The notes under the pieces: model-generated | Databases searched by the model: none | Told to the model about the DNA's origin: nothing | What the model saw: the letters and a program-made list of their open reading frames with translations, nothing else | Translations under genes and position numbers: made by a program | In this document: positions 1 through 54,954 of the stretch, piece by piece | Numbering within the stretch: position 1 is the stretch's first letter | How the letters are laid out: each line of letters starts with the position of its first letter | Origin: Scleroderma bovista | Taxonomy: Eukaryota > Basidiomycota > Agaricomycetes > Boletales > Sclerodermataceae | Direction of reading: 5' to 3' | DNA length: 54,954 nucleotides | Assembly: GCA_037178675.1 (NCBI GenBank) | Contig: JAYMGJ010000714.1 | Span: 1-54,954 of the forward strand

Positions 1-1383
1 CACAAGGTGAGAATGTCACCTTCGGCAACGATGACCCCCTTTCCATCATTCTGACACGATGCATAATCAGTAAGAAACATAAACTCGAGCGAAGAAAACA
101 CACCTCGATGCGCGCCATGTAATTATGCTCAAATGTCCCCTGCGCACCACAACGCTCCGCCACCTCAGGCACGCAGCGCTGAAAATGGCGACAGGCGGTC
201 GTCTTCACAATGACAGCGATCCCATGGCGAACGCGATGATCGAGTGACATGTCCATAGTCTGCTGGATAGCGAAAGGATACCAAGTACTCATCACATGAG
301 CAACAGCCGTCGCATGGGCAATCGGCCACTGTTGTGTCCGGAACGATATGATAGGAAGAGGACGATTCTCTTTGCCTGTTATACAACGATGCATTGAATA
401 TTTTCCAGCAATGTAGGCAGCGGCTTTAATGGAAGATATCCAAGGGGCGGTAACGGCCATTGTCCCGTAGGGGATGCGCCATACTTCATCCCACCAGGCT
501 TGCAAGGGGAATTTAGGCATAGAATAGTCCCCTAGCTTGGATGACACAAGAGCGGAGTGGGGGACAAGCACGTTGTTGAAGCGGGTCACGGAAAAGTCGA
601 GAGGGGATGTCCCCGAGCGTGGGCCCAAGCGGATCGATTCTACTCCTCTGTACATCTCTCGTTCGTTACAAATTGGGACAATGAAGAAGCGAGAACCATG
701 GTCTTTACCGTCGACCATGAGTTTCGCCATTACTAATGCAACTTTGGGAAGTCCAAAGGCTGGGGTTGAAGCGGGCATGAATCTATTTGCAATATGAGCA
801 TCAATGCAATACAAATTTATTTAGATCACTTACTTGGAAGCTTCTTCTCGGGGTGTATTGATAACAAACCCTCGTGGGGTTTTAGTAGCGGTGGTTTCGA
901 TATTGAATGCATCAAGACCATGACCCCTCTCGGTTAGGAGATAGATTCCGACTGTTTCGAATCGCAGGAGGCGATTAACAAGGCCCCTGAGGTCTGGGCG
1001 CCTTTTGAGATGGCGCGAGAGAGTTCCGATGGCAAGACCGACATGGGCCGCCAAAATCGTGAACATAGCAGTGTCCAGAGACATTATAGGGTCAGTCATC
1101 ATGGCCCAGTATCTTGGCGAACAGAATTGTACGTCTGTGATTGAGAGATCTAATCAAGGTATGAGATGGCTGCCACAAGGGTCCACAAAGATGAAGACGT
1201 ACTGTAGGTTTGCATGATCAATCTCGCTCGCTTGTAGGAGAGTGATACACGCTCGTCGACAGTGAGGAACTCTGTCCTGGTAGTAAAGAGTGGATGGCGG
1301 TTCAGCTGGCTAGACATGATTAACGCGGAAAAAGCACGACCCGAGCGGGGAAAGTCTGAGCCTTTTATAACGTTGTCGATCAT
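1..1383 (-). CDS. Acyl-CoA oxidase-like flavoenzyme, 3' part beyond the left edge
   Basis: Probably oxidises fatty acyl-CoA to trans-2-enoyl-CoA with FAD and oxygen, the first step of peroxisomal beta-oxidation. Visible exons are 1383-1203, 1149-834, 782-104 and 50-1; the introns are 51-53 nt with GT-AG ends. The spliced protein reads through an N-terminal helical part (RTEFLTVDERVSLSYKRAR), then the family signature LLTERGHGLDAFNIETTAT, followed by a beta-domain with SRFFIVPI and RLGPRSGTSPLDFSVTRFNN. The helical C-terminal domain has WRIPYGTMAV and ends at the edge in a segment containing VIVAEGDILTLC, the region that carries the catalytic glutamate in this family. The start at 1383 follows an in-frame TAA 24 nt upstream. 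The C-terminus, including any peroxisomal targeting signal, lies outside the window. An acyl-CoA dehydrogenase-type relative is the alternative, but the AEGD-region architecture favours oxidase. Confidence 0.88.
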
Positions 1384-3446
1384 AACTTGGATATGCGGAT
1401 GGGGTTCTTAGCCTTTCAAAGTAGTCCGATGGCACAGGAAGAGACGGGCCCAAGGAAGAGCCCTGTCAGGTGCATATCAAAAACTGACATTCGCCAAATT
1501 TTCAGATCGAATCTCGAACTGACATCTTTGTCCGTGAGGATGGGGAGAATGAAAGCCTAAGTGTCAGGAACTGGTCTACGTACGCATTTAGGACCAAGAT
1601 AGGGCAAAATAAATGCCGATGGAAGCAAAGACCATAGGCCAATCTTGCACGAATATGTAGATGTGGTAATCTTCGCCTTCTCCAAACAATATTGCATTGC
1701 CGCGTTATTGTATAGCTCATTGATTAGGATTATGAACCCATGTGGGTGCCGTATTAGAGAGACACTTGCCATTAAGCACGACATCAGTTCAGAGAACTTC
1801 CGAAGATGCTGTCCAGTAGGTCCCGCGATCGTTGCACCGCGCTGGTAAACCGTGTCACGCAATGACTGGAAAGCGCTCACAAGACAGCCGCCACCATCGT
1901 ACCTGTAAGGGAATCTGGCCACGGAAATAGTGCTCAACCTGAGTGCTAAAAGTTCCAACTAGGGCCGCAAAAGAATTTGAGATTTAGTAAAAGTGCACAA
2001 TTGAGAGACAGATCGAAAGGGAAACCGTTGGCGAGGCGGTGCCAGTGCAGCCAATCAGCGATTTCAATTCGCATGACGCTTCATCGACCCAGTTCAGTTC
2101 AAAGAGTTCGGCGCCAGGCTACCGCGATGATGTAACAAAGCAAACAAATCAGTGGAAAATCTGGGGGAAGTACTTACAAACCTGATATGCACCGAACCCT
2201 CCCACGTTTGTCCATTCCCGCCTCTGACATATCTGTTTTTACACAGGGCGGGCTAACGAAGTATTTACCGCTGTTTGTAGAGCGGGCGGCGTCTCTATCC
2301 CTGCTCCTGTTCGACAAGCGCCGATGTTCGAATAATCGAATATTCATATGCTGATGACCAGCAGCTTCAATCCCACTGAGGAGGATCTTTGTCGCGGTCG
2401 ACATTCTTGTGCATACTATGTTGTCCTATTCTCAGACGCGGAACGTCACTATTTGCCTTCTCTTCTCATGTCTCGTAACGCTGCATTCTCCGTTCAGCTC
2501 TAAATGGCGCTAAAGCAATACTCCGTACAGCGCCGAAGTTCTCGGTCCAAAGAACCACTCCCAGCCCTGTCATCCTGTCCTGAAAGAAGTATCCTGCATT
2601 GTCTCTGACGAAATAATGCATATGACAATCTGACCAGAGTACAATTAGACGAGTGTGGCCTAACAAACATTCTATGACGGCTTTCGGTTCGTATGATACT
2701 AAGTTCTTTGACAGTTACAAGTTCCGCATGGCACATGCTACTATCGCGGCATCCACTGGGAGTTTGATTGAGATGGCACGGATGGCCTGACTGTAGTTGA
2801 CACCTGGCCTTTGCGTCTGCAGAGCAATCACACGATTTGTGTGTCGTTCACTACGCACCCTCGTCGATCAAGGCATACCACAACACGCAGATCTATTACG
2901 TACCACACTTTCGTCACTTTATGGATCACCCTCAGCGATCGTGGTGGCGCACGGACTATTCGGTTCACAGTTGACAGCGCCCCGAAGATCTGTTTCCCGA
3001 TTCAAGCAGAGTCTGCGGCGTTGTTGCTTATGGCAAGATGACATACCTCCGCGGGGTGGAGCCTGCTTGCCGTGTCGCGGGGATAAACAACCCACTACGA
3101 CGCCCCTATGAGAAGTAAGTATAAACTCCTACTACTAGCACCTTCACGGTGAACACTCGCTGTCCGATTTTTATATTTAGAATGACTCGCGTATTGGAAT
3201 TGGAATCTACTAATCCAGTCTAGTGCAAATATCCATTCAAGTTTGTCATTCCCCTGTGCCCGCGTATGTGCGTATGTTGATACTAGTACTAGTATGGGCA
3301 GCCTTACCCTCGGCGGGCTGCCTCATGTAATATGTTTGATCATGATGTCCCGAACAGAAGCGCACTAACGATATCTCAGACTCTCTAAAGTACAGCCCCA
3401 CCAGGTCAATGTACTTCACCCGCGTCTCCTCTCCTCCTTCTACATC
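1384..3446. other. Intergenic, no recognised gene
   Basis: Several short frames are open on both strands, the longest on the minus strand at 1557-1958, but none shows a family motif, a signal peptide or a consistent exon-intron chain. The last part is the promoter of the transporter that follows and has a pyrimidine-rich leader just before its ATG. A decayed gene on the minus strand at about 1560-2740 is possible but I cannot support it. Confidence 0.5.
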
Positions 3447-5460
3447 ATGGCAGCTACCCCAGAAAGCGCACCCTCAATGCTTGACGTGAAGGCAGAGACG
3501 TGTCTCAAGAATGGAAACAGCTCCAGCGACATCATAGCGTCCCCTACTAGTGCTGACAATGTTTTGTCGCCTCCCCCAACATTTCCCGAAGGAGGCTTGC
3601 AAGCTTGGCTGACCGTCCTTGGAGGGTGAGCCCTTCCACTTTTCGTTCTCAAGCTCTGACCACCTCGTATATGCAGATCGATGATAGTATTTTGTTCCTT
3701 TGGTACAGTCCAGTCCTTCGGCGTATACCAAGACTACTATACGGTGAGCACACTCGGTCGCTCTCGTCTTGAATCTTATAATGGTTTGTGTTTGTAGCGG
3801 GTGTTCTTGAAAGGCCATGCTGCCTCCGATATCAGCTGGATCGGCTCAGTCCAGACGTTCCTCCTCTTTGGTGGAGGTCTCCTTTCTGGCAAGCTGTTCG
3901 ATGACGGATACTTTCATCACTGTATCGCATTTGGCTCCTTGATCTATCTCTTCTCGTGAGTTGCTCGTATATACCACGGAGTCCTTCCAACAATATTGTG
4001 CACCTGTTATCTTGTAGCGTCTTCATGCTCTCTCTCGCCCAACCCCACCAATACTATCAAGTATTCCTCGCTCAAGGTATCGGCATGGGGATAGGGATGG
4101 GATTAATGTTCCTGCCCGCAATCTCAGTGACTTCTCACTATTTCCGCCGTCGTAGGACAGTTGCAATGGGCGTGGTCATAGCAGGTGGGTAATAGTTTCC
4201 CCCATATCTATATCATCTTCTCATCATCCCTGCAGGTTCATCGATAGGAGCTGTCGTACACTCCATCATGCTCAACAATTTAATCAGCAATGGGGTCGGG
4301 TTTGCATGGGGAGTTAGGTAGGTGGTATTTGTCACGATGCCGTATGAGCACTCACAGCAAGCCATGCACAGAACGGCCGCATTTCTGCACCTTGCCTTGC
4401 TCCTCATTGCAAATCTGGTAATGAAGACGCGGCTGCCGAGCAGAAGGGAGAGGCCAAATGCTAAGCCAATTGATATCAAATCAATTTTGACTGATAGAGG
4501 TTATTGGCTTTGCACGATTGGGTATGTGTATGACTTGCATTGATCTTCCCGGATCTTACAGAAAAATAGCTCTGCATTGGCGTTTTGGGGTCTCTTTGTG
4601 CCATGTATGTCGGGCTGTGTGATAAGACTATATCAAGGGCTGATTTTTCCCAGTCTTCTACTTGCAACTGTTTGCGGAGTTGCACGGCCTTCCACCGAAG
4701 CTTGCATTCTACGCAGTAAGTCCACTTGCTTCCCCTGGGTTATTTCGGATTTCTGACCATATCCAGATTCCTATTATGAATGCAGCTTCCTTGTTTGGAC
4801 GGACGGTCCCTAATTTCTTGGGAGATGTTTTCGGTCCCTTCAATGGTGCGTCTATTCGATCCCGCAGCACTGAATGAATGAACATTTCTGTTGGTCATAG
4901 TTATGATTCCTTGTGGAATCCTTTCTGGAGGTATCATCTTCCTATTGTTCACGGCTACAGGCGTGGCGGGTACGGTTGTCTTCGGGATCTTGTACGGTTT
5001 CTTCTCCGGAGGGTGTACGTCTTTCATTTCCTCCGCAACCCCGTTTGCATCTTGACCTGAGCTATGTGGCTTAGTCCTTTCGATCGTTACGCCCGCGGTA
5101 GCCTCGTATTCTCGGGATCTTAATGAGATTGGGTAGGTCAATCACACGACCCATATTGTGATGCACTGACCAGGACTCGCCTTGACTGTGCACAGAATTC
5201 GGTTAGGCATCGCATCATTTGTGATCGGCTGCGCACTGCTTACAGGAACTCCGATCGCGGGTGCCCTTGTGCAGGAGCACCACACCGGCAGCTACATTTG
5301 GTGGCGTCCACTCGTCTTCGCATCTGTAGGTCCCTTTTATCTTTTCTTGTTATCAAACTTATGACATCATTACAAACAGGTTGTCGTGTTCGCTGGATCG
5401 GCTTGCCTCATCGTCTCACGACAAATCCTTTCTAAGAGAAAGGGAACAAGGATGCTCTAA
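3447..5460 (+). CDS. MFS transporter, monocarboxylate porter type
   Basis: Predicted 453-residue, roughly 12-helix plasma-membrane transporter of the fungal MCH/monocarboxylate porter family. Thirteen exons: 3447-3625, 3677-3743, 3798-3955, 4018-4184, 4236-4317, 4372-4521, 4570-4604, 4654-4715, 4767-4845, 4901-5014, 5075-5132, 5196-5325 and 5380-5460. Exon lengths sum to 1362 nt. Family marks include FPEGGLQAWLTVLGG leading into helix 1, SFGVYQDYYTRVFLKGH, a GIGMGIGMGLMFLPAISVTSHYFRRRR segment with the loop 4-5 arginine cluster, and VIAGSSIGAV. The C-terminus has TGTPIAGALVQ and a short basic tail. The acceptor at 4371 and the donor at 5015 were chosen because only they keep the frame. The substrate cannot be read from sequence: MCH relatives move riboflavin, monocarboxylates or unknown solutes. 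The many short introns are typical of basidiomycetes. No pathway partner is adjacent. Confidence 0.9.
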
Positions 5461-7374
5461 ATCGCCGCCCCTCCTAAGTGTCGACGACTTGGGAATGGTG
5501 AAGCGTTGTACCCCCATCGGCTTATCTGCCACGCTAGTGCTTCTGGCCACCTTGGCGTCGTTCACACGCTCTCAATCATTGTCTGCATCCCAGCGCTGCG
5601 CATACCATATTCGATGCTGTTCAGCTCAAAAGTCATACATGCACTATCCCAGCTAGTACTTTCGAGTTCCTTGCTTTCTCGTGTATTCCTGTATAACTAA
5701 CACGTTCCGCGGTGCTGGTCAGGTGGTGTGGAAGCCACAAGGCTAGCTAATATATTTAGTGTCTCGCGTGTGTATCATATTACTTGCCTTTAACGGAATA
5801 TTAGACCCCTGCTATTGTAGTCTGGTACTAGAAGCCAGCAATACAAATCTTGTCAACCTATTGAATTTTGAGACTAGCCCAAGTTCATGTGGGTCTGTCA
5901 GTGTCAGGCTTGAGTGCTTAACAATAACCTAATTCTAAAAATGGTGCCCTACTTAGATGGACAGGCGGAGATTACAGAAGTACGTATGGATACATACATA
6001 TGTGAAGCGACGGAATGGCCTACCCAAGAAATTGTCACAAAATTGCATTATGCATGGTACACCAAAAGGAAAAGTGGGCGTCCGCTGTTTGAATGCAGAT
6101 GCGTACGTGGGATATGGGTGACTTGGTACCTTGGCAAACTTCTCAGGGGGATGATACTTTTTGTCACGCCGTTTCTTCTTTCTAAATCAACGAATACTGC
6201 ATAGATCTGATGTCGCTCAACTGGGAATTAAAATTTATTGTTAGAGGAGTAGCAGCAGCTAACAAGTATTGGGGTGGCCAGCTTCGTAAGCCAGTTCAAG
6301 TTGGAGAGACGGGTTGACGCATTAAGTCCATTGATTCTTGAATGCGCCAGGTTCGCAGGTAGCCCATGTCCATGGGTATGGGACGCTCCGAAGACAACGC
6401 CATGATGCATATCTGCCAAGGGTGGGGTAAAAAACGAGCGCAGGGAGGATCGCCGTATTACGCATGGAATGGAATACAATGTACGGGCATCCGATGCCGG
6501 GATTCAGTGTCGGTACTTTTGATAGCAGGAAGTTGGGAAGCCAGACTACGCTCCAAGTCCGTCGGGTAGGATCATAGGCGGTGGCGGGCACGGGTGCCTT
6601 TCGCACTGTGGTTCTTCATTGGCCATCCAATGTCCGCCTGGATGGGTTAAGCGAACATGAGATCCGAGGTGCTGAAGTGACAAAGAGTCATGGAAAAAAA
6701 AAAAAAAAGTAATCACCTCGGAATGTATGCAAACGTACATCGATATCAGGCTCACCCGAGCGCGTGAATGGGTCTGTCAAGTGTAACTGTTATGGAAGGA
6801 CTGCTAGGTACACCGTACACAATGGAAGTAGAAGACAGTCAATCCTTCAGAAGAATCCTTGAGGACCCACAAGCGTGGGTTTACATACGTCGGATCTTGC
6901 GTGTGCAGAAGAAGTGTGGTTTTATTGCAAAATACCTCCGTCGTTTGGTGTGCGACCGGTGATCGTGAGTATCTGTACCGCAAGGTGAAAAAGAGGTTGG
7001 TTTATGTTTACAGCGCAAAACAGGCCTTTGGGAAGTGTACGACGGTTCACCGCGACCAAAGACCAAGACGAAGCATATCCCACATAGACCGATGGCGACG
7101 TCGCGACTTCTTGACCTCCCTTGGGTGATAGGACCCATCGAGTACGAAGATCACGAAGCGCCAAGCCAGTATAGTGGATGACTTCTTTGATAGTCGGTGA
7201 GTGCAAGGTGCTCTTTTGAGGACGACCAACACCGCAGGAGCTGTTCCCACGCCACCCTCGCAGCAACTTGACGCAGCACGAAACGCTGTGTCATTCAAGT
7301 ATCCATTACAAGGCAGACTTGGGTGTCGTTTACTCACTCATCTCAACCCCTCATCGTGCAACTAACTGACTCTG
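5461..7374. other. Intergenic, no recognised gene
   Basis: A 96-codon plus-strand frame at 5914-6204 and several minus-strand frames between 6228 and 7337 have no recognisable motif. A run of 15 A lies at 6694-6708. The part nearest 7374 is the WASP promoter and leader, which is C/T-rich just before the ATG. Confidence 0.45.
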
Positions 7375-9014
7375 ATGCCCGCAAAATCCGCCTTGTTTGA
7401 AGGCGAGAAAAACATAATCAAATCAACATTCCCAGCAGACAAAAACAAGATCCTGTATGCAACCCCTGCTCGCATCTACTTTGCGTACCCTCAGCAGGAC
7501 CGATGGTCGTACGGTGGACTCCAGGGTGCACTTGCATTCATAGAGGACCTGAACCAGCGTGCGTTCTTCCTCAAGTTGGTAGACATCTTTGGGAATGGCG
7601 GCGAAATATGGTCACATGAACTCTATGAGGGGTTTCAATACTACCAGGACCAGCCGCTCTTCCATTCATTTGCCGGTGATGTGAGTTGCTTCTAGTTGCA
7701 ACCTTGACTGTGACATGATGTGCCTAAACCATGTTTAACCCAGAAATGCATGATTGGCTTGGTCTTTTCTGACCAGAAAGAGGCTAAGTTGTTTCACAAG
7801 AAAGTGACGACACGAAAGGCTGGCAAAGGTGCGATATGAGCATGACATACTACACCATTCAGGATTTCACGATCTTTCCAGCCCCTAAGCTTGCACCGAC
7901 AAAGAAATCTGTTTCAAACGGCAAAGTCGACAAATCCATGATATCGGGCCCTGTGGAAGGCTCGTTCAAACATATAGGACACATGGGGTATGACCAAGAA
8001 AAAGGATTTGTTTCAGAGGGAGTGGATGTTTCCTGGGATCACCTTGCTTCCGACCTGGTATCGAAGGGTGTTCCTGCAAAAGAGGTTCATATAAACAAAG
8101 ATTGGATCCGGGAATGGTTCTTGACAAATGGACCGCAGTATCTTGCCCAGGATCCATCTGCGACCACGAAGAAGGCGCCGCCCCCACCCGTTCCCCGGCG
8201 AGCAGCGCATGGTCCTTCGGAAAGCGTAACCTCGGCCAATGGCGATGCTCAACCTGCACCAACGCCGCCAGTGAGGGCTACGCCTTTGAGACCGCCGAAT
8301 GCTCCGCCGCCATCACCTGTACAGAGCAGTTTAGTTACTCCTACCGTCCCGCCTCCTCCGCCTCCACCTACTCGGCCCGCCAGTGCTGCACCTGTACCAC
8401 CGCCTCCAGCACCACCTGCCCGACCTGCAAGTGCTGTACCTGCGCCACCGCCACCGCCACCACCTACTCGGCCCGCCAGTGCTGCACCTGCACCACCGCC
8501 TCCAGCACCACCTGTGCGTCCTGCGAATCCTCCACCTCCAACACGACCAAGCGTACCTCCGCCGCCGCTGCCGCCAACCAGCAGCAGCCCACCTCCGCCA
8601 CCCCCTCCGCCACCCCCTCCGCCACCCCCTCCGCCACCGCCGACCAGGAGCAGTCCTCCACCTCCACCACCACCACCATCGATGAATGGCCCTCCTCCCC
8701 CTCCTCCCCCTCCGCCGCAAGCTGCGGACGGTGGTTCTCCTCCTCCTCCGCCCGCCCTGCCCCCTGCTCAACCTGGTCGTGGTGATCTTCTAGCTTCCAT
8801 CCGCGGACAAGGCGTCCACAATCTGCGCAAAGCACCCAAACCTGACGCGAACGGAGTCCCGCCGCCGTCGCCGCCCTCGGCGCCTGCGGTGGAGGAGACA
8901 CGTTCAGGCGGCGGTGGTGATTTAACTGCTGCTCTCGCTGCTGCGCTTCTCCAGCGAAGCAAGAAGCTCGGAGACAGTGATGACGAGGATGACGACGACG
9001 AGGAGTGGGATTGA
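7375..9014 (+). CDS. wsp1: WASP homologue, Arp2/3 activator (WH1-CRIB-polyproline-WH2-acidic)
   Basis: Nucleation-promoting factor that binds G-actin and Arp2/3 to start branched actin at endocytic patches. Exons 7375-7680, 7744-7828 and 7882-9014 give 507 residues. Domains in order: WH1 at about 1-135 (RWSYGGLQGALAFIEDL, HELYEGFQYYQDQP, FHSFAGD), then a CRIB-like motif (ISGPVEGSFKHIGHMGYD) followed by a Cdc42/Rac-type region. A long proline-rich stretch with runs of up to about 18 Pro would bind SH3 proteins and profilin. Then come one WH2 motif (GRGDLLASIRGQG, LRKAP), an amphipathic central helix (DLTAALAAALLQRSKKLG), and a terminal acidic tail ending DDEEWD with the conserved tryptophan. 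The acceptor at 7881 was chosen over the earlier CAG because it alone keeps the frame. The proline tract is encoded by near-perfect CCACCCCCTCCG repeats, so its length may vary between strains. Confidence 0.95.
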
Positions 9015-9427
9015 ATTGGGGACAATCGTATTTTATAGGAATACATATTAAGATACCCGGGTTGGCATCTGCAGTAATGACGACACTAGTATGTATCTTT
9101 CACATATGAATGGGCGAGTATGTAAAGAGAAGTGTTGGTTACGATACTTCGGAAGTATTCGCACTTACAGTTCGAGTGGCTGAGATGATTTTATCAGTGA
9201 ATGGTCGACCACTAGCCCTTCAAATACTGGCGCTCCCCTGGCCTGACAAGGACTGGGGTTGGGACAAGGACCAGATCGCCTGATTTAGGCTGTGGCGATT
9301 GCCGAGATCAGTCAGGTTGGGCGGTCCCCAGCTTTGTACCCTCACAACGAGTACAACCTTGCATCCGTGTTCTCCCTGCACCGATACCACTTCTGAAAAC
9401 AACCCAGCCTTTCTGTGTTTCTAGAAA
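9015..9427. other. WASP 3' flank and calmodulin promoter
   Basis: No gene. The part from about 9265 to 9330 (around CGCCTGATTTAGGCTG and TCAGTCAGGTTGGGCGG) recurs in diverged form at 12584-12630, upstream of the calmodulin pseudogene. It therefore belongs to the duplicated block and probably to the calmodulin promoter. Confidence 0.55.
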
Positions 9428-10319
9428 ATGGCAGATCAACTGGTATGTGTGGTCCCGTCACGTGGGTTTACTCTCCATTGATTGCACGGCGGCTGCCCAG
9501 TCTGAAGGTGGGCACGCTCTTCTTGTTCACAGCCATAATCGCTCACGGATCTACACGTGCGATGCACAGAGCAAATATCCGGTGAGTAGCCAATATTTGA
9601 TCGCCACTCTGGCTTGCCCGCCACCGGTATTGACGGATGCAATCATGTATAGAATTCAAAGAAGCTTTCTCTCTTTTTGACAAAGGTACTTGTTCTGCAT
9701 TTCCCGGAGACACTTCTTTGCTAGATCGGTGATGTTTTCTCCCCTATTGTTTCACAGATGGCGATGGGACCATCACGACAAAAGAGCTTGGCACCGTGAT
9801 GCGCTCGCTAGGGCAGAACCCCACCGAAGCGGAGCTCCAGGACATGATCAACGAAGTCGATGCGGATGGGAATGGGACGATCGATTTCCCTGAGTTCTTG
9901 ACCATGATGGCACGTAAGATGCGTGACACAGATAGCGAGGAGGAGATCAAGGAGGCGTTCAAGGTGTTTGATAAGGATGGAAACGGGTATATCAGCGCTG
10001 CTGAACTGCGGCATGTCATGACAAACCTCGGTATTCCTCATCCTTGTGTTTCAAAAATCGGGAATCTGACAGCACACTTTCACGATGCAGGTGAGAAGCT
10101 GACCGATGGCGAAGTCGACGAGATGATCCGTGAAGCTGACATCGATGGCGACGGCCAGATCAATTATGAAGGTAAATCTCACCTGCTACTTAACTTCGTG
10201 AGGAGTTTTCTGACTGTTCAATCTGAAACTGCAGAGTTCGTTAAGGTAAGGCATCGCTGGGGACATGCTCATCGAGGCATTTACTGATCCGATCTGTTCA
10301 GATGATGCTTAGCAAGTAG
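9428..10319 (+). CDS. CMD1: Calmodulin, with 7-nt and 12-nt internal exons
   Basis: Calcium sensor that binds four Ca2+ ions and activates calcineurin, CaM kinases and myosins. Eight exons: 9428-9442, 9501-9507, 9570-9581, 9653-9685, 9758-10030, 10091-10171, 10235-10245 and 10302-10319. They total 450 nt and give 149 residues, the normal calmodulin length. The spliced N-terminus is [20 protein letters not shown], with TCTGAAG forming exon 2 by itself. All four EF-hand loops are intact: [36 protein letters not shown] and [12 protein letters not shown]. The protein ends MMLSK. The tiny 5' and 3' exons would be missed by most gene finders, which would call only the 273-nt central exon. Decayed relatives of this gene lie downstream at 11040-11300 and 12694-13210. 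Confidence 0.98.
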
Positions 10320-10517
10320 CCGTCTATTATGATTCCTGAGTATCGTATATACTGTTCTACCTGTCCAACCTTGTATCATTCCATTCCACACAGGCCGAAA
10401 TGGCCACATCCTTTTTTAGTTGTGTTGCGCCCTATTTGAATACATCTCCAATGGACTGCCTTGATAGTTATACGGTCTGGATCCTACCTGATCTTATACT
10501 CGATGGTAATTAGTCAC

Positions 10518-10559
10518 TGACGTCATCCCCTCCGCAGTAGGGCGGTCAGGTATTTAAGG
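10518..10559 (+). promoter_or_regulatory. CRE-type TGACGTCA plus TATA-like box
   Basis: The palindrome TGACGTCA (10518-10525) is a classic ATF/CREB-family bZIP site. It sits 26 nt before a TATA-like TATTTAAG (10551-10558), about 40 nt ahead of the ATG of the 80-residue gene. The spacing fits a focused promoter. Binding is an inference. Confidence 0.5.
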
Positions 10560-10595
10560 GGTGCTCCGCAGGAATACCACTCACCATATCCAATC

Positions 10596-10948
10596 ATGTC
10601 TTCAAGTACCAACGGCCAGTCCGAGCAACGCTTCAATATTCTCCCTCACCCAGCCGTGCGTTGTTCGCTATCTGATAAGAATACCCGCAGCGCTGATATT
10701 TCCCTTTTAGAAAACCAATAATCCGGCAGACCTTGATGCCGCTCAGCGCAATGGATTGGCCGATAACCCTGCAGTTCTTGCACACCATGCGCGGGGTCCC
10801 TATATGCCTGCTCAGGAGCTTGTGAACAACCTCGAGGCACCTTTGGTAGGTCCTAGTCCTTTCCAGGAGAACCGATTCTGATAACCGTGGCTGATCGCAG
10901 AGCCGGGAAGAGTTGCAGAGGAGAACTGAAGAATTGAACAGGAAATGA
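10596..10948 (+). CDS. Small conserved-looking 80-residue protein, unknown function
   Basis: Three exons, 10596-10655, 10711-10845 and 10901-10948, have clean GT-AG borders and phase-0 joints and give 80 residues. The product starts MSSSTNGQSEQRFNILPHPA and contains KTNNPADLDAAQRNGLADNP and YMPAQELVNNLEAPLSREE. It ends in a charged helix, ELQRRTEELNRK. It is hydrophilic, with no signal peptide or membrane segment. I do not recognise a characterised family; small proteins with a LEAPLSREEL-like end occur in basidiomycetes as hypothetical proteins. The supporting evidence is the three-exon frame continuity, the CRE/TATA arrangement just upstream, and a decayed copy of the last two exons' junction at 13407-13460. 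Confidence 0.75.
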
Positions 10949-11039
10949 GTGGTTTATTGTAATCTGTAATAGTGCAACGGATGGAAAGGAGTCTGGGTAG
11001 TCCAGTATTATGAACGATACATGGAATTGTCTATATTGC

Positions 11040-11300
11040 GGAAACGGATATGTCGGCGCTGCTGAGCTGGGGCATGCTATGACACGCTTTATCAGATGTA
11101 TACTGACATTTTTGCATTCCTCGATCGGGGAAGCCGACACCCCCTCCCCCATACAGGTCAGAAGCTGTCTACCTCTGACATGATTCGTGAATTCGACATC
11201 AATGGCGACGGCAAGATCAACGACAAAGGGTAAGTCACCTCCTGACGCGTGTTCTGACTGTTCCGAAATAACAGAGCTCCGCAAAGTAAGGCCACACAGT
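11040..11300 (+). pseudogene. Calmodulin C-terminal half, decayed copy
   Basis: The sequence at 11040-11090 matches the coding stretch for [15 protein letters not shown] of the intact gene with scattered changes, for example GGCGCTGCTGAGCTGGGGCA. A region at the right spacing matches exon 6, with ATGATTCGTGAATTCGACAT and CAATGGCGACGGCAAGATCA covering the fourth EF-hand loop. It is followed by an intron-like GGGTAAGTC and an 11-nt counterpart of exon 7 (AGAGCTCCGCAAAGTAAGGC). Introns are retained, so this is a DNA-level copy and not a retrocopy. There is no N-terminal half here. No open frame spans it. Confidence 0.75.
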
Positions 11301-12067
11301 ACCAGTGATAGCCTGTTTGTTTTGGAGCCGACACGATCTATGCTCAGTTGATACTTTCTAGGTGGTTATCCAGTCCGTTGTCGTGCATGCTGTACTGAGT
11401 TGCATCGTTTAGACTCTACACAAGCCATCTTCGTTTTTCGTGATCATTCACAATTGCTACATACATTGCGTCGGCTATTTGGAAAGTCGGGAAGATTGAA
11501 GGAAGAATTTAATGGATAGTACCTAGCAATCTGTTACTACCCTAGCGCAACGAAAGGAGTGGAGTCCGGAAATCGTCCGGAAGATTCAGCTTATGTCCTA
11601 GGCATCTTCATTATACATTGAAGAGAACTTTGCCGTGTACATGATATACATATGATTGGCATTATCGGCAGAAAAAGACCAGTATGGAAAAAAAGTGCAG
11701 TGCCGACTCCCTATAGTACTCCGCCGTATTGGATGGTGGCAGGAACAGTGCCGAAGTATGAATTTGATCACGGATGCTAGAAAGTACTGGATCAAAAGCT
11801 GAAGCACTGAAGGATCAGCATCGCGCAAGATCGTGCACGGACCGTCAACTAGTCATAGTTGGTTGCGACACCACATGTCATCGTCCTCGCCGGCGGTTGT
11901 GCCCGTCTCAGTGTGAGTGCTGGTTGGCGTGCAAGCTGATAACTTGTCGCTTATATAATATAAATAATATTATAAATGGCTTACATACACAGAGGAATAA
12001 TATCAGATAATATCTCGTGCTCAACCCATCATTCAGCCTCTCACTGTTCGAGTAGTCCATGCTGCGT
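11301..12067. other. No gene seen
   Basis: Only short frames. An AT-rich stretch near 11951-11990 precedes the inverted-repeat element. A segment at 11523-11560 resembles the 3' flank of the 80-residue gene (10958-10995), which suggests more remnants of the duplicated block. Confidence 0.4.
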
Positions 12068-12217
12068 GGTTTACCGCGCTTCCCAAGTATAATGAGAAAT
12101 TTCAGCTACTTCACCGATATACGGCCCCGAGCCCCTCGTTCCGGATTCTGAAATGCACGACTCGCGCATTGAAATACAATCACACAATCATATTATACTT
12201 GGGAAGCGCTGTAAACC
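12068..12217. mobile_element. MITE-like element with 26-bp terminal inverted repeats
   Basis: The left arm 12068-12093 and right arm 12192-12217 are inverted copies of each other over 26 bp with a single mismatch; the shared core is GCGCTTCCCAAGTATAAT. They enclose about 98 bp without coding capacity. Size and structure fit a miniature inverted-repeat transposable element. I could not see a clear target-site duplication outside the arms, so a foldback structure of other origin remains possible. Confidence 0.6.
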
Positions 12218-12583
12218 TTGGCCGGCCTGCAAGGTGCGCAGATATTTGCCGCACGATATCTTAACACGTGCGTGCCGTGCTTTCAATACCGTGATTGCTT
12301 CGTCACTAACCATGATTATTTGACGAAATAGTCCAATGTTTTCTTTGGCAGTCTCGAATGTGTGTCCAAGTGTCTACCACGAACTGTTCCAGGCATGTAT
12401 TGCCACAGACACGGCATACCGGAGGTGGACACATCCGGCGGTAACGGCTCCTTAAGTATATTAGACGGAGAGAGCGGCCTCCGCTCTCTCCTGCTACACG
12501 GTATCGTCGATTCATCTGAGCCAACGATGGTATATATTAACTTCCATCCCTGCTTTGGCATGGAGTGTACAAGAAACACATCG
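12218..12583. other. No gene seen
   Basis: Short overlapping frames on both strands around 12306-12610 without motifs. A short imperfect inverted repeat (GGAGAGAGCGGCCT and CCGCTCTCTCC) lies at about 12466-12491. Confidence 0.35.
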
Positions 12584-12693
12584 CCCGATTTAGGCTGGTG
12601 TGGCGATTGATCAGGTTGATCGGCTCCCCTTGCATCACCACCAGTGTATCACCTGTGTAACAGAGACAATGAATTGAAGCCATTTTCTAGAAA

Positions 12694-13210
12694 ATGGCTC
12701 ATCTGGTGTCTGGCGTGTAAGCTTCCCGTCGCATGGGTTTAGCCTTGTTCATGGATTATGGGTGCCGCATGGCAGCTGCCCAGTCTGAGAATGGGACGTA
12801 CTTTTCTCATTACTCGCTGCAGATTGATGCGTGGGGCGATGCACAGAGCAAATGGCCAATGGGTAGCCAACATTTGATCGCTATTCCGGTTTGCCCGCCA
12901 CCTGTGTTGACAGATGCATTCATTACAGCAAAGAATTCAGGGAAGCTTTCTTTTTTTCCATTTTCCTGGAAACACTGCTCTGTAGGTCAGTGCATTTTTC
13001 TTCCCTGTTGTTCCACAGATGGAAATGAGGTCATCTCAATGGAAAAGTTAAAGATGCTCTCGCTCGTATAAGTGAGGAGCTTCAGGGCATGATGCGCGAA
13101 GTCGACGCAGATGTAGACCAAATGGTTGTTCTGCATGGCACGGCGTCGCTAGCGGATCTGTTTTTTTTTTTGTGCGACTGACACGGTCTGTCTCAGATGA
13201 TGTCTAGTGA
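12694..13210 (+). pseudogene. Calmodulin 5' half plus last exon, decayed copy
   Basis: The start context TTCTAGAAAATGGC matches the intact gene's. The tiny exons are recognisable: TCTGAG at 12783-12788 for the 7-nt exon, then AGAGCAAATGGCCAATGGGT for the 12-nt exon and its donor. After these come AAGAATTCAGGGAAGCTTTC for exon 4 and CACAGATGGAAATGAG for the start of exon 5. The copy then jumps to GTCTCAGATGATGTCTAGTG, the last exon. Frameshifts, a shortened exon 1 and a large internal deletion make it non-functional. Retained introns indicate DNA duplication. Confidence 0.75.
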
Positions 13211-13406
13211 CGCATGGTGGTCCCCCTCTTTTCGTGATAGTATGCCATATGGGTCCAGGCTGTACAGTATCATCTCCGTGTTTTGTAACCATTCATGTCT
13301 AAGTATGGAAAGCCAGAGTACCATGCTCGCTATTTCTTGACAATCGCAAACTGAAGCGCTTGCACTTATATTTTTATTTAATGATGGCTGTATTGACCTT
13401 TGCAAT

Positions 13407-13460
13407 TGTCGAATGCACTTCGAGCTAAGGAAGAAATAGAACAAACTGAACAGGAAATGA
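13407..13460 (+). pseudogene. Remnant of the 80-residue gene 3' end, intron absent
   Basis: GTCGAATGCACTTCGAGCTA followed closely by an AGGAAGAAAT segment and ACTGAACAGGAAATGA resembles the joined exon 2 and exon 3 ends of the gene at 10596-10948 (LEAPL-SREEL to the stop). The 55-nt intron present in the intact gene is missing, and there is a stop and a short deletion. The match is short, so the call is moderate. Confidence 0.45.
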
Positions 13461-13780
13461 ACGGTATATGGTCCATAACATTAGGTACCTCGAGCGATTT
13501 CCATGCCCACGCGCGTGGGCAGCATCACCATAGCAGCAAGAGACAAGCATCGAGCCAACCTGGCTATTTGCCTTTTTCGGGACACAAAGGTCGTCACCTA
13601 CTACTAATACACAGTAACTCAGTGTCGCGATGAGCTAGCTTCAATCTCCTTCGTCTTACGCTCTCTTGCCTCTGTCGCAGGACGACTTGGCTGCAACACT
13701 CATTTTCTCCTGTGTATATTGTAGAGTTTCCCCCTTTGACATCCCGGCGATTCGTAGTGTCGAAAGCCACCCCTGACAAG
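13461..13780. other. Promoter and leader of the secreted tandem-domain gene
   Basis: No gene. It contains the inverted CATGCCCACGCGCGTGGGCA (13502-13521), a near-perfect GC palindrome, and a C/T-rich stretch before the ATG. Confidence 0.4.
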
Positions 13781-15000
13781 ATGTTTAAGTTGGACAAGAT
13801 CATTGGTTTTGTGTGTCTAGCTCAGGTCACATTGGCATTCCCTCTCTCCTCTGGATTGAAACACAAAAGGGACGTTGATCCGTCTCTGGTTCCATCGTTT
13901 GGTTGGAAATCGGGAATTAATCCAGATGGTATTAGTGTTAGTGGTGCCTTTGCACAAGCTGACACTGATCATTTGCAGGTACCGGAAATTGCGACGGAGC
14001 CGTCAACGGAGCGAATGGGAAACCTGTCCTGATTCCGTGCCAGTGTCCACCGAACTCGACGTTCTTCCTTTCTGTAAGCTTGTCTTACTTTTACAGAACT
14101 ACGCAAGCCTCATCAGCCGGAAACAGGCTCTAAACCAAAATGTGGCTGCTGGATTCGTTACCACGAACCCCTCTGTCAAAGTCACATTCCCAACAGATAA
14201 CAGTACGGCGTCGCAGCTTGCTCGTCTCAACGCTGCCGCTGTTACGCTACAGAATTTAGAGGGGCCCGGAAAGGGATGTCCCATCGCATCGACCACGTTC
14301 ACTGCTCAAGGAAAGGCCATCGAAGCGGGGGGTTCGAGCCCTGGTTCTGCGCCAACTACCACACCCTCCCCTGTGCCACCCAGCAACCCGACCATTGTAA
14401 ACTCTGCTATGGGGCCACCCACACCCCCACCCCAAACGTGCACGCCAAACACTTCATCACCAGCCACGAATGTGACATCCAGTGGCCTCTCGAGCTCCAA
14501 CAATACGTCTCCGACAGATGCTGAGATTGCAGCTCTTGCTCCTTCCCTTGGTTGGCAATCAGGCATAAATCCCGATGGTAAGCATCCACAGAAATTGGTT
14601 TGTCATGAACCATTATGGTGATGATAAATATAGGCACAGGGAATTGTGACGGGGCTGTTAAAGGGACGAACGGAAAACCAATCCTTATCCCATGTCAATG
14701 TCCTCCAAGCCAGACAACCTATATCGCAGTACGTCCTTTCAACTCCCACTCAATGGACCGGATGACAGACAGGATTACCCACAGAATCTAACGCAAAACA
14801 TCCGTGCTGGCCATGTGGTGCTCAACCCAACTGTTCTTCTCAATTTCCCAATTGATAACAGCACGGCATCTCAGAGTGCTCGCCTCCATGCAGCGGCTGT
14901 CACTATTCAAAACCTCAACGGAGCAGGGAAGGGTTGTCCGATTTCATCCACTACCTTTACGGCGCAACAAAAATCAATTGATGCAGAAGGAACGGGATAG
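13781..15000 (+). CDS. Secreted protein with two tandem four-cysteine domains, unknown function
   Basis: Exons 13781-13928, 13979-14073, 14127-14577, 14634-14728 and 14785-15000 give 334 residues. An N-terminal signal peptide (MFKLDKIIGFVCLAQVTLA) is followed by a Lys-Arg site (LKHKRDVD). Domain 1 has PSFGWKSGINPDGTGNCDGA, then NGKPVLIPCQCPP, then NVAAGFV, TFPTDNSTASQLARL and GKGCPIASTTFTAQ. Domain 2 repeats all of this (SLGWQSGINPDGTGNCDGAV, GKPILIPCQCPP, LNFPIDNSTASQSARL, GKGCPISSTTFTAQQ). A Pro/Ser/Thr-rich linker with PTPPPQTC separates them. Each domain is broken by introns at the same two places, after the first base of the Gly codon in PDG and before the LNQN/LTQN segment. This shows duplication of a three-exon unit. 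I know similar single domains only as uncharacterised basidiomycete secreted proteins. A cell-wall or effector-like role is a guess. Confidence 0.82.
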
Positions 15001-16111
15001 ATCATTTACCAATTTCGTGATCGATCTTGTTAGTCTAATGGCCGTACGCGATTTGGTTTTTGATTGATGTCATAATCAATTCGTAGCTTTGCTTTTTCAA
15101 GCTGCGAAAACCTTGAGGCCATTTTGTAAATTATTCGGTACAAACCTCACTAATCTGTTTTCGGCATGGGTGGACTACCACTCAGTGGTCTTTTTATGTC
15201 GTTGGCACTGGCTGTCTTCTCCGCAGGATTCAGCAGCGAGTCCAAAAAATATACGGCCTTCCGGACCGCCCGCTAGCCTCAGCATCAGAGCCTAGAGCAA
15301 TATTTGGAGAAGGCGGAGCTTATGTCTGATGCCAGGTACATCGGTCCTTGGGAAAGTTGGCAATCGTGCATATGCTACTTGCCTCATCCTCGATTGCGAT
15401 GCTAATTAAACTGGGCTGGTTCACTCGGTTTCTGAGTCGTGAGCGCTTCCGCAGTGACGAAATGCTATAAGTCGAATTCCCATCGCATGCAGAAATATCC
15501 ATCTGACCAGAACCTCTTGTTCTTTTCAAGTTTAGCTCGAGCAAGCGTCCACCTGCAAAATTATGATTTAGTCGTCACGATGCAAAGAATGTGTCGGAAA
15601 CGGTAAGACGGATCCGAATGGTGCTGATGGAACCATTTTTATCAAACAGAACCCTCATGCACTTCCTATCAATCGAGGGATCGGGCTTTGGGAGAGAGTA
15701 GCTATTCTAGCCAACAGACTAAGGCGCGGTCAACCATAATTAATTAATTCATTGCTGCCTTTACCTTTAGGGAAACCTTCTGATGGTACATGTCACCTTA
15801 TGTGATTCCAAGCAGGCATGTTACATACGTATATTTTCCTGTCTTCAATGTTTCTCAGCGGGCTGCGCATGGGGAAAAGCTTGGAGCGAGGCAAAGACGC
15901 ACCCACAGAATCGTGCTGATAAGTCGCGTCCGTTTCACCCTCAGAGATATGTAAAGTACACAAGAGATACAAAGACCATGGAAGCCAGAGAATTTTTATG
16001 TAATATACAAATTCAATAAAGATAAGTTCTGGTAATCGTCGCCAGCGAGCAAAAAAAAAGGAAAGGGAATGCCAGTGCGACGAAAGGCCGGCAGATAGTG
16101 CAACGAAATTA
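15001..16111. other. Intergenic, no recognised gene
   Basis: Short frames without motifs. The stretch holds the 3' flanks of two converging genes (plus-strand secreted protein, minus-strand Ase1). A short segment at 15585-15620 (GAATGTGTCGGAAACGGTAA) weakly resembles the GNCDGAVNG coding region and could be a remnant of a third domain copy, but it is too short to call. Confidence 0.4.
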
Positions 16112-18778
16112 TCATTCCTCTTCGGTCAGAGGCATGGCTTTAAAACCGTTTCCTCTCCACCCCGTATTCGTACTAATCATGTCTAAGCTTGGGCGTGGTT
16201 TGAAGCTTTCCCTCTTCATCCTGCTGGATTTTTGCTGGCTCGATTGTCGTAACACCCTGGGACCTAGTGAGCCCCCAGTGCATGATCTTGAGGTGCCGAC
16301 GTGTTGTGAACTCATACTTGAGTTCGAACTCCCGCTTCTGCCCGAAGTACTGGAAGTTGCGCGCCGCAATGTCGACGGAGCACGACCCCAGCCCAGCGCT
16401 GCATATCCTTGCAAATGCGTGGTAGATTGGGGCATAGGGGGTGCTTGGGCGACGTTCGGAGGCGCACCTCGACTTGTTGACCGTGTTGTACGACCTTTCG
16501 CTGGTGAGGTGCTTCGAGTGGGTATTTGCGAACTACCATCTACCAGTCGTTGCCGCTTGTTCGTCCCTCGGCTTTGCGACATGGATGAACCTGGTCGAAC
16601 AGCGGGTGTCACGGTGCCCGCTGGCGGTTGATGGGACTTTCCAGGAACATATCCAGGAACATATCCAGCCTTCCCTGATCCACTCGGTGCCGCGCTGGTA
16701 GATTTGGGACCTTGAATAGTGTCCTTGTTCATGGCCTGTACGGAATACTGCGAAACGGGTGCTTTCTTCTTGTTCTCCTGTTCGTTTGCTGAAACATTCT
16801 CCATGAGAATGTGGAGAATGCTTTCTCCGTGAACGAGGAATGGCCCCCCATGTTTTTGTTCCCAAGTCGGAAGCGACGACAGTAGTTGTTGTTCAAGCTG
16901 TAATGCAATGGTGAGTACCAATCAACACTATCCACAGATGAAATGATGCCAACCTTCGGCTTTTCTTTTCCAACCCGCTTTCTCATCTTCTCTTCCCTCA
17001 GTAGCCTACCGGGATCCCTCCCACCACCTCTACCGAGGAGTCTTGTTTGGTCACCAGCGGCTCGCTCCAGCTCCTTCTCTTCCTCGCATATTTCAAAATA
17101 TTTACGTATCATTGTCAGGAATGGGGTCTTCAGTCGAACCTCCGCCTTGAGCCGTACAATTTCATGCTCATGTTGACTTAACAGATCTTCCGTGTGTTCA
17201 TCTATTACCCTCATCGGTAAATCAAGAGTAGATCCATGAAAGACGCAATTACCATCAATGTAAGCGGCAAACTCGGCCCTCTCTTCTTCGCCGGTCATGA
17301 GTTCATCCCACAATGATTGAATCTCCATCCGAGCATTAGCAATAAACTCGCCCATCCGCTCGCGTTTGAGATCTATCATGCGTTCGAGCTCTTCTTCATA
17401 AGCTTGTATCACTTGGGGAGTTGTTCCGCGATTAGCCTGTGCTGGGGCGTGAGGTTGATAATAACCTGGGAACAACAACGAACAAACCTCGACAAATCCA
17501 TCCATTGCTTCATCATCTACGCCCATGCGTTTCCAAAGGGCCTCCAGTTGGTCATACATAGCTTGAATATGTGTTTCCCGACGTCTCTTGGTCTCCTCTA
17601 AGTCCATGCATAACTTCTCTGCCCAAATCAATATTCCCTGGGTTGGTTCAACGCCGAAGGACCCTAGAAGTGTTGCAGGAACGGGATCCGAAGGTGCGGA
17701 ATCAAGTAACTGGACGAACCGAGAGAGCGTTCTATGATACTCGCGTACTGGATCAGTGCTAAGTTCGGAAAGTGACATAGGAGTAACAGGTGGTGGTGAT
17801 GAAGCGGGGTAAAGAAGTCCACTATCGGGTTTACTTTGTGACAGAGGGGTGGGTGTGCCCAGTCCAATTGTCGAAGTCAAGAATGGATCGGCATTGGTAC
17901 CATTGGTAGTAGAGCGCACGCCGCACGAAGAGGAGGGGCGGGTAAGAGGAAACGATGGAACGGCGAGGGTCGAAGAAGATGCAACTGGTCCTGGAGGTGT
18001 GTCACTGTAATCTGGTGGGTCCATGCCTAGTTCTGTGTACAGCCAGTCAATCTGGATAAATACGTCACCCAGCTGCGTTAGACGTTTCGTCTGTGGGGTG
18101 ATGCTAAGCATGACTCATGGATTGGGGAATGAGGCTTACCACTTCGCCTTTACCTCTTACAAGTTCTTTCTCGAGCTTAGAAAAACGCTCTGGCATGACG
18201 TCACGAAGAGCTTTCGCATCATCTGGGCATTCATCTGGCGCTAAACAAGACTGTAGGATATCTGCAGGAAAGTAAGTTGCCCCCAAGGTTCGCGACAACA
18301 CAGTGAGGCGAGTGATGAGCGTTGTTAATTGCTCGAGTTTCGTATGATAAACCTTAACGGTGAAGATCAGGAAGACGATATCAAAGTAAATAAAGCTTGC
18401 AACACCCACCTGTCGTAGTTTTTCTTGATATTCTGTGGCCCGTTCGTACCGTCGAGGAAGTATCTTTTCAGATTTGATGTCATTAAGTGACCCTGCGACT
18501 TTAGCATGTGTTCCAAGTGCTTTCGAGTATCGCGAACACCCCATTTCCACCTCTTTACATTTGGCCTCCCATTCTTCCACCTGTTTCATCCTCATTTCGA
18601 TCTGAGACTCGACAGCACGAGTTAGGGTGTGTTGTAGGGTTTGAAGTTCATCTTCGAGTGCTGTTGCTGGCAGGCCAAGCTGGGCGTGCAAAGTTGGTAG
18701 AAGTTGAGTCTGTGCATTCAAGTGAGTGTGTAGAGCAGATAATAGCGTGCTCAGCGTGAGAGACGACGGCGAGGCCAT
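16112..18778 (-). CDS. ase1: Ase1/PRC1/MAP65 microtubule-bundling protein
   Basis: Crosslinks antiparallel microtubules at the spindle midzone and in interphase arrays. Exons 18778-18410, 18352-18140, 18090-16954 and 16897-16112 total 2505 nt and give 834 residues. Residues 1-190 are long helices and coiled coil (LHTHLNAQTQLLPTLHAQLG, EDELQTLQHTLTRAVE). The middle carries the conserved microtubule-binding spectrin-like segment (RMIDLKRERMGEFIANARME, QSLWDELMTGEEER). It is followed by LEQQLLSSLPTWEQKHGGPF and FLVHGES, the family's end-of-core signature. The last 200 residues are basic, Ser/Pro-rich and disordered, with SP sites (RSTSPAKGR) that could be Cdk targets as in yeast Ase1. The insert between about 205 and 290 is Pro/Ser-rich, so the protein is somewhat longer than yeast Ase1. 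The 5' end faces the divergent paralogue pair. Confidence 0.9.
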
Positions 18779-18826
18779 CTTGGAGATATGTAAAGCGCCT
18801 CAATCGCTGTGGCATCCGCGTCAAAT

Positions 18827-18850
18827 CACGTGTGGTTGATTTTTCACGTG
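18827..18850. promoter_or_regulatory. Two CACGTG E-box palindromes upstream of ase1
   Basis: CACGTG occurs at 18827-18832 and again at 18845-18850, 18 nt apart and 49-72 nt before the ase1 ATG. This hexamer binds bHLH factors (Cbf1/Pho4/SREBP type) in fungi. The pair could serve ase1 or the plus-strand gene 600 bp away. Confidence 0.45.
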
Positions 18851-19463
18851 ACCCTGAAGCTTTGTCATTGCCTTTGCCAATGGCCATAAGCTTATGCCTG
18901 TTCAGTTTCTATATAGTCCGGGTCAGCATCTGTGGCACTCCGGGGCGAGTTCAACTTACGTCGCTTACAAGCTCCATCCTTCGCCTCGAGTCGGTGTTCT
19001 CCTACTGTTACTGATACACCCGTGTTCCTTCCATACTAATTCTACTTGCTAGGACTTGAAGAAATCACAGTTAGACGAGTCATCAAAGCTTCCCCCAACA
19101 CGTGGGGCACCCTTGTTCTGGGACTGCTGAGCATGTGCAATATTTGTAGCACCCACATCCCTGAGACAATATTTCTGATGAAATTCGTTCCAAAGCTATA
19201 CAGCCTTTATTCAACGTAATTTCGTTGCCTTTTACCATCGACATGTGGCCAAATCATGGCCACGAGTTTCTTCTGTAGGTGCTGTATGCTGCTGTGCGGT
19301 CAACTTATAGATTTCCTTATCCACAACTTGAGGATCTACGATGAACAAAATGAGCATCTAGGTTTGCCTTACCTTCTTGGGGAGGCAAGGACGCTCAGCA
19401 TAAATTCACTGGCGATCCGTGAGATTTGAACAGTTGTCGACCCCCACGTCGTTCCAGTGTACT
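18851..19463. other. Intergenic region between divergent genes
   Basis: No gene. From about 19220 onward it is the left flank of a tandem duplication: the 53-nt stretch at 19313-19365 (AACAAAATGAGCATCTAGGT in its core) recurs at 21296-21350. Confidence 0.5.
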
Positions 19464-20960
19464 ATGAGTTACCATACAGCGAAGAGAACGACCTGGCAGC
19501 CCACCCCCGCTGCCAACACAAATTTTCTTTTGCAGGACCTTGAAAGAGAAGTTGAGACACTCTCTACAAATGCCACGGTCCATCCCTCCAGTACTTTTTG
19601 GCTTCGCAACTTTAGCTCAATCGCATCGTACTCGTGGTTTGAGGGCACTTCACCTTTTATTGCCGTTCCGGGTGTGTCCAGTGGTCAAATTCTCAACGAT
19701 CTTGCTTACACTAAAATCCTAGGTCATCCACGAATTTGGAGCAACGCGCCATCAAGAGTTCCCGCCGACTCAGGTATCTGCTTTGTTGACGGGAACGGAG
19801 CCCATATGGGACATCGATCTCCACTCCTCCCTATATTCGCGGCTATCGACACATTACGCGACAATTTCCCATACCGAGACCTCGATCTCGTTACAGACAG
19901 GAATAGCTTGCGCAAGCTGTTGCGTTGCATCGACCAGCAGAGTACCAGAGCATTTCGGATTGACATCGACTTGGTTGGGAAGACCTGTCTCTTCACGCGC
20001 CGTGAGGAGTCCTCGATGGAAACCATCAACGAATTCAGGGGATACGGTCATGAATACGAGAAGGCTGCGACTAAATCACGTCGCGGCTCTGAAGGGGAGG
20101 TAAGCCACCATCGAATCGTAACCTACGTGAGTCGCCACCATCATAATGAGATTATAATGTGGCTGACATCAAATGTCAGGATTTTAGTGGATTACAGGTA
20201 CTCCTTCGGTACGAAGTCGATGCCTGTACGGAGTCCGAAAGCGAGGACAATTTCCTTGCCTCTTTCTCCGCACTAAACATTGGTGGCCAGGCAAGGTCAC
20301 CGACATCGCAGCCAGATTCACCTTATACCAACCGTTTCGGCATAAAAGTGAAACTAACGACCCCTCGTTCTGTCATTCCGCAATCGCGTGTGATAGAAAT
20401 CAAGACCAGGTCGTCACGGAATGAACTGGACTGGAAGGAAGTTTATCCCCAATTGTATCTCTCTCAAACTCCATACCTCTACTTGGCGAGGCACACGAAC
20501 GGCGCGTTTGGCTCTGTGCAGAAGATTGATATCAACGGTCAAGCCATGGCTCCTTACGCCAAGCAGGCTACGGATGCCATGCGTAAACTACAATTACTGC
20601 TGGTGTCAATTTTGACGGCGGTACGAAAACAGGGTGAGAAGAAACCCCTGAGCCTGGTATATTATGGAGGAACGTTGAAACTTTACAAACGTAAAGAAGG
20701 GACTGGCAAGCCCATCGAAGTGGAAATATCTAGCAAGTTTTGCCGTTGAAAATCGGTCTAGGTATTTGACGACTAACCCCGGGCAACTTGGGGTGCAGTA
20801 ATCTATTGTCGAGCGGTCCACAGGACGAGTTTTGGACGAATAGTTTTCTGGGTTTTCATTACATCGATGCCGTAGCTTGCGATCTGTATGAGCTTATGCA
20901 CCTTATCTTGTCTTGGATGCTTAAGCTTTCTATGTTATCTTGCCTACAGGTTTATGTCCA
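19220..20960 (+). repeat. Tandem duplication unit 1 (about 1.75 kb)
   Basis: Contains the first PD-(D/E)XK-like paralogue with its 5' flank and 3' flank. Similarity to unit 2 extends beyond the coding region on both sides: TTTACCATCGACA upstream, and CGGTCCACAGGACGAGTTTT and GTAGCTTGCGATCTGTA-type sequence downstream. This marks a segmental and not a retro-duplication. Edges are approximate. Confidence 0.65.
19464..20749 (+). CDS. PD-(D/E)XK nuclease-like protein, paralogue 1 (family often labelled GGPP synthetase)
   Basis: Exons 19464-19671, 19723-20126 and 20180-20749 give 393 residues. The N-terminal part has NFLLQDLEREVETLSTNATV and IASYSWFEGTSPFIAVPG, then PADSGICFVDGNGAHMGHRS, LVTDRNSLRKLLR, and FRGYGHEYEKA with HHRIVTY. 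The C-terminal part has VLLRYEVDAC (Asp218), then VIEIKTRS (Glu277-x-Lys279), then YPQLYLSQTPYLYLAR with two conserved Gln. Asp, E-x-K and a following Gln in this order are the signature spacing of the PD-(D/E)XK nuclease fold. The family is widespread in fungi and is often database-labelled geranylgeranyl pyrophosphate synthetase, but no DDxxD motif of prenyl synthases is present. Function is unknown. The ATG at 19464 was chosen because paralogue 2 starts at the same place (QCT-MS). Confidence 0.8.
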
Positions 20961-21458
20961 TGCAACATTCCTAGAAACAAGCACCTATATTTTTTGGGTG
21001 TACTCCTGGCCATGGTTTATGGGTCAAAGTCTCTACATTTGCTCGACGCCCATGGACAAAGTTTTAGGAGCTTCGGATGAAAAGTCCCTGAAGGCTGATC
21101 CAGCTCAGTGAGAAAGCATGCAGGAAGTAATAATAGAGCAAATATTCTGTGTCGTACATGTGCAAATGACGGCTAGAGGTAGAGGGCGGTCTTCGATCTT
21201 TGCAGCGGATGTGGCGTTTACCATCGACACGAGGAAAAAATAAAAAAGAAGCTAAGCTATAGATTATGATCACGAGTGTAGCGGGAGCTTATCGGTTCCT
21301 TATCCACAGCTTTTGAGGATCTGCGATGAACAAAATGAGCATCTAGGTTTTACGATGTTTGCCTAAGTTATCGCAGAGAGGACGAGGGTGCCCAGCATAA
21401 ATTCAATGCAGTGATCCCCGGAGACCTGGTGTCAACTCCCTCTCCGTCCCAGTGCACT
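20750..21458. other. Region between the two paralogues
   Basis: No gene seen. It holds the 3' flank of unit 1 and the 5' flank of unit 2. A 107-codon frame at 20788-21111 is rich in hydrophobic residues but starts in sequence shared with the unit 2 flank, so it is taken as chance. Confidence 0.5.
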
Positions 21459-22990
21459 ATGTCAAGCTATCGCCCATTAAAGAACAGGACGGTCTGGCGT
21501 CCCGTTCCCCCACGCCCCGTCAATGACGAATTTCTCCTGCAAGATCTTGACAGAGTCGTTGAGACACTTTCTACTGATGCAACGACTCATTCGTCCAGCA
21601 CTTTCCGGTTGCGCAACCTCAACCCAGTCGCATCGTACTCATGGATCGAGGGGACTCCACCTGTCATTGCGGTTCCAGGTGTGTCCGATTGTCAGAATGT
21701 CAATGATCTCACTTACATTACGAATGCTAGGCTATCCACGAATTTGGAAGAGCACTACTCCGTCAAGAGTTCCAGCTGACTCAGGAATTCAATACGTGGA
21801 TCGCAACGCATCCCATATGGGACATCGATCTCCGCTCATCCCCATATTCGCGGCTATCGACACGCTACATGACAACTTCCCGTACCAAGACCTTGACCTC
21901 ATTACAGACAGGAACAACTTGCGAAAGTTGTTGCGCTGCATCGATCAACAGCACGACAAAGCATTTCGAATTGACATTGACTTGCTGGGGAAGACTTGTC
22001 TCCTTACGCGCCGTGAGGACATCATGATGGAGACCATCAACGAATTCAGGGGATACGGTCATGAGTATGAGAAGGCGGCGACTAAATCGCGGCGTGGCTC
22101 TGAAGAGGAGATAGGCCACCACCGGATCGTAACCTACGTGAGTTACACCATCATGATTGGGTTGTAATGTGGCAGACGTGTAATGTCAGGATTTTGGGGG
22201 CCTGCGTGTACTCCTTCGGTGCACCATCGATGCCTGTACGGAGTCCGAAAGCGAAGACGATGATTTCCTCGCCTCTTTCTCCGCAATGAACATCGGCAGC
22301 AAGGCAGGGACACCTAAATCGCAGCCAGATTCAACTTGCACCAACCGTCTGGGGATGAAGGTGAAACTGACGTCCCCTCGTTCTGTCCTTCCACAATCGC
22401 ACGTGATCGAGATCAAGACCAGAGCGTCGCATAGAGAATTGGACTGGAAGGAAGTTTATCCTCAACTGTACCTCTCGCAAACTCCTTACCTCTACCTAGC
22501 AAAGCACGCGAAGGGCACATTTGGGGCTGTGGAGAAGGTTGATCTAAATGGTGAAGCAATGGTACCTCGTGCCAGGGAGGCTGAGGATGCCATGGGTAAA
22601 CTGGAAGTGTTGCTGGGGTCGATTTTGAAGGCAGTACGAAAGCAGGGTAAAGGAGTGCCCCTAAGCCTGGTATATCACAAAGGGAAGTTGCAACTCTATA
22701 AGCGGCATGAAGGGAGTGGCAAACGCATCGAGGCGGAGATTTCCAGAAAGTTCCTTCGTGGAGGCCCAGTCTAGACGTTAGCATCATGCGTAGGTTAGCC
22801 CCGAACAGTTCGGAGACTCCGCAAGTTGTAGTTAAGAGGTCCACGGGGATGGAGTTTGGTACAGATAGTTCAAAAGGCGATCTCGAGTTTTTCATTGCAT
22901 TTATGTCGTAGGTTGTGATCTGTAGGATGGTTTTGAGTGCCTAACTCACATGAAGTTTCAACATGTCGTGTACCTATAGCATGCAAGATG
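21210..22990 (+). repeat. Tandem duplication unit 2 (about 1.8 kb)
   Basis: Second copy, same orientation, carrying the second PD-(D/E)XK-like paralogue. The intron positions are identical to unit 1 and the 5' flank is recognisably the same (21296-21350). Coding sequences have diverged substantially, so the duplication is not recent. Confidence 0.65.
21459..22774 (+). CDS. PD-(D/E)XK nuclease-like protein, paralogue 2
   Basis: Exons 21459-21678, 21731-22137 and 22190-22774 give 403 residues. It aligns along its full length with paralogue 1: FLLQDLDRVVETLSTDATTH, VASYSWIEGTPPVIAVPG, ADSGIQYVDRNASHMGHRSP, LITDRNNLRKLLRCID, EFRGYGHEYEKAATKSRRGS. The putative active site is kept: VLLRCTIDAC (Asp223), then VIEIKTRA (Glu283-x-Lys285), and YPQLYLSQTPYLYLAK. 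Between Asp and E-x-K both paralogues have an acidic TESESED stretch and a variable loop. Retention of the same putative catalytic residues in both copies suggests both are active. The N-terminal half may be a separate recognition domain. No signal peptide or membrane segment is seen. Confidence 0.8.
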
Positions 22991-24245
22991 GATCAGTATC
23001 ATCCATACAGCTTTCCGTTGTCAAGATTCCAAGGTTTCCAATAAGCAAAAAAGCCCACGTCCCAATAGCATTGGATCATCTCTTATGCCTGGAGTGAATG
23101 AAGATTCACTGATTAAGGAAGCACACAAGCGGTAAACGATGGGGTAGCTTACAAGTATCTGGAAACCTTTTCTGGACCCTTTCCAGTGTCCGGCGAAACC
23201 CAAGACTTGGGTGGCAGGTGCTGTGTCTAAGTGTATTCCCTGTTGGATTATTACACGATGAAGGCCTTGTGCCCATTAGCCGAACTAGTCATGGCCAACC
23301 GGAACTTCAGATAAGAAAGTCCAGGAGCTGAGGCCAAAGCTTTGGTCTGTTTGAGAATTCGTGAATGTTCAAAAGCGTGTCATCGACCCATCCTCGCATT
23401 CTCTCTTGCCGTGACTGATACTCGTACACAGATTGATCACCCGCCCGGACGAATAACTTACCCTGTAGGCATGGTACTGCAAAAAAACTCTAGAAAGACA
23501 AGGGCAACTGATGCAAACGAAAGACGGACATCGGAGTGGTGTCTTCGTGAGAAAGTTGCACCGTTGTCTCCAAGTCGCATTTTTATATTTCTTCATTGTG
23601 GCCCAGCAAATAGTACGCTCGTCTGACAAGAATGATCAGAAATCCACCACTGGACGGCTCGATCTTTCGAAAGCGCCGGCATTCATCACCAACGTCATCC
23701 AATTACTGCGATGGGATGCTCACCCGGACTCTCCCCTTGGCAGATCCAATAGAAGATAGTCGTTCCTTCTAGACGACGCTCAATATTGTCGCATAACGTT
23801 GCCTGGAGGCCTTCCACGTGATAAGTATATCTGGCTCGCTCCAGCAACACATCTTTTTCCAAAGCTGGAGTCAAAGCCAACAGTCCGAGCCATCGAAGAG
23901 CAAGGAATGGGACAGGAGGGGGTCTCCAGGAATCCAAGTAGAGCAAGACCAGAAGAGCGAACTCGATATTACATGGACAACCGTCGAACCTTGATATTAC
24001 AGTTTGATTGGCGACTAGTTCACCTCGAGATCATCGGGATAATCCTCTAGCAACAGCAAACGATGCAGCATCAAACACGAAAGTCGACATTTTATGGGAT
24101 CGGTCAAGAAAGAGATCCGCCACAGAGGAAGTTCTTGTCTTGGTGGCAATGACATCATCACCCTCCTGTTCCGAAAAGGTACGACCCGTCTTCACTTAAG
24201 GAAAAGCAGAGAGACGACCACCTTCAATCAGTTTCCCCTATAAAG
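22775..24245. other. Intergenic, no recognised gene
   Basis: Begins with the diverged 3' flank of duplication unit 2. Frames at 23342-23626, 23511-23759 and 23799-24050 (plus) and 23369-23629 and 23695-23946 (minus) have no motifs. The last 100 bp before 24246 is the promoter of the following gene, with a TATAAAG at 24239-24245 directly before its ATG. Confidence 0.4.
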
Positions 24246-25072
24246 ATGGAAAATCCAGAACACGACCTCTATCGAGTTTTACCGCTGCTGTTGTCCTCTA
24301 AAGACCCTGCTGTCCTTCGCAAAGCTGTCGAGCGGTTCTTTACTCCAGACGTGTCCTTCCGCCACCCCCTAAGCGTCGTGAAGCCGGGTCCAAACTCCCG
24401 ACAGACATTGTTAGGCATATACGAGTGGTATCGTATCGTTAGCCCTGGAACAGTGGCAATCATTGACGAACTTGGTGAGTTTGCACGACCTGACACACCT
24501 ATCACATAGTAGCTATTAGAGTGCTGATGGGCCCTTTATCAACGCATCCTTCGCATTGCCCGCTGGTAGTCTACGACCGGGGAAAGAACGTCGTGTATTT
24601 GGATGTCTCACAGACGTTTCACCTTCGCTTCATCCCGGTGCCCGTAAGATCCTCCCGGTGAGTTGCGTCATTTGTCGCAGTAGCAGGCAACATGTGCTAG
24701 CCCTGATGCCCTGACTACCAGGGTACTCATTCGTCTCAGACTTGTGGAACGCGACAATCACTTCTACATCAAGGAACAAGAAGATTTCTTCCACCCTGAC
24801 GTATGTATATGCCAGTCACACAATATACCTATATTGAATTTAACGGTCCCCTACAGGATCTGATGGATTCCCTCTTCCCCCCTTTGTCGCCATTTGTCGC
24901 GTTCTTTCTACAACTCCTCGCTATTGCAACATTGCTTGGTTCCAAGATCTTTTTCAGACTCAATGTAATCTGGCTCGCACTCTTCAGGATCAGCGACGTG
25001 GGGGGCACCCCAGGGCGACCAGGGGACAACCAAGGTAATGAGGCACGCAGGAACACACAGTATGGTCAATAG
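24246..25072 (+). CDS. SigF-like NTF2-like domain protein with C-terminal membrane helix
   Basis: Exons 24246-24474, 24570-24657, 24722-24800 and 24857-25072 (612 nt) give 203 residues. Marks of the fungal SigF-type NTF2-like family are RKAVERFFTPDVSFRHPLS near the N-terminus, LLGIYEWYRIVSPGTVAIID, then VVYLDVSQTFHLRFIPVPVR and VLIRLRLVERDNHFYIKEQE. These correspond to the cone-shaped NTF2 fold. A hydrophobic segment at about 138-160 (FVAFFLQLLAIATLLGSKIFF) would anchor the domain in a membrane, with a short hydrophilic tail after it. Known members are uncharacterised, and some are annotated near sterol or lipid genes. The first intron (95 nt) is longer than average and contains stops in all frames. 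The initiator ATG has A at -3. Confidence 0.83.
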
Positions 25073-28000
25073 AGTACATAGGACAGAGGGGCCAGTTTAC
25101 AAAATCTGATGTATCTGTAATTTCTCAAGGATCTGGAGTTTCTTGCACACACATCGAGTGTGGTGTGTGGACACGGCTTGCAGTAATATTGCAGACGGCT
25201 ACTGGCTCCCTTGCATGAGACAGGTGATCAGCTACCGCGAATCTCCGCGCAGACGCGCGCGATGAGACCTGGGGGCCAGTCATAGTGGATATTATGGGAC
25301 CGGTGCGCATTGTAGGTAAAGGTATAAATTATGATAGGTGTGGGGGACACAGCTAGGATGAGAGGAGAGACATTGAAACAGGGGAAGTTTTGGCCTAAAT
25401 GAACAGGGAATCGGCAGAACACTGCCCGAATTCGTAAGACCAGCGACAACTGCGCACTAGTTGATATTCTGCTTAGCCTGTACCAAAACAGCAAAGGCTC
25501 TTGAAAGATAGATCTGTACCCTTATCATCTCCCAGTTTCTACAGGGACGTACATCGGAGTGTATATCGCTACCGTCAACCCGTTGTCCTAATCGTTTTCC
25601 AGACTCCCCAACCAGGGTCCGTGAATATAGAGCCGAGAGACATAAATGAGATTGTACTTGCAGATATAAATTCACCTGGAAAAACTTACTGCATTCAATG
25701 ATAAGGCCATGGCGGCATGAACAGTGAGGTCAATGTAAAGAGGGAACGAGAAAGCGTTTTCATGTTCCAATTTCCATATAAGCCAGGGGTGGCCTCAGAA
25801 AGAATTTGACGAAGAAGGCTAGCACTGGCTGCTGGAGTGACAGGAAGGTCCTATCAGTCAAACAACTTGTCTGATAGGTATTGGAGGTAGACACAGTCGG
25901 AAGCGCATGAGTCTCTGTCAGATAAGACAGGATAAGATACGCCACAGTCTGCAAAAGTGCATAGCGTAGATTGAAAAAAGAACCCTCTCCAGAATCCACA
26001 GGGAGTGCAGCAGTTGATATTCCAAATGACAAAGAGGAAGATAACAGAAAGGGATGCAGACGATATAAATTCGAGGCAATGGAACACTGCAGGCAACCAA
26101 TATTGGAGGGTGAGGATAGAAGGGTGACTGGAAGCATTGCGCCACTTCCTTTGCCTGTCAACTGCCAGAGAAGGAAGCAGCCACTAGCCTCTGTGCCTTC
26201 ATCTGCACCTGATCAGTTTCAAGTTTACCAACACAAAAATAGGATGGTCGGGACAGACGAAATCTGTAACAACATCTGAAGGATGTCACCAATATATCAC
26301 GAAGCCAAGCCTAACTTGGAATGTCATATGTACATACCTACATGAGGCATTGGCGCAAAGAAATCTCAATGGGGTTTTCTCCAAGTCACTTCTAATAAGT
26401 CCAATCATATGCATCCATGAGAAGCCCCGAGGGCCAATGCATTAATCAACAAAAATGGTGGAATTTCTTAAGGAATTACGTTCAGAGATACTGAGCAACT
26501 GGAGGGCGCAAGGGGATCCTTCGATGGCGATAAGGGATATGAAACGACGAAAGCTCCATTCCAAGCCGTCACCAAGTTATACAGTATAAACACAAGACTG
26601 ACAATGCGAGGTGGCATTACGAACCGTAGCATACGATCACCATTTCCTTGAAGCAATTTGGTGATCATGATGATGGAAGAATTCCAGGTCAACGACGTCG
26701 GACGTTGCGACGACGCGCTCAAAGTTCGAGGGAAGTAGCAGTCACGTGAATGAGGTACGCGTATGTAAAACGCGTGTACTACACACTCAGACTGAACCTT
26801 CACAATGTCTGGGTCCTGGGATGCCCTTTTCAGACCTACCTGAACGAGATACCCAGCTATACAATTTTGCCTCGAATGGCCCGTTGGTATGGTCTATTAG
26901 CAGACAGACAGGGTTAGTTTGTCTATCGGCCATTGGCGCTGTCCTTTCATCTGCACCGCATAGCCAAGATGAACCTACTACTAGGTAGATCTCCACCGTA
27001 TACAGCCCACCAAATCCAGCCATATTCGTGAGGATAAGTCTATCTCTTTCCCGTGGATATCGTGGATTCTCTCGGTTGTTGGTTTCAACCCTTACTCAGG
27101 CATCAGACACGAGGACATGTCCCAATTATTGGTCACGCGACGCACCGAAAACCAATTCAGGGGCACATTCGCGTGTATAGTTCTTTCCCGCGGACACCCT
27201 TGCGCTGGGGAGTTGTCAGCTCTCCTCGAGAGCCGAATTGCCCTCGGGGTCGAGGAGACTACAGCCGACGGTTATCGACATGCACGTGGATGTATCACCG
27301 GGACCTGCTTGCACAGTGCTGAAACTCCCAACCCTAGGGTTGCACAAATCACCTTGCGCGTTTGCAAACGTGGTGCGTGGTCAGCAGTCCTTGGTGCCAC
27401 CTGTACAGCCAAGCACCTGGTGACTCGCCACGATTTCGCTCAGACTTGTGAACGTGGCTTGTGATCTCATCATCTCTGACCGAATACTCATTGTATTATC
27501 GACAACGTAACCCTAGCATGTATTCTCGAGACGTAAAGTTACTCATGCTTCACTCACCCTCGAACGTTCATCAGGTCGATAGGTCGCACCCGATAGGTTG
27601 CATCCTTTTTTTTCGTCCGCAAACCCCGGCCTTATCACATACCCGCGATCCGGCCGAAGCATGGCGCTTGCTCGTCTAGGCATACAACGATTCCCTTCGA
27701 CCATTACACTGGTCGGCGATTCAATCTCTCCGGAACGAATGACAAATCTTGTAAGAAATGGAAATCATTACTGGCCATCTCCTTATATCAATAACGCGAA
27801 GGTTGATGCTCGATTTTTTTCCGTAAATTATAAGTGGATGATCAACATGTATGTCGTACTGAGATTATTCCAACCTTAAGTAACGTTGCCATCTCTTGGC
27901 GTACTATTGGAAGGCCCTTGAATTCTAACCAATTTTCCGCGGTGGTCAGCCACTGACGTGGCAATGCTTCATCTATTGCTCTGCCCTGTAGCTCCGCTTT

Positions 28001-29873
28001 CCCCCACAAGAATAGAATTCCCCAGCGGTGGTATTCTCTACATTACTCTTATGGATGAAGAAGTCCCGCGGTACTTGGCACCAGTTTGAAAAACCGCCGA
28101 CGGATCAACAGTTACTTACGCCCATACCGCATTGCAATCGTTGTTTCCTTTGGCATAGAGCAGTTCTGGTTGATGGTGAAGCTTGTCAACACAATAAGGC
28201 ATGAGAACGTGTTGACAATGCTTCGTCGGGTGTAATGATCTTCACTGGGCCAGAGCGACCCATCTTGTGACAGTGCACGGAGTCTGATCACACCAATGAT
28301 CGAGGGGGCACATAACATATATATTATTACATGGCGGAACTTTATTAGCCCACCAGTGTAATACTCCGGAAACTGAACTTTGACCGCAGGGTGCATGGTA
28401 ACGGTCGATCGGTCCGCCATGGATGATGGATGGGACGGCAGTTCAGCTTGATCATGCATGGACATCAACGCATGATACATGATGTCCTGCAGCCGACCAT
28501 AGGGACTCCGTGAGATACTTGTTATATAGAGTGTGATGCGGCTCAATATCGAATATAGACAGTTCGGGATGCGCCGTGAAGGGACAAAAACGAGGTGCGA
28601 TGTGATGAAACGAGGCCTACTGGAAGCAAGGAATAATCTCCCTGCAGAATTCCAGTTGGACTTGCAAGTTGCACGAGTCCACAACCTACTGACATAAGAT
28701 CTACTCATTTCTTTCATGGAAGCACACATACATGTCAGGGGTTCCGGCGATCCCTTCGGGGTAAGCATATATTATCGGCACGTGCGCGACGTCGTGCCGA
28801 CTTCCAGGATCAAGCTTTCAAGATGGATGCCAGGCTGGCAGAACAAAGGATCGAACACGCGTCTGCTTCTAGACCAGCTCGATCGATGGGCCGTTATGAT
28901 GGCGAATGCCGGCCCATATATACTATTCTATAATAGGACCTACTTGGTCCTCGTCCGGTCGATTTCCTAGTCGGCCGATCTCGACAACTTCGCTGGATTG
29001 TAATATTGGTGTGAAGCCCATATGGCTGCCATGTCCTGTTGGTGCAGGTGGGTGCGTACGATGTGGGGGTTGCATTAAATACGACCTCGTGCAATTACTA
29101 TCTTGCTAAGTACCATGGCAGAAACACATACAGTGGGGAGGACGCACACACAAGTTCAGTGTTGGGGTCGGTTGATCAGTATAAGCTTCAATATCAATGG
29201 GCCCACATTGTGGATCACAAAAGTGATCTGCAGTGTCCGAGATTTGCTGGTAATAAACTCACTGACGACCAAACACCCGTGGGCTTCAGAACAGACTCGA
29301 GAAATCCCGAAAATGATCCAGATATCCCATTACATAATCAAGAAACGACCCTTGACCGAAACATTGCGAAAGAACATGTATGTGTCCGTAGCTAGGGATC
29401 AGCGATCATGATTGACAGCCAACAAGCCTATCGGACCACCTCGGGCCGCCTGTGCCCGCTACGCCGAGGCGAGGACTTCATGCCGAAAACCGCCAGAGCT
29501 ACGTCGCTGCAGGTAGGTATCTAGGAAACACCAAATAGCTGCCATCTAGGTTACGATTACACATATGGGGCAAAAAAAAGCGACTACTAATCAGCGGGAA
29601 AGCGAGGGATATTAGACCAACGGGATTAACCAGAGCCGAGCCGAGTCGAGCCGAGTCGAAGTGAAAATGACCCAAGACCAGTTAGACATAGAGGCGAGAA
29701 AGCGAAGGAGAGATGCCATGGTATGAGTAGTGTAGGATGCAAGTAATTGGATGTTGTCTATATGTTGTGATGCCGTAAGAATGTGTCGGAAATGCAGGAA
29801 ATGCGGGGGATATGAGGAGGGCGGATGGCGAGGTTGTGGAATGCGCTGGTAGCAGAAGAATACGGTGCCACGT
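25073..29873. other. 4.8-kb gene-poor region
   Basis: I find no gene I can defend. Frames of up to 218 codons (minus, 28112-28768) lack motifs and have erratic composition. One candidate is a short ORF with a good start context at 26805 (MSGSWDALFQTYLNEIP, with a GTTAGT donor after 26913). It is preceded by two ACGCGT boxes at 26757-26762 and 26770-26775, but its downstream exons are unclear. Minus-strand hydrophobic frames at 25228-25494 and 25760-26161 could be remnants of a membrane protein. The region looks like decayed sequence. Confidence 0.45.
29634..29660. repeat. Short GAGCC/GAGTC tandem repeat
   Basis: About five imperfect copies of the pentamer GAGCC/GAGTC in a row, a minor microsatellite in the 3' flank of the minus-strand gene that follows. 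Confidence 0.6.
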
Positions 29874-30578
29874 TTAAGTTGGTGAACCGAGGTTTAGAAT
29901 AATCCCCAGCACAAAGAAGGGGTGACAGCGTGACGAGGAACCAAATGTAGAAAAGAACGCGAAAGCACCGGCAAAGAGGAAAGCAGAGAGAATCTACAGT
30001 GTAGCCTGATCAGGCGTGGAATTTTGGTTTTTGCTAGCAAGGACACGGGAAGTGTGAGAAACGAGGACCAGCTTGGAAGAGGCGATACGTACCGACTTGC
30101 GCATCATCAGCGGGGTCGAAGAATTGGGTAAATTTGGATTGTATTGAGGCTGTACGAACAAAGATCCACGTACACCGGAAGTGCACGGGGCGGAACGTTC
30201 AACCGCGGGCCATCAAACTGAAGCAAGATGCGTACGTACCGGGTTCATGTAAGCAGGGAAGGCTGGTGGGGGTGGGGCGTGCGGTTGTGATGCAGCGGTC
30301 TTTGACAGGACCTTTTTGAGCTGGGGACGTGCATACCATTCCGGAAAGGGAGGAAGACGCGGGGTTGGCATCAGCAAGCCGTACCAGGGTCGTAGCCGGG
30401 AAAGTGTTACCTTGGCTTCACTTTCTGCCGCACGCTGGGCGTACATGTTGGGATGTAGCGAGACGCAGTCCATACTTGTCGCTTGGGGCAACGAGGAGAG
30501 CGAACATGCCAGACTGGGGAGAGAGGTGAGCTTCTCGGCGCGGAGACCCTGGGCGTTCGGGGGCGGAACAGTGGTCAT
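29874..30578 (-). CDS. Tentative 141-residue protein with C-terminal hydrophobic segment
   Basis: Model: exons 30578-30411, 30320-30240, 30149-30093 and 29993-29874, all phase 0, joined by GT-AG introns of 90, 90 and 99 nt. The product starts MTTVPPPNAQGLRAEKLTSL and has MYAQRAAESEAKLKKVLSK, then a proline-rich linker (HAPPPPAFPAYMNP, PQYNPNLPNSSTPLMM). It ends with a hydrophobic stretch, ILSAFLFAGAFAFFSTFG, that could be a tail anchor. I do not recognise a family. Supporting points are the C/T-rich leader upstream of the ATG and frame continuity over four exons. Against it, the introns are longer than in neighbouring genes, and an unspliced reading through the first intron is also open. The exon structure may be partly wrong. 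Confidence 0.35.
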
Positions 30579-33500
30579 GGCAGAGCGGAAAGACAAAGGG
30601 TCTCGGAGGTCTCGAAGAAGAAAGGAAGAAAGAGAAAAGAGACCTGGAGTGATATAAAGGGAGAGAGAAAGCGAGCAGAGGTGCACAGGCACGACGGGGA
30701 GGTGGTAAGGAAAGAAAGGACAGGCACGAACGCGATCGTACTTATAACGGTTAGCAGGGCTGGGATGATTTGTTTCCCGCGCGAGGCAAGCTTGCAGGGA
30801 TGACACGCAGATCTGGCTGCAGATTGCGCGATGGCTTTTCCAAGGCCAGTGCGAGCATTCTCGCTGGGATGCGCGGCGTTGGAAGTGGAATGGGAGATCT
30901 GAATCTACAGCGAGCGCATTTCGGTCACAATGCAGGTCTTTTCTCTTTCCTAGCACAGATATCGCCGTGCTCATGCTGGCAGATAAGCCCAGTAACTCTC
31001 AGCTGCTGCCATTTTCGCTGTCCGCTTCCACGCTGCCTGCAGGCAGCTCGTCTTATTGTACAGCATCGTCGACGTTCTCCGTCTAATTTTTTGGGGTCTC
31101 TTCTTTGACAGGAATCTCAGTCCATGGAAAAGATGCACCGACAGTAGCTTTTCTACCATTCCTCTTCCAGTACTCGCTTTGTTTGACTCACGGCGTCCTG
31201 GCACCCGATCATATCTGACCGTCCTACTAGTCTCCTTCCTCTCGCCAGCACCTAATCTTATCTCGAGCTATGACTCGATCACTCCACCAGACTATATCTA
31301 TCTCGCGCATGATCGGCATTTCCGCTTCTCAGAAATGCCCCCTGCATGTTGCTCGACTTCACCGTGGAGTCAGCTACGGCGCCACCGCGCAAACTGCAAA
31401 GGTCAAAGACAAGGCCTTCCTTGGTTGCTTAAAACAGTACGCCCGCGCCACTCGATTAAAATCCATTGATGGTCATCAATTGTTGCCACCGACTTCATAA
31501 CCCTGGCCAGCGCTCGGATAGCGCCGAGGACGAGAGACCCAGCAACATGGAATTGGAACCTGCATACTTACAGCAACTTAGTAGGCCGTGTCACCTGACC
31601 CGCCACGTTGTGCACCATTCACAGCGCAGGGGCGTCGTCCTCCACATGGTGGATTTGTACGCCAACTAGATAGTTGACGCGGTAAGTGGCTTTGGACCAG
31701 TATCAACCAATTCCCCGATCACGGATTATACAAGCTTGCACTAGTGTGCAGACTTGGTTTTCCATCGCTGACGGAACAAGAGCGCTGTGGCGTTGTCTCG
31801 GATGCAAATTTTCAGCACACATACCCCTGCTTCAGAATAGTATGTATGAATTCATAAGCGACCTACCCGTTTCTGCGCCCTGCTTGTGAACCTATCCCAC
31901 GTTCGTCGTCGTCCCTACCAGCACTGGAACTCAAAGTGCCTTGGCTGTCGGAGAGCTCATGTCCCTTTCTACAGTTATATTGGTTTCTACCAATAACATT
32001 ACGAAACTCCGCGTTGCGAGGGCGACGAACATAAGTAGGTCCATGTGATGTCCATTCGTTGCCTCGTCTTGGAGACATATGGCATAAGTAATGAGGCTGA
32101 TTTGCTTGGTTAAGTTCTAAAACTCTCCTGAACCATGCCTCACTGCCCTCGCTATAATTATTCCTGACCTGACGAGTGTAAAGGTTGCTATGCGCAGTGC
32201 ATGCATCATTCTTCTACTAACCCCGTTCAAAGTTCGACAGCACAGGGGAGGCTGCTTGCGAGCGGACAAATAGGATACGAGCGTCTTTTCCCCGCAGGTC
32301 TCTCTTATTGCCTGTATTTCCGTGCTGCGGGTGAGTGCAGGTTCCAATGTTCTGATCTATCATACTGTGTGCACAGTCCATTGCATTCATCGGCAGGTAT
32401 TTCATCATTTCATGACACGTAGAACGGGTATATACGGTCCAAACGAATCGGAAACAAAAGTAACCATAATTGAGTTCATCCTCGTTCCCAGCCTGTGGCC
32501 ACTGACAAGCTGTAGATCCATGTACACGGTCTGCTTTTCGGCCGTAAACGTTCTCCACGGTACTCATCTCTGCCACGCTCCGCCACTGTAACTGTCATAT
32601 ATGGACTCCAGCCCTGAGCGGGCGCCTAAGCGTGGGTCAGATGTGTTGGTGAAGGTTCATTGTAAGCGCTGACTGCGAACCTACTCTTTCGTTCTAGAGT
32701 TCTCTCTTTGGTTACTAGATCTTCCTGGAACTTAGCGACGCTTCCTTGGCTGGCAACGTGGCCACGGAATGAACCTGGAGCTCCACGGTCTGTCCCGACT
32801 GTGTCTACATATTCAGACTAGCTCTACAGGTCTACCCTGCATGCCCGAAATTGGGGTCGTGTGTGCGCCCTGGCCACTTATCTGACAAACAGTTCAAAGC
32901 CACCATGCAAGAAAATACAGGTATGAACCTATATCTTGGCTCAAGCTGCGGCGCACGTCATGGAAAGTTCACCTGGAGTGATAGAAGGGCTTTAAAGAAA
33001 CCCAATGTACGCGGTGCATCATGTTTCCATCTTCAACTTCGAGAGAGTGTCAGCGTCTGGGTCTTCTGTGCGTACACGTGCGCACACAACCTGCAACGAA
33101 TGCACAGTTTACGAGATGCGGAAGCAGAGAATGCTTTCAGCGGTCTGAATGTACGTACCACATTGCACGCGTTGTATACATTCTACACCATATTGTATAT
33201 ATGGATACTGGTATCGGTGGGAAGTAGTACAGCATTTGGACTTGGGCTTCGTACAAGTACCGGGCACCAACCGGATCACTACGTATTTCCGGACTCCACC
33301 ATCATGCGCTGGTGCAGGGTTCCCTCATTGTGCATATCTCCAGAGTGCACCAATTGAGTTCTGTAATCAGTCATCAACTTTGTAAGGCAAATCTTGCCTT
33401 CGGTGACAGTGACTGACCATGCGTTCTCCTCGTGTAGCATCACGTATTTGTTGGTGCCTGCAAGATAGGCTCCCAGTGAGTTTCAAAATTTCTTTCACGT

Positions 33501-34603
33501 GAGAACTTACTATGTCGGGGGAAGCCCCTGAGGCGGGGATCCATCTTAACGCTATTGACAAGGATTCTGGAGGGACTGCTGAAAATTCGTGGATTGTCGG
33601 AATTGTCCTTGTGGTACCTTTTACGATTGAAAGAGAGTTCAGAAAAATCATCATCTCAGGGCAAATATTGCAGAAGCACCGAAGTCGAAGCCTCAGGTTC
33701 GTCGGAAGTATTATATGTACAGTAGGTATGCCGAGGCGCGCCACTGCATGCATGTGTGTACGTATACGCCGGACGCCCACAGTCAACTGATTCCTCGGAA
33801 AGATGCCACAGAACTACCAGCACGGGTCACATATCTCAGATTGCCTCATGCCAGTTGATTCCAGAATTCGAACGTCTTATACTGGTACGGGTTCAGCTTC
33901 GCAGGTGCTTGAAACACTGAAAGAGAGCGAGAAAGACATACGTAAGATAGCCTTAAACTATAGATATGGTTGGATATGAATGTACCGAAGTGAGGTTGCC
34001 ACGCTTGTTTTACCCCATTGTTCCTTCATTCCGATCCCACAGGAGGTAAGTAATCCAGCATGCTGCTTAGATAGCTCAGTAACATCATGTATGATATATC
34101 CAAGGCTGTGCGCGTCTTGATCAGTATTAGCAAGACCCGCGGGTATTCTATGTACAACCATCAAGTTCTGTGCCTCCTGATCAAGCTACCAGGTACCTCA
34201 GCTCGCCGTGGAAGTTCTACCGAGTTATCTAGCACTTGTACAGTGATATTGGGGGAAGTTGGCGTTCCATGGAAAGTACCCTGATTCAGTGTTACACATT
34301 GGTCATAGATAAACTGCGTCCCTCAAGAAGGCGACACGACTTCTATGTTGATTACTATACTTTGAGGTATTTTACGATTTCTGTACGCAGATATCTCCTT
34401 TTTAAAATCTAATATCTAGCGTTCGCTTGGGTTCTTTTGGTATCCTCATTTGCATCATACACGCGTCCGTGCGTCGTTCTCTCGGCTCCACTTTGCAAGC
34501 ACAAACGAATCGATAAGTTGATAGTAGAAACAACCCTCGGAAATTCACTAACACCGGCACAACAGCGCTTTCGACCCGCCCCGAAGCAAAAGATGCGACA
34601 GTC
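30579..34603. other. 4-kb gene-poor region
   Basis: No supported gene. A 76-codon plus-strand frame at 31270-31500 starts with a mitochondrial-presequence-like stretch (MTRSLHQTISISRMIGISAS) but has no recognisable domain. The 168-codon frame at 32851-33357 has no motif. A plus-strand frame at 33512-33790 contains GGTAENSWIVGIV, faintly like a sugar-transporter loop, and is too short to call. The first 600 bp is the purine/pyrimidine-skewed promoter of the minus-strand gene before it. Confidence 0.45.
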
Positions 34604-37290
34604 CTACTCGACTGCTTGTACACCGTCGTACACCTTGAGCAGTCCGTACGCATCTTGCCACGTGAGCGAGCCTTGAACGAGTTCGGTTACTACGGCGATA
34701 ACGTCGTCAACCGGGCCGATCAGCTGGTCGGTCGTGTCACGTTCTCTGCCAGAGCACATCAGTATCGGGTATAGTGGAAAGGTGGGATAGAAAGGGGTTT
34801 AAAGCCACAGGTGGTAGTTGGAGAGTAAGTATTAGTATTAGGCGATCGGGGTAGTGGAGAGTTAAATAGGGGTCTACTCACCGGAGAGTCATAGTCCGGT
34901 TTTGAAGCGCTGTGCACACCAACACATCAGTTATCCGTCCTCTTCGCGTTGCAAATACACGAGTCGTGGAGTGGCTTACATGCAAAATCAAGGGTGACTC
35001 CAAATGGCGTGCCGAGTTCGTCGTTTCGTGCATATCGCTTTCCAATTGATGCACTCGAGTCGTCAACGCGAGAGAATATACCGGCTTTGCGGAACTTTGT
35101 GGCTGGAGAAGTGTCATATAAAAAGTATTCGTGAAGAAGGGAAGTGTATCCACGCACAGACTTCCTCGATGAGAGGGTCGAACTCTGCTTTGGCGCTGAG
35201 GGGCACAATAAGCACCTTAGTAGGTGCGACGAGAGCCGGGAGTGAGAGGACCTGTGAAGATAAGCGTAAGATCCTCGAAATTTAGTGGACAGTGCATTGA
35301 TATGTACTCCACGTTCGATGTCTTGCTCTCTGCACCAAAACGAGTGCTCAAGGAGCACATACAGAATCCGGCCGAACCCGAATGAAGGTTCGATGACGTT
35401 CGGGGTATACTCGCGGGCTGATGGGTCCTCTGGTGAGCGTATCGCGGAGGAGGGAAGGAGATTAAACTTACTGGTCTGTTTGAACGTCTTTCGGCTAATC
35501 GAGAGGAGCTGAGGAGTAAGGGTGATGTCCTTGCCATTTGCAGATATCCTCGCCGAGCTGCATGGGAGAATGAATAAATAAAGACGCGTTGCATCGGGAA
35601 ACCAATAGAATTAATTTACCCCTGTGATAATTCATCTTTCAGGCTGACCAGCTCTTCTTCATTCATATTCTCAATGAGGCGTTTCACCAAGTCAGTGTCC
35701 TGGCCGAAGGTCTTGCCAAGCAACTTTTTGTTGAACTCGGGCACCTCCCGCTCCGTTAATATTGGCTCTTTCAATGGCTCTCGGACCACCAAAGGACGGT
35801 TAGTGCGGGCCGAATGGACGGAGAGATCGTAAGCTGCGCGGTCCGCACACCCGACACACTCCGTCCAGCCGTACGAGTTCTCTATCTCAGCATCCCAACA
35901 ATCTGTAGCATAATGGGCCATCTCATTTGCCATGTGTTGCCTAAATCTGAGTCTGCGTGGGTCAATACCAATTTTGAGGAGAAAGAGGTTGATGCGTGCT
36001 AGGAAGTAGCCTAGCGTTTCATTGGCCACGATTCCTTTGTCGACTGCTTCACCAATGGACATCTGAGTTACGTGGGTAGATCCAGATTCCTGCACAGTGC
36101 GGTCCAGTAGGGAAAGGACGACGTGTCGGATCTCGGAGAATCGGACATGATGTTTATCTTGGGGGTCGACGAAGTGCTCTATTTCCCCCATGGTAAACTC
36201 GCGCACCCGAAGGAGACCAGCACGGGGGGAGATCTCGTTTCGGAAAGACTTTCCAATCTGGGCAGAGGCGAATGGGACGCGGGCATTGTTGAACTCAAGC
36301 AAGCGCAAAAAGTTGAGGAAGTGGCCTTGGGCAGTCTCGGGGCGAAGGAACCTGCGATGTACTCGTAAGCATTGAGGGTGATTAAGAAATGGGAATATGA
36401 TAGTTACCCTGGGTGTTGACCAGTGGGGCCGATGCTACTCGCGAACATGAGGTTAAATTGCTGGGGTTCTCCAACCTCGTTGTCCGTGGCTGGATTGCGG
36501 ATGTTGTGCGTCCGACATAGTTGGCCAAGTTCTGAACCAGAATAGTTGTCCAACTGCAAGTTTATACGCAATGTAAGGTTCGATCGTCACGACTAATGAA
36601 GGAGAACACACCCGAGCGAGGATAGTCTCATACTCTTTTACGATTTCATCGGGAAGCTGCACCGCAACACTTTTAATCTTCTTCTTCCTCTTCTTATCCT
36701 CATCCTTCTCCTTCTCTTTATCTGCAGCGTTGCCCCTTGCCTCGCGATCTCCCGCCAATCGTGCTTGGAGGACATTCTTCACGAGATGATCAGCACGGAG
36801 GACGTCGCCTGTCTTGGTGTCCTTGACCATCCAGTCGGCAAATCGCGCGACGTGTCCAGATGTCTCGAACACGGGTGCAGGAGTCATGATAGTTGTATCG
36901 AGCTCGAGCATGTGATCCTCGATGATAAAATGCCGCCGCCATTCGGAGATGATGTTGGCTTGGAGGGAGGATCCTGGTGGACCGTAATCATAAAGACCTG
37001 CTATGCCTGGCGATGGGGTAGTGTATTGGGTAGTCTTGATAATGGCACGATGAAACGGGAAACTCACCTCCGTAGATCTCAAACGCAGGTGCGTAGAAGA
37101 ATCTGCGGTTGAGGAGGGCTTCGAGACGGGTCTTGTCGAATGGATGGGCAGTCCTGGTGACTTTGGACATGGTGTCGGAGTGTGCGAGGCGGACCTTGTC
37201 GAGACTGAAGATAGCTCTTCCTACTATCAGGAATGGTCGAGGTCGAGGATAAGATAATAAACGACGTTGAAAGAGCAGACTAAGTCCCAT
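34604..37290 (-). CDS. GRS1: Glycyl-tRNA synthetase, probable cytosolic and mitochondrial isoforms
   Basis: Class II synthetase that charges tRNA-Gly. From the inner ATG at 37170 there are ten exons: 37170-37068, 37006-36612, 36553-36408, 36351-35620, 35557-35472, 35429-35308, 35251-35158, 35102-34980, 34909-34882 and 34745-34604 (1971 nt, 656 residues). Motifs: AGLYDYGPPGSSLQANI, FLRPETAQGHFLNFLRLLEF, motif 2 (GKSFRNEISPRAGLLRVREF), ENSYGWTECVGCADRAAYDL, motif 3 in NVIEPSFGFGRILY, and the anticodon-binding domain with VDDSSASIGKRYARNDELGT. An in-frame ATG at 37290 adds 40 residues (MGLSLLFQRRLLSYPRPRP and onward) that are Arg-rich and free of acidic residues for the first 30, like a mitochondrial presequence. 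The upstream ATG has T at -3 (weak) and the inner one has A at -3 (strong), which suits leaky scanning. The usual insertion is present as a Lys-rich loop (KEKEKDEDKKRKKKIK). Confidence 0.95.
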
Positions 37291-37575
37291 CAATCGACCG
37301 AGTCTGATTATCTGAACCTAATCCGAGTCAGACACACGAGTCACTACCGACACGGAAAATTTTATCTCTGGCGTCTCGGCGACCGTGTGGCCAACGACAA
37401 GTAGAAATTTAGAGGAAAACTGGTCTGTGGTCTCGGCTGTTCAGCTCCAGTTCGACGTCATCGTCTCCTTTGATGCGACTCCTACAAAGGGCGATGGACC
37501 CTGCCTGCCACAGCTCAGACACGTTTCTCCTTCTACCATCATCCCTGGTCCACCTCCAGCGAGACTTCCAAGATA
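37291..37575. promoter_or_regulatory. Bidirectional promoter between GRS1 and the DUF4112 gene
   Basis: Only 285 bp separate the two divergent start codons (405 bp from the inner GRS1 ATG), so the genes must share promoter sequence. No clear TATA box is seen, as expected for housekeeping genes. The right half is C/T-rich on the plus strand. Confidence 0.6.
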
Positions 37576-38380
37576 ATGGCAACGTCGTTCATGCAAAAAA
37601 CCGGCATCAAGCTGTTCGCCAAGCACATTGAGCAGTATACCCCTCAAGACCCAATGTACGAAGAGTACGCGGACGAACGGGGGAGGAAGAAACGCAGAAA
37701 GGTACGTCTGGTCACTACACTGCCTACTCTGCTCACTCACGTCTTTAAAGCGTGCAGTCCCCCCTGGACTATCCCAGCGGGATGCCAAGATCTTGAAATC
37801 CGTCCAACGTCGGGCGCACTATCTGGACAAAAGCTTCTCCCTCTGCGGCCTTCATTTCGGGTGGACAGTTCTGATTGGGTTGATCCCCGGAATCGGCGAC
37901 TTCGCTGACTTCCTCCTTTCTTACTACCTCGTCTTGCGCAAGGCCCGACAAGCGGAACTCCCAGCATGGCTAGTAAGGCGGATGCTATTGAACTGCATTG
38001 TTTCGGCTGTAGGCGGGGTCGTTCCTGTCGTGGGAGACGTTGTTATTGGTATTTTCAAGGCCAATTCAAGGAATGCAGTTCTGTTGGAAGAGTTTTTGAG
38101 GATTAGAGGCGAGGAGTATCTGAGGATGCGGGCGGAGCCACAGGAAGGGAAGGGCGCGGGAGCCAGTGGGCAGAAGGCAATGTCGAAGAAGGATGTGGCT
38201 CAGGTGAAGCCGGGGGCAGGGATGGAGACACCAGCTGGCAAACCATCGACTTCAACTGCGACAACAGCAGCGAACCCTTCATCCTCCTTCCATCCTCTTG
38301 GTGGCAGCAAGAAGCAGAAGGCGAAAGAAGAGAAGGGGAGATTTATCGAAAATATACCCGACTCTATGGCGAAGAAGTAA
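37576..38380 (+). CDS. DUF4112 membrane protein
   Basis: Exons 37576-37701 and 37751-38380 give 251 residues. The DUF4112 core runs from about 60 to 160: RAHYLDKSFSLCGLHFGWTV, LIGLIPGIGDFADFLLSYYL, RMLLNCIVSAVGGVVPVVGD, VVIGIFKANSRNAVLLEEFL. The two repeated GL(I/V)P-x-GD motifs are typical of this bacterial and fungal family and lie in short hydrophobic segments, so membrane association is likely. The function of the family is unknown. The N-terminus is hydrophilic and basic (GRKKRRK), and the C-terminal 85 residues are Lys/Ser/Ala-rich and probably disordered, as in other fungal members. The start has a purine at -3, and the intron (49 nt) follows the RRK. Confidence 0.9.
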
Positions 38381-39529
38381 GGATGTGTAGACGCGAGTTG
38401 GCGAGTGTTTTATGACATTGTTACCGGACGGACTAATCGTCTTTGCTTGCAGTATGGATGTACTAACCCATGTGCATTGTTGTAGTCTAGTGTTTCTTCA
38501 ATACCCTGGATTCTGGTTATACACGTTGACCACCTTCGAATGTTGAATTGGTTCATACTAATGATAGTATCCTTACAGTGTCTCGATATACTCAGGTAAG
38601 TAGGGACATGAATCCATCGAGAGGTTGCTGCCTCTCAACCTCGTCTTCCATAGGCAGATCAAAGACTCCTAAGTAGAAAGAGTTCTTTCTCGACTATGGT
38701 GTCATCCATCGGTGCATGTCTTGTTGGATGAGCTCTTTTGTGCCTAGACAAAATCGAACTCGTTTTTGTAATTTCGGATACGTAGCGCTTTAGGTGAGTA
38801 CATGCCATCTCTAAAACATATAAGCAGCCTTAGCCGCTGGAAATGTCCACCGCGTCATGTGCAACCGAAATCGTTCTTGTATCGTTTGCGCTTTTGTTGA
38901 CAGAGCTCACATGCATGATAGGCCGTTCATCCGTCGTCAGTCTTGAGGCATCCACCTTTCCTGCTTTTCGACCAACATGGGCCAACTTTTGCACGTATCA
39001 GGGCACATTGTTGGAGTTCACCAAAGCGAGCTGTATGTCTACTCTGACATACTGGAAGCACGACGCTGTCGTGCCTATCATGCAAGACGATCCTATCGAT
39101 GTATTAATTTTGGCGGCGAGCCTGCAGCCGCAGATGATAGCATTTATTATCTCCGTTCGCCAGTTGTGGTTGTTCCACTGCATGTTTGGAGTGGGAACGG
39201 TGGAGTGTCCGTTGTAGTCGTCATGGTGGTGGTCATCTGCGTGGGCGCTGCTGCACGGCCAGTGAGAATGATGGAGTGACCGTCATAGTTGTTATGTCGA
39301 GGTGGTTGTCGGCATCATTGGTGGTCATGCCAAGGTGTTGGTGGCCGTCAGTGCTGACTGAGTGATGGCAACAGGGTCCTCTGAGAGTCTGAGAAGCTAG
39401 AGCGATGCGATGAGCGTCAACTATGTATACCCGCTGGTGACGTTGCTGACTTTTCGTTCGGCAGTGACTGTGGAAGCAAGTGTATATCAATCTCATGTAT
39501 CCCTAAATCAACGATGAAGGGCTGACAGG
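38381..39529. other. Intergenic, no recognised gene
   Basis: A 124-codon plus-strand frame at 38843-39217 begins with a hydrophobic stretch (EIVLVSFALLLTELTCMIG) but has no family signature and no clear continuation. The stretch at 39220-39380 is rich in GGT/GTGG repeats. Confidence 0.4.
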
Positions 39530-39836
39530 CATCCACACTCCATGGCTGACGGCCCATCGGGCATTGCTGTTTGGACGCAGCGGTGCCTAGCCACCATCTG
39601 AAATATGTAGTAGCTGCACTCTCCCCTGACTGCAAAGCACAAGTGATACATCGTTGATGGGTGCAAAGGAAACGAGCATGTACACAGCGCCCAGGCATCT
39701 TGCACGATGGGAAGCAGCCTTCGTACGGCACCCGACAGATCCCACACACATCGAGCTCGTCAGCATCAGGGTCATCGGTGCCGCCGTGTTCCGGCGTCAT
39801 TGGGCAACTGCTAGGTTTGATCATGTGGGCTCTCAA
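39530..39836 (-). pseudogene. APC11 RING-H2 subunit, broken copy
   Basis: APC11 is the catalytic RING-H2 subunit of the anaphase-promoting complex. Here the minus strand keeps AVAQ followed by TGA in place of the conserved Trp codon, then TDDPDADELDVCGICRVPYE, then GCFPSCKMPG. A roughly 60-nt intron-like stretch ending TTTGCAG follows, and after it GECSYYIFQM. A deletion with frameshift then leads into WLGTAASKQQCPMGRQPW. The segment that should contain DDCPLIW and the central zinc-ligand His and Cys residues is missing or scrambled, so no zinc-binding RING can form. It keeps an intron remnant, which suggests a DNA-level copy. The intact APC11 gene must be elsewhere. A 139-codon chance frame runs through it. 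Confidence 0.78.
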
Positions 39837-39972
39837 ATCAGGGGTTCGAAAGTCCAGCCTCTCTGAGAGTGGGGTTCATGACTAGGACATATTCTGTTTC
39901 TCGGACTAGTCAAAACTGATGAGAGCCTGTATCGATTCCACATTCATGTTTATACCATACTATTACTATGTA

Positions 39973-42071
39973 TTACAGTTCTGTCACAACTGTTTCCGCT
40001 ACCCACTCCAGTGATTCCGGATCCATCATCACAACGGGCAGCTTGAGTTGACCAAGACCAACCTTCTTGCTTTCACCCCGCCAACGGCGAAATTCTGTGA
40101 AAGCTCCTGGTCTAACAATTCGTATCGTCGGTAGACGTAGCTGACCCTGATCGAATTCACTCTGGAGCTGAGAGTTCGTCGCAACAAGTGCTTCAAAGGC
40201 TTTCTGCCTGGAGAGATGGGAATTGGGCCCTAAAAAATATAGGCATCACATGTCGGAACACGACGATGTTGCGCTCATACCTAAGGGGCCAGATACTTCA
40301 AAGAAAAAGCACACCGTCGCAGGCAGTTCACGCCGATCGATGGTGGCGGTAAACTCGTCCACCTCCAAGATGTCCTTGCTACTAATTGCTCTCACCACAC
40401 TCAGGAGATCCGCTTCTGTGACTGAACCACATGGGAGTTGGATCTCTGAGCTGTGTGCGTTCATGGACAAGAAAGAAGTCAGTCAGTTGAACAAAGGACA
40501 AGTCTGGGCTACTAACCCCGTCCGTGCAGAGTGCCTAAACACTGGCGACCCGTTGCGCGGGTCAAAACCCATGAATTCGACCATATCGTCTATCAGATAC
40601 CTCCAAAGCCCATCTCTGGAAGTATATACAGGTTGGTACTGCTTTCCCAACTGGAGATCCCACTGTAACAAAAATGTGAGTTAAACAAATGGCTTCCTGA
40701 GAACAAAAAAGATCCTTGCTAAATGTGTGGGGTAGAATAGAGATACATACTGCCTGAACTATGTGAGCGTGGGTCCGCTCGCCTGTTATGCTGAGGAATT
40801 CGACTACATCTTTGGATTCGAAGGAAAAGGTATCGATGTCCCCAAAGTTCAGGGCCTCGCCTTGGAGGCCTTCGGTGGATACATATCCTGGGTTGTGGAT
40901 GGTGATATTGGGTCCAAGCAACGTCCTTGCCTAAACACGATGAGCCTTATACCACTGAGTCTCTACACAGAAACCCTTACCTTAGGCAGGCCGATGGAAA
41001 ACCTCCCACTGCAAATGCATACAAGGGCACTCAGTTTTGGCCAAGCGCGCTGGGCCCATGAAGGACAAGAGAAGGGAGGCCCTATGTTCTGAAGTTCTTC
41101 CGCCCGCTGTGGGTCTGCATACAGATGAATCTGCTATCGTCAGACATTACGTTTCGACATTGGCTAGCCTATAGCTCACCTGCAAGTAGCTACGAATGTG
41201 ATCTATGTGCTCGATATCTGGAATAGTTCCATTTCGGATGCAGGTTATAAGTAGATCCCATTCCTCTTGCATACGATAGATCATATCCATGAAGAGGGGT
41301 ACAAATATGGTACGGATTTGTTCCACGTTCGAGTCCGCGAGGGCGAAGAGTGCATGAATCAACAGGAAAGACCGAGGGTTGGTGATTAGGCTAGTTGCCC
41401 ATGGCGCAGTATGGCCTGGAACTAAACAAGCAGCTCGCAGAGGCTGATCATTCTTGAACGATAGGACACGTACCCCTTAACGTCATACGGGTATCATCTG
41501 TCTCGGGGGACCAGTTCATGGTTGTGCGAGAACGCGCAGGAAAAGAAGGAGCTATAGGAACCTTGTGCACAATCTCCCCCGACTGTGATACGAGTTCCAC
41601 GAATTTTCTGTGCCCAAGATAGCAGATGGACACAATCGAGCCCGCTGCATCGATGTTTTCAGTGATATGTCGGCTCTGTAAAGACTGGTAATATCTCGGA
41701 AAATACTTCCGTGGGCTGCCTGAGGTGGAGCTGGAGAAGCAGAAAAAGCGAGGAAGACCTGGTGCAAGCAGGTTTTCAGCTTCGGACAGGTTGCATGGGT
41801 GCTCTATGAACTTGGTTATCAACGGAGAGTACGAGTCGTAGCGTGTGGGAGGGACTAAGTGACGGAAATCAAATAGGACGGCTGTGTCATTTTGCACGTC
41901 TTTGTCTGCAATAGCCAGGCGGAAATCTGCAAGGGCAGAAGACGACGTGGCAAAGCGAGTGTTAATATTGGCGCCTATAATACTTTGCAAACGCTTGTTG
42001 GTGTCCCCTTGCAGAACTGCCCTGAGGTCTGAAGACAAAGAAGTAACAGGGTGAATCTTTGGGATATCCAT
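39973..42071 (-). CDS. GH3 family acyl-acid amide synthetase-like protein
   Basis: Exons 42071-41474, 41421-41180, 41130-40981, 40930-40751, 40662-40517, 40450-40281 and 40229-39973 total 1743 nt and give 580 residues, the usual GH3 length. Plant GH3 enzymes adenylate acyl acids such as auxin or jasmonate and conjugate them to amino acids. Fungal members exist but their substrates are unknown. Visible marks are the N-terminal nucleotide loop FFCFSSSTSGSPRKYFPRYY, the middle domain (NPRSFLLIHALFALADSNVE, FVPLFMDMIYRMQEEWD), GYVSTEGLQGEALNFGDID, YQPVYTSRDGLWRYLIDDMV and EFMGFDP. The C-terminal cap has RIVRPGAFTEFRRWRGESKK and LGQLKLPVVM. The ATG at 42071 is the first in frame. A ligand cannot be assigned. 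Confidence 0.88.
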
Positions 42072-42755
42072 TAGTAATTTCAAAACTGGAGATCTGACTG
42101 GGGTTTATAAGTTCTGCTCGAAGACCTGTTCGCTTCCTATTCTGCTTGATTGATTCAAGACCTGTTCGCTTCCCGGTTTCAGTGGCAAAAACTTACGGTA
42201 CGTGAGTTGATGTTCTAAGTAGATGGTCCGTGGGGGACCGAAGTTTATCTGCAAAGGCTACACGGCCAATTCATCGATTTATTTATTGCCCTTGACAGAT
42301 GTGGAAAAGCGTAAAGTACCCTTCAGTCGTAGGAGGCAACCTTGGCAACCGTACCAGAGGTCCGCTGCACGGTATGAATCCGAATAAGTCGGTATGCTCA
42401 ACATGAAAAGTTGTGCCATATCCGAATCGAAGAAGAATGCTAACGGAACTGACAGCGAGAACTTTGGTGGCGTTTCCGTAAGTCCAGCCTAAGGGAGCAT
42501 TACCTCGCGGCAAAACTAGATTGAATCATCTTGTTCAACAACTGGAAACGAGAAAGACAATGCCGTCGGACGGTCGGAGACGACAAGCACATTGTTTACG
42601 GAAAAGGAACTAATCTACAACTTTATTGTTTGTGATAGAAAACTCGCTGGCAGTCTATGAACGAATGTCAAGGATGATAGAACCACCCCACACACAGGTA
42701 GTACGATGGATCTGACTAGATGGCTCCAAAGTCTACTACGGATTCCACGGATTTC
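42072..42755. other. GH3 promoter and asparaginase 3' flank
   Basis: No gene seen. A 76-codon minus-strand frame at 42283-42513 has no motif. An imperfect direct repeat, GACCTGTTCGCTTCC, occurs at 42122-42136 and 42160-42174 within the GH3 promoter. Confidence 0.5.
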
Positions 42756-44180
42756 CTACAGCTGAGACAATTCCTCGTCAAAGAATATCCCAGTCAATGG
42801 TGTGCCATCATCACGGATGACTCCGCGATGCATGCCGCTATAGTAGTTGGGTCCGAGGTGCATTGACACTGTCTCCAATGTCAGTGCTCGTGTATTTCTC
42901 ACTCAACATCATACACACCGTTCCCCTTCCTGTCAAGTGCAATGACACCACCACACCCCTCAGCCTTCGTTATGTCAGCGAGAACCTTCCGAATGGCCTT
43001 GTCCAGGGGTTCTCTCAGGAACTGCATGCGACGTGCGATTGTTGAAGCGGTGTTCTGCCGAATGAAATACTGAAATAACAACAACGCAGTATTAATGATC
43101 TGCCCTCAATAAAATGGCGATATCACATACATCACCGTCACCAGTTGCTGAAATGCCAACACCTTGAATACTGCTCTTCTTCTTGAGCAGACCACGGATC
43201 TTTCCGAACAAGCCCCGCGTCTGCTTCCATTCCTCTGCCCAAAGCCCACAACCCATGGTGGCCGTGTCGCCTATACGACCAGGAAGCTTATTCGTGCGGC
43301 CACCTGTAGAAGTGAGGGAAGCTACGCAACCTCGAATGTCAAGTGCGACAGCACCGACTGTACCCAACGACATGAAATCAGGGTCCATTTTCTCTGCCTC
43401 TTCCTTATATCCGGGGTCCGAGTCTAAGGATTTGCGTCCATCCCAACGTGCATCAGGTTCTGAGGAAATTCCAATAGGCTGCTCAGGTAAGCCAAGTCCC
43501 TTGCGATGCGAATTCCACTTTGCTTCGGTCCAGAAATAGGATGAATCAACAGTAGGTATCCCCAAAGCCTCCGAACCGATATCTTCTGCTGTTGCGCCAG
43601 TAATCTTTGGGTGAGGGACGAGGTCTGGATTGAGATAAATGGCACGGGCAAGTTGAGAAGGGTTGCGGGTGGACGTGAGGAGGGCAAGAGAGGTTCCTCG
43701 GCGGGCTGCAGGAATGGTTGGATGAGTCGAGGGGGGCTTTGACAGCATAATGGACGCCTCCAGTTCATTCTAGGGCGAGTGTTCAGTATGTACATATAAC
43801 AGGCATAGATTGCTCGCCATACCTTGCCACGCGCGTTGAAAACTGCACCTTTTCCTGCATTAAACAGGGGACAGTCTAAGGGATAAACATGAGCCAAAAA
43901 ACATCCCAGCATGAAGACGAAACCTACCCTCAAGGACAGAAATAGCTGCCACGACCGCGTCCATGGCTTCACCCCCATCCTTTAGTACCTCATAGCCAGC
44001 CTTGAGAGCTTCGTCGAGGGCAGACCTGTACGACACTTGCTTTTCTAGTGTCATACCTTCCCGAGTCAGCCTGGTAGCGCCTCCATGGATCACGAGCACG
44101 AATCCGTTGTCAGCCTTGGACACGCGTCGATTCCAGCGACGAAAGGCACTGCTCCGAGCTCCCAATTCCTTTGAACCCAT
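42756..44180 (-). CDS. Isoaspartyl peptidase / L-asparaginase, Ntn-hydrolase (type 2)
   Basis: Exons 44180-43928, 43875-43823, 43769-43131, 43069-42917 and 42872-42756 total 1215 nt and give 404 residues. The precursor would cut itself before Thr239 in FMSLGTVGAVALD to make alpha and beta chains with the Thr as nucleophile. Substrates in this family are beta-aspartyl dipeptides, asparagine or glycosyl-asparagine. Other marks are FVLVIHGGATRL, DGGEAMDAVVAAISVLED, LFNAGKGAVFNARGK, and in the beta chain LTSTGGRTNKLPGRIGDTAT and MGCGLWA. The linker before Thr is about 80 residues longer than in plant or human enzymes, as in other fungal members. The last donor, GT at 42916, joined to an acceptor at 42873 was chosen because it keeps the frame into YSGMHRGVIRDDG. 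No signal peptide, so cytosolic. Confidence 0.92.
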
Positions 44181-46890
44181 CTCTCAGTCCGTGTAGTGTG
44201 GTCGCAGAGGGAGACGAGGGAACCGAAGTGAAAATCTTCACCTAAGTACCTCAGACCATGCCGTGTGTTAAATACATAAAGGTTTTTGGTCACTGCTGTC
44301 ACTGTACATACTAATCTGATTCATACTCATTCAAATTTGTTAGCCAATTAAATTTTGGTCACATACCCGATCTGACCGAGAAAGCCATTCTCGTCATGGG
44401 AAAAAGTGTAGCCTCCCTGCTCGTTTTGCTGAAGTACTGACGAGTTATCAATCCGTGAGTTCAGCAGAGGGACCGGGTATGGCCCCATCAAGCGCCTCAC
44501 TCGCAAGGGAGCAAAGGTAAGGATGCATCACGCAGCAATAGCAGATTCAGCTAGGTCATGATCGAGCTTGTTATCTGGCTCAAGCTCGATCTGAGCAACG
44601 CACGCAATGTAGCAAAGGAGTTAATGACAAAGGGGGATAGGCTCAATGACATTACCTTGTTCTGCACCGCAGTCGGGTCCCAAGGTTGAACGTTCGTCGA
44701 GGCTTGAAGCGACTAAGAGATGTGGGAACAAAAGACTCACACCGATCGATAAATTTACAAATCTACTTATTCAAATTATAATTATGTACTTAAGAAGCGT
44801 ATCTAAGAGAGGCCCCCAGTGACGCTACACTTTTGAATACTTCGGTGACCTCTCTGATTGGGTGAGACAACTCGGCTAAGCAGTTAAGCGTCATTATGGC
44901 TGGCCACAAGTGACGCTTAGCTTTGCAGATTTGAAGTGGCGTCCCATTGCCCCGTCTGATATTCCGTACTACTATCATCTCCGGCCCTACTGGCGAGGTA
45001 TTTACACATGTTTGTACCTGAGCTGTTCTAGCGTAGTCAGCCAATCTAGTGTTCATCCCATTCTCCACCACTTTCGCAGACAACGACGACCCACAGCCAG
45101 TACCCACGACGACGATGACGCCCGCCAGCCCGACGTTGACAATGACGCCGGCCACCTCGGCAGTCCCGTCGTCCATCCCTGTCCCCACACCATCCCCAGC
45201 GTCGGAATCCGACGATGACGACGACGCCCATCCCTGACGCCTGGCAGCCCCACCACCATTCAGCGACAATGACACACACCCCCAGCCACAGCGACGCTGA
45301 CCACCGTGCCAGCCCCACCAGCGCAGCGTCGACGGATCACCACCCCTGCGCTTGACAGCCACCCCCGCCGTACGAACATAGTATCTAGTTATTTGTGATA
45401 TATTGCATAGTTATAATTTTAATACTCTAGATCAGACTGGTTTGGACAGACTGAATGTACTTAGTAGCTACCTTAAGTACATTTACTACTTTATGCTTGG
45501 AGAAGTGGTCTAAATCATGCATTCAGGTATGAAATGGTGCATTCGAACATATGTACCTAATCACACATTCAAGGATTTTTCACATCACAGATTTTTTTGG
45601 GGTTTACAGTCCTATAGTTACTAGATTCCTTCAATACTGGTTCCCCAAGTTGAAAATGACGGCCAACACCATTGAATATTATGCGGTATATAATCTCGCC
45701 GAGACAGACTAATGTCACCTGAGTCACGAAAATGAGCAGGTGTCAAGATTGGTGTCACAAGTACTCCCATTGGGACAGCCTGAATGAATATCATTGTAAG
45801 TAACACAAATAATTTGCTATTGAATCCAAGCTCTCACATCCCCTTCTTGTCGAGGCAACAATGCTGACCTTTGGCGCAGCACGTAATGGCAGTGCACATA
45901 GCTGTGCAGAAAGTGAGTGGGCGAGTTGTTTGCCAAGCTGATGAGTCACTCACTGCTTCCCTCATAAGGACAAAAAGCTTTAGCTCGCTTCCTAAGCGCC
46001 ACAGCGTTGTCTATGTAGTTTCACTTGCATGACGATCATCTAGCGAGAAAGGTAAGCCTTCAACAATCAGAAGACACACTCGGGGTGCACTAGTTAATAT
46101 CCCAAGAGCCGTTTGAATGTAGGGATGCACCTGCGCGCGAATGTCAGTTCGCTTTCCCCAGTGAAAGTAGGAAATCATGCATTGGTCATACTACTACTAA
46201 GGATGGAATTGGAAATCTGGAGAGTTTGAAAGTATGCCGGATGGTGACTGATTGGGAGACTGCAGCGTTAACCCCAGCGACAAAGCCCGTAGGACGTTTC
46301 GTAGCAGGTTGAGAAACAACTATTGCGTCGAGCCCTTGTTGGGTAGCACTAACCTCGTCCAGAAGTCACAGGTCCAACTGGCTCGTCGGCTCGTGTGCCT
46401 ATTGTAGACGAGCGGTCAGTATACAGCATTGAACCTGAATAAGTGGTGATTGTAGTACCTCTGGGTGCGGTGTACTCCTGGTCTCATCACAGATCCGGGA
46501 GTTTATTGGACCATTCTAGACTGCACAAAAAAGTTTCTCAGTCGGACAGGCGACTGTAATCTATGCATGTAGCAATGCGTCATGTTGGACCCGTGGCTTT
46601 GGGACTAATAGTGAGCCTATACTTGTTAGTATAAGCTTCCTATTCGGCCCACTGATCCACGATTCCTGTTAACGCAGCAGCCAGTGAGCACGAGCACCTG
46701 AAGCTGCGTGTGAATGAAAGTGAGTGAGTAAGTCATCGACATTTTTTGGCGGACGTTGAAATTTCTTTTCCATGGTCGTCGTCTTCTTTTCTTCTTCATG
46801 AGTCTGTATTCCTGTCTGTGACCTGTTCTCAGTATTCGTCGCTATCATCCCCTGCGAGCCTTGTAGTATTATACGGTCCTGTTACGTACC
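44181..46890. other. 2.7-kb intergenic region
   Basis: No recognised gene. A low-complexity tract of GACGAC/GATGACG and CCACC repeats at about 45080-45360 keeps several frames open by composition alone. AT-rich arms at 44770-44795 and 45405-45420 form a weak inverted repeat (AAATTATAATTATG), possibly the ends of an old element, but I cannot define it. The last 150 bp is the promoter of the C2H2 gene. Confidence 0.4.
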
Positions 46891-49041
46891 ATGTCTGAGG
46901 TCCAATTGTCGCCTCCAGCAGCCGTGAGTATTGAACTCGCTTCCTCGGTCGGGTCACATCATATTCATCGCTGTGCTACTGTCCAATTCACAGTCCAACG
47001 GCTCGAGTCTGCTGTCCCTTTCTATAGCAGCTTCCAATGTTACTCCCTTAACTCCACCCTCTTCAGAGGCCACGGTCACGGTTAGCAAGCCATCTTCGCA
47101 GGGTGTGTATTACAACGAGGTTTTGTGAAACTTTCGTAAGGTATCGCAGCATAAATCGTGGTTCTGACATGCATTACTGCAGGTGCGGGGAGTAATGGTT
47201 ACACCAAGCATCGTCGGTTGTCGTCTGCTGGTCGATCAAGGAGACGCCTCAGTGATGCTCGAGATGCAGCAACTCGCCCTTCGTGAGTCTGTTCCTTCTT
47301 CGTCCTGACGTATCTCACTGGCTATGGCGCTGGTACTGATCGACGTGGCTCACACAGACTGGCCTCTCTCCAGAACACATCGACGTCCCTGGCAGCTTTG
47401 TCCCTTTCTTCTCCCACACTGTCTCAGAGGCCTCTTATTGCACCAGCTGTGAATGGCACACCACAACAGTCTTTACCTATTATGAACCCAACACCAATAT
47501 CTGCGGATGATATTTCTGGCAGTGTGGATGACAAGACTCTTGCACAAGGCGGAAATGGCAACATGACTAGGACTGGAAGGAAACGCGGGACTACATTTAC
47601 GTGCGAGAGCTGTTCCAAGGTTTGTCTTTACCTGGCTCGAGTTAGAAGCGTCGGGTTTATGGATTCATGGAACAGGTGTATAGGCACCCTTCCTGTCTGA
47701 TCAAGCACCGCTGGGAACATACTCCGCAATGGCGCGAAGCATCGAAATTTGTACTAAGTAAACATCAACAAGTGCAGCTGCTCGAGGTGGGCCTACTTTC
47801 TACTTATGCAATTCGTATTTACGATGGTATTTTTGATGCAGGCAGCTGCGATCCTATCCCATTTATCACCCTCATCTGCATCTTTACCCGAAGACCGCTC
47901 CCTCTGGCCGTCTTTCCTATCCGGCGGACTTGTCCCGCTGCCCGCATACAGTACAAGTTATACCACTGCCGATCTCCTTTCCACTGACGGGAACACATTG
48001 CCTTCTAGCATACCTACATCTTATCCAATATCCAGTTCTGTGCCTGCGACGACTATTATGACGGCCATTGCTGGCCGTAAACGATCAGGGTCGATGGGCC
48101 CACGCCTACACGACTATGCTATTCCACAAGCTAGTGTAAGCGGTCCAGGGGGAATTACGCAAGTCCGCCCCGGATTATTAGGCGTATCAACAGTTACCCC
48201 GAGCACTTCCGATACCCAGTCTATTCCGAGTTCAACCTCGAACTCGACGTCACCCCCAGGACCTTTCTCACCCACCACCTCGACGTCGGATCCGACCGTG
48301 CCCGTTTCTGCGGACACGAAGAACACGTCGCGCCCCGCCCCCGTCCCCATCCACACCTCTGATCCCAGCGCGGCGCACGACGATGCGCTGAACCTGCTCG
48401 CCCTACGCACCGCAAGTGTGCGGTCCGGTGACTCGTCCTGGGGATCGCCAAAGTCATACGACGCGTCTTTTTCGCCGTATTCGCCTTCGCCATTTACGTT
48501 CGGCGGGCCATGTGCATTTGCGGGGCAGCGCGGTAGTACCTCTCAGGGCCAAGCGTTCCACGGGCATAGGAACGGCCACACCAAATCGAAATCCTTCTCT
48601 GGGACGAGCTGGTCTCTGCCAAGGTCGTCTGTGCGGTCGAAGTCGAGTCCGTCAGAGAGTCCGCCGCCATCGGAGGGGAAGAGCGAGGACGAGGAAGGGG
48701 ATGGGGATGGGGATGCTGACATCCCCGTGGATGTGGATGTCGACATTGTTATACATGGAAGTGGGGATGATCCTGGCGGCCCTGGCGCGGGCTTTGGACG
48801 TGTGCGAGTGGCTGGTGTGCGGTCGCGGTATAGCCCATTTGGCTATGGCGCCATGAAAACGGGGAGTTTTGGCGGGTGCAAGACGGAGGATGCCGAGATA
48901 CCTGGGTTCAGTGTGCGGGAGGAAGAAGAAGAGGGCGGCCACGAGCGCCAGGGAGAAGAGAAGATCACGTCAGTGCGTTCAAAGGTGCCGAAGAAGACCG
49001 AAGAGTGGGACGGGATGGAGATGGAGATGGAGATGGACTGA
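46891..49041 (+). CDS. C2H2 zinc-finger protein with disordered flanks
   Basis: Likely a nuclear DNA-binding regulator. Exons 46891-46923, 46994-47102, 47183-47282, 47358-47619, 47676-47786 and 47842-49041 total 1815 nt and give 604 residues. A single canonical finger, FTCESCSKVYRHPSCLIKHR with the second His three residues further (RWEH), is split by an intron between Lys and Val. The finger is followed by a conserved helix, REASKFVLSKHQQVQLLEAA, and by LPEDRSLWPSFLSGG, seen in a basidiomycete family of uncharacterised factors. The N-terminal 150 residues are Ser/Thr-rich with a basic patch (KHRRLSSAGRSRRRLSDAR). The C-terminal 350 residues are low in complexity and acidic near the end (EEEEEGG), finishing with alternating Glu-Met. 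One finger alone rarely gives specificity, so it may dimerise or use the adjacent helix. Target genes are unknown. Confidence 0.85.
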
Positions 49042-49707
49042 GCGGGCCGCGCAGTCTATTCTGGCTCTGGTTTGGTCTCTGTTTCCTCCTCGTCCACTGG
49101 TGGACCCGTGGACAGCGCGTTCAGACGCTCCGCCCTTCGGGGATCCATCACGGACAACGTTGGGCGTGACAGACATATCTGCCCCCCCATATCCACTGCC
49201 ATACGATGCTGCAACCTCATACCAGACGTCGGTCATTATCGACTCTGAACTGGATGGTACAGCTGTCCACTATTTAATCCCCCTCCCTCATATCCTTTTC
49301 TGTACTCGGGTTTCTTTTCCGACCACTTCTTGCGACGTTGCATCGTGACACCGACCAGAACGGGGTTGATGCGTGTAATATTGGCATAACTTGGGGGACT
49401 CTTGATTGTGCATTATCTTTTCATCGTTGCTTTCTTTCCTTTTTTCCTTGTTGTGCTGTAATGTATTTTTAATCATTGGAATGTAAACTTGTCGAAGATG
49501 AATCTCCGGACGGAGCGGTTTTCATTTGACCAGGAAACAAAGTGATCCAAATGGTACAAGTATGTACATAGATAGCACAAAAATCCAAACGACCGGGTAT
49601 ACTGGAACAAGTCCTCGTCGACGCAATATAGTCAAGTGGGACAAACCAATCCGAGATAGAATATGAAGTGTGGCGAAACAAATGCCCAGCATCCTAGGGT
49701 CTCCACG
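49042..49707. other. 3' flanks of two converging genes
   Basis: No gene. Plus-strand frames at 48876-49348 extend out of the C2H2 gene in another frame and are shadows. The stretch from 49410 to 49500 is T-rich, typical of a 3' untranslated region. Confidence 0.5.
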
Positions 49708-50502
49708 TTAGTTCTTCTTGTGCAAGGCAGCCTTGGTAGCTGCACGTTCAGTAGCGACTAGCGCCGTCGCGATGTCCTTGCCGAGGGTAAACACAATCAT
49801 AGCTGGGCAGAAGATCCAAAGCCTGGTTGGATGAGGGTTAGTGGCGCCGAAAGACGGGCGGTGAAAGGGTGACCACATACACGTTTGGTATGAGAAAGAG
49901 CTGGATCCACGTCACGAGGTCGTTGTGACCTGTCGCGCACCACCCGCAGTAGTACTCCTGTAGCCAGTATAGCAGTGTCTTGGAGAAGGTCATGGTTGCG
50001 CTGGTGAGCCCAATGAGCGGTGCGGCGGGGGTGGGGGATACATGAGCGAGGTAGAGGTAGGTGATGTTCAGCAAGGTTTCGACGACGTTGAGAAAGGCTG
50101 GCGGTGGATGTGGGATGGGCGGTTACATAGTATCGAGATAAGTCGGGGACGTACCCTGGGCGTTTGGAAAGCCATCGTTGCGCAGGAGGGATTCGACGCC
50201 GTAGACCTTTGTTTATATGTTCAGTGGACCGATCGACTCGGTTGGAAGGTAGACTTACATGGTCGACCTCTTGGTATATCTCGTAGCCCGTCCATATCCA
50301 ATGGAGATCTCCTCCTGCCATGGAGCGTGGACTGGTGAGGGCATGTCAGAAGATGGCTACGGGAGTGCGCTGCGCGCATGCATACGTGCGCGAGGCGTGA
50401 TTTCGATGCTTACCGCATGAAACAGTAGCTTGCATCCCAAAAGATGATGGGTGCGGTGACAAGGAACCAGAGAGAAACCCAAGTGTATGTTTTGACCGCC
50501 AT
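49708..50502 (-). CDS. Multi-pass membrane protein, EXPERA/EBP-like
   Basis: Exons 50502-50414, 50331-50259, 50206-50155, 50097-49881 and 49822-49708 total 546 nt and give 181 residues. It has about four hydrophobic segments. The first starts at the N-terminus (YTWVSLWFLVTAPIIFWDAS), the second is FLNVVETLLNITYLYLAHVS, the third is LIGLTSATMTFSKTLLYWLQ and the fourth is FLIPNVLWIFCPAMIVFTLG. Conserved polar residues sit within the helices (WDA, VE-x4-N, TFSKTLLYW-x2-E). This layout of helices with buried acidic residues resembles the EXPERA/emopamil-binding family (sterol isomerase, TMEM97), but the match is by pattern only. Similar proteins are common in fungi as hypothetical proteins. The C-terminus is short and basic (ALHKKN). 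A sterol or lipid-related role is inference. Confidence 0.8.
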
Positions 50503-52242
50503 TTTCTTCCTCTGAGAGTTGCTCCTGGCTATGGTTTTGAAACTCGTGAGGAGACGCCCAGAGTCAGGGCCAAGCGACACCATGTGTTGACCTGAGTGAG
50601 ACACGTATGACACACTGTTCCCATTGGCTGACCGTTCCGTCGGGTGTGTGCTGTGACTGGAAACATTGTCGCCAGCGCGACGGTGTCCACCACATCCATC
50701 TCCACCTCCACTGCAGACTGGTCCCCCGAACACCGAATACCCACTTGGCAGCGACTGCGCCGGTCTGTGTCCGTTCCCGGCCGACTTGTGTGCGTGGTCG
50801 TCGGCCTGCAAAGAGGAATGGTTGTACCGTAGGTCGACTCCGGATCGCACGCGGCTCGACAAGAGGAGTGTCTTTGTGTGTGCGCTTGAGCTACTGCAGC
50901 CACTCGACGTCCGTTCGAGGACCAGTGGCCACTGGGACGGGTGCCAGTGCCATATGTCGTGGACATGGTCGTCCTGCGATGGCACCGTCGACGAGGGGGA
51001 CAAGGCATCCCATTTGGCGGCGTGGGATGCCGAGAATAGGGGCATTGAAGTCGAGCAGAGGCAAAGGTTCTCTCCTGCAACGTGTCTCCCCCGTCAGACA
51101 CGAGGACGGGCGCGGCTACTTCCAGCTTTGTGGCGCCCCGAGAAAACACCAGGTTCTTCCCTGTACGATACTCGACTCGCACACGAATGCCTTACAGGTA
51201 TATGCTTATCTGCGCCTAGAATGGGATCGACTCTCCCGTCCGATGCAATCTCGGGCGATTACGACACCAGGCGCACGATCCCGAGGTGTTAGTGGATATT
51301 CAGTTGGCCCGAGACATGCTAGGAATTTCCCCGCAGAGACAGCAAGGATGCTCACAATCGCTCTCTGCCGTTCAACCGTCGAATTATCGGATCACGTGGT
51401 ACACAGCGGTTGTGGATGCCGCATGGAAGATAACGATGCACGCAGGGCCATGTGCGCCGCTGTCATCGTCCATTGCTGCATTCGTGGGGAACAGGGACGC
51501 GCACATACGGTGATTATCTGATCGATTACTTCGCAGGGTCCATGCACAAATGTACAAATTTGACGCTCTCCGTGTACAGAGTCTTTCGAGAGCCAGGCTT
51601 CAATGTTCGCGGGTAGGGAAGACTGAGACGGATACCAGTAGTTTGGATCGCTGCGCATTCCGATGCCATCCTACTAATTGTGCTTTCACAAGTGGAATTT
51701 TACAATTGACGTGTCTTGGACCAAAGTACACCTATGATACTGCAGAACAGAAACCACGCCTAAACTACGAGCTGAAAAAGACAAAGACACCGAGGGAGTG
51801 TGTGGAGTCGAGTATAATGCATGTCCTTTAGCAATAGGATTTTTTCCCCCCATCTGCATGTCGAAAACACGACACAAAAAAAGATATGCATATGCGCTCG
51901 TCGTTGGTAGTGGTGGTGATGGGTGGTAAGTGACTACAGACTGAAAACGTAGGAAAAATAAATCAATGGAAATTCGACAACCAACAAACGCCAATCGTTT
52001 CTCTCGGATCCACTGATCCGCATTAAGCCCCATTGTATCTCGCTGTACTCGGATAAAAAAAAAAAGTCGTTTGGGTGGGTCCGGGAGGAGACCACGTATT
52101 TGGGTGGGGCATGGGGGGATGGGAAAGGTACGATAAAAAAGATCTGAGCGGGTGACTGTGGTGAGCGACGAGAAAGGACGAGTCAAGGGGCGGGTCAACT
52201 CACGAGAGGAGACAAGAGTGAAAACAGCGGCGGGCAAGGCCT
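50503..52242. other. Intergenic, no recognised gene
   Basis: Long frames overlap on both strands here (plus 50607-51521, minus 50529-51182), but neither shows a domain. They reflect GC-rich composition with few stop codons. The first part is the promoter of the EXPERA-like gene. From 51830 onward is the 3' flank of the small peptide gene. A run of 10 A lies at about 52056-52065. Confidence 0.45.
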
Positions 52243-52529
52243 TCACCAGCCCGGTGGGTTTCGCTTCCAGCCAGGTACTACCTCGTCGTCTCGTTTCCAG
52301 CCTGGATTCTGCACGGCAAGTCCAAAATGAGACGGTGGATGACCCGAGCAAGGAGAGGGGGTACTCACACCTGGCTCACGGTTCAACAGAGCATCAGCAT
52401 CTTGGGGCTGGATGGTTTGAGAGGATGAGATACACCTCAATAGACTGCAGCGAATGGACGACTGACCAGGGGGTGTGCGACAGCCGCGCAGGCGAGGACA
52501 AGGGCACACAACAGGCTCGAGAATTGCAT
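52243..52529 (-). CDS. Secreted peptide precursor with Lys-Arg-separated PGW repeats
   Basis: Three exons, 52529-52467, 52407-52369 and 52308-52243, give 55 residues, all joints phase 0. The N-terminus is a typical signal peptide (MQFSSLLCALVLACAAVAHP). A short pro-segment, LPQDADALLNREPG, follows and then the repeated part: NPGWKR, DDEVVPGWKR, NPPGW, stop. Each unit ends in PGW and the units are separated by Lys-Arg, the Kex2 site. Kex2 plus carboxypeptidase trimming would release peptides such as DDEVVPGW and NPPGW. The intron borders are strong (CTG|GTCAGT, GGT|GTGAGT) with CTCAAAC and CTCATTTT branch-like sites 15-30 nt before the acceptors. Layout matches Kex2-processed repeat proteins and alpha-factor-type precursors. 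No receptor or tailoring enzyme is adjacent. Alternative frames through the last exon are longer but have no coherent structure. Confidence 0.72.
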
Positions 52530-54954
52530 GGTGGCGTTGATGGGGGCTTGGTGGACGTAGCGTTGGGCGAAAGACGGATGCGACGACGGTCGAGAGGGAG
52601 GAGGGCTTTTAAGGCGACCAGGTGAAGTGAGGGGAAGGAATGTGAGAAGCGATGTTGTGTATTTATCGGCGGCACTGTTAAAAGTCCATGATGCCAGGTC
52701 ACTTTCTCATGTTCAACGACACTGTTCCTGGCTCGAGTGCCTGGCACGGCAATTCCATCCCCCAGTGCCGCATTTGGAAGGTGCCCGGGGGGCTCAGATC
52801 TTGCAACCCGGTGTCTTGTTCTGCCCACTGGCCCAGCGACTGTCCACCCAAGAGAACAACCCATGGGACACGGCGGAACAACAGAACTGCATGGGCACTG
52901 GGGACCCCGAAACACACCATTGCCCCCTTCGGAACTGCCATCTGACGTGGTCAAGAGGCACTGCAATATCAACCGTATTTCACTCTGTACCTGAAATGGA
53001 TTGCTGTGTCCCGCAGTGGACTAGCAACTTGCTGCGAGTTTCACCACTAGAGCCGCCGACGATGACCACAACGTCCTCTCTATGACCCCGCTGCTCTCTT
53101 CCTGCAGCACGTTCTCCGCCTTACCAGCACCACGCTCACTATCGACAATCTATGAGATGCACCTCCGTTAACAGTCTCGAAATTGAAGAAGCACTTACTT
53201 GCCAGATCAGGTATCTGGGTGTGCTGCGATTGGCTCGCGTGGGCCACGTCCATTCAGATGGGTAGTACTCTCTGTACGGACACAGAAGGGGGGGGGCGTC
53301 CTCCCATGGCAGGTCTGTTCCCTCTCCAAGGCCAGTCACATGCTCGTCTATCTAATTGGCAATCTGCCCTGGAGGGTAGCTGGCAACAGATTGTGACCTC
53401 CAAGGATCCTCGGCCAATATTGCTAACTCTATCGCCTTCCCTCCACGCTCCACCCCTGAAAATTGAATTCTATCCCTGCGTATGTGGTCTCATCGCTCCC
53501 ATGCAGCGGTTAAAATGGTCTCTTCGGAGCAACGCTGTAGATATCGCAACCACCGTGGACCGGCGGTATATCTAGGCACTTCCGAGTGGCTGGCAGATGC
53601 CTTACCCTCGCATCACGTCCATGTCCAAGGTAATACATTCTTCAAATACGGGGCCCAGGCTGCACCTCCCCCATCTCATGCATACCACACCCCTTCCAGG
53701 CACATCGATATGCATGTTTTTTTTTCTTTCTCATATGGGCACCCGTGACAAATTTATTCCATCCCCCCCCCCCCCTATCCCGTGACATCGCATGGATCTA
53801 CCCGTGCAAGCCTATCGCCGAATGGCGAGGCACGCTGGCGGCCACCGGGTCACCCGCAGCACCACACCACTGCCTAAACGATACAGTATGCCCCCCCCCC
53901 TCTCCCCCGTCGGCGTCGGACGCGTCACATCCTAAACGTGTCAGGCTAGATCACGTCGTCATGGCTCTATGTAGCGCTCCCTGTTGGGCATGGCCTGACG
54001 ACGACCGTGTGTGGGGCTGGGGCAACACGTTCTGGCGTTGGTGTATTACCTTGCTCGTCTTGTTTTTTTCCCCTCCCTGAGTCGTTATCGCCTGAGTGGT
54101 TCTCGCCGGCTGGTGCGTGGTCAGCGGACTGCTGACATTTCTGCCAATCGTGATGCCACGCCAGCCCTGTGCAGGCACTTATTTTTTTCCATTAAAGAGA
54201 GTGCCTGCCCTGTTCAGCGGGTATGGCCCCATTAGCATGTGCTGCCCCGCGTGAACCCGTGCGGATGGGTGTGTGGACGGCACGAGTTATATTCGGTAAT
54301 AATTATTCTTCATTGTTCGGGACGGTGGAATAATGTGTGAATAGATGGAGATTGTGCTCTATAGGTTGTTCGGTGTGAGGGAACTTGCCTAGGTCATTGC
54401 CGCTCAAAAGTCACTCCGTTGCGATTTATCTCTTGTGGTCAAATAGGTGCGGTGAGCTTCCCATCGACGTTTGTCTGGTGCTCTTTCACTCTTCAGTACT
54501 GTGCATTAAGGGGGGACAACGTTTGTGCGAACTGCCGAGCACACTGACGAGCCATCTGACACCCCCTGCAAGAATGAGTCCCTGTGGAGGGTTGGGTGTG
54601 ACACACATCCGCACAGTCCCGGCGCCACTGCCTAGCTGCACGCATGGTATGTAGCATTTCAAGACGGATAGCTTGACACAACTACATATCCGCTTGACAT
54701 TAATACGTCCCGTCTGACGCATGCCACGGGAATGCAGTGCAATGCAGTCCCATGTCCAGACTTTATTGGGGCTTATCCAGCACACCCTTGAGAATGGGGT
54801 TTGATTCTGTGGAAGTAATATATGTTGCCAGCGAAATGCATAATGGAGCGTTGATGTCCGTCTATATATCTGCGAATGTTTTGCCCTGAATGGTCACGAA
54901 CGTGTAAATCACCGGTACGCTGACACCGGCGTGCAGTTCGCTGGCTCAAACGTT
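52530..54954. other. 2.4-kb region to the right edge, no recognised gene
   Basis: Begins with the promoter of the peptide gene. Frames such as 52627-53085 and 53183-53575 (plus) lack motifs. Several homopolymer runs are present: poly-C at about 53762-53775 and 53890-53899, poly-T at about 53715-53724 and 54065-54071. Nothing identifiable reaches the right edge. Confidence 0.45.
52606..52612 (-). promoter_or_regulatory. TATA-like element of the peptide gene
   Basis: On the minus strand, CCTTAAAAGCCC lies about 80 nt upstream of the ATG at 52529, a usual distance for a fungal TATA box given a short leader. Assigned by position and sequence only. Confidence 0.4.

Follow-up and report, generated by a model that had tools for sequence, protein, structure and literature searches.

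A predicted three-exon gene on the minus strand of the Scleroderma bovista contig JAYMGJ010000714.1 encodes a 55-residue protein. This protein probably belongs to the Kex2-processed repeat proteins (KEPs), as a small example, and would give rise to short linear peptides that end in a free C-terminal Trp. The gene is found at positions 52243-52529 of the window, that is, of the whole stretch of 54,954 nt that was analysed. A first-pass annotation of this DNA had proposed a precursor of the Kex2/Kex1 type, and this reading is supported by the anatomy of the precursor, its rarity in the genome, the synonymous-only differences between its units and the presence of a kexin-type gene in the same genome. 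It looks like a real precursor, small and orphan, and of a kind already known. The new features are an orphan gene with PGW cores and a product of just 55 residues, which lies under the thresholds of both large KEP surveys.

Gene model and predicted processing

The features of the locus are listed below.
52530-52680, minus strand: likely promoter and 5' leader, with ATAAATA, an ATG-free leader and a pyrimidine-rich stretch
52467-52529, minus strand: exon 1, 63 nt, start codon and predicted signal peptide MQFSSLLCALVLACAAVAHPL
52408-52466, minus strand: predicted intron 1, 59 nt, GT-AG (GTCAGT...CAG)
52369-52407, minus strand: exon 2, 39 nt, pro-segment PQDADALLNREPG
52309-52368, minus strand: predicted intron 2, 60 nt, GT-AG (GTGAGT...CAG)
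52243-52308, minus strand: exon 3, 66 nt, NPGW-KR-DDEVVPGW-KR-NPPGW-stop, with two dibasic sites

The annotated model of three minus-strand exons (63, 39 and 66 nt) and 55 residues proved exact when each exon and the reading frame were checked. Exon by exon, the spliced reading frame is MQFSSLLCALVLACAAVAHPL-PQDADALLNREPG-NPGWKRDDEVVPGWKRNPPGW, and the joined exons make up 168 nt, which code for the 55-residue protein MQFSSLLCALVLACAAVAHPLPQDADALLNREPGNPGWKRDDEVVPGWKRNPPGW and a stop. The three units ending in PGW, the first two followed by Lys-Arg, were likewise found as described, since exon 3 reads NPGW-KR-DDEVVPGW-KR-NPPGW-stop.

Splicing would occur at both predicted introns, as judged from their sequence. 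A single branch-like motif, CTCAT, is found in each of them, at a distance of 19 and 20 nt from the intron end. The donor of intron 1, GTCAGT, is other than the commonest donor form and counts against the model. Retention of intron 1 leads to a stop after 30 codons, so this intron needs to be removed and the link between leader and repeat depends on it. The repeat itself is independent of intron 2, which has 60 nt and no in-frame stop; its retention therefore yields a 75-residue form with 20 added residues and all three PGW units intact. Downstream of the stop codon, a GTGAGT...CACAG segment of 48 nt (52156-52203, minus strand), noted by eye, could be an intron of the 3' UTR.

The predicted signal peptide was judged from hydrophobicity, and its putative A-V-A cleavage site was read by eye. 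Among the 2098 ATG codons of the window, 1021 open a frame of 21 codons, and the precursor ATG alone is followed by so hydrophobic a 13-residue stretch. Its context, GCCACCATG, contains the full GCCACC, which is shared by three ATG codons of the window in all. The ATAAATA motif is located 137 nt upstream of the precursor ATG, and the closest upstream ATG starts 160 nt ahead of it.

The processing would follow the established KEP route through signal peptide, Kex2 and Kex1 (PMC9769878). Signal peptidase would cut after AVA, with removal of the leader in the ER, and the protease Kex2 would cleave behind every KR in the Golgi. Kex1 would then trim the K and R residues. The products would be the peptides DDEVVPGW and NPPGW, together with a first fragment that ends in NPGW and may be shortened to EPGNPGW through a cut after the single Arg. 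The calculated [M+H]+ values are 916.4047 for DDEVVPGW, 570.2671 for NPPGW, 756.3311 for EPGNPGW and 473.2143 for NPGW. Because either KR or the stop directly follows Trp, a free Trp carboxylate is predicted. The peptides would be secreted unmodified. A kexin-type gene is present on contig C98, with Peptidase_S8 and P-domain matches in adjoining frames, and the genome also contains S10 carboxypeptidase matches, which identify the family and do not single out Kex1 itself.

The reading frames, the repeat and its rarity are seen directly in the sequence, as are the kexin-like, S10 carboxypeptidase and DPP IV-type sequences of the genome; splicing, secretion, cleavage and the role of the peptides are inferred. 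The peptides would most likely be extracellular signals, directed at the fungus that makes them or at its biotic environment; signalling is favoured because most of the KEP peptides characterised so far have a part in biotic interactions (PMC9769878). Six KEP genes have, however, been knocked out in Coprinopsis with no phenotype apparent (PMC9769878), which was counted against such a role.

Chance occurrence, copies and relatives

The repeat was compared with chance by a generic pattern, set after the motif had been seen, of the same three residues ahead of two KR/RR sites and ahead of a stop. This pattern occurs once in the six frames of the window and in none of 400 dinucleotide-preserving shuffles. 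With two units, the pattern is seen twice in the window, one of these being the precursor locus, and 13 times across all 400 shuffles. The precursor units vary at synonymous third positions only (CCA/CCT/CCG and AAA/AAG). Among the 117 possible single changes 28 are synonymous, and three such changes would arise by chance with a probability of about 0.014.

The codon usage of the precursor is only weakly coding-like. Its score of 0.085 per codon is matched or exceeded by 9.2% of the ATG frames that stay open for 55 codons (348 in all), and the score of exon 1 is below zero. Five frames of the window served to build the codon model; three of them have Pfam support and two were taken by eye for glycyl-tRNA synthetase.

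The alternative that the locus is a chance frame, in which unexpressed GC-rich intergenic DNA spells a leader and a repeat by accident, is unlikely. It draws on the weak codon score, on the many overlapping long frames in the surrounding 48-55 kb, and on the failure to find protein relatives. Pfam gave no match either for the seven long open frames in and near the locus (47.7-53.0 kb) or for the 55-residue protein. However, the repeat arises in none of the 400 shuffles, and the top leader of the 1021 ATG codons, in full GCCACC context, lies 158 nt upstream of the repeat exon, into which it continues in frame across two GT-AG introns. These two observations make an origin by chance unlikely, and the synonymous-only variation between units also speaks against it.

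A search of all 51.8 Mb of the genome with the DNA pattern for PGWK[R/S]...PGW hit only the precursor locus, in two overlapping matches, compared with none for the reversed control. The looser PxWK[R/S]...PxWK[R/S] gives one match, again the precursor locus, and none in the control. These sister-precursor searches covered PGW, PxW and W cores before K[R/S]. Three WK[R/S] units gave no match in the genome, and two such units gave 44 matches against 34 in the reversed control, which is near the chance level. A candidate at C281:171846 (L034), reading GWKRDGNGWKR, was dropped, as it is located inside a longer open frame of another phase in a repetitive, coding-like region. The identical 29-base stretch for GWKRDGNGWKR was also seen at C459:40766 (L046), and the remaining 42 matches were assessed on the matched sequence alone. 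Two weak matches on C739 and C380 (E-values of 0.21 and 2.49) were not taken as paralogues. No convincing second copy of the precursor was found in the same genome.

Comparison of the 55-residue protein with a protein database gave no candidate with three shared words, in a search that had no short-KEP positive control. A search with an alignment of a 121-residue open frame, included so that longer gene models could match, and the two spliced forms gave 589 candidates and none at E-values up to 10. Scleroderma citrinum, Astraeus and Pisolithus are all represented by proteins in the same database. Rfam and tRNA scans of the window found nothing.

Comparison with KEPs, pheromones and other secreted peptides

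The first-pass annotation could not assign the PGW-ending cores to a named class, but mass spectrometry had already revealed Trp-ending KEP peptides in Coprinopsis, Lentinula and Pleurotus (PMC9769878). GPPAPSW and DDDPEGPPAPSW were found in Coprinopsis culture fluid, SGTGEASAADW in shiitake and SGVAADW in oyster mushrooms, while production of a Coprinopsis KEP in Pichia yielded QMRPPSW and QYKAPSW (PMC9769878). BLAST searches revealed many further basidiomycete KEPs with a C-terminal Trp (PMC9769878). The detected peptide set from protein 497993 does not end in Trp, so that this ending is common and not general (PMC9769878).

The precursor resembles C. cinerea 490115 and 447393, L. edodes 2599, P. 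ostreatus 1091723 and P. eryngii 1439342 in its predicted secretion, its dibasic Kex2 sites and its predicted Trp-ending peptides (PMC9769878). In the Coprinopsis peptides QYKAPSW and GPPAPSW a Pro is found close before Trp, as in PGW, and DDDPEGPPAPSW and DDEVVPGW are alike in their acidic start (PMC9769878). The proteins also differ. The precursor has PGW, while the Trp-ending Agaricomycete KEPs have PSW or ADW, and the likeness described here is one of build and of peptides. The precursor has only three unequal units within its 55 residues and no repeated Ste13 dipeptides.

Under the general definition of a KEP, an N-terminal signal peptide is required, for which the precursor has its hydrophobic leader as a candidate. 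Similar short sequences are also delimited by dibasic sites, and the precursor has PGW before KR, KR and the stop. The formal rules are stricter. As given in the accessible part of each paper, Le Marquer 2019 asks for at least four fragments (PMC6339444), and Umemura 2020 for at least three tandem repeats of at least eight residues between Kex2 sites (PMC7329392). The precursor has three fragments of 20, 8 and 5 residues, and its units after the first site have 8 and 5 residues, so that by these rules, as there stated, it would not have been counted in either survey. Vogt 2022 requires a signal sequence, at least two sites and one fragment similar to at least two others; of these points, the two sites and a shared PGW are seen in the precursor. 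The precursor works like a KEP in its build, yet it falls outside two of the three formal rules. The presence of only two dibasic sites and of three units, one of them of five residues, was counted against the KEP reading. None of the main texts of PMC9769878, PMC7329392 and PMC6339444 contains the string PGW, and in the portion of the full-text literature covered the string PGWKR occurs in one paper, on gold nanoparticles.

It is quite improbable that the protein is an alpha-pheromone-like precursor, which would need Ste13 trimming and a Ste2-type receptor, although its Kex2 steps overlap with those of the KEP reading. Like the ascomycete alpha-pheromone precursors, it has a signal peptide (here predicted), Kex2/Kex1 sites and short cores. 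The core of the ascomycete alpha-pheromones differs from the PGW cores. X-Pro dipeptides are found in two places, as NP behind the last KR and as EP behind the single Arg, and DPPIV_N matches are present in the genome on contig C169. However, the repeated X-Ala or X-Pro spacer that is the Ste13 signature after Kex2 sites is lacking, as the core after the first KR begins with DD-EV and the second site is followed by a single NP. The Ste2 search of the genome was without a match, and its control also matched nowhere. The lineage and the mating system differ as well. A CAAX box at the C-terminus is the mark of the basidiomycete a-type mating pheromones; the precursor ends in NPPGW and has no such box, so it is not an a-type pheromone. 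The mating pheromones of basidiomycetes are of the prenylated a-type (PMC9769878). STE3 receptor matches are located on contigs C472 and C206 and none at the precursor locus. Those at C472:70180-82018 are clustered on both strands, and this is likely a pheromone-receptor locus.

Later modification at Trp had also been suggested, and it found no support here. A cyclic product of the dikaritin type, made with UstYa and with Trp as the modified residue, is very unlikely. A signal peptide followed by Kex2-spaced cores is common to the dikaritins (PMC9769878), and the precursor shares this design with those of the RiPPs ustiloxin and phomopsin, but its cores have no Tyr. A linked UstYa gene was not found on the precursor contig up to its end at 54954, and the location of the sole UstYa (DUF3328) match reported in the genome on another contig, C346, makes such a product improbable. 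The match itself, at C346:253465-253722, possibly represents a separate dikaritin-like locus. There is equally little to suggest that the Lys-Arg cuts only strip a pro-region to leave a single small secreted protein, or the 75-residue isoform that keeps intron 2, for although this intron is in frame and free of stops, just the repeat follows the first Kex2 site, with no Cys-rich or longer region.

The KEP reading may also be compared with Qsp1 of Cryptococcus neoformans, a secreted, Trp-ending basidiomycete peptide from a pro-peptide which, according to the available parts of the reports, ends in Pro-Trp (PMC5959073, PMC7537855). The serine protease Pqp1 is described there as maturing Qsp1 extracellularly, and the peptide depends on the transporter Opt1 for its action (PMC7537855). 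In these accounts it provides an example of a Trp-ending basidiomycete peptide that can be a self-signal and needs an oligopeptide transporter (PMC5959073, PMC7537855). The parallel is an analogy and not evidence of kinship. Qsp1 is not known to come from a Lys-Arg repeat precursor. The genome has 43 exon-level matches to OPT-family sequences, without a link to the precursor peptide, and genes of this family are expected in any fungus.

If the gene is real, Kex2-processed peptide precursors in a Boletales fungus can fall short of the size and repetitiveness that both large surveys required, and the published counts per genome may then be lower bounds. Pro-Gly-Trp would join the Trp endings of the Coprinopsis, Lentinula and Pleurotus peptides, and what reads a C-terminal Trp in mushrooms would become a concrete question. 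A bolder and improbable proposal is that mushrooms in general use a code of very short self-signals with a free C-terminal Trp, minimally encoded here by one short gene as the three variant ligands EPGNPGW, DDEVVPGW and NPPGW, with Opt-type uptake as for Qsp1. If this were true, the genes involved would have been missed, as they would fall below the survey cut-offs and the length limits of gene finders. All three peptides are short enough for direct synthesis and testing.

Neighbouring genes

The following genes were recognized elsewhere in the window.
7788-9011: gene for a PBD-domain, Pro-rich WASP-like protein
16732-18114: gene for a MAP65/Ase1 protein
43095-43769: gene for an asparaginase-2 protein

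An affinity with Scleroderma or a near relative, in the order Boletales, was deduced from a DUF4112 frame at positions 37577-38377. Its sequence identity is 98% with a JGI metagenome protein, 83% with Scleroderma citrinum, 73% with Pisolithus marmoratus and 69% with Astraeus odoratus, in alignments that span 65-77% of the query.
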